Origin: Methanomethylovorans sp. PtaU1.Bin093
Lineage (GTDB): Archaea > Halobacteriota > Methanosarcinia > Methanosarcinales > Methanosarcinaceae
Direction: 5' to 3'
DNA length: 64,000 nucleotides
Assembly: GCF_002067275.1 (NCBI RefSeq)
Contig: NZ_MVQX01000060.1
Coordinates: 1 to 64,000 of the forward strand
Below are positions 1 to 64,000 of the stretch, one piece after another; position 1 is the first letter of the stretch, and each line of letters starts with the position of its first letter. Below the pieces are notes generated by a model. It saw nothing but the letters and a program-made list of their open reading frames with translations. It ran no database searches and had not been told where the DNA came from. Both the position numbers and the translations under genes were made by a program.

Positions 1-900
1 ATAATACGTATCGATCAACTGAGTGGATGAACCATCTGAAATGTAATCAAAATATCCTGGAGTGCCCATAGACCTTATGTCCACAAGAGAGACACTGGAA
101 TCATGAGCAGCTTTGAATGTAGTATTCAGGGGATCAAAGACAGCAGATGAAAGCATATCAGTGAATATCACGTCCTGTTGCAGCAGCAAACCGCTTGAAG
201 CTGCTTGCAGCAGCTCATCACTGGGACCGGCCCATGATGTAGTATTGAAGGAAGGAATGTATGTAAATTCTATACTGTCATTGAATCTGGTCGTACTTGC
301 AGCGTCTGCCAAAGCAGCACTTGGCTGCCAGCCGATATAGGCAATGCGTATTTTACCGCCCCAGGCATCAGTGATCTGAGGCTTGTTACCATAGTTCCTG
401 CACAGATATGTCAGAAGGTCTTCTGCATTCTGCATTTCTGTTGGAGTACCGATACCCATATTATTATAATAGGTATCAATTGGCTCCATTGAAGACCCAT
501 CGGATACATAGTCGAAATATTCAGGCGTTCCCAGGGACCTTATATCAACAAATGAAGTACCGTTGTCCTTTGCAGCCCTGAACGATGGACCCATTGGGTC
601 AAAGACCGCACTGGACAACATATCGGTAAAGATCACATCCTGTTCCATCAATAACCCTGAACTTGCTGCCGCAAGCAGTTCATCACTGGGGCCAGCCCAG
701 GTGGTAGTGTTGAACGAAGGCACATAAGTATACACTACGTCTGAACTGTATGCCATGGACTGGCTTGCCGCTTCAAGAGCAGCGCTCTGTGTCCAGGAAA
801 TATACATAACATTGACCTTGTTTTCGTCTGCCGCTGCTATCTGTATACTGAACAGCATAGCCAGTATACTGATCATCAGGAATAAATCTCTCCATTTCAT
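1..900 (-). CDS. Secreted CobN-like surface protein, N-terminal part (gene continues beyond the window)
   Basis: The open frame starts at the ATG ending at 900 and is still open at base 1, so only about 300 N-terminal residues are seen. Residues 1-24 form a signal peptide (a short charged start, then a hydrophobic run ending IQIAAADE). Two tandem copies of a module of about 130 residues follow, roughly residues 27-150 and 157-300. Each has the blocks FTYIPSFNTT or YTYVPSFNTT, AGPSDELL, QDVIFTDMLSSAVFDP and YFDY(V/I)SDGSS. The same module opens the neighbouring CobN-like protein (stop at 1168), so the two genes are tandem paralogues. A TATA-like stretch near 973-985 suggests that this gene may also have its own promoter. 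The chelatase core itself lies outside the window, so the CobN label is inferred from the paralogue. Confidence 0.8.
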   Translation of the reverse strand, partial: MKWRDLFLMISILAMLFSIQIAAADENKVNVMYISWTQSAALEAASQSMAYSSDVVYTYVPSFNTTTWAGPSDELLAAASSGLLMEQDVIFTDMLSSAVFDPMGPSFRAAKDNGTSFVDIRSLGTPEYFDYVSDGSSMEPIDTYYNNMGIGTPTEMQNAEDLLTYLCRNYGNKPQITDAWGGKIRIAYIGWQPSAALADAASTTRFNDSIEFTYIPSFNTTSWAGPSDELLQAASSGLLLQQDVIFTDMLSSAVFDPLNTTFKAAHDSSVSLVDIRSMGTPGYFDYISDGSSTQLIDTYY

Positions 901-1065
901 AGTACCATCCCTTTAAAAAAGTGGATTTTACTTCGCCATCCGGTCTGCAAACCCAACCCATTAGCTCCACTTTCAAAGATATATTATCCACCTTACGAGC
1001 AACACTAATAAACAAAGCTACTGAGAATTTTGATAGCATCCCCCACAAAAATGATTCGGATATCC

Positions 1066-1159
1066 TGCCCTTTAGAGAAAGGGCAGAGAGATAGCCAAAT
1101 CAATTCCCAGGCCATCGGCCTAAAAGGGGGAATAGGCACTTCCGGAAGAGAAAAGTGCC
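1066..1159. other. Three consecutive hairpins between the two cobN-like genes
   Basis: The 267-bp gap between the paralogues holds three adjacent inverted repeats. TGCCCTTT/AAAGGGCA (1066-1073 / 1078-1085) is a perfect 8-bp stem with an AGAG loop. ATTCCC/GGGAAT (1103-1108 / 1128-1133) encloses GGCC-atc-GGCC. GGCACTT/AAGTGCC (1135-1141 / 1153-1159) ends just past the upstream gene's stop. They lie in the 3' region of the 1716-residue gene and upstream of the 900 start. An RNA-processing, mRNA-stability or partial-termination role is possible. None has a clear T-run in the direction of transcription. Confidence 0.55.
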
Positions 1160-1167
1160 ATAGAATA

Positions 1168-4100
1168 TCACATTTTCCTCTTTCTCATGAATCCCAGGAA
1201 CACTGCTCCGGCTGCTCCTACCACCAGCACAATAGCAACTATATCCGAACCCGAGAAGGTAGGACTGCTGCTTTCAGGTGGAGCTACAGTTTCCTTGGTC
1301 ATCTCATACCCTTCTACATAGTTCTCAGGAGTAGACTTCGGAGCTTCGGGCGCAGGCTGGCTAAGGTCTGTGCCTGCACCAATCTGAGATTCTATAGTCT
1401 GGTTTGATGTAGAAGTTGTGGCCTGGTTAGTAATTTCCAGTTTCGGACCACTGGAACCACTGCTGCTACTGCGGCTGGAAGTGCTTTCCTTCACTGGCTC
1501 ACTGGTAGCTTCCTCTATAAGCTTCTTGTAGTCTGATGCCGTTTGTTCGTCCACCAGACCTGGTACAGACATTACGCCCTGTATGAACTCATCGAGTGAA
1601 GGATTACCACAGGTATGATGACAGCATGTGACACCATTTTCCACCACGGATTCAACATATTCTTTCACCAGGTTCTGGACCACTTCGTCCGAGGCGTCCC
1701 ATGAATCCTTCCTTACGGTCTCAAGCATCCTTGCTGTAATGGACTGATACTGATATGAATTGTCCTTAAGGAACTCATCCAGTCCAAGGTTCTGGGAATC
1801 CAGTATATATGTTTCATACATCTTGTTCCAATCCGAATCAGTTACCAGATCAGGAGTGGTGGCTTCCCATCCCCACATATATTCCACGGTCTTCATCATT
1901 TCCCTGGCACCTGCATAATCATATTCCATCATACCGGTTATCCAGTTGGGATTGAGGTACCTCGCGGTCAGCTCAGCACTGAAAGCTTCGCTTAGTGTGA
2001 TGATCTCCGGGTTATCCACGCTGGTCAGGTCAGAGATATACATCGAAGGGGATTCACCTGTGATCGATTTTACAGCAAGTCCGAGTGCTCCGAAATAGGA
2101 ATAATAGTCGTCATTGTCTATGAGACCGTAAAGGTTCGAAGTATCACTGTGTATGGCTGAATCCACTCCTCCCAGGTTCATTTCGAACACATCCTCATAA
2201 TTGACACCCCATACATCCTTCCCGTATACGTTGGACATGCGGGATATGTACAGGTCCGCAACTTCTGAAGAATTCTCCCAGGTATTGCTTGCCTCCACTG
2301 CTTCGGAAACACCAGTACCATAAGTACCTGTGGCCTCACTGAATACCCTGGACATAGAAACATTATGTGCAATGCTTTCATTATATCCTCCTTCCAGCAT
2401 TGCATCTTCTATTGCAAGTGAATTCCATCTAACATAGTTGGTCTCATTTGTTTCATTGAGCTGTGCAACCATGCGGACTGCCGTATCCATAAGTTCGATC
2501 TGGTATGGGAAGGTGTCACGGTAAAGTCCCGATGTTGTGAGCAGCACATCGATTCTCGGATGTGTCATCTCTTCCTGCGGGATAACTTTAAATCCTGTTA
2601 TCCTTCCGCTAGTCCTTTCCAGTTCCACACCCAGAAGAGCATAGATCTGTGCTTCCATAAGACCTTCATGTCGCATTGTTTCCACAGACCACATGACAAA
2701 GGCTACTTTGTTGGGATATGTGCCATTCGCAGCATAGTAGTTTTCAAGCCAGGCGTCTATGATGGCATCTCCCATGGCTTCAGTTTCTTCGTCAGGGATA
2801 GTTCTCTGGTCAAAGCTGTAGAAGTTCTTGCCAGTGGGCAATGCGCCCGGATTGCGGATAGGATCATTGCCTGTACCAGGTTCTATGTATTCAGCATTAA
2901 GTGCCCTTAATGTCTGGTCGATCTCACGAGTTGTCTGGGCCAGATCATCTGCATACTGCAGCGCCAGTTCAAGATCAGCCGTGATATTGGCGTTTGTAAG
3001 CCCAAGTACCTCCACCTGAGCAGTAGAAACATTCGTTGCATTCAGCAGGGTAGCGTTCAAAAGCAATGTTGCATCCGACTCTGCCTCTGATCTCCAGTCG
3101 TCCTCGGTTCCGTTAGCTTTAACCAGCACATTATAGATGTGATCACTGAAATCATCACCCAGCATGGACCTTACCATAGACACAAGCTTCTCTCCATCAG
3201 GTGCCACACCAAAGACATGGAGACCGTACGGAATGAGCTCTAATCTCATATCTTCGAGATATTCTTCCAGCACGCTATCCAGGAAGTTCTCAAAGTCGTC
3301 ATCTGTCATATTATACAGTTCACCAGTTGAAACTCCCAGATCCTCTGCAAGGCTGAGATTACCGTAAAGTTGTATCGTGCTGTTACGATAGAGTACCATC
3401 ATTCCAGCTTCATTGTCACTTTTTGCATCCTGATAGTTATGGATCTTCTCGCTCATTGTGGCAAGATCGCCATATAGACCTGCTTCGATGATCGGAGGAG
3501 TAAGGTGATCTATTATGACAGCATTGCCTCTGCGCTTTGCCTGTGTACCTTCTCCCACATTGTCCATGATATACGGGTAGACCACAGGGGTTTCAGCTAC
3601 CATGATAGACGGATAGTCATATCTCCACAGACCAACTTCGTTGCCCGGGAGCCATTCCTGTGTACCGTGAGTACCAAAGTGTATCATGGCATCTGCATCG
3701 TATATGTCGTTGATCCAGAAATATGTCGCAAGATACTGGTGTGTGGGCGGTATTGAGGAATTATGATATATAAGAGACTCATCGGAAAGTCCTGCCCTGG
3801 TTGGCTGGGGTATGAAATTGACATTTCCAAGCTGGATAGTAGGTATTACAAAGTACTTTCCACTTCTGTTCTCATAGGTCATGACGTCACCGGGAGCTTC
3901 CCCCCATGTGTCCTCTACTTCGGTGCGCACGCTCTGTGGCAATGTTTCGTACCATTCAAGATATTCATCTACAGGCAGAAGTGTTACGTATCCGGACTGC
4001 ACGACCTTCTCAAGCTCACCGGGTGCCCATGTACCCACATTCCTGCTTTCAATGAACAGATCTATGAACTCACTACCGTTTGGAACACTGCCGTTTCCTA

Positions 4101-6318
4101 TATTGTATCCTGCAGCCTGCATGTCTTCCAGCAGCAGAGTAAAGCTTGAACCGATATCCAGGTAACTGGCACCAATGTCGTTCTTGCCACCCTCGTGGTT
4201 GTAGTAAAGGATAGTGATCTTCTTGTCAGCATTTGTTTCTCTTCCAAGTTCTGCCCATGCAATGGCCCTGTCGCATAGCCATTCTACCTGACACTCCAGA
4301 GGTTCATAGTAATACTGCTCTGTTGCTTCGTCCTGCACCCTTCCGGCTAACCAGATATAATCGGTAAGCCCGTCTATTTCAGGCTGTGTTACCTGATATG
4401 GAATAGATGTACTGCTTAGTCCCAGTACACTTTCATTAAATTCATCCGGTGTCTGGTAATAATCCTGTATAGCTTTGATCACAGGTACATTGTACTTTTG
4501 AAGATATTCGATTCCTTTTTCATGGTCATTATAGTTTAGATAGAAACCTTTTACCGAGATTATTGAATCAACTATCACTTCACCGTTCATGGTGAAGTAA
4601 TCCACATCATCCTCACATACTGCATAGGTGGTGTAGATCACATTGCATCCCCTTGATTCAAGCTCTCTGATGATCGCGTCCTCAGAATTGTATTCTATAG
4701 GGGTCTTACCCAGTCTATTACCGATTATTCCGATCGTAGGAGCTGATGCATTGTAACCGTGGTCTGCATACCATGCCAGATATTCGGTACTGTTGGCAAA
4801 GGTTCTTGGGAAGGCATCCGGATGATAGATCCCATCATCCGGAATAGTTGGCTCAGCTGCAACAGAGTGCTCAATATAGACATTCTCAAGGGTAGCTCCG
4901 ATGCAACGGATCCAGTTCTCCATATTGCTGTATCCGTCATTGAAGAGATAATCTGTCATTGCATCGTATGGAGGATTGGCCATGTCTATGGTGGCTATGC
5001 CATACACATCCGCCAGCATACCGAACATTCCGATCTGTGCACCGTTGTTCTTTGCAGCAAGGAGCTTGTCTTTTATCTGAGGAAGTTCGTTGGCTCCCAC
5101 CATGTATAACATAATCACATCTTCATTGGTGATATCAATAGAACTGTTTATGGCTTCTCCACCTGTCATCACATTGACATTGAAACGGTCGGTGATCACT
5201 GTTCTTTCAGCAAGCACCTGCTCCATATAATATACACTGGTGTCCGAATTGATGATGTAAGTAATATTCACTTTCTCTTGCAAGACCGCTGGTACGGCAA
5301 TCGCTTGCCCTGCAAAGGCACCGGAGAACTTCTGGCCCATGAACTTCAGCATGTTGCCCATGTTGGTCTCTCCACCCTGCACCCAGTATCTTTCGATATC
5401 AGTGTAATTACCAGAATAGAGATCTACATTTGACAGAGTGATGTTCTCAGAAAGATTGTAACCTATGACCATTGCACCACTGGCTTTGGCAGCGTTTATA
5501 CTGGTGACCCAGTTACTAACAGTAGCTTCATCCCTGGATTCAATGAATATCATGGAATACTCGGAGAAGTCAAGGTCCTGCGGTACTGTTTCGCTCCTTG
5601 AAATAACGGTCGTACTTAGTTCTGAGGATATATCTGATGCAGCCGCTGCACTATTAAGGGCAGCAGTATTAACATCCGTGCCCAGGACGAACAGGAACTT
5701 CACATCTCCACTTCCAAAAGAGCTACCACCTGTTGAACTGTTGTCAGTTGAACTATCATCGGTGGAGCTTTCATTGCTATCAATGATCTCAGAAAGGCTA
5801 CTGTATTCTGTTGCAAGATATATGAGCAGGTTCTCTGCATTTGTGAGCCCATCACCGGTTGTGCCCATACTGTTGTAGTAAGTGCAGATAGTATCGTTGC
5901 CATCACCATCCGAAACATAATCAAAATATGAAGGTGCACTGCTTGTACGTATGCTCAGCAATGAAGCACCATTGTCGTGTGCTGCCTGCAGGGTGGCATT
6001 TACTGCTCCATTGTTGGAATTGTAGACCTTACTGCCTACCATATCACAGAATATGACATCCTGAGTTCCTAAAAATCCGCTTCCAACCGCAGAGAGCAGT
6101 TCATCGCTTGCAGAATATGAAGCATTGTATGCTGGAATATATGTGAAATCTATATATGCGCTGTACACATTTGTCTGACTTGCAGACTGTAACGCATCAC
6201 TTGGCGTGTACGCGATGTAAGTTATGTTTATTTTCTCTCCGGCTGCCGATACCACTGTTGTTAAGGATGTCAACAACAATACACTTAATACTAATGTAAG
6301 TACATATTTTCGTTGCAT
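1168..6318 (-). CDS. Giant secreted, membrane-anchored CobN/magnesium-chelatase H-like protein
   Basis: This protein has 1716 residues from the ATG at 6318, chosen because a GGAGG ribosome-binding site sits just upstream; an in-frame start at 6390 lacks one. Residues 1-25 are a signal peptide. A module shared with the paralogue follows, then an Asp/Ser-rich linker near 181-200. The CobN signature blocks HFGTHGTQEWLPG (about 876-888) and YPYIMDNVGEGTQAKRRG (about 913-930) mark the chelatase large-subunit fold. Near 1562 there is a Cys/His cluster, CCHHTCGNP. A Ser-rich linker near 1610 and a final transmembrane helix ending FMRKRKM anchor it, with the body outside the cell. Cytosolic CobN inserts cobalt into hydrogenobyrinate diamide with ATP-using CobS/CobT. 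None of that machinery is nearby, and ATP is not expected outside the cell, so the exact reaction is unknown. It is annotated by fold only. Confidence 0.85.
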   Translation of the reverse strand: MQRKYVLTLVLSVLLLTSLTTVVSAAGEKINITYIAYTPSDALQSASQTNVYSAYIDFTYIPAYNASYSASDELLSAVGSGFLGTQDVIFCDMVGSKVYNSNNGAVNATLQAAHDNGASLLSIRTSSAPSYFDYVSDGDGNDTICTYYNSMGTTGDGLTNAENLLIYLATEYSSLSEIIDSNESSTDDSSTDNSSTGGSSFGSGDVKFLFVLGTDVNTAALNSAAAASDISSELSTTVISRSETVPQDLDFSEYSMIFIESRDEATVSNWVTSINAAKASGAMVIGYNLSENITLSNVDLYSGNYTDIERYWVQGGETNMGNMLKFMGQKFSGAFAGQAIAVPAVLQEKVNITYIINSDTSVYYMEQVLAERTVITDRFNVNVMTGGEAINSSIDITNEDVIMLYMVGANELPQIKDKLLAAKNNGAQIGMFGMLADVYGIATIDMANPPYDAMTDYLFNDGYSNMENWIRCIGATLENVYIEHSVAAEPTIPDDGIYHPDAFPRTFANSTEYLAWYADHGYNASAPTIGIIGNRLGKTPIEYNSEDAIIRELESRGCNVIYTTYAVCEDDVDYFTMNGEVIVDSIISVKGFYLNYNDHEKGIEYLQKYNVPVIKAIQDYYQTPDEFNESVLGLSSTSIPYQVTQPEIDGLTDYIWLAGRVQDEATEQYYYEPLECQVEWLCDRAIAWAELGRETNADKKITILYYNHEGGKNDIGASYLDIGSSFTLLLEDMQAAGYNIGNGSVPNGSEFIDLFIESRNVGTWAPGELEKVVQSGYVTLLPVDEYLEWYETLPQSVRTEVEDTWGEAPGDVMTYENRSGKYFVIPTIQLGNVNFIPQPTRAGLSDESLIYHNSSIPPTHQYLATYFWINDIYDADAMIHFGTHGTQEWLPGNEVGLWRYDYPSIMVAETPVVYPYIMDNVGEGTQAKRRGNAVIIDHLTPPIIEAGLYGDLATMSEKIHNYQDAKSDNEAGMMVLYRNSTIQLYGNLSLAEDLGVSTGELYNMTDDDFENFLDSVLEEYLEDMRLELIPYGLHVFGVAPDGEKLVSMVRSMLGDDFSDHIYNVLVKANGTEDDWRSEAESDATLLLNATLLNATNVSTAQVEVLGLTNANITADLELALQYADDLAQTTREIDQTLRALNAEYIEPGTGNDPIRNPGALPTGKNFYSFDQRTIPDEETEAMGDAIIDAWLENYYAANGTYPNKVAFVMWSVETMRHEGLMEAQIYALLGVELERTSGRITGFKVIPQEEMTHPRIDVLLTTSGLYRDTFPYQIELMDTAVRMVAQLNETNETNYVRWNSLAIEDAMLEGGYNESIAHNVSMSRVFSEATGTYGTGVSEAVEASNTWENSSEVADLYISRMSNVYGKDVWGVNYEDVFEMNLGGVDSAIHSDTSNLYGLIDNDDYYSYFGALGLAVKSITGESPSMYISDLTSVDNPEIITLSEAFSAELTARYLNPNWITGMMEYDYAGAREMMKTVEYMWGWEATTPDLVTDSDWNKMYETYILDSQNLGLDEFLKDNSYQYQSITARMLETVRKDSWDASDEVVQNLVKEYVESVVENGVTCCHHTCGNPSLDEFIQGVMSVPGLVDEQTASDYKKLIEEATSEPVKESTSSRSSSSGSSGPKLEITNQATTSTSNQTIESQIGAGTDLSQPAPEAPKSTPENYVEGYEMTKETVAPPESSSPTFSGSDIVAIVLVVGAAGAVFLGFMRKRKM

Positions 6319-6334
6319 GTTATCCTCCGATAAC
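6319..6334 (-). promoter_or_regulatory. Hairpin presenting the cobN-like Shine-Dalgarno in its loop
   Basis: On the minus strand GTTATC-GGAG-GATAAC directly abuts the ATG of the 1716-residue protein. The perfect 6-bp stem has a 4-nt loop that is exactly the GGAG ribosome-binding core. Such an arrangement can present or occlude the site, so it may tune translation of the chelatase-like protein relative to the upstream operon genes. Confidence 0.6.
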
Positions 6335-6343
6335 GTGTGCTGA

Positions 6344-6382
6344 GCACTTCGGATACATTGCTTGGCGGCGGTACCGAAGTGC
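6344..6382 (-). promoter_or_regulatory. Long hairpin in the DUF2149-cobN spacer
   Basis: GCACTTCGG (6344-6352) and CCGAAGTGC (6374-6382) pair perfectly over 9 bp. The stem can extend by TAC/GTA past one bulged base, to about 12 bp. It lies in the 116-bp gap between the small channel gene and the giant gene, about 26 bases upstream of the start. The purine-poor loop and the absence of a T-run argue against a simple terminator. An RNA-processing or stability element separating small-subunit and giant-protein expression is more likely. Confidence 0.55.
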
Positions 6383-6434
6383 CCGCTCATTCAATATCCT
6401 TTTTCTTTTGTTTTACTCCACTTTTTCGAATCGA

Positions 6435-6797
6435 TCAAGTAGTAGTCTTGTTTCCATCATCCGGCACATACACAACTCTGCCATCCGCCAGTTTGTATGC
6501 GGTGCCCAGGACATCACCAGTGCCTCCCCCTATCTGGTCAGTGAGGTTCATCACTTCAATGGGCTGCCCTTGCTCTTTTATAATGATCTTCATATCCTCC
6601 TGACCGGGATTCTTCACGATGGTTATGTCTTCAGTGGGGCTTAGCAGTTCAGGCATCTGGTATGACATAACCAGTGCCAGCATCAGAGCCACGGCAAAAA
6701 CCATGGCTGTATCGAAAAGGTTAGCAACCCCTTCAAGAGGATTCCTTTCCTCTTCATCGTGTAACAGACCGGTCCGTCGGTAACGTCTCTGCCTCAT
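6435..6797 (-). CDS. DUF2149 family membrane protein, ExbD-like partner
   Basis: This is a 120-residue protein with a basic, Arg-rich cytoplasmic start (MRQRRYRR). It has one transmembrane helix at about 29-47 (FDTAMVFAVALMLALVM), then an outside domain of about 70 residues. The Asp at the head of the helix resembles the ion-binding Asp of ExbD/TolR. The start overlaps the stop of the ExbB-like gene by 4 bp, so the two are translationally coupled, as expected for subunits of one complex. I recognise the family as DUF2149, which sits beside CobN-like genes in methanogens. The ExbD role is inferred from topology and neighbours. Confidence 0.75.
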   Translation of the reverse strand: MRQRRYRRTGLLHDEEERNPLEGVANLFDTAMVFAVALMLALVMSYQMPELLSPTEDITIVKNPGQEDMKIIIKEQGQPIEVMNLTDQIGGGTGDVLGTAYKLADGRVVYVPDDGNKTTT

Positions 6798-7417
6798 ACT
6801 TTAGCCTCGATGGTATCAAGTATATAGTCAATATCTGCCATATCCTGCCAATACCATCTCTTCCTTATCTGAGTAAGTATGTAGGCCACGCTGCTGGCAA
6901 AAAGACCTACAACAGTAGTGGCAAAGGCGATCATCAGGTTATGTGCAAGCTGTACAACATCTCCCTGCGATAATGCTACAAGTGCAGGGCCCAGAGGTAT
7001 GAGCGTACCCATCAGTCCCAGCATCGGCGCTATATTTGTGATGATACGGGTCTGCTCCAGCCGCTTGGCCATTTTGATCTCATATTCCTGAGAGACCCAT
7101 TCTATGGCAGGGATCCTGTCCTGTTCCAGATGAACAGCTGCGGCATTTGAGAAAGCAGTGACTATATAGTTCTGCTTTATTTTTCTTAAAGCATCAGCTG
7201 CGGCTTTAAAATTAGATCCCTTTACATGGTTTTGCACGGTAAAGCAGGTACTTTCCAGATTCTCAATATCCCTGTTCCTCTTCGCATACTCTGAAAGGAA
7301 TTCCCCGATCAGTATAAGGGACAACAATGATAGTGCCACTAACAGGATGATCACAGGGTAAAGCAAAGAAGCAGAAAATGTATTCATTATGCTATTGATC
7401 ACAGCGAACAGGCTCAT
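6794..7417 (-). CDS. MotA/TolQ/ExbB proton channel family protein
   Basis: This 207-residue protein has three transmembrane helices, at about 17-40, 122-147 and 160-183. The second and third follow the TolQ/ExbB signature region (IAPMLGLMGTLIPLGPAL, then MIAFATTVVGLFAS). A long cytoplasmic segment lies between helices 1 and 2. ExbB-type proteins form ion channels that turn proton or sodium flow into mechanical work on a partner protein. Bacteria use them to reach across the outer membrane, which this archaeon lacks, so the client is probably the adjacent surface CobN-like protein. It begins 2 bp after the DUF2162 gene and overlaps the DUF2149 gene. Confidence 0.85.
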   Translation of the reverse strand: MSLFAVINSIMNTFSASLLYPVIILLVALSLLSLILIGEFLSEYAKRNRDIENLESTCFTVQNHVKGSNFKAAADALRKIKQNYIVTAFSNAAAVHLEQDRIPAIEWVSQEYEIKMAKRLEQTRIITNIAPMLGLMGTLIPLGPALVALSQGDVVQLAHNLMIAFATTVVGLFASSVAYILTQIRKRWYWQDMADIDYILDTIEAKV

Positions 7418-7419
7418 TT

Positions 7420-8091
7420 TTATTCACCTTTAAAAGTATTGATGACATACCCGCAGGCTACGATACCGGTCATTATCAGCAGGGGTACTATGTGAAGTTC
7501 CCCTCCGGTTTCGGGGATCTGGAGCTGCCTGGATTTTATGTAAGCTGGTACGAGCATGGAACCAAGCAGGTAGAATATACCCAGGAACATCATCACAGCT
7601 CCAAGGTCTTCCGGTGTGCGGTGCATTTTTCTGAATATCCAGCTTGAAGATACGACTGTGAAGAAGAAGACAAAACCTACTAAAGCTCCTATCCTGAAAC
7701 CACTCCATCCGAGAGTGGAGGCAAGTATCATGCAGGACACGAACAGCGCGGTGAGGCATACGGGACATGGCACTGAGATGAAAAGGAAAGTGTGCCTTGA
7801 CACATCATGTCCACATGACCATTTTTTCTGGGTATATATTCCTGCACCTATGAGGAGCAAGGCCACAACAACGTGCAGAGTCATGCCCATGCTGGTCATC
7901 ATGTCCAGCCTGGACTGGTCCACAAGTCCTATAAGTCCGCCAAGAATTACGGAAATGACAAAGTAACTTGCAGCAATGATCAACACATCTCTTCTGCAGA
8001 TGTTGGAAAAACCACACCCTACACCCGTTTTCAGGGCAAATATCATTATTCCCAACAGGATGCCAACAACTATAGCATAAACAGAATTCAT
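7420..8091 (-). CDS. DUF2162 family polytopic membrane protein, putative transporter
   Basis: This 223-residue protein has about six hydrophobic helices (near 3-20, 33-55, 68-86, 102-124, 130-150, 160-180) and a last one near 200-217. Two Cys motifs stand out: GVGCGFSNIC at about 24-33, and VPCPVC in the middle. The second recalls the Pro-Cys-Pro motif of RcnA/NicO nickel-cobalt permeases, a weak resemblance. It is the first gene of the leftward operon, with a GGAG site upstream. With ExbB-like and CobN-like neighbours, transport of a metal or metal complex is plausible, but the substrate is not known. Confidence 0.7.
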   Translation of the reverse strand: MNSVYAIVVGILLGIMIFALKTGVGCGFSNICRRDVLIIAASYFVISVILGGLIGLVDQSRLDMMTSMGMTLHVVVALLLIGAGIYTQKKWSCGHDVSRHTFLFISVPCPVCLTALFVSCMILASTLGWSGFRIGALVGFVFFFTVVSSSWIFRKMHRTPEDLGAVMMFLGIFYLLGSMLVPAYIKSRQLQIPETGGELHIVPLLIMTGIVACGYVINTFKGE

Positions 8092-8140
8092 TCCTCTCCT
8101 ACCCTTTTTCTTTTTGTTATATAAGTTGCTGCTTTAATTA

Positions 8141-8176
8141 CCTATATATGGTTTAAAGCAATTAACAATTGTTAAT
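8141..8176 (-). promoter_or_regulatory. Promoter and palindromic operator candidate of the CobN-like operon
   Basis: On the minus strand a TATA-like CATATATAGG (8141-8150) lies about 50 bp upstream of the DUF2162 start. Directly upstream of it is a perfect 16-bp palindrome, ATTAACAATTGTTAAT (8161-8176), placed where a repressor or activator could compete with TFB/TBP. A second TATA-like stretch at 8116-8123 lies nearer the gene. Confidence 0.5.
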
Positions 8177-8550
8177 ACTTAGACATATGAAAACTTAAAA
8201 CTGATGTTCGTTCAGTTTTTAATTTCACATACATATTTTAATGCTACATACGTTTTTCATTTAGATAATAACTGGCACTACTTAAGCCTTCTTATATTTT
8301 TCGGCAACAATAGATGTAACATAAAATATATTAATTAGGTAAACATACAAAATAAGCCTAAAAGTGTACGATAAAAAGTTTCAATAGCCAAGGTAACATC
8401 TAAAATAATATTTTCTGTAGTCCCGTGAAGAACTGAAAATCTATTTAGACCAACTATGAAAAAAGAAGTAGTTAAATTACTTTCAGTTGAGCACACTTAG
8501 TTTAGCAAGTATGCTGAACAAATCAAAATAAAGAAAAAAAGGAAAGAGAT
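8177..8550. other. AT-rich intergenic region without a gene
   Basis: Together with the promoter this is a gap of about 460 bp between the S27ae stop and the DUF2162 start. It holds a hairpin AAAACTGA / TCAGTTTT (8197-8204 / 8212-8219, 7-nt loop), which could end leftward transcription of the ribosomal cluster because the minus strand reads into T residues. I see no convincing small gene in either strand. Confidence 0.5.
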
Positions 8551-8700
8551 TTATTTCTTGAACTCGGTGTAACCGCATTTGCCACAGGTACGCCTGTTCT
8601 TGTGTTCAGCAAGGAAAACACCCTCTCCGCATCTTGGGCAGGCCTGGTGTGTCCTTTCGATCTTATCGCCATTGACCTTATAGTAATCTTTTACTGCCAT
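8551..8700 (-). CDS. rps27ae: 30S ribosomal protein S27ae
   Basis: This is a 49-residue zinc-ribbon protein (start [12 protein letters not shown]) with the two pairs CPRC and CGKC that bind zinc. Its length and sequence are typical of archaeal S27ae, a small-subunit protein. The start is supported by an AAGGTG site just upstream. It is the last gene of the aIF2-gamma cluster, 12 bp after S24e, as in many euryarchaea. Confidence 0.95.
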
Positions 8701-8712
8701 TGTCACACCTTT

Positions 8713-9027
8713 TTACTCTTCCGCTGCTTCTGCCTTTTCCTCGGGTGCCTCAGGCAGCTTGTTCCTTTCGAGGATATGTTCCTCTTCTATCTTTTTCATA
8801 CGGGCAGCATCTTCATAGATCTTTGCGTAGCCGCTCAGCTTCTGCCTTCCGAAATCGTTCTTCATCCTCTGGATAACGACAAGTTCCAGTGGCACGTTCA
8901 GTAATGCTGCCATCTTGTTCTTTACGTCCATCCTTGCGGGAGTGGGCCCTTCGAAAGTTACCTCGAAGTTAAGCTCACGCCTGTTGAGAAGTACATTATT
9001 CTTATCCTCAATGATTTTAACATCCAT
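8713..9027 (-). CDS. rps24e: 30S ribosomal protein S24e
   Basis: This is a 104-residue protein of the S24e family ([17 protein letters not shown], then GYAKIYED). It ends in an acidic, Ala/Glu-rich tail common in this family. A strong GGAGG site lies upstream of the ATG at 9027. It overlaps the end of the dephospho-CoA kinase gene by 11 bp, pointing to co-translation in one operon. Confidence 0.95.
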
Positions 9028-9598
9028 TGAATTTCCTCCGAATATCTATCAAATTGTTCCTGTCTTCCTGCCCATGTATCATCTTGTCCAGCAGGTCAAG
9101 GATCTCTTCCTTTTTGGATCTTGTGATATTGACAAGCACCACTCCTTCATCCGGCTGCCCGTACAGCACAACCGAACCTTCAGGTGCAAGCAGTATTGCG
9201 GGCAATGCTGCAAGGTCCTCTTCGCCGCGCACGAATATTCGCACATGGTCCTTTGATCTTATTGCGTCATGGACCACATTTATCAGATCCTCGGTTATGA
9301 CCCCGGGAGGATTATCCACGAATATTTCACTGAACCCTGTATGCTTTGTGCCCACTACTACGCGTGCCGACGCTGGCCCGCGTTTAGTCCGGTCATCAAC
9401 GACAAGGATGTCCGGAATGATATTGGAATTGAGCAAGTGGAATGTAGTAACATCACCCACCGATATAAGTTTTGTGGGACTGCCCAGGTCTTTGGAAAGC
9501 TTCTGTATAGTGTCATCACCGGTACCCGTGTAAAGGACCCCAAAGGTCTTCCTTAACAAAGGACGCAGTTCTGCAGGCAGGTGTATCGTTTTCACCAA
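9017..9598 (-). CDS. GTP-dependent dephospho-CoA kinase (DUF359)
   Basis: The protein has about 193 residues and belongs to the DUF359 family, shown in archaea to phosphorylate dephospho-CoA with GTP, the last step of CoA synthesis. Visible family blocks are [25 protein letters not shown] and VNNPPG-like VDNPPGVIT. The start is TTG at 9598 or GTG at 9595, right after the Spt4 stop. Other CoA genes lie at 27-30 kb in the same window, but this one sits in the information-processing cluster, as is usual in archaea. Confidence 0.9.
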
Positions 9599-9784
9599 TT
9601 ACCGCACCTTCAGTGCATACCGATCAGCTACTTTGATCTCCATTTTCTGGGCTATCTCGGAAAGTTCTGGGTCCACAATGATCACCATGCCACTCCAATC
9701 ACTACTAAGGTTACTGGAACTGCATATCAGGCACGTCTGGCCTGTGATTATCCTGTGACACTCCCTACAAACCTGCTCTACCAT
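9599..9784 (-). CDS. spt4: Transcription elongation factor Spt4 (RNA polymerase subunit E'')
   Basis: This is a 61-residue zinc-binding protein, with pairs CREC and CLIC in the first 25 residues, then SSDWSGMVIIVDPE typical of Spt4. It forms a complex with Spt5 that clamps RNA polymerase on DNA. The ATG at 9784 is preferred because GAGGT lies 6 nt upstream. A TTG at 9790 overlaps the RpoE' stop and is possible. Confidence 0.93.
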   Translation of the reverse strand: MVEQVCRECHRIITGQTCLICSSSNLSSDWSGMVIIVDPELSEIAQKMEIKVADRYALKVR

Positions 9785-9786
9785 GT

Positions 9787-10359
9787 TCAAACCTCTTCCT
9801 GAGCATTGGATCTAGCCATCCTTTCCTCTTCGAGCCACTCCAGTTTACCCAAGGCATTCTGCCTCATAGTAAGACCGATCTTACTTTCCCTTGGCTCCCT
9901 TTCATTGATACTGAGCGCAACTATCCTGGTCCTCACCCTGTCACCTTCACCAAGGGAACGGGTTCCGGTTTTGCTCATAAGCCGGCCATTCTTTCCATCA
10001 TATGACATGAAGTCATCCGTGATCTGGCTTACATGTAAGAGACCATCCATCGCGCCTATGCTGACAAAAGCCCCGAAATCAACGGTCTCAACAACCTCTC
10101 CTTCAACTACTTCCTGTATCATGGGTGAGAACACGATGGCATCGAAGTCCACATCATAATAGACCGCACCATCGCCCACAAGGATGTGCCCTTCACCTAC
10201 TTTTTCAATTTCCGTGATGGCAACGATGGCACCTATCTGCTTATCAAGCCTGCCTTCAAGCTTCTCCCTCAGTGCATTCTTAACATTGACCTGAACATCC
10301 CCACCCAAAAGATCAGGAGCTACCCGGATGGTATCAGAAAGCTTCATTTTCTTGTACAT
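9787..10359 (-). CDS. rpoE1: DNA-directed RNA polymerase subunit E' (Rpb7 homologue)
   Basis: This 190-residue protein has an N-terminal RNP-like domain (residues 1-80) and an S1/OB RNA-binding domain at about 82-165, with the marker block VDFGAFVSIGAMDGLLHVSQI. With RpoF it makes the polymerase stalk that binds emerging RNA and aids open complex formation. The start is supported by GGAG 8 nt upstream, and a TATA-like box near 10394-10406 gives it an internal promoter in the cluster. Confidence 0.95.
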   Translation of the reverse strand: MYKKMKLSDTIRVAPDLLGGDVQVNVKNALREKLEGRLDKQIGAIVAITEIEKVGEGHILVGDGAVYYDVDFDAIVFSPMIQEVVEGEVVETVDFGAFVSIGAMDGLLHVSQITDDFMSYDGKNGRLMSKTGTRSLGEGDRVRTRIVALSINEREPRESKIGLTMRQNALGKLEWLEEERMARSNAQEEV

Positions 10360-10393
10360 GCGATTATCTCCAAAAGCCCAGTTATCCTGCTAT

Positions 10394-10406
10394 AAACTTA
10401 TTTATA
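10394..10406 (-). promoter_or_regulatory. TATA-like promoter upstream of rpoE1
   Basis: The minus strand reads ACATATAAATAAG about 40 bp upstream of the rpoE1 ATG, in the only real gap (68 bp) inside the cluster. This suggests that rpoE1 to rps27ae can be transcribed apart from aIF2-gamma. Confidence 0.5.
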
Positions 10407-10427
10407 TGTTATAATTTTTACTCTCTC

Positions 10428-10796
10428 TTATGACAATAATTCCAGACGGGTCCTTTGTCTGAGAGATATTACCCTGATGCCCATTTCCAGCAACCTTTTC
10501 TTAAGCCCGATATCATTTGTCAAGACCGCAGCCCCGGTATCATCTGCAAGGGACACGATGATATCATCGGCATGCCCTTCCATGGGAACAAGTTCGCACC
10601 TCTGTGCCAGAGACTTACCTACCTTTGCAGCTATGCGATCCTGACCCCTGGCTGTTGTAACAAGCCTCTCCAGCTCATTTAGCACGGCCAGAGGAACAAT
10701 GAAATGATCAAAACCCAGCCTGTGTAATTCACTGAATATGTCTACATTGAATTGCACAGGTATCATCAGAGCATTCGTGTCGATTATCACCTTCAA
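10428..10796 (-). CDS. PIN-domain nuclease-like protein of the aIF2-gamma cluster
   Basis: This 122-residue protein carries the PIN fold: IIDTNALM at the start, a central Glu (LNELERL), and [14 protein letters not shown] near the C-terminus. These supply the acidic residues that bind metal in RNases. The TTG at 10796 is chosen because it gives the family's usual first residues and overlaps the aIF2-gamma stop (TTGA). Longer upstream starts would lie inside that gene. It belongs to the Fcf1/Nob1-like archaeal PIN group conserved beside aIF2-gamma, so rRNA or tRNA processing is likelier than a toxin role. No antitoxin gene is seen. Confidence 0.85.
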
Positions 10797-12019
10797 GACC
10801 TTATGACTCCCACACCTATCAGGCGCCATCTTGAACCTATCCTTCTGCTGATAGCCACCATTGAACCGGCACTGGCACATACGGGTCTCTTGAGCTTCAC
10901 TTCAGCAACGTTCTTCCTTGCACTGGTGACCACACCCACAGTAGTGGCCGTGCCCACATTAAGCATAAGTGGCTCGCTGGTTCTGATAGAACCTATCTCT
11001 GCTTCATCTATCACACCTACTACCCGTTCCAGCAGATTTAGCTCAAGAGTGAATACATCACGGGTGGGCGGTAAAGTTCCGGGTTTTCCTGCTACCTGCC
11101 CCACAAGGGAATCACTCTTGGTGATGGCAGGGTCCAGTGTAGTACCCACAGCAAGCAGTCCTCCTGGAGTGGCTTTGTCTACGGGGTCCTTACCTGCGAA
11201 GAGCATTGAGATCTTAGTGATTATAGGAACCCATCTGGTAGTCCCTTCACTTTCCAGCTTATAGCCGGGCCTTATCTCAAGATCTTCACCGATGGCTAAG
11301 ACACCCTCGGTCAGAGTTCCACCGATCACACCACCCTTGATCTTGTCTATAGGAGTTCCCGGCTTGTTGATATCAAAAGAACGTGCGATAAGCATCTGTG
11401 CCGGTTTGTCGATCTTATATTCAGGGGTTGGTATATGCTCTTCCATTGCCTGGAGCAGAGCGTCGATATTTATGTTCTGCTGAGCAGATACGGGAATTAT
11501 CGGAGCGTTCTCTGCCACGGTGCCTTTCACAAATCTCTTGATCTGTTTATAGTGCTCTATTACCTCTTCCTTAGATACCAGATCGATCTTATTCTGGACG
11601 ATGATAAGGTTCTTGATACCGATAATGTTCAAAGCCATCAGATGTTCTTTTGTCTGCGGCTGGGGGCATTCCTCGTTAGCAGCGATCACAAGGATGGCGC
11701 CGTCCATTATAGCCGCCCCGGAAAGCATTGTAGCCATCAGGGTCTCATGACCGGGAGCATCTACAAAAGAGATAGCGCGCACTTCTTCTGAAGGCTCACC
11801 ACATCCCGGACAGGTTTCCTGTACAGTGTAACATTGTGGCTCAGGGCAGTTAGGACATTTTCTGATAGTAGTATCTGCATACCCTAACCTGATAGATATT
11901 CCGCGCTTCATCTCTTCGCTGTGCGTATCTGTCCACACGCCAGATAATGCGCTCACTAAAGTGGTTTTTCCATGATCGACATGACCTACCATGCCAATAT
12001 TAATGCAAGGTTGACTCAA
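10793..12019 (-). CDS. eif2g: Translation initiation factor aIF2, gamma subunit
   Basis: This is a 408-residue GTPase. The P-loop GHVDHGKTT is near residues 11-19, followed by a Cys4 zinc knuckle (CPNC and CPGC) at about 55-75, DAPGHE, and NKID. Two beta-barrel domains follow. With alpha and beta subunits it carries initiator tRNA to the small ribosomal subunit. The TTG start at 12019 is supported by a strong GGAGGG site upstream. It is the first gene of the leftward cluster. Confidence 0.97.
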
Positions 12020-12201
12020 TTACTGATTTCCCTCCGATGGGCAAATAATATAAAAGTACGTAGCAATGCCTGCAATCGGTCTTATGACCGGATGATATCT
12101 TGCTCCAGACCGTTGTTATCATTTGGTTACTGGTATTTAAATGATTTCAACGTTTTAGTAATGTCTACATATTAAATCTACTTATCTATAGATAAAAGAG
12201 G

Positions 12202-13359
12202 TCAGGTCACAATGCGACCCAACTCTTCCATCTCGATCGCTCTTCTTATCTCAAAAGCTATGCGTCTTCCCGTACTCATGTTCTTTCTCCAGATGGTATT
12301 ACCATAAGGATGGCCCACTGACATGTGTACATTGGTCCCGCCGCCAACTCTGGGCGCGACATCATATATGTAGAAATTAAGGTCCTTGTCTATACAGGTC
12401 TGCAGGCAGAACGGCCCTATTATGCCAGGATCGTAGTGCTTACTGGCTGCCTTGATATACTTCTCGGCCAGCATGAACACATCCTCCAGCAGGGACTCGC
12501 GCAATGTGGAAGAATTGTGTCCGCACACAGTATATTCAGGGGTCAGCTGGTGTTCTGCCAGAGTGATCTGCTGGGGTGCAGGCAGGCGTACATGACCGTC
12601 CAGGCTGGTCTCAAAACGCCAGTCTATGCCAAGTATCTCAAGTTTGCTCATTTCTTCCTCGATGGGAGAATAGAACATATCGAAATTGAACACCGGACCG
12701 ATAATATATCTCTCTATCCTTGCATTGTCCAAAGCTTCCCGCGTGATCACGCCTTGCTTAAGCAATGCTTCTGATTTCTTCAGATATTCTTCATAAGTTG
12801 CAGCTGTGAAGAAACCTCTTTCCAGCTTCTTGACAGCATGCGGAAGTTTCACTATAGAGAGCTCTTCGATATCCTGGGGATCATTGATCCTTTCAGGGAA
12901 AGGAAGACCGGCCTTCTCCAGTAGCCAATAATAGTCACGGTCAATACCCCTTTCCTCACTTCTGAGCATATTCCTGCTGCCTACCAGAGGCACAGAAAAG
13001 TCGTTCTCTACATCATCTATCCCGCAGTATGAAGTAAAGGACCTGTTCGGAATGAAAAGGATGTTCTGCTCACGCAGCATCTGCTGATTTTGAGGGAGCA
13101 GCACTTCATTGAACTTCTTCAATATCAGAGTCTCGTCCACAATTCCACGCTTTACCCTTCCGTACGCATCCCTCTGGGCCTTGAAATAATGGGAATAGGT
13201 ATTCTCCCTTCCCTGCTGACATATAGCGAATGTGCGGAAATCCTCTTCCACAGCACCGTCAAATACATCTAATGCAGAGTGAGAAGCAACTGCTCCGATC
13301 TTGATCTTATCGGGATCGTAATCCTGAACGATATCTATGATCTCTTTTCTGTCTATCAT
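12202..13359 (-). CDS. purP: PurP: formate-dependent FAICAR synthetase
   Basis: This enzyme has about 385 residues. It has an N-terminal preATP-grasp domain (DUF1246: KIGAVASHSALDVFDGA) and a C-terminal ATP-grasp domain (DUF1297: PRVGGGTNVHMSVGHPYG). PurP makes FAICAR from AICAR, formate and ATP, replacing the folate-dependent step of purine synthesis in archaea. The ATG at 13359 follows an AGAGGG site; an earlier ATG at 13386 has none. It is separated from aIF2-gamma by 182 bp with TATA-like stretches. Confidence 0.93.
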   Translation of the reverse strand: MIDRKEIIDIVQDYDPDKIKIGAVASHSALDVFDGAVEEDFRTFAICQQGRENTYSHYFKAQRDAYGRVKRGIVDETLILKKFNEVLLPQNQQMLREQNILFIPNRSFTSYCGIDDVENDFSVPLVGSRNMLRSEERGIDRDYYWLLEKAGLPFPERINDPQDIEELSIVKLPHAVKKLERGFFTAATYEEYLKKSEALLKQGVITREALDNARIERYIIGPVFNFDMFYSPIEEEMSKLEILGIDWRFETSLDGHVRLPAPQQITLAEHQLTPEYTVCGHNSSTLRESLLEDVFMLAEKYIKAASKHYDPGIIGPFCLQTCIDKDLNFYIYDVAPRVGGGTNVHMSVGHPYGNTIWRKNMSTGRRIAFEIRRAIEMEELGRIVT

Positions 13360-13432
13360 CTTATACCCTCTCTTGTCTTCACACATATCAATGAACTATA
13401 TAGGCTTTGTGTAGTTCCCTTTCAATTGGTCC

Positions 13433-14047
13433 TCACATCTGGCTCAGCAGGCCGATAATACCCGAAGTTATAAATGTTTCCACTGCAGCTGCTACTAAAA
13501 GCAAGGGCATGATCCAGTAGAAAAAGAACTTGACACCGGTGATAATTTCTTCTTTTAAGTGTACCGATCTCCCCTTAAGAGAAGCAAGTCCTTTAAACCC
13601 AAGCCTCAGACCAATAGCAGCGGAGATCACGACCATCGGTATTTCAATGATGCCGTGGGGCAGAATACCAGCAACTAAATAAAGCGAACCTTGCTCCATT
13701 ATGATCTTATGACTAAAAATACCCAGGAAGTAGCCGTTGTACGCAATGAAAAGGAAGGGCACTATCCCAAGGCCAACGCCAAGTACCAGTATGAGCAAGC
13801 TTTTCAGGGCATTGTTCAGGAAGATAAGGAACATTATCTCGATCAGGGACAGGTTTTTCAATAGCTCCACAAGTCCTTCAAGCTCCTCCAGGGACCTTAT
13901 GACCATGCCGGGGTACATAATGGCAGTTATATATCCTATAACTGCAGATATCAGGAACAATAGGAACATGCACACTATTTCTTTGCGAATGACCCTTATG
14001 TATTGTAATGCTTGTTCTTTATTGCTGATATTGTACATTTTCATCAT
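13433..14047 (-). CDS. SpoIIM (DUF95) family membrane protein
   Basis: The protein has about 204 residues and four to five transmembrane helices: near residues 26-48, 78-105 (split), 118-140 and 167-195. The start ATG at 14047 overlaps the stop of the DUF63 gene, so the pair is coupled. It belongs to the family of stage II sporulation protein M homologues, widespread in archaea that do not sporulate. A role in membrane or envelope organisation is presumed, not shown. Confidence 0.8.
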   Translation of the reverse strand: MMKMYNISNKEQALQYIRVIRKEIVCMFLLFLISAVIGYITAIMYPGMVIRSLEELEGLVELLKNLSLIEIMFLIFLNNALKSLLILVLGVGLGIVPFLFIAYNGYFLGIFSHKIIMEQGSLYLVAGILPHGIIEIPMVVISAAIGLRLGFKGLASLKGRSVHLKEEIITGVKFFFYWIMPLLLVAAAVETFITSGIIGLLSQM

Positions 14048-14895
14048 ATCCCGAAAAACATACGTATAGTGTTCCTGCATGCCGGTGAGAGGCCGAGCAC
14101 AAGGATCACCATTTTTACAAAGGTCCGCAGGTTGCGGGACTCATCATCTTCATTGAAATTAGTATCTATTATATACAGCACAGGAATAAAAATGGCCAGC
14201 TTTAAAGGATACATCACAAATGCTGTTCCTGTTAGATCGATGAGATAAGAAGGTAGTACGTGCTTTTCATAGTATCCCAGCATATCCACTCCTATGAACG
14301 TGGAGGAGGCATCCAGCATGTGGGCTCCGAGTATGGATATGTTCAATCGGTCCGTAAGTATTCCAAAACCTATCTTCTTTGCTATAAAATAAACAAATAA
14401 TGTGATCAATGTACCCAGGCCAAGGATATAGATAAGTACCATAGGAAGAACTACCGTTTGAACACTAAGGAGCACAGATATGTTCAACAAGAACCAGAGA
14501 GTGCCCATGGATGCGAAAATGGTTTCCATGCTCTTTCCAGTCCATTTTTCACTGATCGCCTTAGCTATGACCAGACATCCCAGCGTAATAAAAAAAACAA
14601 CAAAATATATGATTGGGGTTATCAGGAAGAAACTGAAGGGTTGTTGTATGGCTCCCGCATCTTCAAGGACCCGCATGGAAGATCCGGCAAGTACAAAAGG
14701 CACTATTGAGGCTATGAACCTGTTATCTGCCCGTATATCCAGTTTTTTAAGCAGCTTGACAACTGCAAATATACATAATCCAAGTATGATGGCCCATGTA
14801 AGGGTGTTGACTATGTTATAACCCTCATCGTGCAGGATAGGGTCTATATAATATGTGTTTATAAATCCTGAAACCTTATCTATGTACGAAGTCAT
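14044..14895 (-). CDS. DUF63 family polytopic membrane protein
   Basis: This 283-residue protein has about eight hydrophobic helices and the family blocks VPFVLAGSSMRVLEDAG (near 64-80) and LGAHMLDASSTFIGVD (near 188-203). The family is archaeal, conserved in methanogens, and of unknown function. The buried Arg/Glu/Asp and His/Asp residues hint at an active membrane protein, not a scaffold. It is divergently transcribed from G1P dehydrogenase and coupled to the SpoIIM-like gene. Confidence 0.8.
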   Translation of the reverse strand: MTSYIDKVSGFINTYYIDPILHDEGYNIVNTLTWAIILGLCIFAVVKLLKKLDIRADNRFIASIVPFVLAGSSMRVLEDAGAIQQPFSFFLITPIIYFVVFFITLGCLVIAKAISEKWTGKSMETIFASMGTLWFLLNISVLLSVQTVVLPMVLIYILGLGTLITLFVYFIAKKIGFGILTDRLNISILGAHMLDASSTFIGVDMLGYYEKHVLPSYLIDLTGTAFVMYPLKLAIFIPVLYIIDTNFNEDDESRNLRTFVKMVILVLGLSPACRNTIRMFFGI

Positions 14896-14988
14896 TGAAC
14901 CTCAAATGTTTATGTGATGCTACAGGAATATCCTAATAGAATTAATGTTTAATAACTTCTGTCATTAAAAACATCTCAACTAACATGC

Positions 14989-14998
14989 AGTATATAGT
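14989..14998 (+). promoter_or_regulatory. TATA-like promoter of G1P dehydrogenase
   Basis: AGTATATAGT lies about 45 bp upstream of the GTG start at 15041, in the divergent gap with DUF63. This gives a short leader that holds an AGGT ribosome-binding site. Confidence 0.55.
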
Positions 14999-15040
14999 TC
15001 AGTTACAAAACGACCGTACAAAACCATTGCAGGTATTCAA

Positions 15041-16108
15041 GTGATCCCACCCAGAGAAGAGAACTCCAAATGGATGCAATTACCCAGAGATATAGTAATA
15101 GGACACGGAATCATCAGAGAAGTAAAAAGAGTCTGTGATGACCTTAAGCTGGGCAACAATCCCCTGATAGTAACAGGAAAGCATACCCGGAACATAGCCG
15201 GAGATATCGTATACGACACGCTGGCAGACGCAGGTGTCGATCCAAGTGTGATAACGATCAAATCAGCCACAACTGAAGAAGTGAAACGCGTTAAAGAAGT
15301 TGCCCTTTATAATAATTCCAATTACCTGCTGGGTGTTGGCAGCGGCAAATCCATTGACGTGGCTAAACTGGCAGCCACCGAACTGGACCTTCCATTCATC
15401 AGTGTCCCTACCGCAGCTTCACATGACGGAATTGTTTCTTCTAGGGCTTCCATACATGATGGAAAGAGGGTCACCTCCGTGGAAGCAAATGCTCCCATGG
15501 CAGTCATTGCAGATACAGAGATCATCGCAAATGCCCCATACAGGCTTCTGGCAGCCGGTTGCGCAGACATCATCTCGAATTACACTGCAGTGAGCGACTG
15601 GGAACTGGCTTACAGGCTCAGAAATGAGCCATTCAGTGAATATGCTGCTGCGCTTTCCCGGATGACGGCAAAAATAGTGCTTGACTCCGTCGATTCCATA
15701 AAACCGGAGCTTGAGAGTTCGGTGAGGATAGTGGTAAAGGCACTTGTATCAAGCGGCGTTGCCATGAGCATTGCAGGATCTTCACGGCCTGCATCAGGTT
15801 CTGAACACATGTTCAGCCATGCTCTTGATATGGTGGCCCCTAAACCTGCACTTCATGGGGAACAATGTGGTGTGGGAACTATCATGATGATGTACCTGCA
15901 CGGAGGCGACTGGGAACGCATCAGGAACGGACTGAAAAAACTGCATGCACCCACTACTGCTGCAGAGCTGGGCATTGAAGATAAATATATATTGGAGGCT
16001 CTGCTTCTAGCACATACAATTCGTCCGGAAAGATATACGATACTCGGTTCAGGCCTTACTCCTGAAGCTGCCGAGAGAGTGGCAAAGATTACTAAAGTAA
16101 TAGAATGA
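15041..16108 (+). CDS. egsA: sn-Glycerol-1-phosphate dehydrogenase
   Basis: This 355-residue enzyme reduces dihydroxyacetone phosphate to sn-glycerol-1-phosphate, the backbone that gives archaeal lipids their stereochemistry. The nucleotide-binding block [14 protein letters not shown] is near 97-110. [12 protein letters not shown] follows, and the zinc ligands appear in [12 protein letters not shown] and LHGEQCGVG. The GTG start at 15041 is preferred because the residues before MQLPRD are normally present in the family and AGGT lies upstream. Confidence 0.96.
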
Positions 16109-16130
16109 TTCAGATCAGGTGTGTGTTGAT

Positions 16131-16580
16131 ATGGTCGAGGTAGATACTACAATAACCCTTATTGGATCCAGGCTTGCTAAAGAAGGCATGGAGTTCATAT
16201 TCGAAGGGGAGTCTAACGAGTGCAATAAATGTAAGCTCAGGAACACATGTTTAAACCTTGAAAGGGGACGCAGGTATAAAGTGGTCAGGATAAAGACCCC
16301 TTCGATACATGAATGTTTCCTTCACGACGGTGGAGTAATAGCAGTAGAAGTAGTGAAATCCCCGGTAGTGGCGATCCTCGATTCCAGGAAAGCCATCCGA
16401 GGCGCTAAGATCAGCTATGAGCCTCCGAAATGCAGCGACGTTCCAGATGATATGTATGACCTGTTCTTCCCGGAAGGACTGCGCACCGGAGACAAATGTA
16501 CCATAACTGACATTCTGGATAATATTGAAGACGAGGACATATGTGCCACTCCGCTGAAGAAGGTAGAATTGCAGTTATGA
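16131..16580 (+). CDS. UPF0179 family protein
   Basis: This is a 149-residue protein conserved in euryarchaea and of unknown function. It has a Cys-rich segment, ECNKCKLRNTC, near residue 32, and further Cys in HECFL and KCSDV-like positions, suggesting a zinc or Fe-S site. The ATG at 16131 follows AGGTG and sits 22 bp after egsA, so it is probably co-transcribed with it. Confidence 0.85.
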   Translation: MVEVDTTITLIGSRLAKEGMEFIFEGESNECNKCKLRNTCLNLERGRRYKVVRIKTPSIHECFLHDGGVIAVEVVKSPVVAILDSRKAIRGAKISYEPPKCSDVPDDMYDLFFPEGLRTGDKCTITDILDNIEDEDICATPLKKVELQL

Positions 16581-16664
16581 AAATTGAAGTGACGTTAATG
16601 CGAATGTCTTTTATACTACTAACAGAATGCTAAGAACATAGCGTAACCTAAAAAGAGGTGTTTG

Positions 16665-17288
16665 ATGTCTGATACGGAAACAGAGATCCTTTCCCATGAT
16701 TTTTATACCAGGGAACGATGGAACAACTGGATAAACCAGGTGAAAGAGAGTGGTTTTGAGTTCAAGGAATCTGATGAACCACAAGATAAGGACAGTGCGG
16801 TTTTCATCAACATGGAGGACGACATCATCCTTGCATGCCTGAAAGTAGTAGCTAAGTTCGATAAGGAGCTCATTTCCGCAGAATCTGCCTTCCACTTGAT
16901 CTCTCAGATAAAGGATATCGCCCTTGCAGAAATCGAACATATATCCGATGACATAGATATGATGATATCTTCAATGCAGACCTCACTTATAGGAACATTT
17001 GCTGCCTTTGAATGTTATATAGGACAGGATTATAACAAGAAGGCAAGGATACCCACTCTGCTGAAACAGGCACTTGAGGCTGAGGCATCTGACAGTATCG
17101 AGATATCACTGGATAAGGTGGCACAGATCGGCGCATTGATCATTAACGGACGTAAGTTACCCGATGATGTAATGGAAGACATCCCTTACGGATTTGTAGC
17201 TGAGTGGATGGATGGGATAGATTCCATTGCCGCTGCCATGATGGGAAGTGACAGCTACAAGAACGACGAAGCTGACGACGATAGTTGA
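16665..17288 (+). CDS. DUF2150 family protein
   Basis: This 207-residue soluble, acidic protein is mostly helical, with a long helical core and an Asp/Glu-rich tail (NDEADDDS). It is of unknown function and found in methanogens and haloarchaea. The ATG at 16665 follows AGAGGTG; a TTG three bases earlier is possible. A terminator-like site follows before the F430 genes. Confidence 0.8.
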   Translation: MSDTETEILSHDFYTRERWNNWINQVKESGFEFKESDEPQDKDSAVFINMEDDIILACLKVVAKFDKELISAESAFHLISQIKDIALAEIEHISDDIDMMISSMQTSLIGTFAAFECYIGQDYNKKARIPTLLKQALEAEASDSIEISLDKVAQIGALIINGRKLPDDVMEDIPYGFVAEWMDGIDSIAAAMMGSDSYKNDEADDDS

Positions 17289-17301
17289 GATCATGGTTAG
17301 A

Positions 17302-17330
17302 CCGGCTTTGACCGGCCGATCTTTTTCTTT
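17302..17330 (+). terminator. Possible terminator after the DUF2150 gene
   Basis: The short inverted repeat CCGG-ctttga-CCGG (17302-17305 / 17312-17315) is followed by TTTTTCTTTTATT. The stem is short, so the T-rich stretch may be the main archaeal termination signal. Confidence 0.4.
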
Positions 17331-17348
17331 TATTCTACCAGGTCATCG

Positions 17349-18791
17349 TTGCACTTATCTAGAAGTAAAGTGCTTTTCCGGGATATGTACTGTCACCTTA
17401 CCGACCCGGCAATAAAGAATATAGCTGTTCTTGACATGACACATGGCGGCGTTATCATTGCCCGCAAGCTCAAAGAGCTGGGCTTTAATGTGACAGGTGT
17501 GGATGTTTATGGAACGCTTTCTTCTGAACAATGCTATGCTTTGGGTATAGATGGTATATGGGTGGCAGAAAAGAACTGCTCTATTGAGGAGCCGGACCTT
17601 ATAATAAGCCCTGTTCACCTTCATCCCGATCATATTATGCTTCATCTGGCCGAAGAAAAACATGTTCCCGTAATATCTCATCACAGAGCTGTTGGAGAGA
17701 TCCTGACAATTAAATATGAAAGTGATCATCCACTCATGATCGAGGTCACAGGCACCAAGGCAAAGACCAGTACTGCTTCCCTGCTTGCTGATATGATCTC
17801 AAGGGAGCGTATTGTTGTGCTGCATACTTCCAGAGGACTGGAGCTGTGGGAAGATGGTGTGTGCGAGGTGATCCATAAAGGTCTTAGCATTGCTCCGGGT
17901 AGTATCCTCGATGCAATGGATATTGCAGGATCTATCGGAAGGAAAATAGATGCGTATATTTTCGAGATATCACTGGGAGTTACAGGATATGGGAACGTTG
18001 GCATCATCACCACCCTTGACATGGATTACATGATAGCAGGCAAAACATCCGTGGCAAGTGAGGCAAAGGTAAGGTCTCTGCTAAACTATTCTTCAAAAGC
18101 ACATATTATACTCAATGAGAACTGCAGGAAAGCATTAGAACAGTTGGATAGATCCCTTGGAACAGAAAACATAACCACCTTCTGCATTATGGGAAATGAA
18201 GAAAGTAGAACTTCAGATGCTGACCATTTTCTGAACATGCAAAAAAACAGTTTCTCCATCACAACTGGGAAAGGATATATCGAATTATTCCCTGCAGATG
18301 GATATGATGCAAGGTCATACATCACAGCTTTTGCTGCATCCTGTGTCACAGCCCTTGAAATAGATGTACCGCTGGAAAATATAAAAAATACCATCCAACA
18401 GTTCAGGGGTTTACAGGGCAGGATGCAGGAGATGATACAAGAAGACATTAGTATCCTTGATAACTCCAATTCCGGGATGGACATCGTTTCAGTGGAAAAA
18501 GCACTGGACCTGAGTTTAAAAAGAAAGCAAAGGGTTATCATGGTGCTTGGCGAAGAGGCTGCACAGGTATGCGAAGGACTGCCGCCGCAGGGTGTTGCCG
18601 ACCTGATCAGCCGCAGGCTGGAGGATATGGATGAACTGATACTGGTAGGCGAGAGGATGAAGCCCCTGGCAACCGGAAATATCCACTATGCAGAAAGCTT
18701 GGATGTGGGGAGAATGTATGCAATGGGAATTGCCAGAAAAAAGAGAGCTTATGAAGTTATTGTTGCTCTGTGTGTGAAGTGCTTCCGCTGA
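17349..18791 (+). CDS. cfbE: Coenzyme F430 synthetase, Mur-ligase-like (CfbE)
   Basis: This 480-residue enzyme has the Mur ligase fold, with an ATP-binding P-loop at VTGTKAKTST (about 133-142) and DNSNSG near 376 in the C-terminal ligase domain. CfbE uses ATP to close the six-membered carbocyclic ring, giving F430, the nickel cofactor of methyl-coenzyme M reductase. The start is TTG at 17349 with AGGT upstream. It lies directly before cfbD, cfbC and cfbB, which makes the F430 role much more likely than a cell-wall role. A 130-bp gap with a hairpin and promoter separates it from cfbD. Confidence 0.88.
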   Translation: MHLSRSKVLFRDMYCHLTDPAIKNIAVLDMTHGGVIIARKLKELGFNVTGVDVYGTLSSEQCYALGIDGIWVAEKNCSIEEPDLIISPVHLHPDHIMLHLAEEKHVPVISHHRAVGEILTIKYESDHPLMIEVTGTKAKTSTASLLADMISRERIVVLHTSRGLELWEDGVCEVIHKGLSIAPGSILDAMDIAGSIGRKIDAYIFEISLGVTGYGNVGIITTLDMDYMIAGKTSVASEAKVRSLLNYSSKAHIILNENCRKALEQLDRSLGTENITTFCIMGNEESRTSDADHFLNMQKNSFSITTGKGYIELFPADGYDARSYITAFAASCVTALEIDVPLENIKNTIQQFRGLQGRMQEMIQEDISILDNSNSGMDIVSVEKALDLSLKRKQRVIMVLGEEAAQVCEGLPPQGVADLISRRLEDMDELILVGERMKPLATGNIHYAESLDVGRMYAMGIARKKRAYEVIVALCVKCFR

Positions 18792-18814
18792 TAATATGGA
18801 GCTTGTTACATAAA

Positions 18815-18840
18815 ACAGCCCTTTTATATCAGAAGGCTGT
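18815..18840 (+). terminator. Hairpin after cfbE
   Basis: ACAGCC / GGCTGT (18815-18820 / 18835-18840) can form a 6-bp stem, extended by TT/AA past one bulge, between cfbE and cfbD. It may stop or weaken read-through from cfbE. Confidence 0.4.
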
Positions 18841-18867
18841 AGTATAGTGCAAAAGTAGCATTTGAAT

Positions 18868-18887
18868 AAGTATAAAAAATCATACTT
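18868..18887 (+). promoter_or_regulatory. cfbDCB promoter with a palindrome over the TATA-like box
   Basis: AAGTAT-aaaaaatc-ATACTT (18868-18873 / 18882-18887) is a symmetric site containing the TATA-like TATAAAAAA, 35-55 bp upstream of cfbD. A protein bound here would block TBP, so this is a candidate operator for F430 gene control. Confidence 0.45.
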
Positions 18888-18921
18888 CTTTAAGTAAATA
18901 TCATAACGATCATATGACACC

Positions 18922-20061
18922 ATGGAGAATAGCATGGCTGCGAATGACATATCTATAATACACCCCAGACCGAGTTCGATAGTTGCTGCCCTGTACACCC
19001 TTAGGGACCTGAATGTGGATGTTGCCATATTGCATGGCCCTCCGGGATGCTCTTTTAAGCATGCGAGACTGCTCGAAGAAGACGGGATACACGTAGTTAC
19101 CACGGCCCTGGATGAGAACGGTTTCGTTTTCGGAGGGCGTCGGGAGCTTTCCTCTGTGCTTGAAAAGGTCAATGAGATGTTCCATCCGAAGTTGATAGGC
19201 GTAGTAGGGACATGCGCCAGTATGATCATTGGAGAAGAACTGCATGAGCCGGTAATGGATGCAGATCTGGACGTGCCTGTCATAGAGGTTGAGGTCCATG
19301 CAGGATATGCAAATAATACAAAAGGAGTGCTGCTCACTCTGGAATCGGCGCTGGATATAGGTGTTATCGACAGGGAAGAGTTCGAGCGCCAGAAAGTGCT
19401 CCTGGAAGAGGCAACGGAGGTTGAAAAGCGCCACGGTGCAGCCAGCAAGGAATACCTGGCACCTTCAAGAGGAGACCTGAAGTACAAGGTGGCACAGCGT
19501 ATCATAGAACTGCTGAAGGAAGGCAAGAAAGGCCTTGTGATAATGAACGCCAAGAAGGAGACTGGCTATATGTTCGCTGATATCAATGTCGCTGTTCACG
19601 AAGTCGCATCCCGGCTGGGAGTATCTGGAAATGTGGTGAACATGGCAAACCTGGATGAGTCACTCGGCCTGCCAAGGGTAAGGGACCATGCCCGCAATAT
19701 CATGCACGACCTTAAGGAAAAAGGTGTTCAGATCCACGATATCACAGGAGGACTGGACGAATATCCTATTGCAGGTCATGTGGTGGACGAACTCATAGCT
19801 AAGAAATATGCAGATCATGATTTCGCTGTGATCACCGGTGTTCCTCATGCGATACCCATGGACCACATCAGCCACATGGAGATCATTTCGGTTACGAACG
19901 GTCCCCGGCAGGTGGTACCCCTGAAGGAAATGGGTCACAGGCACGTTGTTGTGGAGATAGACCTGCACCCAAAGACCCTGGGGGTGAACCATATCGTAGA
20001 GTCGGAACTTGGTGCCACGCTGCGGGAAATGGCAAAAGAGACGCTTGATTGTTCCGCATGA
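18922..20061 (+). CDS. cfbD: Ni-sirohydrochlorin a,c-diamide reductive cyclase, NifD-like subunit (CfbD)
   Basis: This is a 379-residue protein, shorter than nitrogenase NifD. Conserved Cys lie in [12 protein letters not shown] (C43) and [14 protein letters not shown] (C98), where it holds a 4Fe-4S cluster. With CfbC it performs the six-electron reduction and lactam ring closure of Ni-sirohydrochlorin diamide. The lack of NifK, NifE and NifN and the F430 neighbours exclude a nitrogenase role. The ATG at 18922 is in the expected place. Confidence 0.93.
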
Positions 20062-20071
20062 GGTGAAAAAG

Positions 20072-20866
20072 ATGGGTAACCAGAAACGTATAGCCATCTA
20101 TGGCAAGGGCGGTATCGGCAAATCGAGCACTGCATCAAATGTTGCTGCAGCATGCGCAGAGGAAGGTTACAAGGTAATGATCATCGGATGCGATCCCAAG
20201 AGCGATTCATCCATTACGCTGTTGGGCGGGAGGAGAATACCAACCATCCTGGACCTGCTTCGGCAGGGTGTGAAAGTAACGGAAGAGGACATTGTCTTCC
20301 ACGGATACAGGAATGTGAGATGTGTGGAAGTCGGCGGCCCTGAACCCGGCATTGGATGTGCAGGACGGGGCATCATCGTAGCCATCAAGACGTTAAGGGA
20401 TATGTGCAAGGAAATGGATGATATGGACCTTATCATCTACGACGTTCCCGGCGACATAGTATGCGGTGGTTTTGTGGCGCCCATAAGGAAGGGACTTGTG
20501 AACGAAGCATATGTGCTGACATCCGGAGAGTACATGCCTCTGTACGCTGCTAATAACATCTGCAAAGGTCTTCGGCAGATAGATACCCGTCTGAGTGGTG
20601 TGATCTGCAATTCCCGCAGCGTAACAAGGGAAGAAGAGATAGTGCGCAGGTTCGCCGAGGAGATCGGCAGCAAGCTGGTAGCTTTCATTCCTAAGGAACA
20701 GATCGTGCAGGACTGTGAAAGAGACGGGTTCTCTGTCATTGAAAAAGCCCCTGGTTCGGACATTGCCCATGTGTACCGCGACCTTGCCCGGGCCATCATG
20801 TCAAATTCAGATTCAGCATTGCCAACATCACTGGATGATGAAAGGTTAAGGGAGCTTACACGCTGA
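20072..20866 (+). CDS. cfbC: Reductive cyclase component, NifH-like Fe protein (CfbC)
   Basis: This 264-residue protein is the ATP-driven electron donor to CfbD. Features are the P-loop [10 protein letters not shown] (11-20), GCDPKSDS, the two cluster Cys at about C96 (GIGCAGRG) and C131 (DIVCGGF), and a switch region between them. The ATG at 20072 follows GAGGTG and comes just after the cfbD stop at 20061. A longer frame upstream overlaps cfbD and is not used. It is co-transcribed with cfbD and cfbB. Confidence 0.94.
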
Positions 20867-20871
20867 TCCAC

Positions 20872-22353
20872 ATGACCGCTGCCGTCAACATGCGTCCGAC
20901 TGTAGCCGGCGAGGAGAAACACATCCCCAGGGTGCTGATCTCTGCCGGAAGCTCGTCTTCCGGTAAGACCACTGTAACCATAGGCCTTCTGGCTGCCCTG
21001 TCAAAAGCAGGATACAAGGTGCAGCCGTTCAAAGTGGGGCTGGATTACATCGATCCCAGTTACTACTCGGAGATCACGGGACGCAGGGCCAGGAACATCG
21101 ATGGCTACCTGATGGACGAGGAGAGGGTACGCGATGTGTTCCTGCATGGGTGTGAAACGGACGAAGAGGCTGATATTGCCATTATTGAGGGTGTGCGGGG
21201 ACTGTATGAGGGCCTGGAGAGCTTAAGTGACATCGGCAGCACTGCACAGATAGCAAAGACCCTTGACTGCCCTGTCATCCTTGTACTGAACGCACGCAGC
21301 ATCACCCGTTCTGCTGCGGCTATTGTTTCAGGTTTCAAGGCGTTTGATCCGCAGGTGAACATTGCGGGTGTGATATTGAATAACATCGGTGGCCAGCGCC
21401 ATGCCAAAAAGGCAAAGGAAGCCATAGAGCATTATACCGGCGTGCCGGTGATAGGCATCATCCCCCGCAACAATGAGATGATGATCTCCATGCGCCATCT
21501 GGGACTGGTACCTGCCATAGAAGAGCGCCGCAGGTCTGCGGATTTCGATGCCAGGATCAGCACCATCCGGGATGTTATCACTGAAGGTGTGGACATTGAT
21601 CTGGTGCTGGACATTGCACGGCAGGTGGCTCCGCTTCCAATACCCACCGGTACTATATTTGTCCGCAGGGAAGTAACAGAAAAGCCGGTCATCGGCATTG
21701 CCCTGGACGAGGCGTTCAACTTCTATTATCACGACAACCTTGAGCTGCTGGAGCTTGCAGGAGCAGAACTTCGGTATTTCAGTCCGGTGCATGACGAACA
21801 CCTGCCGGACGTGGACGGGATATACATCGGCGGCGGCTATCCCGAATTGTTCGCTGCCGAGCTTGAGGCTAATGCATCCATGCGCAAGGACATAAAAGCA
21901 GCATCTGAGGCAGGACTTCCCATTTACGGGGAATGTGGTGGCCTCATGTATCTCACCAATAAGCTCACTACCGGCGTGAAGGGTAAAGGTGCATATAACA
22001 TGGCCGACATGCCCGAATCCACCCACGAGATGGTGGGCGCACTCCCCGGACATACCCTCATGGGACATAAGCGCGTGGTAAGCTACAACATCGGCTCTCT
22101 CACGCTCGATACCGTCATCGGCAAAACAGGAAACAACTTCCGTGCCCATGAATTCCACCATTCTGAGGTCACAGAACTACCCTCAGATGCCAAATTCGCC
22201 ATCAAGCTCACCCGGGGCACCGGCATCATAGATGGCTGGGACGGGCTCACAGTAAACAACACATTGGGCTGCTATGCACATTTGGTGGCAAGCTCTTATG
22301 AGGAATTCTCGAAAAGCTTTGTGGAGTTTGTGAGGGAGAAGAAAAAGGAATAG
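20872..22353 (+). CDS. cfbB: Ni-sirohydrochlorin a,c-diamide synthase (CfbB)
   Basis: This 493-residue enzyme has the CobB/CbiA fold: an N-terminal ATP domain with SAGSSSSGKTT (about 24-34) and a C-terminal glutamine amidotransferase-like domain with YGECGGLMYL. It amidates the a and c side chains of nickel sirohydrochlorin. A cobyrinate synthase (CbiA) would look similar, but the position 5 bp after cfbC argues for the F430 enzyme. The first step, nickel insertion by CfbA, is not encoded in this window. Confidence 0.9.
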   Translation: MTAAVNMRPTVAGEEKHIPRVLISAGSSSSGKTTVTIGLLAALSKAGYKVQPFKVGLDYIDPSYYSEITGRRARNIDGYLMDEERVRDVFLHGCETDEEADIAIIEGVRGLYEGLESLSDIGSTAQIAKTLDCPVILVLNARSITRSAAAIVSGFKAFDPQVNIAGVILNNIGGQRHAKKAKEAIEHYTGVPVIGIIPRNNEMMISMRHLGLVPAIEERRRSADFDARISTIRDVITEGVDIDLVLDIARQVAPLPIPTGTIFVRREVTEKPVIGIALDEAFNFYYHDNLELLELAGAELRYFSPVHDEHLPDVDGIYIGGGYPELFAAELEANASMRKDIKAASEAGLPIYGECGGLMYLTNKLTTGVKGKGAYNMADMPESTHEMVGALPGHTLMGHKRVVSYNIGSLTLDTVIGKTGNNFRAHEFHHSEVTELPSDAKFAIKLTRGTGIIDGWDGLTVNNTLGCYAHLVASSYEEFSKSFVEFVREKKKE

Positions 22354-22422
22354 ATAAATCGAAATGAACTGTTCTCTAAAGTAATTTAACCCTATCCATA
22401 GCAGTAAGGTTTTGCCATTGTG

Positions 22423-23391
22423 TCAAAAAGTTATAATCACATTTCCCTTCTTGTGCCCTTCTTCAACATAAATATGAGCTTCAGCGATCTGTTCCAGAGG
22501 ATAACGCCTGTCAATGACGGGTTTTAACTTTCCTGCCTCAGTAATCTCTTTGAGGAAAAGCAGGTCTTTAGACTTTTCTCGTGCCGGTCTCAGACCTGTG
22601 GCCTGGAACATCGCCTTTTTGCGACCGAACTTCGAGGTCCATATCGACTGGACCATTATCCCCGGCGAAGGAAAAGTGATAAGATAGATCCCGTCAGGCC
22701 TGAGCGCACTTTTACATCGCGGGAATGAGCTCTTGGCCACTACATCGAAGATGATATCGTAGGTCTGGCCGGCTTTGGCGAAGTCTTCTTTGGTATAGTC
22801 TATCACCCTCTCAGCGCCAAGTGATCTGACCAGTTCAAGGTTAGCAGTACTGCACACACCGGTTACTTCGGCCCCATAGTACCTAGCAAGCTGCACTGCA
22901 AGAGTGCCTATCGCTCCGGAAGCACCATTGATGAGGACTTTCTGCCCCCTTTTAATGCTTGCCTTGTCCCTCAGGAAAGGCAATGCAGTCAGTCCGCCAT
23001 AGCAGACGGCAACGGCTTCAGCATAGTCCGCACTGTCGGGCATTATTCCCAGCGCCGCGTCCTCGGGCAGACATATATATTCAGCATGAGCCCCAAAAGT
23101 AGTACCGCTTGACCCGAAAACCTTGTCACCTTTCTTGAATCCTTTGACGCTCTTGCCCACAGCCTCTATTTCTCCAGCCAGCTCGTCCCCAGGTGTGAAC
23201 TTTGGCTTGAGGAGACCGGTGAACAATCTTGAGATGAAGGGATCACCCTTTCTAAAGGAGATATCTGCAGGAGTTACAGTAGCTGCATGGACCTTTATCA
23301 GTACTTCATTTTCGCGAGGAACTGGCTTTTCAACCTCTGTCAACTGAAGAACTTCAGAAGGTCCGTATTTAGTACATACAACTGCTTTCAT
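22423..23391 (-). CDS. Zinc-less MDR-family NAD(P)H oxidoreductase (quinone reductase-like), copy 1
   Basis: This 322-residue medium-chain reductase begins MKAVVCTKYG and has the nucleotide motif NGASGAIGTLAVQLAKYY-like block near 148-165 (INGASGAIGTLAVQLARYYG). The Cys/His set of zinc alcohol dehydrogenases is missing, so it resembles quinone or enone reductases. The ATG at 23391 has GGAG upstream. It is a tandem paralogue of the next gene, in the same order and direction. The substrate is unknown. Confidence 0.8.
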   Translation of the reverse strand: MKAVVCTKYGPSEVLQLTEVEKPVPRENEVLIKVHAATVTPADISFRKGDPFISRLFTGLLKPKFTPGDELAGEIEAVGKSVKGFKKGDKVFGSSGTTFGAHAEYICLPEDAALGIMPDSADYAEAVAVCYGGLTALPFLRDKASIKRGQKVLINGASGAIGTLAVQLARYYGAEVTGVCSTANLELVRSLGAERVIDYTKEDFAKAGQTYDIIFDVVAKSSFPRCKSALRPDGIYLITFPSPGIMVQSIWTSKFGRKKAMFQATGLRPAREKSKDLLFLKEITEAGKLKPVIDRRYPLEQIAEAHIYVEEGHKKGNVIITF

Positions 23392-23457
23392 TCTTTTCTC
23401 CAAATCACTCATTAAAGAATATAATGCTGTCAGAACGCTCTATCTTTTCGACTGAAA

Positions 23458-24435
23458 TTATTTTCTACTCTGTTCCACAGTAATGACTATGCTTCCCCTT
23501 TTATGCCCAGCTTCAACAAATTGATGAGCTTCTGCAACTTTTTCTAGTGGATAGCATCTATCAATGACTGCCTTAAACTTTCCAGCCTCAATTAATTCTC
23601 TTAGGAAAAATAGTGCTTCTATTTTATTGATCGACCATGTAAATATAACTTTTTTATTGCCTGCTATGCTAGTCCAGAATGTTTGAACAACTGGTACCAA
23701 CCCTTGCTTTGTAACGATGTAGCGCCCTTTTTGCTTTAAAGAGTTTTTACACCGTGAAAATGAACTATTGCTAACCACATCGAAGATAATATCATACGAC
23801 TTGCCATTTTCAGTAAAGTCTTCTTTCGTGTAATCGATCACTTCATCAGCGCCAAGAGATTTCACCAACTCGATATTTGATGAACTGCAAACCCCGGTAA
23901 CTTCAGCCCCGAAGTACTTAGCAAGTTGCACCGCAGCAGTACCCATACTTCCTGAAGCACCATTGATAAGTACCTTTTCCCCGCTCTTAATATTAGCCTT
24001 GTCCTTTAGAAAAAATAAAGCTGTTGTTGCCCCATCAGCAATAGCAACGGCAGCTTCATATGTCATATTAGATGGCTTTACAGCCAGTGATCCCGTTTCA
24101 GGCATGCATTTGTACTCAGCATAGGCACCTGCGCTAAAACCGGTAAACCCGTAAACTTGGTCACCTTCTTTAAATCGTTTTACATCTCTGCCTACTGCCT
24201 CAACTTCTCCTGCCAACTCCAACCCAAGAATTCTATATTTATCTCTTGGTTTCTTGAAACCCGTAATCATTCTGCCAAGAAGCGACTTACCACTTCGCAT
24301 TAAGCAATCAGGTGATGTTGCTGTTGTTGCATATATTTTGATCAACACCTCATTATTCTTAGGGACAGGCTTTTCCACTTCTTTTAGCTGAAGGACATCC
24401 GGTAGTCCGTATTGCGTGTATACAATTGCTTTCAT
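23458..24435 (-). CDS. Zinc-less MDR-family oxidoreductase, copy 2
   Basis: This 325-residue paralogue of copy 1 is clearly alike along its whole length (start MKAIVYTQYGLPDV, and INGASGSMGTAAVQLAKYFG). It is visibly richer in A/T and in Lys, Asn and Ile codons than copy 1. The pair could be a tandem duplication followed by drift, or separate transfers. It has the same likely chemistry, NAD(P)H-dependent reduction of quinones or unsaturated carbonyls. Confidence 0.8.
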   Translation of the reverse strand: MKAIVYTQYGLPDVLQLKEVEKPVPKNNEVLIKIYATTATSPDCLMRSGKSLLGRMITGFKKPRDKYRILGLELAGEVEAVGRDVKRFKEGDQVYGFTGFSAGAYAEYKCMPETGSLAVKPSNMTYEAAVAIADGATTALFFLKDKANIKSGEKVLINGASGSMGTAAVQLAKYFGAEVTGVCSSSNIELVKSLGADEVIDYTKEDFTENGKSYDIIFDVVSNSSFSRCKNSLKQKGRYIVTKQGLVPVVQTFWTSIAGNKKVIFTWSINKIEALFFLRELIEAGKFKAVIDRCYPLEKVAEAHQFVEAGHKRGSIVITVEQSRK

Positions 24436-24526
24436 AAGTATTTCTTTATTTATACAGGATTTTATATTTTATCACCTATTTTTTCTTTGCTACGATGAAA
24501 TATTGCTGTGACCTTTAATGAAAACA

Positions 24527-24763
24527 TTAAGTTTCAACAATTTCAAAGTATCTATTAGCTATTGAATCTTCTAATTCGGTGATTTTAAATGATGTGATCT
24601 GAGGAATTAATCCGATTTTGCTCACAGGTGATAACAGAACTCCTAAAAATGCCCCTCTCATACACGGTGTTGCAGAAAGAAACAATCCACCCGGTTTTAA
24701 TAATTTGTTTATCCTTTGAATAACCTTTGGTGTATCTTCCACTAAATGGAGTAGGTAGAAACG
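24527..24763 (-). pseudogene. C-terminal remnant of a class I SAM methyltransferase
   Basis: About 78 codons are open, starting right after a stop at 24764-24766. They read LLHLVEDTPKVIQRINKLL, then KPGGLFLSATPC, the standard post-motif III region of small-molecule methyltransferases. The whole SAM-binding N-terminal half, including the glycine-rich motif I, is missing. The TspO leader on the other strand begins where the gene is cut. It is probably a deletion remnant and is unlikely to work. Confidence 0.65.
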
Positions 24764-24852
24764 TTAGTTCTTTATTTCTGTATTTCATTAAAGGAGAACA
24801 AATACTTCAGCGTTTCAATGCTCTGCAAATCCCCAAAGAAAATATACTACTT

Positions 24853-25338
24853 ATGCCTCGCTCTCAGATCAACTGGAAACACCTGCTTATATCGATCCTA
24901 CTCTGCCAGTTTACCGGCGTACTGGGCGCGCTGTTCACCACGCCTGCAATACCTACTTGGTATACAAACTTAGTGAAGCCTTCCTTTGTGCCCCCGAGCT
25001 GGACGTTCTCGGTGGTCTGGCCACTGCTCTTCCTGCTCATGGGTATTGCCCTGTACCTTGTATGGGAAAAAGGCTTAGAGAAGGCAGAGGTCAGAAAAGC
25101 TATGGGAGTGTTCGGGGTACAGCTTTTCCTGAACTTTCTGTGGTCTGTGCTGTTCTTCGGCCTGCGATCACCTCTCTACGGACTTGTAGAGATAGTTGGC
25201 CTGTGGATAATTATTCTTGTAAACATCTGGCTGTTCTACAGGATCTCAAGAACAGCAGGATTACTGCTGGTACCGTACATCCTGTGGGTATCGTTTGCAA
25301 CAGTTCTGAACTACACAATATGGGTGCTTAATGTCTGA
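24853..25338 (+). CDS. tspO: TspO/MBR family tryptophan-rich membrane protein
   Basis: This 161-residue protein has five transmembrane helices and the family blocks PTWYTNLVKPSFVPPSW (about 34-50) and WSVLFFGLRSPLYGL (about 100-114). TspO proteins bind tetrapyrroles and affect porphyrin and stress metabolism. The start MPRSQINW at 24853 gives the usual length; an upstream in-frame TTG at 24727 would add 42 unlikely residues running over the methyltransferase remnant. A tetrapyrrole-binding protein 2.5 kb from F430 genes is suggestive, but the partner is unknown. Confidence 0.88.
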   Translation: MPRSQINWKHLLISILLCQFTGVLGALFTTPAIPTWYTNLVKPSFVPPSWTFSVVWPLLFLLMGIALYLVWEKGLEKAEVRKAMGVFGVQLFLNFLWSVLFFGLRSPLYGLVEIVGLWIIILVNIWLFYRISRTAGLLLVPYILWVSFATVLNYTIWVLNV

Positions 25339-25435
25339 AAAGAAATACAAAATGTGTTTACAGCCATTTTTATCTGTTTGTTTTACAACACCCATGTGAA
25401 ACATTAATAAGTAGTGCAGACCACTATGGAGTATT

Positions 25436-26932
25436 ATGGTAATTCCCGTATTATTGAAGTTCCTGGTCTTTATCATAAGCCTGTCAATATCAGGATGTGT
25501 TTCACCTGCTGACCAAGGCGTTGACACGGTCACAAACGTCAATGTGCCAACCGGACCCATTGCATACGTAGATACCGACGGAAATGCAAATTACAATTGT
25601 GATGGGGTAAATGATCACGTGGAGATCAACAAAGCACTTGAATATGTCAATAGTATCGGCGGTGGGACTGTGTACCTTAGGGGACCTAACACGTACTGGA
25701 TAAACGGGACCCTGAAGATGGGGGACAACACTATCCTCACCGGGGACTCCAGCGCCTGTATCAAGCTCATACCAAATGCCAATTGGGGAGATTATGTACC
25801 TTTGATCACTAACATGGATGGTGCAAATAAGAATTTCACAGTAAAGGGCTTCGAGATAGATGGGAACAGTGAGAACCAGTCAGTTCGCCGGGGATCTGCA
25901 TATTACGATATGATCTATTTCTACAAATGTACCGACATCACTGTTACTGACATGCGTCTGGAATGGGGAACAAGTGACGGGCTGATAGTAAGGAACTATT
26001 TCCACGACAGACCTTCTAACATCGTTTTCACAAATAATTCAGTATATAAGCTTGGACACGAAGCCCTGTACACCCTGGGACTGAACGGTGTGACAGCAGC
26101 TAACAACAATGTGTTCACCAGGACCAACACCGCTTTCAGACTATCAAGTTCAGGCCACGCTAAGATCTACAACAACATAATCCATTCGGAGATACAGGAC
26201 TGGTCAACAGGCCCCGGCATCGAGATCGACAAGAGCGATGGATACGAGTCCCAGAATATCGAGATATACAGGAATAAGATCCACACCCTTAATGGTGCTG
26301 CTATCTGGATATTTGGAGAGGACACTGACGATGTGATACGTGGCAAGGATGTGTACATACACCACAATATAATATATGATGTTGGCCAGTACGACAAGTT
26401 TACCGGATACAGCAACGCGGGGATCGTTATCGGGCAGTTCAATAATACAATAATAGAGAACAACGTCATTCATAATGGCGGTCAGGCGGGAATTAAATAT
26501 TACCAATACCCGAACGCAGCCAGCATGAATACATCATTCACGACCATTGTCAGGAACAATATTATACTGGGCTCTGATAAATACCAGGACAGTGGATTGT
26601 GGAACACTGATGAAATAAATCACACTTTCGTATCGAATAACAACTGTATATATAGTGTGGACAATAACTACAACGGTAAAGGCATCGTCTATAAAGACGA
26701 TATCTATGTTGATCCGTTGTTTGCAGATGCTGCAAAACACGATTATCACCTGAAAAGTACTGCAGGCCGATGGTCCGGCAAAGCATGGGTAAATGATGCT
26801 GTAACAAGTCCGCTCATTGATGCAGGATATCCTTTATCGCCCTTCAGTCGTGAACCCGAGCCCAATGGTGGCAGAATAAACATAGGCAGATATGGCAATA
26901 CTAATGAAGCTTCCAAGAGTCCTGCCACCTGA
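25436..26932 (+). CDS. Secreted right-handed beta-helix protein, probable lipoprotein
   Basis: This 498-residue protein has an N-terminal signal and a lipobox-like SISGC near residue 21. About ten Asn-rich turns follow, of the NNxI/NNxV type (for example YNNIIHSEIQ, IYRNKIHTL, IHHNIIYDVG, IENNVIHNGG), typical of parallel beta-helices that bind or cut polysaccharide. It resembles the carbohydrate-active and surface beta-helix proteins of Methanosarcina, such as disaggregatase-like proteins, but catalytic residues cannot be assigned. It probably sits on the cell surface. Confidence 0.8.
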   Translation: MVIPVLLKFLVFIISLSISGCVSPADQGVDTVTNVNVPTGPIAYVDTDGNANYNCDGVNDHVEINKALEYVNSIGGGTVYLRGPNTYWINGTLKMGDNTILTGDSSACIKLIPNANWGDYVPLITNMDGANKNFTVKGFEIDGNSENQSVRRGSAYYDMIYFYKCTDITVTDMRLEWGTSDGLIVRNYFHDRPSNIVFTNNSVYKLGHEALYTLGLNGVTAANNNVFTRTNTAFRLSSSGHAKIYNNIIHSEIQDWSTGPGIEIDKSDGYESQNIEIYRNKIHTLNGAAIWIFGEDTDDVIRGKDVYIHHNIIYDVGQYDKFTGYSNAGIVIGQFNNTIIENNVIHNGGQAGIKYYQYPNAASMNTSFTTIVRNNIILGSDKYQDSGLWNTDEINHTFVSNNNCIYSVDNNYNGKGIVYKDDIYVDPLFADAAKHDYHLKSTAGRWSGKAWVNDAVTSPLIDAGYPLSPFSREPEPNGGRINIGRYGNTNEASKSPAT

Positions 26933-27016
26933 CCTTTGTTTCAGAAGGGATTAGAAACATCGTTCCTGAAAGGAACATAGACCAACCTTTAATAGCAAAA
27001 AAGACCTTTTAAAATC

Positions 27017-28252
27017 ATGCAAACCATGCGTGAACACCCCACACTCTGGATCCAGGGCAGTACTTCAGCTTCACTTGAGGACAAGACCATAGTGCTTGCA
27101 GTTACCGGCAGCATTGCAGCGGTACGCACTGTGGAACTTGCCAGAGAATTAATACGCAGAGGTGCCGATGTATATGCCGTCATGAGCGAGGCCGCCTCAT
27201 GGATACTTGATCCCATGGCCCTCCACTACGCCACCGGTCATGAAGCGATAACCAGGATAACAGGGGCTGTGGAGCATGTGGAGTTCTGCGGTATGAGCGG
27301 TAAGGCCGATCTGTTGCTCATAGCTCCTGCAACAGCTAACACCATCGGAAAAATTGCATCCGGGATCGATGACACACCTGTGACCACCTTCGCCACCACG
27401 GCCATTGGAGCAGGCATTCCGGTGATGATAGTACCTGCAATGCACGAAGCCATGTATAACCATCCAGCATTGATCGAAAATCTGGAGAAGATCAAAAGCT
27501 GGGGAATTAGGTTCATCGGACCGGATATCAAGGAAGGTATTGCTAAGATAGCCTCTAATGAAGAGATAGTGCTGCAGGTGGAAAGGCAGTCCGGCAGCAG
27601 AGAACTTGCAGGCAGGAAGATCCTTATAACCAGCGGCTCCACTGCAGAAGCAATCGACCCTATAAGAATACTTACAAACAGAGCATCAGGCAGGACTGGT
27701 GTGGAACTTGCTCTGGAAGCCTACAGGCGCGGGGCGGAAGTGACCATAGTACACCGCAACAAAGTGGGCTTTACAGGCATCAAGGATATATATGCTGAAA
27801 GCGCCTCCCAGATGACAGAAGCGGTACTTGGGGAACTGGACTGTGGTTATGATGTACTGATCAGTGCAGCTGCCATAGCTGATTATACCCTTGATCCGGC
27901 AAATACTAAAATAAGGTCAGGGGAAGAACTTACCCTACACATGAGGCCTACTGCCAAGCTGATAGGCAAAGCAAGGGAGAAATGTCCGGACCTGCTCATT
28001 GCAGGGTTCAAAGCCGAAACCGGAACCGGCCTGGAAGAGCTGCTCAAAAGAGCAACGCACACCCTGGAAACCTCAAAACTTGACCTTATAGTTGCTAATG
28101 ATGTAGCAGGCAGTGGTATTGGTACCGAGGATAACGAAGTATATATCCTTACTGCGGAAGAACCCGGCCATATCCATATAAAAGGGTCAAAAAGAGTTAT
28201 AGCCTCTGCATTGCTGGATGAGATAGGCCACCTGCTGATGTCAGGGAAGTGA
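27017..28252 (+). CDS. coaBC: Bifunctional phosphopantothenoylcysteine decarboxylase / phosphopantothenate-cysteine ligase
   Basis: This is a 411-residue fusion. The N-terminal flavin decarboxylase domain (CoaC, about 20-190) has VTGSIAAVRTVELAREL and PAMHEAMYNHPA. The C-terminal CoaB ligase domain (about 195-405) has SGSTAEAIDPIR, LTNRASGRTGVELA and AAIADY. It makes 4'-phosphopantetheine from phosphopantothenate and cysteine. The hairpin GTTCCT-GAA-AGGAAC (26962-26976) and a TATA-like stretch lie in the short upstream gap. It is followed by pantoate kinase and phosphopantothenate synthetase, so the CoA route is clustered. Confidence 0.95.
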   Translation: MQTMREHPTLWIQGSTSASLEDKTIVLAVTGSIAAVRTVELARELIRRGADVYAVMSEAASWILDPMALHYATGHEAITRITGAVEHVEFCGMSGKADLLLIAPATANTIGKIASGIDDTPVTTFATTAIGAGIPVMIVPAMHEAMYNHPALIENLEKIKSWGIRFIGPDIKEGIAKIASNEEIVLQVERQSGSRELAGRKILITSGSTAEAIDPIRILTNRASGRTGVELALEAYRRGAEVTIVHRNKVGFTGIKDIYAESASQMTEAVLGELDCGYDVLISAAAIADYTLDPANTKIRSGEELTLHMRPTAKLIGKAREKCPDLLIAGFKAETGTGLEELLKRATHTLETSKLDLIVANDVAGSGIGTEDNEVYILTAEEPGHIHIKGSKRVIASALLDEIGHLLMSGK

Positions 28253-28271
28253 TAGCACGCAGGAAAAAAAA

Positions 28272-29138
28272 TGGTCTGCCAGTGCCTTTGCCCCGGCACA
28301 TATAACCGGCTTTTTTTGTATACACGATCATGAAGACCCCCGTAAAAAAGGTTCTACAGGTTGTGGTATTGTCCTTGATGGAGGAGTGGTTACCACTGTG
28401 ACATATTCAGAAGAACTGGATGATACACAGATAACCCTGAACGGCAAACAGGTAGGAGGTCACACTACAAGGACTGTGGCAGATATGCTTACAAATTTAC
28501 CTGTGCTTGTGGAAAGCGTAGCGAACATCCCTATAGGGTGCGGATTCGGAGCATCCGGCGCAGGAGCCCTCGGCACCGCTTACGCATTGAACGAGGCACT
28601 GTGCCTCAACCTGACCTCGGCCAAGATAATTGAAACTGCACATGTGGCAGAGGTCATTAACAGGAGCGGACTCGGGGACGTAATAGCACAATCCTACGGA
28701 GGCGTGGTCATTCGCACAGCGCCAGGGGCACCGGAATATGGAAAAGTGGACTGGATCCCGGTTGCACGCAAAGAAGTACTCTGCCTGCCACTCGGAGAAC
28801 TGGATACTGGTTCTGTCATCTCGGACCCTGATCTTGTCTGGCGCATAACTTCCATGGGAAGAGGTGCAATGAAAAAACTCATGCTTGCACCCACCTTTGA
28901 GACTTTTATGCAATGCTCCCGGGACTTTGCCATAGGTACAGGACTTGCGTCCGATGCCATAATGGATATAATAGAAGCAGTTGGATCTGCCGGTGGCATG
29001 GCGTCCCAGGCTATGCTTGGAGAATCCGTTTTTGCAATAGCGGACCCTGGAAGAAGGGAAGCAGTGATCGAAGCGCTCAATGAGTTCGGCCAGCCATTGG
29101 CATATAATCTGAATGATTGCAGAGCAGGGCTTTTGTGA
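28272..29138 (+). CDS. Pantoate kinase (GHMP family), start codon missing or frameshifted
   Basis: This is the archaeal pantoate kinase, which phosphorylates pantoate before beta-alanine is added. The GHMP motif PIGCGFGASGAGALG is clear, and the N-terminal family block SASAFAPGHITGFF is in frame from about 28275. The frame is open back to a TGA at 28236-28238, but no ATG, GTG or TTG exists in it before the GTG at 28386, which would delete the essential N-terminus. An ATG with AGGA upstream at 28271 is one base out of frame. Either an unusual start, slippage at the A8 run, or one extra base near 28274 explains this. The 28272 boundary marks where family similarity begins. Confidence 0.85.
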   Translation, partial: WSASAFAPAHITGFFCIHDHEDPRKKGSTGCGIVLDGGVVTTVTYSEELDDTQITLNGKQVGGHTTRTVADMLTNLPVLVESVANIPIGCGFGASGAGALGTAYALNEALCLNLTSAKIIETAHVAEVINRSGLGDVIAQSYGGVVIRTAPGAPEYGKVDWIPVARKEVLCLPLGELDTGSVISDPDLVWRITSMGRGAMKKLMLAPTFETFMQCSRDFAIGTGLASDAIMDIIEAVGSAGGMASQAMLGESVFAIADPGRREAVIEALNEFGQPLAYNLNDCRAGLL

Positions 29139-29255
29139 CAAAAAGCCTATTTAGTATGTTGCTGCATTAAACTCACAAAAATACAACCTATATATAAATT
29201 ATAATCTGGATCATGGAAAACTGAAAGAAGACAGAATAACGGGAGACAGAAGATC

Positions 29256-30026
29256 GTGACACATATCCCTGAGGATCATCCAAGATATGCATCCCTGATA
29301 ACCAGGGAAAGGATAGTTGAGGGTGTACAGATGGGTATCACCAGCCAGCAAGGACTTGTGGCCCAGGGCAGGGGTGAAGCCTTTGACTATCTTATCGGCG
29401 AGCGTACGATCGGATCCGCCGCAATTGCAGAACGTGTGGCAGTAGCTTATCTGCTCACTGCACAAAGACCCATTATATCCGTTAATGGCAATACTGCGGC
29501 CCTTGTACCTGGAGCCCTTGTATCGCTGTCAGACGTCACAGGAGCGCAACTGGAAGTGAACCTGTTCCACCGCAGCGATGCCAGGATGCACAGGATAATC
29601 GAGCATCTGAAAGCACATGGAGCAGGAAAGGTACTTGGTTCAAAAGGTGATGCACGACTTGACCTTTCCCATGATCGGGGTATAGTCGACCAGGAAGGCA
29701 TATATGCGGCAGATGTGGTACTTGTACCTCTGGAAGATGGGGACAGGTGCCAGAAACTCGTGGAAATGGGCAAGATAGTCATAGCAATAGACCTTAACCC
29801 ACTGTCCAGAACCTCACTTTCTGCAACTGTGACAATCGCCGATAATGTTACAAGGGCATTGGAGAACATGATCCAGTTCACAAAAGAGATGAAAAAAGAT
29901 AGTAAAAAACAATTACAAGCGATCATTGATTCCTATGACAACAGAAGAGTACTGGCTGATGCCATGTATGCCATCCAGGAACATCTTAAGAACCAGGCAG
30001 GGCGCGAGGGTATCGAATGGATCTGA
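29256..30026 (+). CDS. 4-Phosphopantoate-beta-alanine ligase (phosphopantothenate synthetase)
   Basis: This 256-residue protein of the DUF137 family is the archaeal enzyme joining 4-phosphopantoate with beta-alanine using ATP. Family blocks are SVNGNTAALVPG, EVNLFHRSDARM and VIAIDLNPLSRTS. The GTG start at 29256 fits the family length. A TATA-like TATATATAAATT near 29189-29200 suggests its own promoter. With the genes before it, it completes pantoate to phosphopantetheine. Confidence 0.95.
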   Translation: MTHIPEDHPRYASLITRERIVEGVQMGITSQQGLVAQGRGEAFDYLIGERTIGSAAIAERVAVAYLLTAQRPIISVNGNTAALVPGALVSLSDVTGAQLEVNLFHRSDARMHRIIEHLKAHGAGKVLGSKGDARLDLSHDRGIVDQEGIYAADVVLVPLEDGDRCQKLVEMGKIVIAIDLNPLSRTSLSATVTIADNVTRALENMIQFTKEMKKDSKKQLQAIIDSYDNRRVLADAMYAIQEHLKNQAGREGIEWI

Positions 30027-30658
30027 TAGAGCAGACCAGAGAATATGTATCAGAGATCCTCGCAGATGAGCCCAGCACCCATGACATGTCTCACATAGAG
30101 CGCGTAGAGAATGTATGCATGAGCATCAGGGAACAAGAAGGTGGTGATGAACTGGTGCTGCGCCTTGCTGCACTGCTTCATGATGTGGGAATCATCAAAG
30201 AGCATGAGCAGGGAGGCGATCATGCTCAATATAGTGCTGAGATCGCACAGGAATTCCTCACAGTTGCGGGTGCTGACAAAGACCTGACAGAGCATGTGAC
30301 GGCTTGCATCCGTTCCCACAGGTTCAGCAGTGGACTGAAGGCACATACGCTGGAAGCAAGGATATTACAGGATGCTGACAGGATAGATGCCCTCGGAGCA
30401 GTGGGTATTTTCAGGTCCCTGGTGTCCATGGGAGCTTTGCGTGCCATGAGGTCTACCATCGGAACAGTGAAAGAGAGATCCATGAATGCTTATAATGAGG
30501 ACCCCCTTGAAGGGTTCTATGAATATATGAACAATAAACCTTTCAAAATATTGGAAAGACTTAACACCGGCACTGCCAGAGAGATAGCGAGGGAGAGACT
30601 TAAACTGATGCATGTGTATCTTAATGCACTTCAGGAAGAGACCTGCTGCATAAAGTGA
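30017..30658 (+). CDS. HD-domain phosphohydrolase
   Basis: This 213-residue protein has the HD metal motif: H at SHIERV, HD at LLHDVGI, further H in the CIRSHRFSSG block, and D in LQDADRIDALGA. This pattern matches the YpgQ/YedJ-type HD hydrolases that act on nucleotides or phosphates. It overlaps the end of the phosphopantothenate synthetase gene by 10 bp, so it is co-translated, but a direct role in CoA synthesis is not known. Confidence 0.85.
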   Translation: MDLIEQTREYVSEILADEPSTHDMSHIERVENVCMSIREQEGGDELVLRLAALLHDVGIIKEHEQGGDHAQYSAEIAQEFLTVAGADKDLTEHVTACIRSHRFSSGLKAHTLEARILQDADRIDALGAVGIFRSLVSMGALRAMRSTIGTVKERSMNAYNEDPLEGFYEYMNNKPFKILERLNTGTAREIARERLKLMHVYLNALQEETCCIK

Positions 30659-30663
30659 TAACT

Positions 30664-31965
30664 ATGGCTGATATGATCATAAAGAATGGGCATATCCTTA
30701 CAATGGAGCCCGGCAAGGAGCATGAATTGAGGAACGGAGTGGTGGTCATAGACGATGGGACCATCACAGAGGTCGGAGAAAAAACACAGGAAACTGCAGA
30801 CATCGTAGTGGATGCACAGGGAGGCATCGTTATGCCCGGTCTTGTGAACACTCATACACATGCAGCAATGACACTTTTCAGAGGATATGCAGATGATCTG
30901 CCCCTTTCACAGTGGCTGCAGCAGCATATCTGGCCTGCAGAAGCAAAACTTACTGATAATGATATATATAAGGGAACTCTGCTTGCATGCCTTGAGATGA
31001 TCAAAAGCGGTACCACTTGCTTCAATGACATGTACTTCCATATGGATGAAACGGCAAAAGCAGTAGAGCAAGCCGGAATAAGGGCTGCCCTGTCCTATGG
31101 AATGATAGAGTTGGGAAATAAGGATAAAGCAGATGCGGAATTAAAGGAAGGCAGCCGGTTCGTGCAGAAATGGCAAGGCAAGGCAGATGGCAGGATCACA
31201 GCAATGTATGGACCACATGCACCTAATACCTGTTCCAGGGAATTCCTTCAAAGGGTCAAGGATAAAGCGAGGGAGGACGGTGTGAAGGTACATATCCATG
31301 TACTGGAAACAGAGGCTGAACTAAAAGAGATGAAAGAGAAATATGGCATGTGCTCCATACACATGCTGAATAACATTGGCTTTTTCGATAGTGATGTTGT
31401 CGCTGCTCATTGCGTGTGGCTGTCTGATGGAGATATTAAGATATTGGCAGAAAAAGGAGTGAACATATCCCATAATCCTGTGAGCAACATGAAACTGGCG
31501 TCAGGGATCGCTCCTGTGACAAAGCTTCTGAACAGTGGAGCGAACGTGTGTCTGGGAACCGACGGATGCGCCTCTAACAATAACCTGGACATGTTCGAGG
31601 AAATGAAGATCGCAGCATTACTGCAGAAGGTCAGCACCATGGACCCTACGGCACTGCCTGCAAAAGAAGTGCTGAAGATGGCAACTGTCAACGGTGCCAA
31701 AGCATTGGGGATCAATGCGGGCATGATAAGAAAAGGAGCACTTGCGGATATAGTAATAGTTGACATGAATAAAGCCCACATGAGACCATTCTACGATGCT
31801 GCCTCGCATCTGGTATATAGCGCCAATGGACAGGATGTGATGACAAACATTGTAAATGGAAAATTGCTCATGCAGGATTATGAAGTGCTTTGTATGGATG
31901 AGATGAAAATTATAGAGCAGGCAATTGTGGCTGCAGAGGATCTTATACAAAGAGTGAATGAATAG
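30664..31965 (+). CDS. 5-Methylthioadenosine / S-adenosylhomocysteine / 5'-deoxyadenosine deaminase
   Basis: This 433-residue amidohydrolase has [11 protein letters not shown] near 60 (the HxH metal site), [29 protein letters not shown] and [14 protein letters not shown]. It removes ammonia from SAM-derived nucleosides. In methanogens the DadD member handles 5'-deoxyadenosine and SAH. Adenosylhomocysteinase follows directly, making a local unit for SAM by-product recycling. The start may be GTG at 30655 overlapping the HD stop. Confidence 0.92.
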
Positions 31966-31999
31966 AACTTTTATTAAATGTATTTTTGGAGATATTGAA

Positions 32000-33235
32000 A
32001 TGCACAAAAAAGAACTTATTGAATCTGGTGACCAGAAGATAGAATGGGCCAGAGTACACATGCCAGTGCTGGATATAATCAGGAAGAATTTCGAGAAAGA
32101 AAAGCCTTTGGAAGGACATAGGATCGCAATGGCCTTGCATGTGGAAGCAAAGACTGCGGTGCTTGTGGAAACACTGGCAGCTGGCGGAGCGGAAGTAGCC
32201 ATTACCGGATGCAACCCCCTGAGTACACAGGATGATGTATCTGCTGCACTGTGCACACGCGACAATATAAGCTCATGTGCAAAATATGAATGCACCAATG
32301 ATGAATATTATGCTGCTATGGACAAGGTGCTTGGAATAGAACCTGATATTACAATAGATGACGGTGCAGACCTCATATTCAAGCTGCACACAGAAAGACA
32401 GGATCTGCTGCCCAATATACTTGGGGGATGTGAGGAAACCACTACGGGCATACACAGGCTGAAAGCTATGGAAAAAGACGGGGCCCTGAAAATGCCGGTT
32501 ATGGCCGTCAACGATGCTATGACAAAGTTCATGTTCGACAACAGGTATGGGACCGGACAATCCTCATGGGACGGGATAATGAGGACCACGAACCTGCTGG
32601 TGGCGGGTAAGAACGTTGTCGTGGGAGGATATGGATGGTGTGGCAAAGGAGTTGCCATGCGTGCAAGGGGCCTTGGAGCTAATGTGATCGTGACAGAAAT
32701 AGATCCGATACGTGCCCTTGAAGCAAAGATGGATGGAAACCTGGTAATGCCCATGAAAGAAGCAGCAAAGATAGGGGACATCTTCGTGACGACTACAGGG
32801 AACTGTGATATTATAACTAGGGAACATTTTGAAGTAATTAAGGATGGGGCGATCCTTTCCAACTCGGGTCATTTCAATGTTGAGATCGATCTTGAGGATC
32901 TGGAAAATATGGCCAAAGGTGTGCGTACTGTCCGTAAGAACATAAAAGAGTACGACATTGGTGACAGAAAAGTATACGTGCTTGCAGAAGGCAGGCTCGT
33001 GAACCTGGCTGCAGGCGACGGGCATCCTGCTGAAGTAATGGATATGAGCTTTGCTAATCAGGCCCTGTGTGTAAGGCACATTGCAGAGAATAAGCTCGTC
33101 AATGGAGTACATGCCGTGCCCCATGAGATAGATATGCACGTAGCTGAACTGAAGCTCAGGTCCATGGGAGTCAGTATCGACTCTTTGAGCAAGGAACAGT
33201 GTGAATACATGTGCGGATGGAAATCAGGAACTTAA
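32000..33235 (+). CDS. ahcY: Adenosylhomocysteinase
   Basis: This 411-residue NAD-dependent enzyme splits S-adenosylhomocysteine into adenosine and homocysteine. Visible signatures are [23 protein letters not shown], the NAD-binding [18 protein letters not shown], and [10 protein letters not shown]. The ATG at 32000 is preferred (GGAG 8 nt upstream) over one at 31958 that overlaps the deaminase. It is short like other archaeal forms. It keeps methyl-transfer reactions running in an organism rich in methyltransferases. Confidence 0.95.
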
Positions 33236-33352
33236 GATATTTGGCCATACGCATCTGCTGCGGATAAATAGAATACTGTTGAAAGGAGAAAAATTAACCG
33301 AACTTGCTTTTAAAGGGACGAAAACTTAATATAAATAGGTTATGACACAAGG

Positions 33353-33420
33353 ACGTACAACCAGTTGAGAACGTTTTTTTGTTGGTTTGGGATATTGTCA
33401 GAATGTATATCCCAAACCTG
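33353..33420 (+). ncRNA. Possible small RNA with a perfect 12-bp hairpin upstream of tRNA-Lys
   Basis: In the 294-bp gap after ahcY, TTAATATAAATAG (about 33327-33339) looks like a TATA box. About 25 bp on, a region starts that contains GGTTTGGGATAT (33384-33395), an 11-nt loop, and its exact complement ATATCCCAAACC (33407-33418). No reading frame uses it. It may be a small RNA or the 5' part of a long pre-tRNA. A second TATA-like stretch at 33446-33458 is nearer the tRNA. Confidence 0.4.
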
Positions 33421-33529
33421 TTTGGCCCCATTTCCTGTCTGCGAAATATATATATATGATAAGTACGTTTTGGGGGTCTACACCGAACTGATGCGAAAGT
33501 GGACAGGCAAAGGGACATACAAACATAAT

Positions 33530-33606
33530 GGGCTCGTAGCTCAGTCAGGCAGAGCGTCTGGCTTTTAACCAGACGGCCTAGGGTTCAAATCCCTACGAGC
33601 CCGCCA
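33530..33606 (+). tRNA. tRNA-Lys (anticodon TTT), CCA encoded
   Basis: A full cloverleaf can be drawn: acceptor GGGCTCG/CGAGCCC, D arm GCTC/GAGC, anticodon stem TCTGG/CCAGA around loop CTTTTAA (anticodon TTT), and T arm TAGGG/CCCTA around TTCAAAT. The discriminator is G at 33603, followed by an encoded CCA (33604-33606). It stands alone before the RNA polymerase genes, with a TATA-like run at 33446-33458. Confidence 0.97.
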
Positions 33607-33682
33607 TGACAACCATGGCTTCAAATAAGTATATTTTTTTGCCAATCATTCCACGTGCACACTTTTTGAGGGAGGAGAAAAT

Positions 33683-33919
33683 TTGAATAAATTCAACCTG
33701 CTCGACAATGAACTGATCCCAAAACATGAGATATTGGGTGAGGATGAGTTGAAATCTGTTCTAAAACGCTACAAGATAGAAAGGGAACAATTCCCAAAGA
33801 TAAAGATGAATGATCCTGTAGTGCAACAAATTGGCGCATCGGTCGGAGATGTTGTTAAGATAACCAGGAAAAGCCAGACAGCAGGACAGGCACTTTATTA
33901 CAGGCTTGTAATAGAGTGA
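33683..33919 (+). CDS. rpoH: DNA-directed RNA polymerase subunit H
   Basis: This is a 78-residue protein homologous to the C-terminal part of eukaryotic Rpb5 (HEILGEDELKSVL, then DPVVQQIGASVGDVVKITR). The TTG start has a strong GGGAGGAG site upstream, and a TATA-like stretch lies at 33622-33638. It precedes rpoB2 as in most euryarchaea, but a terminator-like hairpin separates them. Confidence 0.97.
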   Translation: MNKFNLLDNELIPKHEILGEDELKSVLKRYKIEREQFPKIKMNDPVVQQIGASVGDVVKITRKSQTAGQALYYRLVIE

Positions 33920-33927
33920 GATAGCAT

Positions 33928-33950
33928 CAAATGAAAGCATTTGTTTTTTC
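33928..33950 (+). terminator. Hairpin terminator after rpoH
   Basis: CAAATG-AAAG-CATTTG (33928-33933 / 33938-33943) is followed at once by TTTTTT. The 6-bp stem and T-run look like an intrinsic terminator splitting rpoH from the large polymerase operon. Confidence 0.6.
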
Positions 33951-34002
33951 TATTGCCACTTTATTGTGGTCGTGCTACGTAATGTTTTTCATACCTTTCT
34001 AT

Positions 34003-34016
34003 CAACTAATTAGTTG
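34003..34016 (+). promoter_or_regulatory. Perfect 14-bp palindrome before rpoB2
   Basis: CAACTAATTAGTTG lies 27 bp upstream of the rpoB2 GTG, in the short promoter region after the rpoH terminator. It is either a protein-binding site or the core of an unusual promoter for the polymerase operon. Confidence 0.4.
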
Positions 34017-34042
34017 TAATCATCATTTAAGAGGGCAGTAAA

Positions 34043-35659
34043 GTGTCAGAGGCATATTTTACCAGGGACAAGATAGTCCAGCACCATATCGACTCTTATA
34101 ATAAATTCCTTGAAAGTGGTCTACAGAACATTATTAACGAACAAGGAGTCATTGAGACCGATATAGAGGACGTGTATATCAAATTAGGGAACATCCGTGT
34201 GGAAAAACCGGTTGTAAAAGAAGCGGACGGTGCCATAGAGAAACTCTATCCAAATGAAGCAAGACTACGTAACCTTTCCTATTCAGCTCCAATATACCTG
34301 CAGATGAACGTCGTGCAGGGAGAGGAAGAGTCAGAACCAGTGGAAGCAAAGATCGGGCAGTTACCCGTGATGATAAAATCCTCAATATGCAACCTTGTGG
34401 AACTCAATGAAAAAGAAATGATCGACTATGGCGAGGACCCGCTCGATCCCGGAGGATATTTCATTGTAAATGGAACCGAAAGGGTTGTAATGACCCTTGA
34501 GGACCTTGCCCCTAACAAAATACTCACTGAGTTTGGAGAGAGATATGGCGATATGATAGAGGTGGCGAAGGTATTCTCCCAGAGAAGGGGATACAGGGCC
34601 CTTGTGGTCGTTGAAAGAGGGCGCAAATCCCTGCTCGAAGTGTCATTCCCATCGATATCAGGTCGTATCAATTTCATAACACTGATGAGAGCATTGGGTG
34701 TGGAAACTGACGAAGATCTGGTAAATACAGTATCCAACGACCCTGAGATAATGAAATTCATGCTCGAGAATCTGGAGGAAGCGGAAGTAGCAACAACCCG
34801 TGAAGCAATTGAGAAGATAGGTACCAGGGTTGCGGCGGGTCAGGCCCGTGACTATCAGATGAAACGTGCCAACTACGTAATGGACAGATATTTGCTGCCC
34901 CATCTTGGAAATGAACCTAAGGACAGGTTTGCTAAGGCATATTTCCTTGGAAGGATGGCAGAATCCTGTTTTGAGCTTGCTCTTGGGAAGCGTTCTCCGG
35001 ATGATAAGGACCACTATTCCAACAAGAGACTTAAGCTTACAGGCGACCTCATGGAGGACCTTTTCAGAGTGGCATTCAACAGGCTGGCCAGGGACGTAAA
35101 GTACCAGCTTGAGAGAGCGAACATGAGGAACCGTGAACTGAACGTGGTAACCCTCGTCAGAGCCGACGTACTTACCGACAGATTGCAGCATCCTCTTGCC
35201 ACAGGTAACTGGGTGGGAGGCCGAACAGGTGTATCCCAGCTTTTGGACAGAACTGATTATATTTCTACTCTTTCACATCTCAGACGTGTGATCTCTCCTC
35301 TTTCAAGAGCTCAGCCTCACTTCGAGGCTCGTGACCTGCACCCCACACAATGGGGAAGATTATGTCCATCTGAAACCCCTGAAGGACCAAACTGTGGACT
35401 TGTCAAGAACTTTGCACAGATGGTGGAATTATCCACCGGGGTGGATGACAAAAGTGTCCTTAAGAAAATACTTCTGGATCTGGACGTAAAGCCAAACATT
35501 CCGCAACACCGCCTGGAAAAAGTGGTGGAATACGATGCAGAGCTTGAAGAGTACACTGATGAATTTGACACAATTCCACATGAAGAAGAGAAGCCTGATC
35601 TAGGATATGTCGACTATTCAGATATGGACGATGGTATGGGAGGCTTTGCAGATGACTGA
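34043..35659 (+). CDS. rpoB2: DNA-directed RNA polymerase subunit B''
   Basis: This 538-residue protein is the N-terminal half of the Rpb2/beta subunit, split in methanogens. Blocks such as [13 protein letters not shown] and [25 protein letters not shown] (fork and C-terminal end) are present. The GTG start has GAGGG upstream. It ends in an acidic Asp-rich tail and overlaps rpoB1 by 8 bp (ATGACTGA), which couples production of the two halves. Confidence 0.97.
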
Positions 35660-37466
35660 AGCAAAAGTTTTTTTGGACGGGGAACTCATCGGTACCCACA
35701 GCAATCCACAGGACCTTGTGGAAAACATTCGCAAGCAAAGGAGAAGTGGAGTAATATCCCGACAGGTCAATGTTACCCTAAATGAGGACATTCACGAAGT
35801 TATCATAAACTCCGATATAGGGAGAGCCAGGAGACCATTAATAGTAGTTGAAGGTGGAAAGTCTTTACTGACCGAGGACCGCAAGGAAGCTCTGAAGAAA
35901 GGCGAGATGACCTATGATGACCTGGTAAAGGACGGGGTCATTGAATACCTGGACGCTGAAGAAGAAGAGAATGCATTTATTGCCCTTACAGAGCCTGAGA
36001 TCGTTCCAAAGAACACACATCTTGAGATAGACCCAAGCCTCATGCTTGGGATCTGTACTGGCATGGTGCCTTATCCCGAACATAACGCATCTCCCCGTAA
36101 TACCATGGGTGCGGCCATGGTAAAGCAGTGTATAGGTGTATCAACATCTAACACAAAGCTTAGGCCTGACACGCGTGCACACGTATTACACTACCCGCAG
36201 AAAGCCCTTGTAAGGACCATGACCTGTGAGAACATTGCATTTGATGAAAGACCTGCCGGGCAGAACTTCGTGGTGGCAGTGATGTCATTCGAAGGCCATA
36301 ATATTGAAGATGCTCTGGTGTTCAATAAAGGTTCTATAGAGAGAGGTCTTGGAAGAAGCCATTTCATCAGGACGTTCGAAGGTGAGGAAAGAAGATATCC
36401 CGGCGGACAGGAAGACAAGTTCGAGATACCTGATTCCGAGTACAGGGGAGCCCGCAGTCCTGAGGCATATTCTAATCTTGATGTGGACGGTCTTGTAAAC
36501 CCTGAAACTTTGGTAGGACCAAATGATGTACTGATAGGTAAGACCAGTCCCCCCCGTTTCCTTGAGGAACAGTCTGATTTCGGTATCACTGTAGAGCAGC
36601 GCAGGGAAAGCGCAATAACTATGCGTTCTAATGAAAAGGGTATCGTTGATACTGTAATTCTCACAGAATCAATAAACGGTACCCGCCTTGCAAAAGTAAA
36701 GATAAGGGATCAGAGAATACCTGAGATCGGCGATAAGTTCGCATCCAGGCATGGACAGAAGGGAGTTATCGGCCTTATAGTACCATACCAGGACATGCCT
36801 TTTACAGAGAACGGCATGGTTCCAGACCTTGTCATAAACCCACATGCTATCCCCTCTCGTATGACAGTCGGACATGTGCTTGAAATGATCGGAGGCAAAG
36901 TAGGCAGCATGGAAGGCAGGCGTATCGATGCAACTGTCTTCGCAGGAGAGAACGAAGAGGATCTGCGTGCGGGTCTTAAAAGACAGGGATTTGCCCACAC
37001 AGGCAAAGAAGTGTTCTTCGATGGCGTCACAGGAAAGAGAATACCCGCGGATGTGTTCGTAGGCGTGATCCTTTACCAGAAACTGCACCATATGGTCGCC
37101 TCCAAGATGCATGCCAGGTCACGCGGACCTGTACAGGTGCTTACCCGCCAGCCAACAGAAGGCAGGGCAAGAGAAGGAGGTCTGAGGTTCGGAGAAATGG
37201 AGCGTGATGTCCTTATCGGACACGGGGCTGCCATGACACTGAAGGAAAGACTGCTTGATGAATCCGACAAGGTAGTCGAACTTGTCTGCGGACACTGTGG
37301 CATGATAGCTACCTTTGACCGCAAGAGGAATATAAGATATTGTGCAAGCTGCGGCGCTGAAACCGACATTCACCCGGTAGAAATGAGCTATGCCTTCAAG
37401 CTGTTACTTGATGAGATCAAGTCGCTGGGAGTTGCACCGAGACTAAAATTGGACGATGCTGTGTGA
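35652..37466 (+). CDS. rpoB1: DNA-directed RNA polymerase subunit B'
   Basis: This is a 604-residue C-terminal half of the Rpb2/beta subunit. Signatures are [31 protein letters not shown] and the C-terminal Cys4 zinc site ([10 protein letters not shown] and CASCG). The ATG at 35652 overlaps the rpoB2 stop. It forms, with B'', the half of the active centre that contacts nucleotides and the hybrid. Confidence 0.97.
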
Positions 37467-37478
37467 AGGTGATATAAA

Positions 37479-40121
37479 ATGGATACAATACCTTCCATCC
37501 CTAAAAGAATATCTGCAATACAATTTGGCCTGATATCTCCGAGAGAGGTCAGGAAAATGAGCGTTACGAACATCATTACTGCAGATACCTATGATGATGA
37601 CGGTTACCCTATAGATATGGGATTAATGGACCTCAGACTTGGGGTCATAGATCCCGGACTCAAGTGTAAGACTTGTGGAAGCAGAGCGGGAGAGTGTCCC
37701 GGACATTTCGGGCATATAGAATTGGTTGCACCGGTAGTGCATGTTGGTTTCAACAAGACCATCCGTAAGACATTACGTTCCATATGTCGCAATTGCAGTG
37801 CTCTGTTGCTGGAACCTCCTCAAAAGAAGGATTTTGTTGCTCAGATCAGTAAACTCCAGGAAATGGGACATCTTCCTGACCCTGTGATAAACGAGGTTTT
37901 CAAAGAAGCAAGAAAGACAAAGGTCTGTCCTTACTGCGGCGCCGAGCAGCTGGAGATCAAGTTCGAGAAGCCAACCGAATATATAGAGGACGGACACAAG
38001 CTCACACCTACTGAAATAAGGGACAGGTTCGAGAACATATCGGATGATGATGTAAAAGTACTTGGGATGGATCCTGCAAGTGCCAGGCCGGAATGGATGA
38101 TCCTTACAGTATTACCCGTGCCGCCTGTAACTGTCAGACCGTCCATCACGCTTGAGTCCGGCCAGCGTAGTGAAGATGACCTGACCCACAAACTTGTGGA
38201 CATCATACGCATAAACCAGCGTTTCCAGGAGAACAGGGATGCAGGAGCTCCACAACTGATCATAGAAGACCTCTGGGAATTGTTACAGTACCATGTGACC
38301 ACTTTCTTTGACAATGAAGTATCAGGTGTGCCACCGGCAAGGCACAGGTCCGGAAGACCTCTGAAAACGCTTACTCAGCGTCTGAAAGGAAAAGAAGGGC
38401 GTTTCAGAGGAAGTCTGTCAGGTAAACGTGTTAACTTCTCCGCCCGTACTGTAGTGTCCCCTGACCCCAACCTTAGTATCAACGAAGTTGGAGTACCCGA
38501 AGCCATAGCTATCCAGATGACCATACCTGAAAGGGTCATAGACAGAAATACAGAGTTGTTGAGGATGTATATTCTCAGGGGAAGCGATGTGCATCCTGGA
38601 GCCAACTACGTGATACGTCCGGATGGAAGGCGTATAAAGATCACAGAGAACAACAAGGAAGAGCTGGCTGAGAAGGTCGAGAAGGGATGGGTCGTTGAAA
38701 GACAATTGATGGATGGAGACACGGTGCTTTTCAACAGACAGCCCTCTCTGCACAAAATGAGTATCATGGCCCATCAGGTAAAAGTCCTGCCGAACAAAAC
38801 GTTCAGGCTTAATCCTGCAGTGTGTCCCCCATATAACGCTGACTTTGATGGTGACGAAATGAACATGCACGTGCTCCAGACAGAAGAATCGAGAGCAGAA
38901 GCAAGTATACTCATGCAGGTGCAGGAGAATATCCTTTCACCGCGTTTCGGCGGACCGATCATTGGTGGAATACACGATCATATATCGGGCATGTTCCTGC
39001 TTACAAGGAACGAGAACCGTATAACTAAGAACGAAGCTCTTGAACTCCTCAGGAAAGCAGAGATCAGAGAGTTACCAGAGCCTAGCGGATATGATGATAA
39101 CGGGGAGCCTTATTGGAATGGCAAGCAGATATTCAGTCAGATCCTTCCGGAAGGCTTGAATGCAGAATTTCCGGCTGAAGTATGCTTCAAATGTGAAACA
39201 TGCAAAAAAGAAGACTGTGAGTACAACGCATATGTTGTTATCAGAAATGGAGAAATGGTCAAGGGGACCATTGATGAGAAGGCCATAGGGGCGTTCAAAG
39301 GCATCATACTTGATAAGGTCGTAAAAAAATATGGCACAGAGGCTGGTGCTAAATTTGTTGATGACTTCACCAGACTTGCCATCAGAGGTGTAATGAAGAC
39401 AGGGCTCAGCTTTGGCATCAGTGACGAGGATATTCCGGAAACTGCCAAGAAGAATATAAAAGAAGTTCTTGACAAGGCGGAGAACGAGGTAAAGGACCTG
39501 ATAGCAGCTTATGAGGCAAAAGAACTGGAACCTTTGCCTGGAAGAACACTCGACGAAACCATTGAAATGAAGATCATGCAGACACTTGGTAAGGCGAGGG
39601 ACCAGGCAGGTAATATTGCAGGTAATCAGCTTGGCCTGGAAAACTCTGCGGTGATAATGGCCAAGTCTGGCGCAAGAGGGTCCATGCTTAACCTTACACA
39701 GATGGCTGCTTGTGTTGGACAGCAGGCGGTACGTGGTGAACGTATCAGAAGAGGATATGCAGGCAGAACACTTCCGCACTTTGACAAAGGTGACTTGGGA
39801 GCCGATGCTCACGGATTCGTAAAATCCAGCTACAAAAGCGGATTGTCACCTACCGAATACTTCTTCCATGCCATAGGAGGACGTGAGGGTCTTGTGGATA
39901 CTGCAGTGCGTACATCTCAGTCAGGATATCTGCAGAGAAGACTGGTAAATGCTCTCCAGGACCTAGAGGTACAATATGATGGTACTGTAAGGGAAACAAG
40001 AGGAGTGATAGTGCAGTTCAAGTACGGAGAAGATGGTATAGACTCAACAAAGAGTGATTACAGTAAGCCTGATAACGTACATAAGATCGTGGAAGCGGTT
40101 ACAGGAAGGAAGGTGAACTGA
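37479..40121 (+). CDS. rpoA1: DNA-directed RNA polymerase subunit A'
   Basis: This 880-residue N-terminal part of the Rpb1/beta' subunit contains the clamp zinc site (CKTCG and [11 protein letters not shown]), a second Cys set (CRNCS and CPYCG) and the catalytic magnesium loop [10 protein letters not shown] (near 455). The start has AAGGTGAT upstream, 12 bp after rpoB1. A CxxCxxxxC cluster near 568 is also seen ([12 protein letters not shown]). Confidence 0.97.
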
Positions 40122-40123
40122 AA

Positions 40124-41266
40124 ATGGCTCTGATAGAATCTACTATAGACTCGATGCTTGGTAACCTTGACCTGCCTTTAAATATCCTCCAGACACTGAA
40201 AGAAGATGTCATTAAAGCAGGAGTTAACAAAAAAGAGCTTGAAGAGATCATCGAAAAGGTCAAGGAAAGTTATGAATATGCAAAAGTAGAACCCTGCGAA
40301 GCTGTGGGAGTTGTATCAGCCCAATCCATAGGAGAACCGGGCACTCAGATGACGATGCGTACTTTCCACTACGCCGGTGTAGCCGAGATCAACGTTACAT
40401 TGGGACTACCCCGCCTTATAGAGATAGTTGATGCGAGAAAGGAACCAAGCACTCCAACGATGACAATTGCTGTTCTGGAAGAATATGCACAGGACAGAGA
40501 TAAGGCACGCAAACTTGCATGGGAGATCGAGGCTACGCATATAGACCAACTTGCAGATGTCACAACTGATGCACTGAACATGCAATTGATAATAGACCTG
40601 CATGAGAAGACCCTGATGTACCGAAATATAACAGTCGATGAGATTATCGAGAAGCTAACCGATAAGTTGGACATCCAAGTCAGGCTCTCTGAAAATATTG
40701 ACAACCAACTGATTGTGAAGCTGAAAGAGCCTTCTTATAGAGATCTTTTGCAGATGAGAAAAAATATCGACACTATCACCTTGAAGGGGATAGAAGGTAT
40801 CAAAAGGGTCGTCATACGCAAAGATGGTAATGAATATATGCTCTACACCGAGGGGTCCCAGTTGAAGAAAGTACTGGAAGTGGAAGGTGTTGACATCAGC
40901 CGCACCTATACCAATAACATTGGTGAGATATACGATGTGTTCGGGATAGAAGCTGCAAGGAATGCCATTATCAAAGAAGCTACCAGTACGCTGGGAGAAC
41001 AGGGTCTTACAGTGGATATCAGACATATAATGTTAGTTTCTGATATCATGTGTTGTGATGGTGAAGTTAAGCAGATAGGTCGTCACGGCATTTCAGGTGA
41101 AAAGGCCAGTGTATTTGCACGTGCTGCTTTTGAAGTTACTGTGAACCACTTGCTTGATGCAGGAATGCGCGGTGATGTTGATGAGCTTAATGGTGTCACG
41201 GAGAACATTATAGTTGGGCAACCAATTAAACTTGGAACTGGGGACGTGCACCTGATAGCTAAATAA
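40124..41266 (+). CDS. rpoA2: DNA-directed RNA polymerase subunit A''
   Basis: This 380-residue C-terminal part of the Rpb1 subunit carries the trigger-loop region ([19 protein letters not shown], about 71-89) and the C-terminal cleft/jaw segments ([18 protein letters not shown]). It follows rpoA1 after 2 bp, with GGAAGGTGA upstream. No intein or fusion is seen. Confidence 0.97.
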
Positions 41267-41373
41267 AGTTTCAAAATGGTATACGGATTACAGAAGAGCA
41301 ACCAGAAAGTAGATATAAGGATTCACTTATTAGAATACAGACCTTAGGTTTAAATTGCATAAGAGATGGTAAT

Positions 41374-41661
41374 ATGGATATTAATATCGACAAAGCATTG
41401 ATCAAGGCAATCAGGACAGGAAAGGTGGTGATCGGCTCTAAGAGCACCATCAACGCTGCTATTAGCGGAAAAGCGAAAATAGTGGTTCTTGCTTCCAACT
41501 GCCCGACAGAGATAAGAGCACAGATCGAGTCTACAGATGTACCTGTACTCAATTATTCCGGTACGAACATGGAACTTGGTCCTGTTTGCGGAAAGCCTTT
41601 TGTGATCGCTGCACTTGCGATCCTGGAAACGGGTGAATCCGATATACTAGCAGCAGCTTGA
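41374..41661 (+). CDS. rpl30e: 50S ribosomal protein L30e
   Basis: This 95-residue RNA-binding protein of the L7Ae/L30e fold has the blocks [24 protein letters not shown] and YSGTNMELG. In archaea it sits between rpoA2 and nusA, as here. A 107-bp gap with weak TATA-like stretches precedes it. Confidence 0.96.
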
Positions 41662-41676
41662 AAGGAGTTGCTTGAC

Positions 41677-42102
41677 TTGAGCGAGATCAGGCTGTCAACA
41701 GAAGGAATAAGATACATCGCATTATTTGAGAGCGTGACTGGTGCAACCGTGATGGATTGCATCGTTGAGGACGATCGTATAATATATGTGGTGAAACCGG
41801 GTGATATGGGTGCAGCCATCGGAAGAAATGGTGACCACATTAACCGTATAAAAAAAACTGTTGACAAACACGTTGAACTCGTGGAATATTCAGATGATCC
41901 GGTCATATTCATAAAGAATGCGTTTGGTCCTGTAACTGTCAAGTCGGTGAACATTACCACAAGGAACGACAAACGTGTGGCTTATGCAGATGTCTCTAAC
42001 AAGGAAAAGGGACTAGCCATCGGACGTGAAGGAAAGAACATCGGAAAAGTAAAAATGGTTGCGCAAAGGCACCACGATATAGATGATGTCATACTTCAGT
42101 GA
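41677..42102 (+). CDS. nusA: Transcription factor NusA-like protein
   Basis: This is a 141-residue protein with two KH RNA-binding domains, each showing a GxxG loop: GAAIGRNGDHINRI and GLAIGREGKNIGKV. Archaeal NusA lacks the N-terminal and S1 domains of the bacterial protein. TTG at 41677 is preferred because GGAG is 9 nt upstream; TTG at 41668 would sit on the ribosome-binding site. Confidence 0.93.
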   Translation: MSEIRLSTEGIRYIALFESVTGATVMDCIVEDDRIIYVVKPGDMGAAIGRNGDHINRIKKTVDKHVELVEYSDDPVIFIKNAFGPVTVKSVNITTRNDKRVAYADVSNKEKGLAIGREGKNIGKVKMVAQRHHDIDDVILQ

Positions 42103-42160
42103 CCTCATAGAATCAGGATCAAGAGCAACATTACTGTGATGAAATCTTGGAGAAAGTATT

Positions 42161-42589
42161 ATGCCAAATGGAAAATATGCAGCTCATACCTTAAAGAGCA
42201 TTCGCCAAAATGCTAGGTGGAAAGACACCCAGTATAACAGGCGTACGCTTGGTTTGAACGTGAAAGCGGACCCCCTTGGAGGAGCTCCACAGGGAAGAGG
42301 AATTGTACTTGAAAAGATAGGAGTAGAAGCAAAGCAGCCTAACTCTGCAATAAGGAAATGTGTAAGGATACAGCTGATCAAGAACGGTCGTCAGGTATCC
42401 GCATTCTGCCCGGGGGACGGTGCTATCAACTTCATTGACGAACACGATGAAGTAACGGTAGAGAGAATTGGTGGACGCATGGGTGGTGCAATGGGAGATA
42501 TCCCCGGTGTACGTTTCAAAGTTATTGCAGTCAACAACGTGTCCCTGAACCAGATGGTCATTGGCCGCAAAGAGAAACCCAGGAGATGA
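42161..42589 (+). CDS. rps12: 30S ribosomal protein S12
   Basis: This 142-residue decoding-centre protein has the universally conserved blocks [14 protein letters not shown] and the loop [11 protein letters not shown]. The start has TTGGAG upstream. The order S12-S7-EF2-EF1A is the archaeal str operon. Confidence 0.98.
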
Positions 42590-42595
42590 TCTTCA

Positions 42596-43156
42596 ATGTA
42601 TAAATTATATGGAAAATGGGACCTTGCAGAAGTAGAGGTAACAGATCTCGGAATAAAGAGATATGCTAACCTTGAGCCTGTGATATTGCCACATTCAAGC
42701 GGGAGACACGCACGCCAACAGTTCAACAAATCGAATTTGCTTATAGTTGAACGTCTTGTAAACAGTATGATGAGGGGAGAAAAGAACACCGGCAAGAAAC
42801 AACTTGCTATGCGTACTGTTGAAGATGCTCTGGAAATAATCAATACGAAAACAAAGAAGAACCCCGTGCAGGTACTTATAGAGGCTATTGCCAACGCGGG
42901 CCCCAGGGAAGAGGTTGTCAGGCTTAAATACGGAGGCATATCTGTTCCTAAAGCTGTGGACACTGCACCTCAGAGGCGTGTTGACAGTGCTCTAAGATAT
43001 ATTTCAATGGGAGCAAGCCAGGCAGCATTCAAATCAAAGAAGTCCCTGGCAGAATGCCTTGCAGCAGAACTTATAGCAGCGGCAAATCGCGATGCAAAGT
43101 GCTTCTCCATTAACAGGAAGGATGCTAAGGAAAGAGTCGCAAAGGCAGCACGTTAA
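42596..43156 (+). CDS. rps7: 30S ribosomal protein S7
   Basis: This 186-residue protein contacts the head of the small subunit and initiates its assembly. Visible blocks are [19 protein letters not shown] and EALxxAANR-like [20 protein letters not shown]. The ribosome-binding site GGAGATGATC overlaps the end of rps12. Confidence 0.97.
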
Positions 43157-43200
43157 GCTGTTCATTGCTTATAATAATAGTAGTATTACAGGGTAGTATT

Positions 43201-45393
43201 ATGGGAAGAAGAAAGAAAATGGTGGAGCGCGTCACTGCATTGATGGGCACACCTGAGAAGATACGCAACATTGGAATAGTTGCGCATATTGATCATGGTA
43301 AGACCACATTATCCGATAACCTGCTGGCTGGGGCCGGAATGATATCCAAGGAACTGGCAGGCAGGCAGCTCTTCATGGACTCCGACGAGGAGGAACAGGC
43401 GAGGGGAATTACCATAGATGCATCCAACGTTTCAATGGTGCACGAATACGAGGGACAGGAATACCTGATCAACCTTATAGACACACCTGGTCACGTTGAC
43501 TTTGGCGGTGACGTCACCCGTGCCATGCGTGCAGTGGATGGAGCCGTAGTTGTAATTGATGCAGTCGAAGGTACAATGCCACAGACAGAGACCGTGCTGA
43601 GGCAGGCCCTTCGAGAGCATGTTAAGCCTGTGTTGTTCATCAATAAAGTGGATCGTCTTATAAACGAACTACAGGTGGATTCCCAGGAAATGCAGGTCAG
43701 ACTAGGGAAGCTTATAGACCATGTTAACAAGCTTATCAAAGGAATGAACGAAGAGAGATACAAGGCAGGCTGGAGAGTAGATGCCGCGGCCGGTACTGTA
43801 GCTTTCGGTTCAGCACTTTATAACTGGGCAATAAGCGTACCAATGATGAAAAAGACTGGAATCAGTTTCAATCAGGTATATGACTACTGTAAGAAAGAGG
43901 ACATGAAGGCACTTGCTGAGAAATGTCCTTTGCATGAGGTAGTAAACGACATGGTGGTCAGGTTCCTGCCAAATCCCCTGCAGGCACAGAAGGGAAGAGT
44001 AGCAGCTATCTGGCATGGGGATAAAGAATCACCTATAGGAAAAGCCATGATGGGCGCTGATGCCTCTGCAGACCTTACATTCATGGTCACGGACATATCC
44101 ATGGACCCACATGCAGGAGAAGTGGCCACTGGCAGACTTTTCAGTGGAAGTCTTACCCGCGGGATGGAAGTATACGTATCCGGTGCTGCCAAGAAGAACA
44201 GGATACAGCAGGTAGGAATTTTCATGGGCCCAGAAAGGCTTGAAGTAGAAAAGATACCTGCAGGCAACATTGCTGCTGTAACAGGCCTTAGGGATGCAAT
44301 AGTTGGATCCACGGTAACCACGCTGGAAAACATGACACCCTTTGAAAGCATAAAACATGGCAGTGAACCAGTGGTGACAGTTGCTGTGGAAGCAAAACAC
44401 ATGAAAGACCTTCCAAAGCTTGTCGAAGTGCTGAGACAGGTGGCAAAAGAGGACCCAACGCTCAGGATCACTCTTGATGAGGAGACCGGAGAGCACCTGA
44501 TGGCAGGTATGGGCGAACTTCATCTGGAGGTCATTGCACACAGGATCGAGCGTGATAAAGGAGTGGAGATCACTACTACACCACCAATAGTTGTGTATCG
44601 TGAGACCATTCGTGACAAAGCTGGTCCAGTGGAAGGTAAATCTCCCAACAGACACAACAGGTTCTATGTGGAGATCGAACCTCTGGAGCAAGAAGTGATC
44701 GAACTGATCCGTAACGGCGATATTTCCATGAATATGCCGGAACTGGAACGCCGTGAGAAGCTCATGGCAGCTGGAATGAACAAGGATGAGGCAAAAGGTA
44801 TCGTAGACATATACGAGTCCAATATCTATATCGATATGACGAAAGGTATCCAGTACCTTAACGAAACAATGGAACTTATCCTTGAGGGCTTCCAGGAGGT
44901 AATGAAAGCAGGCCCATTGTCAAGGGAACCATGTATGGGCATCAAGATCAAGTTAGTGGATGCAAAGCTGCACGAAGACGCTGTGCACAGAGGACCCGCT
45001 CAGGTAATTCCTGCTTCCAGACAGGCTATACAGGCAGCCATGCTTATGGCTGGAGATACACTCCTTGAACCCTATCAGAAAGTGTTTATCCAGGTACCAC
45101 AGGACCAGATGGGTGGAGCCACGAAGGAGATCCAGGGTCGCCGTGGAATAATAATGGATATGCATACTGAAGGTGACACTACAATTATTGAATCAAGGGC
45201 TCCTGTAGCTGCACTGTTCGGTTTTGCCGGTGATATAAGATCTGCGACCGAAGGCCGTGCAATGTGGAGCACAGAGTTCGCTGGCTTTGAAACACTGCCT
45301 ACGAACCTGTTGGGTGAGGTAGTGGGAGCCATCAGGCAAAGAAAAGGCCTGAAGAAGGAGATCCCACAGGCATCCGATTATCTCTCCATGTAA
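43201..45393 (+). CDS. fusA: Elongation factor aEF-2
   Basis: This 730-residue translocase GTPase has the P-loop AHIDHGKTT near residues 27-35, then [10 protein letters not shown] and NKVD, followed by domains II-V. The diphthamide His is in [16 protein letters not shown], near residue 597. The ATG at 43201 gives the family's [11 protein letters not shown] start. It is followed by a terminator-like hairpin, then aEF-1alpha. Confidence 0.98.
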
Positions 45394-45432
45394 GCTGTAG
45401 AGAAGGCTTATGCCTTTATCCTGCAGCTTTTC
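45393..45432 (+). terminator. Hairpin after aEF-2
   Basis: Nested stems AGCTG/CAGCT (45393-45397 / 45424-45428) and AAGGC-ttat-GCCTT (45403-45407 / 45412-45416) start in the stop codon and are followed by TTTT. The hairpin may uncouple aEF-2 from aEF-1alpha, which has its own TTTAAA-type promoter near 45442. Confidence 0.55.
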
Positions 45433-45508
45433 CTCGGAAAGGTTTAAACGTAGAAAAAACTATTAGGACAAATCATACTTAAGCAATATCAAATAGGAGA
45501 CGATTTAA

Positions 45509-46777
45509 ATGGCTGACAAACCACACATGAACTTAGCAGTCATCGGTCACATCGACCACGGCAAATCAACACTTGTCGGAAGATTGATGTTCGAAACAGG
45601 AGCAGTACCTGCTCACATGATCGAGAAATACAAGCAGGAAGCAAGAGAGAAAGGAAAGGAGTCATTCGCCTTTGCATGGGTTATGGACTCTCTGAAGGAA
45701 GAGAGAGAAAGGGGTATCACCATCGATATCGCTCACAGAAGGTTCGATACCGACAAATACTATTTCACAGTCGTGGACTGCCCAGGCCACCGTGACTTCG
45801 TCAAGAACATGATCACAGGTGCATCCCAGGCAGACGCTGCGATCCTTGTGGTCGCCGCACCTGATGGCGTCATGGCACAGACAAAGGAACACATATTCCT
45901 CTCCAGAACCCTTGGTATCAACCAGCTGATCATTGCCGTCAACAAGATGGACGCAGCAAAGTACAGCGAAGAAAGGTACAAGGAAGTAAAGGAACAGGTT
46001 TCACAGTTGCTCGGCATGGTCGGTTTCAAGGCATCTGAGATCCCATTCATTCCAACCTCTGCATTTGAGGGTGACAATATCTCAAAGACACCCAGCCCGA
46101 ACACTCCATGGTACAAGGGACCATCCATACTTGAAGCTCTTAACGCACTCAAGACTCCAGAAAAGCCGGACAAGCTGCCACTCAGGATCCCCGTGCAGGA
46201 TGCATACACCATCTCCGGTATTGGAACTGTGCCTGTAGGCAGAGTAGAGACCGGTATAATGAAGAAAGGTGACAAGGTAGTATTCATGCCAACTGGCGCA
46301 GGTGGAGAAGTAAAATCCATTGAAATGCACCATGAGGAAATCCCTCAGGCTGGACCTGGTGACAACATTGGCTGGAACGTCAGAGGTGTAGGAAAGGCTG
46401 ACGTGCGCAGAGGAGACGTATGCGGACACAGCGACAATCCACCAAGCGTTGCCGAAGAATTCAGTGCACAGATCGTGGTACTCCAGCACCCATCTGCGAT
46501 CACGGTCGGATATACACCAGTATTCCACTGCCACACCACACAGACCGCATGTACCCTTATGTCAATAGACAAGAAACTTGACCCGAAGACAGGACAGGCC
46601 AAGGAAGAGAACCCAACCTTTATAAAGGCTGGAGATGCGGCAATTGTAACCGTTAGGCCAACAAAGCCAATGTGTATCGAGCCTGTAAAATCCATTCCAC
46701 AGCTTGGAAGGTTTGCCATCCGTGATATGGGAATGACCATTGCTGCCGGCATGTGCATGAGTGTCAAACAGAAATAA
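45509..46777 (+). CDS. tuf: Elongation factor aEF-1alpha
   Basis: This 422-residue GTPase brings aminoacyl-tRNA to the ribosome. The P-loop GHIDHGKST is near 12-20, with [15 protein letters not shown] and NKMD following, then two beta-barrels. The ribosome-binding site TAGGAG lies upstream. Codon use looks strongly selected (few rare codons), as expected for a very highly expressed gene. Confidence 0.98.
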
Positions 46778-47122
<345 letters not shown>

Positions 47123-47131
47123 AAACATAAA

Positions 47132-47170
47132 GTTACAGATCTGATCTGTAACCCTCTTTTTTTCTTTATT
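47132..47170 (+). terminator. Terminator after rps10
   Basis: The perfect 10-bp inverted repeat GTTACAGATC / GATCTGTAAC (47132-47141 / 47143-47152) is followed by a T-rich tract (TCTTTTTTTCTTTATTTT). This ends the str operon. Confidence 0.75.
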
Positions 47171-47327
47171 TTCTTTGATAAAGCCGGTAGTGTTAGCTGT
47201 GAAAGGTTTTTGTGACAGAACTGCTGTTAAAAGTCATTTTTAGGAAGTACTTATTCATATTCTCGAATACTACGATGAAAAAGCATCATAAAAGTAACGT
47301 ATATCCGTAAAAAGACTCATAGAGAAA

Positions 47328-47423
47328 ATGGGAGCTCATATAAAAGAAAAAGTACTGATTTTAGGAGCAGGGTACACCGGACCAGTGGCAGCGAATATGA
47401 AAGGCATGGGCATTATGATATAA
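47328..47423 (+). pseudogene. N-terminal fragment of an FAD/NAD(P)-binding oxidoreductase
   Basis: Thirty-one codons read MGAHIKEKVLILGAGYTGPVA, then NMKGMG before a TAA. LILGAGYTG is the standard first strand and GxGxxG turn of a Rossmann dinucleotide fold. No continuation is seen in other frames before the hairpin at 47462. It is probably the remnant of an NADH dehydrogenase-like or disulfide reductase gene lost by deletion. The small size makes function unlikely. Confidence 0.55.
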
Positions 47424-47461
47424 CTTATCAAGTCCCTGGGAAGGGCAACAAAAGATGTTTA

Positions 47462-47495
47462 AGAAGAAGCTCCTTTTGAGGAGCATCTTCTTTTT
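47462..47495. terminator. Hairpin between convergent genes
   Basis: GCTCC / GGAGC (47469-47473 / 47480-47484), flanked by A-rich and T-rich arms (AAGAA left, TTCTTTTT right), sits just after the CDGSH gene's stop. It could end transcription from either side. Confidence 0.45.
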
Positions 47496-47496
47496 C

Positions 47497-47718
47497 TCAG
47501 GTTTTGTCATCTTCAAAATCAATAGAGCTGTGAGTGCCGTCACAGAAAGGTTTACTGGCGGACCCGCCGCACCTGCACAAAGCCATTACAGGCTGAGTTG
47601 ACAAAGAAGCACCTTGTGAACTGATCAAGTGATCAACATTCTTTACAATATAAGGACCATTTTTTGTGATCTCTATAGATGGTTTTTTATGAGAAATCGT
47701 CTTTTCTGCATGTGTCAT
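47497..47718 (-). CDS. CDGSH-type iron-sulfur protein
   Basis: This is a 73-residue protein with the signature CRCGGSASKPFCDGTH, giving the three Cys and one His that hold a 2Fe-2S cluster as in mitoNEET. A preceding segment of about 45 residues fits the family (SIEITKNGPYIVKN). The ATG at 47718 has GGGA upstream; a TTG at 47730 is possible. It probably acts in redox or cluster transfer in the cytosol. Confidence 0.9.
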   Translation of the reverse strand: MTHAEKTISHKKPSIEITKNGPYIVKNVDHLISSQGASLSTQPVMALCRCGGSASKPFCDGTHSSIDFEDDKT

Positions 47719-47730
47719 GATAATTCCCAA

Positions 47731-48062
47731 CTTCTACTAATATTCATAAGTTAATATTGTTTTTGATGCAGCTTGGGTAGAAACACGTAATCTTATAAAA
47801 AAAGTTGGGACTTCAGATTTAAGGATTACAGTATAGATATTGACTGATTATTTTTGGGACTGTCATATTTATGTCAATTGAAAAGAACCATGGAAAAAGT
47901 AAGTTGTAAATAGATTAAAATAATAAAAAGTTGTTCAATGAACTCATCTGCTAGAATTAGCCGAAAAAATTATCATAATATATGCACACGGGGAAAAAAT
48001 AGATAGATGATATGCTAAAAACTAGATTCTTTTGTTCTGGGAACATATGAGCCGTAAAATAA
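47731..48062. other. AT-rich intergenic DNA, promoter region of CDGSH and helicase genes
   Basis: With the leader structure listed next, this makes a 442-bp gap. It contains TATA-like stretches on both strands (for example near 47742-47760 and 47915-47932) and no convincing gene. Only a 12-codon frame near 47872 was seen, and it has no ribosome-binding site. Confidence 0.45.
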
Positions 48063-48109
48063 AATTGAAGCTCTGTATTGAGCTTTTTGCCATGCTGTAG
48101 CCTTCAATT
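48063..48109 (+). promoter_or_regulatory. Attenuator-like structure in the DEAD-box helicase leader
   Basis: Two mutually exclusive stems overlap. AGCTC-tgtatt-GAGCT (48069-48073 / 48080-48084) with TTTTT right after it resembles a terminator. AATTGAAG / CTTCAATT (48063-48070 / 48102-48109) is a perfect 8-bp outer stem that shares bases with the first. It lies 64-110 bp upstream of the helicase ATG. Cold-induced helicase genes in related methanogens have long leaders, so control by RNA structure is plausible. Confidence 0.45.
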
Positions 48110-48172
48110 GACCTATCCTGAATGTGAGTCTGCAATTAAATCTGTCCCTGTGTTATTAAATCAAGAGGTAAA

Positions 48173-49441
48173 ATGTCATTTGAAAACCTAAAGATCAAAA
48201 AACCACTTCAAAGAGCGCTTGAAAATGAAGGATATACTACACCCACCCCGATACAGGCACAGGCTATACCCCACCTGTTGGAGAACAGGGATCTGATAGG
48301 CATTGCCCAGACAGGTACAGGCAAGACTGCCGCATTCGTATTGCCGATCCTTCAAAAACTGTCTGAGGTGAACAGACCATCTAAGCCTGGAATGCCACGG
48401 GTACTTGTACTTGCGCCTACAAGAGAGCTTGCAGCGCAGATAGGGGAGAGCTTTGCCACTTATGGGCAGTTCATAAGGTTCCGGCACACTGTTGTTTTTG
48501 GTGGTGTCGGGCAGGGACCTCAGGTAAAGGCCTTATCGCATGGTGTTGATGTCCTGATAGCCACCCCAGGGAGGTTACTTGACCTCCTTGACCAGGGATA
48601 TGCAAAGCTAAATGCTGTTGAGTTCTTTGTGCTTGACGAAGCCGACAGGATGCTTGACATGGGCTTTATCAAAGATGTGTACCGGATAGTATCCTTGCTT
48701 CCTGTGAAAAGGCAATCTCTTTTCTTTTCTGCTACTATGTCCCCACAGATAGCAGAACTTGCGCGCAAGCTTCTTACCAGCCCGGTGCACGTGGAAGTCA
48801 CTCCACAGGCTACAACTGTGGAAAAAATAGACCAGTTCGTTTTTTTCGTGGACCAGGAAAATAAGGATAACCTCTTGCTCGGCCTTCTGCAGCATAACCA
48901 TTTAACATCGGTCTTGGTGTTCACCCGCACAAAACATCGTGCAAACAAAGTGGCTTTGATGCTTAATAAGAACAATATCGAAGCGGATGCCATCCATGGG
49001 AATAAATCGCAAAACCAGCGCACTAAAGCTATGGATGACTTCAGGTCCGGAAATGTGAGGGTACTGGTGGCAACCGATATTGCTGCGCGTGGGATTGACA
49101 TTGAGGATATATCTCACGTTATAAACTATGACCTTCCTAACGAGCCAGAGAATTATGTGCATCGCATAGGACGTACGGCAAGAGCAGGATCAGATGGCAC
49201 AGCATACTCATTCTGTGCGGCAGACGAACGCGATTACCTGCGCAGCATCGAAAAACTCACATGCCAGGAAATAGAAATTGCAGAACACCATTATCATTCG
49301 GAAAAGGCAAAAAATGCCACAGGTGAGGCAGCGAAACCTGCACCAAGAAAACAGCATGGATCCGGACAGAGAACCAGACCACAGAAACAGAACAGGCAGC
49401 ATCCTGTAGCAAGGAACCCGCGTCCTGCAAGAGGCCGCTGA
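48173..49441 (+). CDS. DEAD-box ATP-dependent RNA helicase
   Basis: This 422-residue helicase has the Q motif (TPTPIQAQA), AQTGTGKT, PTRELAAQ, TPGRLLD, DEAD (LDEADRMLDMGF), SAT, RGIDIEDISHVINYDLP and HRIGRTARAG, followed by a basic Arg/Gln/Pro-rich tail of about 50 residues for RNA binding. It resembles RhlE/DeaD. It probably helps RNA folding and ribosome assembly, especially in the cold. The ATG at 48173 is preceded by AAGAGGT. Confidence 0.95.
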   Translation: MSFENLKIKKPLQRALENEGYTTPTPIQAQAIPHLLENRDLIGIAQTGTGKTAAFVLPILQKLSEVNRPSKPGMPRVLVLAPTRELAAQIGESFATYGQFIRFRHTVVFGGVGQGPQVKALSHGVDVLIATPGRLLDLLDQGYAKLNAVEFFVLDEADRMLDMGFIKDVYRIVSLLPVKRQSLFFSATMSPQIAELARKLLTSPVHVEVTPQATTVEKIDQFVFFVDQENKDNLLLGLLQHNHLTSVLVFTRTKHRANKVALMLNKNNIEADAIHGNKSQNQRTKAMDDFRSGNVRVLVATDIAARGIDIEDISHVINYDLPNEPENYVHRIGRTARAGSDGTAYSFCAADERDYLRSIEKLTCQEIEIAEHHYHSEKAKNATGEAAKPAPRKQHGSGQRTRPQKQNRQHPVARNPRPARGR

Positions 49442-49506
49442 CAATCTGAAAATAACATCAACAGCACATTTATCAGTGATGAATACCTTATCGGTATTCA
49501 CTCTCT

Positions 49507-49578
49507 GGACCTGTAGTGTAGCGGATATCACTTAAGCCTCCGGAGCTTAGAACCCGGGTTCGAGTCCCGGCAGGTCCG
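49507..49578 (+). tRNA. tRNA-Arg (anticodon CCG)
   Basis: The cloverleaf is acceptor GGACCTG/CAGGTCC, D arm GTG/CAC, anticodon stem TAAGC/GCTTA around loop CTCCGGA (anticodon CCG), and T arm CCGGG/CCCGG around TTCGAGT. The discriminator is G at 49578, and CCA is not encoded. Confidence 0.95.
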
Positions 49579-49733
49579 CTAAAAAAATTAACTAATTCTA
49601 AAAGTTACTGCTTTTTTTGCTCAACATACTTATACTGAAAATTATACTGAAAAAACCACATAAATACCATTCTAAACAATACTCAGAAGAAACTCAAAAG
49701 GTTTATGTGGACAGGCAAAAGAATATAATTTTT
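49579..49733. other. AT-rich spacer after tRNA-Arg
   Basis: This contains a short direct repeat, TTATACTGAAAA twice (about 49629-49652). It has no gene that I would support: a 73-codon plus-strand frame here has no ribosome-binding site and reads like random AT-rich translation over the antisense of the next small gene. Confidence 0.4.
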
Positions 49734-49907
49734 TTAAACTGCTGTAACAGTCTGGTTTTCATAGCCAGTTTCTGTATACACGTACTCTTCTTTATATCTT
49801 GCCAACGCAAAGCCCACAAAAGTCAAAGCAATCCCTAATATCATATGTTCAGTTATTATTGATCCAATACCTGTTACGAGGACTAATAACCACAGTTTTT
49901 CTAACAT
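49734..49907 (-). CDS. Small membrane protein of 57 residues
   Basis: The frame begins MLEKLWLLVLVTGIGSII, then EHMILGIALTFVGFALARYK, and ends in a polar tail (YTETGYENQ). It has two short hydrophobic helices, with positive residues between or after them. A TATA-like TTTATATAG sits about 28 bp upstream of the ATG, so the mRNA may be leaderless, and no Shine-Dalgarno is present. I do not recognise the family. The amphipathic pattern, start context and stop make a real gene likelier than chance. Confidence 0.5.
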   Translation of the reverse strand: MLEKLWLLVLVTGIGSIITEHMILGIALTFVGFALARYKEEYVYTETGYENQTVTAV

Positions 49908-50139
49908 AATAGATAATATGCGGGCTAACTATATAAATAAAATTTTAATAAACAATCGTGAGAATATTTTATAATGATTGATAATTGAAGTCTTTCTAGT
50001 ACTCCATTCCATTCATAAGAAAATATTAATATATTTTTGATTCTATACATGATGATGCTAACATTTTGTGGAATGGACAAAGATTGTCGTGGTCCGTTAA
50101 AAAAGAACAATTTCGCAAATACAGTGACTTACATTATTT

Positions 50140-51303
50140 TCAATAGTTAATTTCTTTTTTGTTTGGTTCCTGCTGTGGAAGCCTTAATTTAAAAGTAGAC
50201 CCTTTGCCTTCCTCGCTTTCCACCCACACCCTGCCTTTATGCAATCCAACAAATTCCTTCACCAGCGCAAGACCAAGCCCTGTGCCGCCATAGATCTTCG
50301 AGGTAGACGGATCAACCTGCATGAAAGGTTTGAATATAAAATCAATGGCATCCCGAGGGATCCCGATACCCGTGTCTGATACGGATACTTGCAATTCACT
50401 GTCAATAAGTTCTAGAGTAAGTGTCACTGACCCCTCGAAAGAAGTGAACTTTACCGCATTGTCAAGCAAGTTATACATTATCTGCTTGAGCTTTGTCTTA
50501 TCTGCACATACCTGTGCATTATTGGTAAGTTCATTGATCTCAAATCTTATGTTCTTCCTAACTGCCATAGGATGGATGACTATACTTAGATCATCCAATA
50601 ACTCTTGGACATAAAATCTCTCACAATACAACTCCATTTTTCCTGCTTCTACTTTAGAAAGATCCAGTATCGTATTGATGAGATGCAACAGGTGTTTTCC
50701 ACTGTTCAAGATGTTCCGGACATATTTTGCTTGTTTTTCATTCATATCTCCAAATGTCCCTTCATTCAAGACCTGGGAAAAACCAATTATAGAATTAAGT
50801 GGAGTTCTTAGTTCATGGCTCATATTTGCCAGGAATTCGGACTTTGCCCTGCTGGCCTCCTCAGCTACCAGCTTCGCATGTAACATTGCCTCTTCTGCTT
50901 GTTTACGTTCATTGATATCCTGAAAGCTCTCAAGGATATACTGTTTACCATGCAGACTGATCCTTTTAGTGTTCTTGAGAATGGGATTCTTCCTACCATC
51001 CTTGCATTTGATAGTAGTGTCCATGCCCTGAAACCCATTAAGTCCCTCAACCCATATAGGACATTTTTTTGATCCTGATCCTTTTGGGCACAGAATATCA
51101 CATAACTGGCCTACAAGCTCTTCCTTTGAAAAACCCGTGATCTCGCAGGTCTTGTGATTAACATCCTCGATAATATAATCCTGCCCAATGATCAGAGTTC
51201 CACTGGGAATGTTTTCATACAGCGCCTGGAACTTTTCTTCACTTTCCTTTAAAGTTACCTCTGAAAGCTTCCTATTGGAAATATCTCTTTGCGAGACTGC
51301 CAT
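50140..51303 (-). CDS. PAS-domain sensor histidine kinase
   Basis: This 387-residue cytoplasmic kinase has a PAS domain at about 23-135 and a HisKA domain with FLANMSHELRTPLNSIIGFS (His near 168). The HATPase domain follows, with the N box (NLLDNAVKF), G1 (VSDTGIGIP) and G2 (YGGTGLGLALVK). The first 20 residues (QRDISNRKLSEVTLKESEEKF) look like the end of another PAS unit, so the gene may be a shortened form of a longer multi-PAS kinase. The PAS has several Cys (CEITGF, CDILCPKGSGSKKCP), possibly a metal or redox site. A TATA-like ATATATG about 28 bp upstream suggests a leaderless mRNA. No response regulator is adjacent. Confidence 0.9.
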   Translation of the reverse strand: MAVSQRDISNRKLSEVTLKESEEKFQALYENIPSGTLIIGQDYIIEDVNHKTCEITGFSKEELVGQLCDILCPKGSGSKKCPIWVEGLNGFQGMDTTIKCKDGRKNPILKNTKRISLHGKQYILESFQDINERKQAEEAMLHAKLVAEEASRAKSEFLANMSHELRTPLNSIIGFSQVLNEGTFGDMNEKQAKYVRNILNSGKHLLHLINTILDLSKVEAGKMELYCERFYVQELLDDLSIVIHPMAVRKNIRFEINELTNNAQVCADKTKLKQIMYNLLDNAVKFTSFEGSVTLTLELIDSELQVSVSDTGIGIPRDAIDFIFKPFMQVDPSTSKIYGGTGLGLALVKEFVGLHKGRVWVESEEGKGSTFKLRLPQQEPNKKEINY

Positions 51304-51495
51304 GTACCAACATACTCTCTGGCTGCATATATAATATTCTACTTATAAAAATTTATACTCAGCATTAAATCATATAGTTAAATGGAAACATAAATTAAAA
51401 GGAGTATCATTGTACATTTATAACCCACGTTTTTCAAAGGGAAATGATTTAAGTATTTAGGATAGTGGATATTGAAATATCAATGGGGAGATCGG

Positions 51496-52452
51496 ATGAA
51501 AAGGAATAAAAAATTGAAAGGCAGTGCCCTGCAAAATCGGAGCAAGGACATCCGGATGCGCAGTATCGCGATCGGAATAGGTGTTGTGCTTATGATCACG
51601 GGCGCCATTGGGATATTACACAACATGAGAAGTTCCGGGGAATGGTCTGTCTCTGATGAAGGGGTACTATCTTATGATCTGCCGGAAAAAGCAGATTATT
51701 CCATCACTGAAGCTAAAATGACAGAAAATGGGAATGCGCTTAAATATCTTACATTCACCAGTGAGCACAGCATCATACAAGGACTCATGCGCCTTCCTCT
51801 ATCTGACAAAAAAGTCCCTGGCATAGTAGTGCTTCCCGGAGCCGGGACCGCAAAGGAAGAACAACAGGGGCTTGCATCCGACCTTGCGGATATGGGATAC
51901 GCCACCATCACTATCGACCAGCGTAACCAGGGGGTTGTGAACCCTGAAACTGATCTGCAACTATTTGAAGAAGGTAAAGGTCCCTTTGAATATAGCATGG
52001 TATATGATGCCCTCATGGCTGCTGAAGTGTTAAGAGACCAGAAGGAAGTGGATCCTGAAAATATAGCTATGCTTGGAATCAGTAACGGAGGGAGGTTTGC
52101 CATAATTGCAACAGCTCTTGACCCCAGGATCAAGGGAGTCATTGGCATCAGCACATCGGGGTACCAGACTGGCGCAATTGATAAGAACAGGATCAATGAA
52201 AATGCATACAAATTCTACAGGTCCATAGATCCTGATAACTACATAGCAACAATATCACCCCGGAAAGTCGTCTTGATCCATGCTATTAATGATACTATAG
52301 TTCCCTACAGCATGGCCGAGGTTACATTTGAATTGGCCAAAGCACCAAAAGCAATGTATACCGTGAATGGCAGCATACACGGATATAGTCCATCTGCAAA
52401 AGGAGAATTAGAAAAAGAACTGGCAATTATCTTTGACCAATGGCCGGAATGA
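51496..52452 (+). CDS. Membrane-anchored alpha/beta hydrolase
   Basis: This 318-residue protein has a basic N-terminus and one transmembrane segment at about 25-42, then a dienelactone hydrolase/acyl-peptidase-like alpha/beta domain. The nucleophile elbow is GISNGG (Ser near 190), and an Asp (NDTIVP) and His (GSIHGYSPS) complete the triad. The ATG at 51496 follows GGGGAG. The domain probably faces outward or is membrane-tethered and acts on esters or peptides; the substrate is unknown. Confidence 0.82.
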   Translation: MKRNKKLKGSALQNRSKDIRMRSIAIGIGVVLMITGAIGILHNMRSSGEWSVSDEGVLSYDLPEKADYSITEAKMTENGNALKYLTFTSEHSIIQGLMRLPLSDKKVPGIVVLPGAGTAKEEQQGLASDLADMGYATITIDQRNQGVVNPETDLQLFEEGKGPFEYSMVYDALMAAEVLRDQKEVDPENIAMLGISNGGRFAIIATALDPRIKGVIGISTSGYQTGAIDKNRINENAYKFYRSIDPDNYIATISPRKVVLIHAINDTIVPYSMAEVTFELAKAPKAMYTVNGSIHGYSPSAKGELEKELAIIFDQWPE

Positions 52453-52467
52453 AGACCACCTGAGATC

Positions 52468-52611
52468 TCAACGGCATTTATCTGATGGCGCCCGGATAAA
52501 AGCCTGCCCGCAAGATGAGTAAAAGCCGTCTGTTCTTTCACATGGTCCATGCACTTGTATATTATCCTCAAGGTTACTTTCTCTGTTAGGTTCAATGGTA
52601 TCGATAGACAT
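52468..52611 (-). CDS. Small Cys-containing protein of 47 residues
   Basis: The frame starts MSIDTIEPNRESNLEDN and ends with a Cys-rich part: GPCERTDGFYSSCGQAFIR, then CR. It has a strong ribosome-binding site (GGTGATC, 3 nt from the ATG). A TATA-like TTTATATATG is near 52655. Three Cys could bind metal, but I know no family for it. It lies in the gap between the hydrolase and HAD genes, on the opposite strand. Confidence 0.55.
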   Translation of the reverse strand: MSIDTIEPNRESNLEDNIQVHGPCERTDGFYSSCGQAFIRAPSDKCR

Positions 52612-52749
52612 CTGATGATCACCCGTATTAAATAGATACTAATCCAGATATATACAAGACATATATAAAACTCACTCTGCATAAGAACACATCTTTTATT
52701 ATAGACCTTAACTATTACATGTTGTCTGAAAGATACAGAGAGGAAATTC

Positions 52750-53463
52750 ATGAAGCTTGAAACACAGGCTATACTCAATACCGATGACCTTACCTCCATC
52801 ATGTTCGATATGGACAATACACTTTTTGATTTTGTGGAAGCAAAAACACGTGCTTGCCAGGAGATAGTGGACCACCTTGGATGTGGAGATGCACTTGAAC
52901 TTTTCCAGTACTTCAGAAGACCAGGCTGCGGCTTCGAAGACTGGAACAATATACGGGACTATATTTTGGATATGGGCGTATTCTCACGATCTACGTATGA
53001 TGAATGCTGTAAGATATACGAAACAGAGAAATTAAGAGCTGTGGATCCATATCCAAACGCCATTCCCACTATCAGGGAACTCAAGAAAATGGGACTGAAA
53101 ATTGTAATACTTACAGACGCACACAGTAAAAATGCAAAGAAGAGACTTGAAAAGACCGGTTTCTCTCAATGGCTGGACGCTCTCTTCTGTGCGGACATCA
53201 CAGGTTCAAGCAAACCTTCGCATCAAACCTTCCTTTTTGCTCTGGAAGCACTTGACCTGCAGCCTTGTGAAACTCTCTTCGTTGGTGACAGCCTGCGCAG
53301 GGACATTGCACCTTCAAAGGCTTTAGGAATGCTCACTGCCTATGCAGCTTACGGGGACAGGAACAACGATACATACAGACCCTGCGGAACTGCAGATCCT
53401 GATATTATACTGAACGATATCAGCGAAGTGCTCGACCTGTTCAAAACTGGAAAAAGAGAATAA
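52750..53463 (+). CDS. HAD-superfamily hydrolase
   Basis: This is a 237-residue haloacid dehalogenase-type phosphatase. Motif I FDMDNTLFDF (about 19-28), motif II ILTDAHS, motif III Lys (SSKPSH), and motif IV VGDSLRRDIAPSKALGM are all present, with a helical cap between I and II. It probably removes phosphate from a small metabolite. The next gene begins 2 bp after its stop. Confidence 0.9.
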   Translation: MKLETQAILNTDDLTSIMFDMDNTLFDFVEAKTRACQEIVDHLGCGDALELFQYFRRPGCGFEDWNNIRDYILDMGVFSRSTYDECCKIYETEKLRAVDPYPNAIPTIRELKKMGLKIVILTDAHSKNAKKRLEKTGFSQWLDALFCADITGSSKPSHQTFLFALEALDLQPCETLFVGDSLRRDIAPSKALGMLTAYAAYGDRNNDTYRPCGTADPDIILNDISEVLDLFKTGKRE

Positions 53464-53465
53464 AC

Positions 53466-54659
53466 ATGCAGTATGATGTCATTGTTGTAGGAGGCGGACC
53501 TGTCGGCTCAACTGCAGCACGCTACGCATGTGAGGAAGGAGCAAAGGTTTTGCTTATTGAAGAACATGCTTTTATAGGTTCACCGGTGGGATGTACAGGC
53601 CTGCTCAGCACACGTGCGGTAAAAGAATGCGATGTTGAACCTTCCGATGACTTTGTCCTTAACTCTGTCAGAGGAGCCTATGTTCACCCGCCCTCTGAAA
53701 GACCATTGCCTATAGACGGAGGCAAAACAAAAGCGTACGTAGTGTCAAGAAAAATGTTCGACAGAACACTTTTCAGGATGGCAGCAGATGCCGGGGTTGA
53801 CGTGATGCTCAGGACGCGTGCAACAGGAATGCAGCTCAGCAACAGTTCCCAGACTCTCAGCGTGCTTGAAAAAGGCAACGTGCAGAACATCCGGGCAAAA
53901 GTGATCATTGCTGCAGATGGAGTACGCAGTAATATGGCAAAGATGGCGGGTCTTGGAAATGTGCAGAGGATCATGCCGGGTATACAGGTAGAAGCTCCAT
54001 ATAGGTCAGATGACCCTGATTTTGTCGAGCTGTTCGTAGGTTCGAAGGCACCTGGGTTCTTTGCCTGGACAGTGCCTGTGGATGAACATATTTCAAGAAT
54101 AGGACTGGCAACCGATGGTATCAATGGCCCTGAAACTAATGAATGCCTGCAATGGTTGCTTCAACATCATCCTCATATTGCAGCCCGCTATCAGGGTGGC
54201 CTGACAGATATGGTATTTGGTGGCATACCTATAGGACCCCTGCGCAGGACCTATGCTGATGGGATAATGGTAGTTGGCGATGCTGCCGGCCAAACTAAAC
54301 CGACTTCCGGAGGTGGCATCTATACAGGTGTTTTATGTGCCAAAATTGCCGGGAAGGCGGCAGCTTCCCTTGATGACGATGCTTCTGCAGGCAATTTACA
54401 ACAATATGAAAAACAATGGAAAGCCGCCATTGGAAAAGAACTTAGCATGGGTATGAAGATACATGATTTCATCAAAGGTCTCAGCGACAGTGAACTGGAT
54501 GAATTGCTAGGCGCTATGAACACACCTTCTATTGTGGACACTATTACGGAATACGGGGATATGGACCATCCTTCTATACTCATCAGGAAAATGCTTGACC
54601 CAAGAAGGTCAGTGCATATGGTGAAGCTCTTCACGGCCTTTGCAAAAGCTGTGCTGTGA
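53466..54659 (+). CDS. Geranylgeranyl reductase family flavoprotein
   Basis: This 397-residue FAD enzyme has the dinucleotide motif VVGGGPVGSTAARYACEEG near residue 6, a GSPVGCTGLLS loop (Cys near 42), and VGDAAGQTKPTSGGGIYTG near 272. The family hydrogenates double bonds of archaeal isoprenoid lipids, including GGGP, DGGGP, and polyprenol or quinone side chains. It is co-transcribed with the HAD gene. Which lipid it reduces cannot be read from the sequence. Confidence 0.9.
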   Translation: MQYDVIVVGGGPVGSTAARYACEEGAKVLLIEEHAFIGSPVGCTGLLSTRAVKECDVEPSDDFVLNSVRGAYVHPPSERPLPIDGGKTKAYVVSRKMFDRTLFRMAADAGVDVMLRTRATGMQLSNSSQTLSVLEKGNVQNIRAKVIIAADGVRSNMAKMAGLGNVQRIMPGIQVEAPYRSDDPDFVELFVGSKAPGFFAWTVPVDEHISRIGLATDGINGPETNECLQWLLQHHPHIAARYQGGLTDMVFGGIPIGPLRRTYADGIMVVGDAAGQTKPTSGGGIYTGVLCAKIAGKAAASLDDDASAGNLQQYEKQWKAAIGKELSMGMKIHDFIKGLSDSELDELLGAMNTPSIVDTITEYGDMDHPSILIRKMLDPRRSVHMVKLFTAFAKAVL

Positions 54660-54689
54660 GATCCAAACCTCAGAACCTGATATGAAGGA

Positions 54690-55178
54690 TCAGGATATAC
54701 TTACCCCTTTTACACTTTTCAATTTGAGAAGTTCTTCTACAACTTCTCCTGAAACCTTGCTGTCAGTGATAATTGTCAGGCGTGGTTCATTCGTAAAATA
54801 AGGGTCATCCGAAACTGCCTGCCTGATGCTGACACCATGAATGGAGATCACACCGGTAACGTCGGCGATTATACCCGAATGTGCCGCATCATCTGGAATT
54901 ATGATAATTACTCCAAGGCCAAGAGAAGGAGCCACATCCCTTAAAAATGGTATGGAATGCACTTTCTGGAATATGTTCTTCAAGAGAGGGTCTTCAAGTA
55001 TGGCCTCTGTGGTAGAGTCCACCACACGCCTGTCTACCCCTACCTCCCGTGCAAGCTGGGTATGGGGGATCTCTATCTTACCGGATGTAACTTTTCCCTC
55101 TTCGTTAACCTGAAAACCGCGCTCGAAAAGTAGCCTTATGACTTTCTGCTGAGCAGGGTGTTTTTGGAATTTCTGCAT
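54690..55178 (-). CDS. ACT-domain regulator of amino-acid metabolism
   Basis: This 162-residue archaeal protein has an N-terminal wHTH-like segment (PHTQLAREVGVDRRVVDST near 45-63) and a C-terminal ACT domain (GIIADVTGVISIHGVSIRQAVSDDPYF), a fold that binds amino acids. ATG at 55178 is preferred because GGAG is 8 nt upstream. It is divergent from the citrate/isopropylmalate synthase-like gene, which it may regulate. It belongs to the COG2150 type, whose target is not known. Confidence 0.82.
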   Translation of the reverse strand: MQKFQKHPAQQKVIRLLFERGFQVNEEGKVTSGKIEIPHTQLAREVGVDRRVVDSTTEAILEDPLLKNIFQKVHSIPFLRDVAPSLGLGVIIIIPDDAAHSGIIADVTGVISIHGVSIRQAVSDDPYFTNEPRLTIITDSKVSGEVVEELLKLKSVKGVSIS

Positions 55179-55302
55179 TATGGTGCTCCACATGGTCTAT
55201 AGATTAGCGTTTAAATTATAAATCCTTAAGTCAGATAGCAAAGAAAACCTTTTAATCTGAACACACATGTAGAATAGCAGGTTTTGTACACACCCGCTGG
55301 AC

Positions 55303-55343
55303 GGTCCTGTGCTCCTTAAAGGCATATGGGACCATGCCTTTAA
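55303..55343 (+). promoter_or_regulatory. 10-bp hairpin with possible pseudoknot upstream of the synthase gene
   Basis: TTAAAGGCAT (55316-55325) and ATGCCTTTAA (55334-55343) pair perfectly around an 8-nt loop whose GGACC (55329-55333) can pair with GGTCC at 55303-55307 to make an H-type pseudoknot. A TATA-like box lies downstream at 55373-55381, so the element may instead be a DNA operator. It lies in the divergent gap with the ACT-domain gene. Confidence 0.45.
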
Positions 55344-55406
55344 ATGCAGATGTGAACGTATTATTTTGCCAGACTATATTTATGCTGGCGTTGTTGGAGG
55401 AAATAT

Positions 55407-56756
55407 ATGAAGACATACCGGGACTATGATGACCTGCCTAAGATAGAACTTCCCCATGGGCAGGAGGTGTCGATCAGTGACAGTACCTTAAGGGATGGAG
55501 CCCAGATGCCGGGCATTGTTATAAGAAGCAAGCACAAAGTGCAGATATACGAATATCTGCATATGATCGGCATTGAAAAGCTGGAAACATTTGTCTATAA
55601 TGAAAGAGATAGAAAGGCTATCAAACTCATGCAGGACAAAGGGTATGAATTCCCGGAAATAACAGGATGGGCTCGTGCAAATCCTGCGGATATCGACATG
55701 GTCCTCAATGTTGACGGAATAGAAGAAACAGGCATCCTCATGTCCGTGTCCGATCCCCATATCTACGATAAGATGAAACTTCCAACCAGGGAAGCAGCCC
55801 AGGAAAAATATCTCAATGCTCTGCAATATGCAGTAGACCATGGTCTTAGGACACGCGCTCATATCGAAGATATGACCCGTGCTGACAATTATGATTTCGT
55901 GTTCCCCCTGGTGGAAAAGATACTTGAGATCGATCCTGACTGCACCATCCGGATCTGTGACACCATAGGATACGGCATCCCTTTCATGAACGTAGATGAA
56001 CCCTACGGAATACCCACTATTGTCAAATACCTGAAACATGAGCTCGGTGCGAAGAACATCGAAACTCACTGCCATGATGATTTCGGGCTCGCAGTCGCAA
56101 ACTCCCTGGCAGGCTACTGGCACGGTGCCAACTGGTCCAATGTGACATACCTGGGCATTGGCGAGAGGGCAGGCAATGCAGAGATGGAAAAACTGCTGGT
56201 CTTCCTGAAAAGGCGTATCAAGGGCTTTGAGAAATATGATCTGAGCTGCCTTGTGGAATTTGCCAAGTTCATGGAGAAGGAGATCGGTATAAGGATACCC
56301 CGAAATAAATCTGTGGTGGGGCAGAACGTATTTGCCCACGAGTCAGGTATCCATACTGCAGGCGTTATCAAGAACCCCTTCACGTATGAACCATATCCGC
56401 CCGAGATGGTTGGAGGCCAAAGGAACTTCCTAATCGGGGATTCTTCGGGAATAGAGGTGCTTAAGTTCAAGGTACAGGAAACGCTAAAAGAAATGATGGA
56501 TGTTCACATAGAGGTAGATAAGAACGATAAGCGTCTAAGGAGTATACAGGCAGACATCCAGAGACTCTTCAATGAAGAAAAGAGGGTTTCCTGCATTTCC
56601 GATGAGGAGATCCGCGCCTATGTCAAGAAGTACTTCATGTTCAACCCCATAGTGAACCAGGACCTGCACCGCAGAGAGGACGATGAAGGTCATGAACATG
56701 CTCCGGGAAACGATCAGCGTGATATCAAACCTCGTATGTACGACGAAGTGGACTGA
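55407..56756 (+). CDS. (Re)-citrate synthase / homocitrate synthase-like DRE-TIM enzyme
   Basis: This 449-residue enzyme of the isopropylmalate synthase family has ISDSTLRDGAQMPG near 23-36, the catalytic HCHDDFGLAVANSLAG block (THCHDD near 214) and GERAGNAEMEKL near 252. The segment YEFPEITGWARANPADID, then ETGILMSVSDPHIY, resembles Re-citrate synthase of clostridia more than leucine enzymes. It may feed an incomplete citrate path to glutamate. AksA (coenzyme B) is the alternative, but AksA proteins are usually shorter (about 390-410 residues). The ATG at 55407 has GGAGG upstream. Confidence 0.75.
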   Translation: MKTYRDYDDLPKIELPHGQEVSISDSTLRDGAQMPGIVIRSKHKVQIYEYLHMIGIEKLETFVYNERDRKAIKLMQDKGYEFPEITGWARANPADIDMVLNVDGIEETGILMSVSDPHIYDKMKLPTREAAQEKYLNALQYAVDHGLRTRAHIEDMTRADNYDFVFPLVEKILEIDPDCTIRICDTIGYGIPFMNVDEPYGIPTIVKYLKHELGAKNIETHCHDDFGLAVANSLAGYWHGANWSNVTYLGIGERAGNAEMEKLLVFLKRRIKGFEKYDLSCLVEFAKFMEKEIGIRIPRNKSVVGQNVFAHESGIHTAGVIKNPFTYEPYPPEMVGGQRNFLIGDSSGIEVLKFKVQETLKEMMDVHIEVDKNDKRLRSIQADIQRLFNEEKRVSCISDEEIRAYVKKYFMFNPIVNQDLHRREDDEGHEHAPGNDQRDIKPRMYDEVD

Positions 56757-56891
56757 ATAATATAAAACACAGAAACACTGGCAGACTACTCAATATCAAA
56801 TGTAATGGATGTCTGCCACCAATTTTGTTTTTTAATTCCCTGACTTGGGACCGGTTTTTAGAGGGTCTATAAAAATAACAAAGAGAAGCTA

Positions 56892-57920
56892 TTACTTAAG
56901 CTCCTCTGCAGTATACTTTGCGATCGCATTTGTCATCTCACTGAGCTTTGCATTGCCTCCCAGATCGTACGTGACATACTTGCCTTCGGATATGACACGC
57001 TCAGTAGCCCTGAATATGGCTGCCGACCGCTCTGGTTCACCCAGATATCCGAGCATCCAGGCACCTGCAAGTACTGTAGCCACAGGATTCACTTTGTCCA
57101 ATCCGGCATATTTGGGCGCAGAACCGTGAGCTGGCTCGAACATGGCGAAATTATCGCCTATATTGGCAGAATATATCAGGCCGATGCTTCCCACAAGGGC
57201 AGAACATTCCTCACTGAGCACATCCATGAACAGGTTAGTGGAAAGTAACACTTTGTTGTTGAAGATCTGCGGGTTCTTGATCAGCTGCTGTGCGATATTG
57301 TCGATGTGGTATTCCCACACTTCAATACCCGGATAGCTCGCAGCCGCTTTGTTCACCTCTTCCAGGAACAGACCACATGTGCGCCTGAGAATATTGCTTT
57401 TGTGGATGGCCACAACGGTATCATAATTTCTTCTTTTGGCTTCCTCAAAGGCGTATCTTGCAACCTTGCCGCTTGCTGTGCGAGTGATCTTCCTGATGGC
57501 TATGGCCACATCATCTGTAAGACGTATCTCCTCGCCCACATACAGCCCTTCGGTACCTTCGCGGACACACACGAAATCAACATCACCAAGAGGCCTGCTG
57601 GTGTTAGGGAAGGTCTTGATGGGACGCACGTTGGCATAAAGGTCATATTTCTGCCTTATAGAAACAGCCACACTTCTCGGGGCACCCACTATACCGGGTG
57701 TTGTGGTCGGGCCCTTGTAGCATGCATTAGAATTGTCAAGGATGTCCCATGTCTCATCCGGTATAAGGGAATTGCCACCATGCTGCTCCCACCATGTGGC
57801 ACCTGCATCACATGTTATGAACTCCACATCAGTTCCGGCAGCTTCCATTACCTTGAACATCGCATCCACCAGTTCGGGACCTACGCCATCCCCTTTGATT
57901 ACTGCTGCAGTCTTGCTCAC
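56892..57920 (-). CDS. Isocitrate / isopropylmalate / homoisocitrate dehydrogenase family enzyme
   Basis: This 342-residue decarboxylating dehydrogenase has an N-terminal KGDGVGPELV and a substrate-binding region RSVAVSIRQKYDLYANVRPI (about 83-102). It also has VCVREGTEGLYVG, the Lys/Asp-rich cation site, and the NAD block FEPAHGSAPKYAG near 273. The binding-helix residues do not clearly match isocitrate, isopropylmalate or homoisocitrate enzymes by eye. It is convergent with the citrate/homocitrate synthase-like gene, and together they could serve glutamate or coenzyme B synthesis. The GTG start has GGTGAT upstream. Confidence 0.85.
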   Translation of the reverse strand: MSKTAAVIKGDGVGPELVDAMFKVMEAAGTDVEFITCDAGATWWEQHGGNSLIPDETWDILDNSNACYKGPTTTPGIVGAPRSVAVSIRQKYDLYANVRPIKTFPNTSRPLGDVDFVCVREGTEGLYVGEEIRLTDDVAIAIRKITRTASGKVARYAFEEAKRRNYDTVVAIHKSNILRRTCGLFLEEVNKAAASYPGIEVWEYHIDNIAQQLIKNPQIFNNKVLLSTNLFMDVLSEECSALVGSIGLIYSANIGDNFAMFEPAHGSAPKYAGLDKVNPVATVLAGAWMLGYLGEPERSAAIFRATERVISEGKYVTYDLGGNAKLSEMTNAIAKYTAEELK

Positions 57921-58015
57921 TATTAATCACCGACCATTCTAAAGGCATAGGTCATTTTTAAGCCTTCGCCATGAAACACGAAACCTTAATCCTGATATAA
58001 CATATATATTCAAGT

Positions 58016-58858
58016 ATGAGTGGCAATTTCCCCATAACAGACGAACACATGCATATAGATCCCAGAAGCAAAGGTCTTGAAGCTGTCAGGGAGTTCCAGC
58101 AGGCAGGAGGAACACATATATTCCTTGTGATGAAGCCATCCTGGACACTAGGTGTCAAAGTCACAAGGCCTGAGGACCAGATAGCTGTTTTTGAAGAGAC
58201 CATAGAGATCTCCGGACAGATCAATGAGACCGGCGTGAGATCATTTCCTGTGCTGGGAGTGCATCCTGCCGAGATCACTCATCTTCTGGAGTACATGGAT
58301 CTGCAAACCGCAGTAAGAACGATGAAAGGAGGACTGGACATAGCTGCCCGATATGTGGAAAAAGGACTTGCTGTGGGTTTGAAAAGCGGGAGGCCACACT
58401 ATCCGGTCACACCGGAAGTATGGGACGCTTCCAATGAGATAATGGAACATGCCTTCACCCTGGCAAAAGACCTGAATTGCGCCGTGCAGCTGCATACGGA
58501 AAGCGTAGGAGAGCCTGAGCTTGAGGACATTACTGCCCGTGCAAGAAAAACAGGAATCGGCCTCCACAAAGTGGTAAAGCATTACGCTCCTCCCCTGGTG
58601 AGTGCCTGTGAACGACTTGGCATATTTCCCGGAGTGCTGGCGGGCAAAGGGGCCATAGAAGAAGCATTGACCCAAGGCACCAGGTTCATGATGGAAACGG
58701 ATTACATAGATGATCCGCAAAGGCCGGGGGCTGTGCTTGGGCCCAAGACCATACCCAAAAGAACATTAAAACTTGCGGAAGAGTACGGGGAGGAGCCCTT
58801 CTGGAAGATCCACAAGGAAAACCCCGAACTTGTATATGATGTAGACATCGAGCTTTGA
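58016..58858 (+). CDS. TatD-like metal-dependent hydrolase (TIM barrel)
   Basis: This 280-residue protein has an N-terminal metal motif TDEHMHID (HxH near residue 11-13), a central Glu/Lys (VGLKSGRPH), QLHTESVG (His near 162), HKVVKHY, and ETDYIDD (Asp near 225). It is one of the archaeal predicted hydrolases related to TatD and the COG1099 group. A TATA-like ATATATATTC right before the ATG hints at a very short leader. The substrate is unknown. Confidence 0.85.
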   Translation: MSGNFPITDEHMHIDPRSKGLEAVREFQQAGGTHIFLVMKPSWTLGVKVTRPEDQIAVFEETIEISGQINETGVRSFPVLGVHPAEITHLLEYMDLQTAVRTMKGGLDIAARYVEKGLAVGLKSGRPHYPVTPEVWDASNEIMEHAFTLAKDLNCAVQLHTESVGEPELEDITARARKTGIGLHKVVKHYAPPLVSACERLGIFPGVLAGKGAIEEALTQGTRFMMETDYIDDPQRPGAVLGPKTIPKRTLKLAEEYGEEPFWKIHKENPELVYDVDIEL

Positions 58859-58870
58859 CACCACACATAA

Positions 58871-60190
58871 TTACTTCACAAGCAGAATATAGATATCCAT
58901 CACATTTGTACCAGTTTGACCGATCTTATGCAGATCTCCGATGCCATCAAAGAAAGGATATGAATCATGTGAATTCAACATCTCCCTCGCATCCAGACCT
59001 TGCATTGCGGCTTTTTCCACACTGCTCCCATCAGCAAATGCGCCTGCTGCGTCAGTGGGACCATCGATGCCATCCGTACCGGCTGCAAGGAACAACATAT
59101 CTTCCAGGCCTTCCGCCTCTATCGCAAAGGATAGAGCCATTTCCTGGCATCTTCCACCCTTACCACCATTCCTGATGGTGACAGTAGCTTCCCCGCCCGC
59201 AATAATGCAGGCCGGCCTTGACATGGGCCTTCCATGCAACAGTTCATTCTTTGCCAAAGCGGCAAATACCTTTGCGATCTCTTTAGACTCGCCTGTAATA
59301 TAAGAACTTAGCAGCAGAGTGTTGTATCCCATCTGTGAAGCCTTCTTTTCAGCAGCGTCAAGAGCAATGCAGTTAGTACCTATAAGCTTGCTATAACAAC
59401 GATCAAATACCGGATCCCCTGCTTTGAGCGTTTCTTCGACCAATCCGTTCAGTCCATCCTCCAGTAAACGACTTATGGAAGGGAGAAGTTTGATCTGATA
59501 CCTCTCCACAATATCATAGAAATCTTCGAATGTGGATGAATCAGGAACGGTAGGTCCTGAAGCAACTATATCCAGAGTATCACCCACCACATCCGATAGC
59601 ACAAGACTGATCGATTGGGCAGGGAAAACCATTCTTGCAAGACCTCCGCCCTTTACTACGGACAGGTGCTTCCTTACAGTATTGATCTCTTTTATAGTCG
59701 CACCTGAAGATAGCAAAGCTTCATGCAGCTTGACAAACTCCTTAAAAGATACATCCTTACGTGGAAGTGCGAACAGAGAAGAACCACCACCAGAGATGAG
59801 GAAAAAAACAAGATCTTCTTTTCCTGCCTGAGATAACATCTCCTTTACCATCTGACCTGCTTTAAGGCTATTTTCATCAGGAACTGGATGTGCGGCCTCA
59901 TATACCTCGATCTGCTCAAGTTTGCTCCCAAGCCCGTATTTAGTGATCGCCATACCCTTAAGAGGCAGATCATGGAGAATTTCTTCAAGAGCCTTTGACA
60001 TGGGCACTGAGGCTTTTCCAAAAGCTACGACATATATGTTTCGGAACTTGTCCAGATCATATGAACGGTTCCCTACCTGTAATGTGTTCTTATCCCTTGC
60101 CAATGCCCTTTTGACAGCAACAGAAGGCTCCACAGCCTCTATGGCACTTTTAAGGATCTCAGCTGCATCTTTCTTTAGACCATTGTGCAT
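58871..60190 (-). CDS. gck: Glycerate 2-kinase (MOFRL family)
   Basis: This 439-residue enzyme phosphorylates glycerate to 2-phosphoglycerate. The N-terminal half is a Rossmann domain with AFGKASVPMSKALEEI and FFLISGGGSSLFALP. The C-terminal half is the MOFRL domain, with IAGGEATVTIRNGGKGGRCQEMALSFA and AAGTDGIDGPTDAAGA. It is convergent with the TatD-like gene. It links serine or glyoxylate-type carbon to gluconeogenesis. Confidence 0.93.
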   Translation of the reverse strand: MHNGLKKDAAEILKSAIEAVEPSVAVKRALARDKNTLQVGNRSYDLDKFRNIYVVAFGKASVPMSKALEEILHDLPLKGMAITKYGLGSKLEQIEVYEAAHPVPDENSLKAGQMVKEMLSQAGKEDLVFFLISGGGSSLFALPRKDVSFKEFVKLHEALLSSGATIKEINTVRKHLSVVKGGGLARMVFPAQSISLVLSDVVGDTLDIVASGPTVPDSSTFEDFYDIVERYQIKLLPSISRLLEDGLNGLVEETLKAGDPVFDRCYSKLIGTNCIALDAAEKKASQMGYNTLLLSSYITGESKEIAKVFAALAKNELLHGRPMSRPACIIAGGEATVTIRNGGKGGRCQEMALSFAIEAEGLEDMLFLAAGTDGIDGPTDAAGAFADGSSVEKAAMQGLDAREMLNSHDSYPFFDGIGDLHKIGQTGTNVMDIYILLVK

Positions 60191-60235
60191 AATCTATTCA
60201 CTCAAGAACTCGGTTCTTATTTATTGCCTGCCAGG

Positions 60236-60380
60236 ATTCCCATCTGGCTTCCTTCATCTGACTGCAGACCTGTACTTATGGATCGAAATGTTCTGCTGGC
60301 ATGAAACGCCACTGTCCACAAGCCAGTGGATCACCACTATGGATAACTGTGCCAGAACAAAACTTTTTCCATCTACTTAA
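60236..60380. other. Structured, GC-richer intergenic segment, possible gene remnant
   Basis: This 145-bp segment in the 256-bp gap is denser in G/C than its flanks. It contains nested inverted repeats: GTTCT and GGCA on the left against TGCCAGAAC on the right, enclosing CCACTG / CAGTGG. Minus-strand frames read like protein over 25-40 codons (for example HSGDPLACGQWRFMPAEHF) but have no start or ribosome-binding site. It could be a decayed insertion sequence, a repeated intergenic element or an RNA. I cannot choose between them. Confidence 0.35.
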
Positions 60381-60446
60381 ATCTTCTCAAATTATCCGGC
60401 CACATCGCTTGCCAAAAACAAATATATGCTGAACAAAGATAGCTGA

Positions 60447-60812
60447 CTATAGTTCACAAAGTCTGCACACAGAGTTTTCACATACCTTATTACCAAACTT
60501 CCATTTAAGGCCCCATGCCTTGATGTCGCGTATTATAGATATGAATTCATCTCCGCTGGCAGTAAGGGAATATTCACAGCGGACCGGAAGCACAGAATCG
60601 TCAATGATCTTCTGTACCAAACCCTGCTCTTCCAGTTCCTTTAACCTGGCTGAAAGGGTCTTAGGCGTAATGTCCTTGAGCTTACGCTTAAGCTCATTGA
60701 ATCCTTTTTCTCCCTTTTCACCTTTATGAAGTTCAAATAAGATGTACATAGACCACTTTTTGCCAATTATATCTACTGTCTTGTAAACGGTACAATCCTT
60801 CATAGTATCCAT
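60447..60812 (-). CDS. HxlR-family winged-helix transcription regulator
   Basis: This 121-residue regulator has the HxlR blocks IIGKKWSMYILFELHKG, ITPKTLSARLKELEEQGLV and the helix after. Cys occur near the N-terminus (KDCTVYK) and at the C-terminus (CENSVCRLCEL), which could make it redox- or metal-sensing. The start at 60812 or 60803 lies very close to a TATA-like TTTATATA (60829-60837). It is divergent from the cupin-CGGC-ferredoxin genes, which it probably controls. Confidence 0.9.
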   Translation of the reverse strand: MDTMKDCTVYKTVDIIGKKWSMYILFELHKGEKGEKGFNELKRKLKDITPKTLSARLKELEEQGLVQKIIDDSVLPVRCEYSLTASGDEFISIIRDIKAWGLKWKFGNKVCENSVCRLCEL

Positions 60813-60835
60813 ATAGAAACTGCATAGTATATAAA

Positions 60836-60864
60836 TTAATATCTTATTTATACTTAATATCTTA
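60836..60864. promoter_or_regulatory. 11-bp direct repeat in the HxlR/cupin divergent promoter
   Basis: TTAATATCTTA occurs twice, at 60836-60846 and 60854-60864. The copies are 18 bp apart start to start, with the TATA-like TTTATA between them; the second copy overlaps the palindrome ATCTTAAAGAT. Two copies less than two helical turns apart in the divergent gap are what a dimeric winged-helix repressor might bind. Confidence 0.55.
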
Positions 60865-60927
60865 AAGATACCAAATCGAGTGAAAAATAGCCGGGCCTTG
60901 CCTGCCTATTTAAAGGAGCGAGATATC

Positions 60928-61260
60928 ATGCAATTCCTCAGCAAAACCCCTTCAGGGGAAGTACTTACGACGTCCGGGCTGGTAAACTACCAGGAAGAAG
61001 CAGTTGTCAGCCGCACCCTCTCCCAAACAAAAAATGGCACGGTAACTGTTTTTGCTTTCGACGAAGGACAGGGATTGAGCGAGCATACTGCACCTTTTGA
61101 CGCAATGGCGTTCCTGCTGGAAGGAGAAGCCCAGGTCAATATACAGGAAAAGGAACATTTGGTGAAGGCGGGAGAGATGATCATAATGCCCGCAGATCAG
61201 CCTCACAGCCTGATGGCTTTGAAGGGGTTCAAAATGCTATTGGTCATGGTACGCTCCTGA
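60928..61260 (+). CDS. Cupin-domain protein
   Basis: This 110-residue small beta-barrel protein has the cupin motifs EGQGLSEHTAPFDAMAFLLEGEAQV and PADQPHSLMALKG. The metal His of motif 1 (EHTAPFD) and motif 2 (PHSL) are kept. The ATG at 60928 has a strong AAAGGAG site. It is the first gene of a four-gene unit divergent from HxlR. Confidence 0.85.
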   Translation: MQFLSKTPSGEVLTTSGLVNYQEEAVVSRTLSQTKNGTVTVFAFDEGQGLSEHTAPFDAMAFLLEGEAQVNIQEKEHLVKAGEMIIMPADQPHSLMALKGFKMLLVMVRS

Positions 61261-61268
61261 GGTGCACG

Positions 61269-61607
61269 ATGACAGATGATCAGACAAAGAAGATAGCAGT
61301 AATGAGATGCGACATTGTTTCAGAAGCTTGTCCTGGTGTCGGTTGTTTCATGGCATTTAATAACAGAAAGGAACATTTCAGGGAATATGGAAGTAACACT
61401 GAAATAGTAGCATTCTTTACCTGCGGGGGATGTTCCGGACGCAGAGTATACCGCCTGCTGAAATCCCTTGGACGGTTCAAAGTAGACGTAGTACATCTCA
61501 GTTCATGCATGCAGATGGATAACTATCCAAAGTGTCCGCACATAGAAGAGATAAAAAGGACAGTTCTAAATGCCGGCATGGAACTGGTGGAAGGCACACA
61601 TCATTAA
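61269..61607 (+). CDS. CGGC-domain protein, putative metal-binding redox protein
   Basis: This 112-residue protein has the CGGC signature FTCGGCSGRRV near residue 58. Further conserved Cys are in VMRCDIVSEACPGVGC and SSCMQMDNYPKCPHI. The family is predicted to bind metal, with no known reaction. It lies 8 bp after the cupin gene. Confidence 0.85.
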   Translation: MTDDQTKKIAVMRCDIVSEACPGVGCFMAFNNRKEHFREYGSNTEIVAFFTCGGCSGRRVYRLLKSLGRFKVDVVHLSSCMQMDNYPKCPHIEEIKRTVLNAGMELVEGTHH

Positions 61608-61623
61608 GGAGAAGTGGCATATC

Positions 61624-61992
61624 ATGGTGATTAGAACCATAGTGAAAATAGATGAAGAGAAATGTAACGGCTGTGGAAAATGTATATCTCCCTGTGCAGA
61701 GGGTGCCATACAGCTTGTCAACGGTAAAGCAAGGGTCGTATCAGAGGAGCTCTGCGATGGCATGGGCTTTTGCATAGGCGTATGCCCGCAGGGAGCTATC
61801 TCGGTCGAGCAAAGGCAAACCGTTGAATTCAACAGGGAAAAGGCAGAATCACAACCTCGCAGTACAGATATATCCATAAGATGCTTTAAGTGCGGAAAGG
61901 GAGAGAAGGAAAGATATCTCATGCCTTTGCGCTATAAAATGGAAAGCATCTGGGTGTGCACACGCTGTCTGCCATCATTGATACATGGATGA
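61624..61992 (+). CDS. 4Fe-4S ferredoxin-domain protein with a C-terminal Cys4 motif
   Basis: This is a 122-residue protein with two cluster motifs, CNGCGKCISPC and CDGMGFCIGVCP. A C-terminal CFKCG and CTRC pair may hold zinc or another iron centre. The ATG at 61624 is used because earlier residues do not fit the family. It overlaps the GXGXG gene by 8 bp (start at 61985), so the two products probably act together in electron transfer. Confidence 0.88.
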   Translation: MVIRTIVKIDEEKCNGCGKCISPCAEGAIQLVNGKARVVSEELCDGMGFCIGVCPQGAISVEQRQTVEFNREKAESQPRSTDISIRCFKCGKGEKERYLMPLRYKMESIWVCTRCLPSLIHG

Positions 61993-62965
61993 GAACATGC
62001 TGAAGATAAGGATCCTGAAACCTATCGACAACCTGTGCGATTATACGTTCAATTTCTGCTGGAACGACAGCAAGCTGCAGCCTGAAGATGTGATACCTTC
62101 CCAGGAAGGCACTTCCTTCACATACGCAGACCTTGTAGCTGAGCTCAAGGCCGGCAGAGACGTATGCATAGATGGAAATGCAGGTAAAAGGCTCGCTTAT
62201 AGCGCAGGGACAGACCTGAAACATCTGGGAGGTACAGGTGGAACTGAAAAGGCGGGAAATATATTCGTCGAAGGTGATGTAGGACCTGAAGCCGGTATGG
62301 GAATGGCATCAGGAAGCATATATATAAAAGGCAACATAGAAGAACCCTGGGGAAACATATTGGAAGTGACTTCTGATGTCGAAGGCTACAGGAAGTTCCG
62401 TTCCATAACAGATCTGATCTCCAACGGGCCCGGCAAGGATACGTTAAAGAACAATTCACTGTCTGAAAACACCCTCAAATTGAACGATGGCATCCTTAGA
62501 GGAACCGTAGGAGCAAGATGTAACTGGCAAGGCATTATCCTTGTGGAAGGAGATGTCTATAACGGTACTGGCGTACTTATGCAGCAGGGAACAATAATGA
62601 TCAAAGGGGATGCGGGAATGAACACTGGTTCACACCTTGATGGCGGGACAGTCGTGGTTCATGGCAGTGTCGGCGAATTCTCAGGTGCCTATATGAAAGA
62701 CGGAAGATTGATCTTCATAAATGCAAAAGGCTATGTGGGTGCAGGCATGACAGGAGGAGCCATATATTCAAAGAAAAAAGTCAGTACGAGTCCTCCGGCG
62801 GTCAAGGCAAGGCTTGAAAAAGATGACATCGAGCTTATCCGCAGAACCATGGAAACCGGCCGTGTTGAATCCATGCTCTACAACAAATATGAACCTGAAA
62901 AGGAAAAAGAAAAGTTCGTTACAGTGCATATGAGAGACGGATCCATAGTTATGAGGAGAATCTGA
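61985..62965 (+). CDS. Stand-alone GXGXG (GltB C-terminal / FwdC-like) protein
   Basis: This 326-residue right-handed helix protein has repeated glycine turns: GNIFVEGDVGPEAGMGMASG, GSIYIKGNI, GIILVEGDVYNGTGVLMQQG, GTVVVHGSVG. This is the fold of the glutamate synthase C-terminal domain and formylmethanofuran dehydrogenase subunit C. The N-terminal 60 residues and the C-terminal tail are extra. No glutamate synthase core or FwdA/B/D is next to it, so it is a stand-alone member, tied to a ferredoxin by overlap. Confidence 0.85.
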   Translation: MDENMLKIRILKPIDNLCDYTFNFCWNDSKLQPEDVIPSQEGTSFTYADLVAELKAGRDVCIDGNAGKRLAYSAGTDLKHLGGTGGTEKAGNIFVEGDVGPEAGMGMASGSIYIKGNIEEPWGNILEVTSDVEGYRKFRSITDLISNGPGKDTLKNNSLSENTLKLNDGILRGTVGARCNWQGIILVEGDVYNGTGVLMQQGTIMIKGDAGMNTGSHLDGGTVVVHGSVGEFSGAYMKDGRLIFINAKGYVGAGMTGGAIYSKKKVSTSPPAVKARLEKDDIELIRRTMETGRVESMLYNKYEPEKEKEKFVTVHMRDGSIVMRRI

Positions 62966-62972
62966 CCGCGGA

Positions 62973-63971
62973 TCATGCTTTAAGGAAGGTTGCCCAGAAA
63001 ACACTCCCCTTACCCATCGGATTGTCAGTCACTCCCAGTTGCCCACTATGGAGTTCCACTATTTTTTTGGCTATTGCAAGACCCAGACCTGATCCTTTTA
63101 TTGCACCTTTCTCCACCCTCCTGAAACGTTCGAAGATGGCTTCCTTGAACTCATCAGGTATACCATCACCTTCATCCACAAAACACACCTTCCATGAATC
63201 GCCTGCATCTATGACGTTAATATCTATATTTCCATTCAGAGGACCATACTTTAGTGCATTGGACAGAAAGTTCACAAATACCTGTTCCATCAGGTTATTG
63301 GCATTTGCAGGATACGGGCCAGATCGGAAAAAAGAAACTTTGGCATTCTTTTCTGATATCTGCATCCTCATGGATTCAATCACATTGTCTATGATACAAC
63401 CAATGTCCTTTTTTTCAAGGGGTATACTGCCCAAGGTATCAAGTTTTGTAAAAGAAGCTGCTTCCTCTATAAGGTCTATGAGCTTCTTATTTGATCTGGA
63501 TATGCTTTGAAGATATTGGAGCTTCTTAATATCTGTTTCAATTTCCAGCAAATGTTCCGTGTAACCCCTGATTACCCCTGCAGGGTTGAGCAGATCATGC
63601 CGCAGTATATCTGCAAAAAGGTCCTTCATTTCATTGGAATGCTTAAGCTCACTGGCATATTGCTGTAACCTTTGTTCCATATTCTTGCGTTGCAATAGCT
63701 CTTGCTTGAGCAAATTGTTACGCCGGGAAAGAAACAGTGCCACAATAAATACGATGATGAATAGCTGGGCCATCCAAAACAAATAAAAGCCTATGGTCTG
63801 CAAAAAAGATGCTTGATCAGATCCTCCGGTGGGCACATTAAGGGATCTAGAGGGAACTGGACCATGCTGCAGCTTTGAGTAAGACGTCTCGCTTCCGACG
63901 ACCAGATGTAGAAAAAAGAATGATAGTATTAAAAAAATTAGTACCATTCGATATATACTGCTTTTTTTCAT
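62973..63971 (-). CDS. Membrane histidine kinase without a sensor domain
   Basis: This 332-residue kinase has two transmembrane helices (about 8-26 and 60-82) around a short outside loop of about 33 residues, then a coiled-coil. The HisKA-like block LFADILRHDLLNPAGVIRGY (His near 122) and the HATPase N box (VNFLSNALKYGP), G1 (VDEGDGIPDEF) and G2 (GSGLGLAIAKK) follow. The start has GAGGGTGA upstream. The outside loop is too small for a typical ligand domain, so it may sense the membrane or a partner. No response regulator is in view. Confidence 0.9.
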   Translation of the reverse strand: MKKSSIYRMVLIFLILSFFFLHLVVGSETSYSKLQHGPVPSRSLNVPTGGSDQASFLQTIGFYLFWMAQLFIIVFIVALFLSRRNNLLKQELLQRKNMEQRLQQYASELKHSNEMKDLFADILRHDLLNPAGVIRGYTEHLLEIETDIKKLQYLQSISRSNKKLIDLIEEAASFTKLDTLGSIPLEKKDIGCIIDNVIESMRMQISEKNAKVSFFRSGPYPANANNLMEQVFVNFLSNALKYGPLNGNIDINVIDAGDSWKVCFVDEGDGIPDEFKEAIFERFRRVEKGAIKGSGLGLAIAKKIVELHSGQLGVTDNPMGKGSVFWATFLKA

Positions 63972-64000
63972 CAGTCACCCTCTGGAAGTTTGGGGAGTAC

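Follow-up and report, generated by a model that had tools for sequence, protein, structure and literature searches.

Gene content of the locus

The window, that is, the whole 64,000-nucleotide stretch of Methanomethylovorans sp. PtaU1.Bin093 DNA analysed here, begins with a minus-strand set of genes (positions 1-8091) for a DUF2162 protein, an ExbB-family protein, a DUF2149 protein and two giant CobN-fold proteins (Table 1); every one of these components was found where the initial annotation had placed it. The ExbB and DUF2149 genes overlap by 4 bp, and 2 bp separate the ExbB gene from that of DUF2162. The probable promoter lies about 200 bp upstream of DUF2162, and an Rfam scan of five related loci matched no riboswitch. 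The true start of CobN1 is probably at 6318 (M25), since its homologues begin at this residue. The gene for the second CobN-fold protein is truncated solely by the end of contig C60, where the window begins; the terminal 75 bp of C60 match the start of contig C9 exactly, and the frame joined across the two contigs is stop-free and encodes 1761 aa with three head copies and a C-terminal membrane anchor.

Table 1. Features of the module and their coordinates in the window
Feature	Coordinates	Strand	Evidence
BRE/TATA-like element CCGAAAAATATAAG, probable promoter	8291..8304	-	kept in near relatives; inferred from conservation
DUF2162, predicted permease	7420..8091	-	PF09930, E=2e-68
ExbB/TolQ/MotA-family channel protein	6794..7417	-	PF01618, 7e-12; profile matches to TolQ, MotA and ExbB structures
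DUF2149 (HmuV family)	6435..6797	-	PF09919, 4e-34
Surface CobN-fold protein 1, CobN1 (HmuS clan), 1740 aa as called	1168..6390	-	PF02514, 1139 bits
CobN1 predicted signal peptide, from M25	6241..6318	-	hydropathy 2.29 and homologue starts
CobN1 head domain copy 1, residues 50-202	5785..6243	-	HMM 2e-38; structure model
CobN1 head domain copy 2, residues 227-361	5308..5712	-	HMM 1.8e-44; structure model
CobN1 head domain copy 3, residues 370-507, canonical, aligns with HmuS head	4870..5283	-	HMM 2.3e-45; structure model
CobN1 CobN/Mg-chelatase neck and body	1681..4953	-	PF02514, 1134-1139 bits
CobN1 His908 (IHFGTHG), equivalent of catalytic HmuS His-538	3667..3669	-	
CobN1 Asp1428 (LIDNDDYYSYFGA) at HmuS His-1209 position	2107..2109	-	as in true CobN (LDSDDYYQF)
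CobN1 CCHHTCGNP motif, residues 1589-1597	1600..1626	-	
CobN1 C-terminal membrane anchor, RKRK tail	1171..1257	-	hydropathy 2.73
Surface CobN-fold protein 2, N-terminal part: signal peptide and head copies 1-2	1..900	-	

Surface location and relation to HmuS

Both CobN-fold proteins have a signal peptide and a C-terminal helix. N-glycosylation sequons occur in the two proteins at 1.90 and 1.59 per 100 aa, versus 1.03 and 0.80 in the respective shuffled expectations (an excess of roughly twofold); cytosolic CobN and BchH carry 0.07-0.40 per 100 aa. These features predict that the window proteins are extracytoplasmic and membrane-anchored, bearing out the surface location first suggested for them, and the cytosolic alternative fails on sequence.

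The best PDB sequence match of the CobN-fold protein is HmuS (9d26, E=1.9e-135), and a fold search with the head/neck model also ranked 9d26 first (E=4e-13). In a phylogenetic tree the archaeal module proteins form a clade (52 rows, support value 100) inside a group with bacterial DUF2149-linked proteins and HmuS, with cytosolic CobN and BchH standing apart. HmuS is an experimentally demonstrated heme de-chelatase whose authors call the archaeal function unclear (PMC12583661). It is the sole tested relative, and its action on heme counts against a cobalt/corrinoid reading. Because HmuS is the closest solved structure and the tree groups the proteins together, the module is, as judged by sequence, the archaeal branch of HmuS-U-V. 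The initial annotation's "distinct" acquisition system is thus less distinct than claimed: secreted CobN, ExbB and DUF2149 together are HmuS-HmuU-HmuV, the core of the hmu operon in bacteria (hmuYRSTUV of Bacteroidota), in which HmuU is the ExbB counterpart and HmuV the DUF2149 counterpart, and HmuS is a secreted, anchored protein of the same clade with a CobN/ChlH-type multi-domain fold, including head and neck, and the same catalytic His. The archaeal module differs in having no HmuY, HmuR or outer membrane, and in that its DUF2162 replaces HmuT, to which it is unrelated.

Active-site motifs argue against a simple heme enzyme

The window proteins keep the HFG(T/A)HG motif with the equivalent of HmuS His-538 (IHFGTHG and IHLGTHG), and this catalytic His is retained in 98 of 108 archaeal rows and lost in nine. 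The LSLDHxxEFMGG motif of HmuS, containing His-1209, is absent from both window proteins, which have LIDNDDYYSYFGA and LDNDDFFQYFGG instead and contain the DxDD(Y/F) active-site motif of CobN. The resulting corrin-type Asp is found in 82 of 103 archaeal rows and is common to true CobN and the B12-island protein of Trichlorobacter; HmuS and BchH have His at this position. One archaeal paralogue class is missing both catalytic residues. Where HmuS has its heme ligand His-254 (His-Gly-Arg), the window proteins have KGF or KSF; a possible counterpart of HmuS Met-79 is a head-loop Met that most copies have, displaced by one position towards the N-terminus; and the Met-rich insertion of HmuS is absent (55 residues between the aligned blocks vs about 211 in HmuS). 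A CCHHTC motif, found in neither HmuS nor cytosolic CobN, is near-invariant in the archaeal module proteins. The archaeal proteins are therefore, on their motifs, not simply HmuS, since in most copies the corrin-type Asp stands in place of His-1209, His-Gly-Arg and the Met-rich insertion are missing, CCHHTC is added and the head is often repeated.

These differences bear directly on whether the module is a heme (iron-porphyrin) de-chelatase or heme uptake system as in Bacteroidota, simply kept in archaea, which we consider unlikely. The conserved U and V partners and the rank of HmuS as closest solved relative speak for it, as do the porphyrin-type His present in seven archaeal rows (L054, L058, L075, L109, L171, L203 and L204) and one archaeal family in which ExbB-DUF2149 and a DH-type CobN are linked to a HemN/HutW-like radical SAM gene. 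However, the window proteins have neither a His-1209 equivalent nor His-Gly-Arg, and their Met-79-like residue is shifted; HmuY and HmuR are not among the recurrent neighbours of the module; DUF2162 cannot be equated with HmuT (hhalign probability 0.4%, with an HmuT profile built from three sequences); and relatives have cobalt/B12 or nickel genes as neighbours.

Conserved gene neighbourhoods

In the gene-neighbourhood survey, the order DUF2162-ExbB-DUF2149-CobN recurs across dozens of genomes in Methanosarcinaceae, Methanothrix, Methanomicrobiales and ANME-1. DUF2149 is present in 55 of 55 DUF2162-positive genomes, and CobN in 64 of 64 DUF2149-positive genomes vs 122 of 197 overall (the genomes being non-independent in both counts), so the arrangement is not due to chance and the proposed conserved linkage of the four genes holds. 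Cobalt, corrinoid or nickel genes likewise accompany the module at related loci, in line with the association first suggested. In ANME-1 the module lies within one operon with CbiM-CbiQ-CbiO, CbiT, CbiL, CbiF and CbiG; in another archaeal family it has CbiA/CobB on one side and CbiO-CbiQ-CbiM on the other, and CbiD and CbiE are close by. Among bacteria, which a few plasmid records represent here, the module of the Trichlorobacter lovleyi pGLOV01 island has the identical gene order, the DxDD motif and an ACCDHTC sequence and adjoins CobT, BzaF and cobyric acid synthase; it differs in its cobalamin-island setting, its own TonB-dependent receptors and a separate, adjoining ExbB-ExbD-TonB set. Nickel genes accompany the module in Runella, where a NicO-like permease fills the permease position, and in Azospirillum. 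In the window's own family, Methanosarcinaceae, housekeeping genes flank the module; it is relatives outside this family that supply the cobalt/B12 link. The published papers we consulted for expression or surface-proteome evidence mention neither a chelatase nor CobN.

The ExbB-DUF2149 pair is also found without CobN, beside genes for S-layer or other surface proteins: in Methanolobus its neighbour is an S-layer gene, and in ANME-1 it is next to giant CARDB/PQQ/beta-helix proteins. Because of these occurrences the pair is, judging from its gene contexts, not a dedicated chelatase motor; sets of hmu genes with no detected HmuS are also reported (PMC10100974). A broader reading, in which ExbB-DUF2149 is a general archaeal energiser of surface structures such as the S-layer and giant adhesins, the CobN-fold protein being a passive binder rather than an enzyme, would also accommodate the paralogue class devoid of both catalytic residues; it nevertheless seems rather improbable to us, given that CobN is the partner at most loci, that most archaeal rows keep the catalytic His and that the permease is conserved in the operon.

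Scavenging of nickel, with the protein stripping Ni from F430 or from nickel chelates of dead methanogens, would fit the high nickel need of methanogens, the Runella module inside hypABF/CDE and the NikR gene near the Azospirillum module. The window also contains the cfb F430 genes, some 10 kb from the module, but this proximity is probably incidental because housekeeping translation genes intervene, and we set the cfb cluster aside as a functional partner. As those archaeal operons that include metal genes have cobalt/B12 genes, we give nickel/F430 scavenging a low probability. The database name, an ordinary cobaltochelatase subunit CobN of cobalamin biosynthesis, agrees with PF02514 and the DxDD motif but is very improbable indeed, since the signal peptide, anchor and sequons point outside the cell, the scores fall under every CobN/BchH equivalog cut-off, and CobS, CobT and ChlID are not among the recurrent neighbours.

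ExbB, DUF2149 and DUF2162

The ExbB protein has the conserved segments GPMLGLMGTLIP and AFATTV. DUF2149 has a single N-terminal helix and a short extracytoplasmic domain, with a near-invariant Asp29 within NLFD(V/A)AMVF. A search for sequence homology between DUF2149 and ExbD detected none, and its identification as ExbD was dropped; the earlier description "ExbD-like" stands for architecture and position only. The module thus resembles the ExbB-ExbD-TonB energiser in combining a MotA/TolQ/ExbB-family channel protein with a one-helix partner, and differs from it in having no TonB, outer membrane or detectable ExbD homologue. In DUF2162, Cys26, His73 and Asp96 are invariant among the methanogen homologues and P-C-P-x-C is present in 109 of 112. 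Its AlphaFold model is all-helical (pLDDT 81) and matched no PDB fold with E under 0.1, by which a known transporter fold was rejected; a resemblance to NicO/DsbD-type permeases was seen not for DUF2162 itself but for the permease that occupies this position in Runella. Since no ExbD homology is detectable and DUF2162 has no known fold, the roles proposed below for DUF2149 and DUF2162 are guesses.

Proposed working of the module

We favour, at a probability of about 0.5, an outer-membrane-free archaeal HmuS-U-V arm in which an ion-channel pair and a permease partner a membrane-anchored surface enzyme of the chelatase fold, cobalt or corrinoids being the likeliest cargo and nickel the second. 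Outside the membrane, a metal tetrapyrrole or a chelate of that kind would first be captured by the head domains (three per protein here) and then taken by the CobN-fold body into its cavity. There His908 and Asp1428, arranged as in cobaltochelatase rather than HmuS, may remove or exchange the metal. The CCHHTC site could accept the released metal, and DUF2162 could be the membrane carrier for the metal (or for reducing equivalents). Cytosolic CobN and ChlH, with which the archaeal proteins share the fold and catalytic His (and, with CobN, the DxDD motif), have AAA+ ATPase partners; as a counterpart to that drive, an ion gradient acting through ExbB-DUF2149 would power the conformational cycle.

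A more specific proposal, which we advance only tentatively, is that ExbB-DUF2149 directly powers the extracellular enzyme in place of an AAA+ ATPase, that HmuU/HmuV do likewise for HmuS, and that methanogens thereby remove or replace the cobalt (or nickel) of tetrapyrroles that they scavenge. In the current view, HmuU/V energise the outer-membrane receptor. The separate ExbB-ExbD-TonB set of Trichlorobacter suggests instead that HmuU/V serve HmuS, not TonB.

Together, these results add to what is known of HmuS a conserved operon of the archaeal proteins' own, a predicted surface location and a catalytic position that differs from HmuS and matches cobaltochelatase. They turn the question of archaeal function into testable ones, namely which metal and ligand are handled and whether a chelatase can be driven by an ion gradient, and they put in question the role assigned to HmuU/V in gut Bacteroidota. 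Further, because cobalt and nickel tetrapyrroles are required by both methanogens and ANME-1, a route for acquiring them would bear on methane production as well as methane oxidation.

Gene organization of the module

The gene set that the initial annotation described at the start of the window is confirmed, with all parts present in minus-strand order (see table). The DUF2149 and ExbB-family genes overlap by 4 bp, a 2-bp gap separates the latter from DUF2162, and a BRE/TATA-like element that is kept in near relatives lies ~200 bp upstream of the module. Contig C60, which carries the window, belongs to a 2.1-Mb genome that is 86% complete; its closest named relatives, Methanomethylovorans and unclassified Methanosarcinaceae, mark the source as a methanogen of this family, probably Methanomethylovorans. 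The window start is the contig end; there, 75 bp match the first bases of contig C9 exactly, and joining the two contigs yields a stop-free second CobN-fold protein (CobN2) of 1761 aa. The first (CobN1) probably starts at M25 (6318), since its homologues begin there.

Features of the window and of related loci (L, surveyed locus)
Feature	Sequence	Coordinates	Strand	Remark
DUF2162	window	7420-8091	minus	first in transcription order
ExbB-family protein	window	6794-7417	minus	second in transcription order
DUF2149	window	6435-6797	minus	third in transcription order
CobN1, CobN-fold, 1740 aa	window	1168-6390	minus	fourth in transcription order
CobN2, first 300 aa only	window	1-900	minus	last in transcription order
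cfbE, cfbD, cfbC, cfbB	window	17349-22353	plus	F430 biosynthesis; ~10 kb from module
S-layer-linked ExbB-DUF2149	L034	9974-13780		Methanolobus
S-layer-linked ExbB-DUF2149	L036	9977-13842		Methanolobus
S-layer-linked ExbB-DUF2149	L068	6506-10303		Methanolobus
CobN without DUF2149	L121	6320-10522		Marinobacter sp. M3C plasmid; inside corrinoid salvage operon
Doubly replaced CobN paralogues	L079, L097, L098, L100, L144, L130, L180, L194, L196

Relationship to HmuS

HmuS, shown by experiment to be an NADH-dependent heme de-chelatase (PMC12583661), ranks best among PDB sequences (9d26, E=1.9e-135), with ChlH and CobN next, and 9d26 is also the best fold match (E=4e-13) of a model of CobN1 residues 50-760 (pLDDT 82). 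In a 71-protein tree the archaeal module proteins group as a single clade (100*), adjoining HmuS and bacterial DUF2149-linked proteins, with cytosolic CobN and BchH apart; this is a quick tree, whose program warns of false joining of long branches, e.g. Trichlorobacter with Runella. Since HmuS is followed in the hmu operon by HmuT, an ExbB (HmuU) and a DUF2149 protein (HmuV) (PMC10434189), S, U and V are common to both systems; HmuY and HmuR are absent from the archaeal module, and equating DUF2162 with HmuT was rejected, the two being unrelated in a profile comparison that used three HmuT sequences. The archaeal module is thus a variant of the HmuS module, and of the distinct, surface-located acquisition system first proposed, the surface location and conserved linkage are supported, and the distinctness is smaller than claimed.

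Both CobN1 and CobN2 carry a hydrophobic signal at the N-terminus and, at the C-terminus, a helix with basic residues after it. N-glycosylation sequons in archaeal module proteins mostly number 1.2-2.8 per 100 residues, ~2-3x the shuffled expectation (1.90 vs 1.03 and 1.59 vs 0.80 in the two window proteins); cytosolic CobN and BchH have 0.07-0.40. Together, signal, helix and sequon excess support a predicted cell-surface location for the CobN-fold module proteins.

The catalytic His-538 of HmuS is retained in 98 of 108 archaeal rows. At the position of His-1209, the second metal ligand in HmuS, 82 of 103 archaeal rows have Asp within DNDD(Y/F), as do true CobN (LDSDDYYQF) and the Trichlorobacter protein (DxDD type), whereas HmuS and BchH have His (DH type); His occurs in 7 archaeal copies and Met in 9. 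Because the Met-bearing copies have lost His-538 too, FSIFS and HPMVAAYFGG replacing both catalytic positions together, these surface paralogues look, from their sequences, like binding-only proteins. The Met-rich insertion of HmuS is missing, and in 82 of 114 canonical heads a Met of the head loop is displaced by one residue toward the N-terminus; head domains number three in CobN1 and in CobN2, one to five in others and one in HmuS. Near the C-terminus CCHHTCGN is near-invariant in archaeal module proteins (ACCDHTCNN in Trichlorobacter, SCGHTTCDH in Runella), and no motif of this type is found in HmuS or cytosolic CobN. The DUF2162 invariants, Cys26, His73, Asp96 and PCPxC, possibly form a metal or thiol site.

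Conservation across archaea

Of 197 genomes of the phylum, 64 carry DUF2149, 55 carry DUF2162 (over the cut-off) and 122 carry CobN. None of the 55 with DUF2162 lacks DUF2149, and none of the 64 with DUF2149 lacks CobN. As the genomes are related, the hypergeometric values (9e-40 and 6e-18) show only that this co-occurrence is more than casual. Near 76 DUF2149 loci, including those interrupted by contig ends, ExbB is present at 71, DUF2162 at 56 and CobN at 50. A scan of named genomes finds the same gene order in Methanosarcina, Methanolobus, Methanococcoides, Methanohalophilus, Methanoculleus and ANME-1; Methanothrix often has CobN upstream or on the opposite strand. Several near-complete Methanosarcinaceae genomes (e.g. 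G022 and G144) have no CobN other than the surface one. In Methanosarcina an ArsR-type protein, a candidate regulator of the module, is encoded divergently beside DUF2162; one ANME-1 locus has it on the same strand (L059, L064, L065, L071, L092, L101 and the named Methanosarcina loci).

Gene neighbors and substrate

For the methanogen module we favor cobalt or a corrinoid as substrate, with a probability of about 0.5. In ANME-1, CbiM-CbiQ-CbiO, CbiT, CbiL, CbiF and CbiG share one operon with the module, or the module lies downstream of BtuC-type ABC genes; in another archaeal family (L033) it is flanked by CbiA/CobB and CbiO-CbiQ-CbiM, CbiD and CbiE also lying close by; and Trichlorobacter lovleyi has the four genes in unchanged order next to those for CobT, BzaF and cobyric acid synthase. 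Heme is an unlikely methanogen substrate; the aligned archaeal proteins lack the His-Gly-Arg that HmuS has in the neck part of its heme site. Heme contexts are hmu and possibly the cluster of family f9 (L052, L107), a possible archaeal heme or porphyrin locus with cytosolic DH-type CobN genes, a ChlID-type ATPase, HemN/HutW-like radical SAM proteins, a substrate-binding protein and ExbB-DUF2149. Nickel or F430 seems somewhat less likely still. Nickel contexts are Runella, where the gene set lies within hypABF/CDE and a NicO-like protein occupies the permease slot, and Azospirillum, with NikR nearby. In this small sample DxDD copies mostly accompany cobalt/B12 genes and DH copies heme genes, Runella (DxDD, nickel genes) and Azospirillum (DH, NikR nearby) fitting less neatly. 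The salvage operon of the Marinobacter plasmid also encodes a TonB receptor, BtuFCD-like proteins, CobB, CobO, CobQ and BluB.

Role of ExbB-DUF2149

HmuU/V has been coupled to TonB in the literature (PMC10100974), a coupling that the present data call into question without settling it. Two observations favor ExbB-DUF2149 acting directly in the chelatase cycle: in archaea, which are not known to have TonB or an outer membrane, the pair remains linked to the chelatase, and T. lovleyi has a separate ExbB-ExbD-TonB set beside the module. Against a role dedicated to the chelatase, such pairs are also found next to S-layer genes and giant surface proteins. In Methanolobus, at loci with neither CobN nor DUF2162, the pair is directly downstream of a major S-layer protein gene (PF07752, E=6e-199), as a putative S-layer-linked energizer. 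At L050, L043, L045, L105 and L042, mostly ANME-1, the giant secreted neighbors carry CARDB, PQQ propeller, NosD beta-helix or alpha-alpha toroid/TED domains, the last with a weak eukaryotic cobalamin-binding match; some such loci adjoin BtuF/BtuC/CbiB.

By analogy with HmuS, the head domains would capture cargo, which would enter the body cavity; metal may then be removed or exchanged at His908/Asp1428, passed to CCHHTC and moved through DUF2162, with energy drawn from an ion gradient via ExbB-DUF2149. Because the neighbors of its relatives are cobalt/B12, nickel or heme genes, the putative role of the module is metal-chelate acquisition in general.
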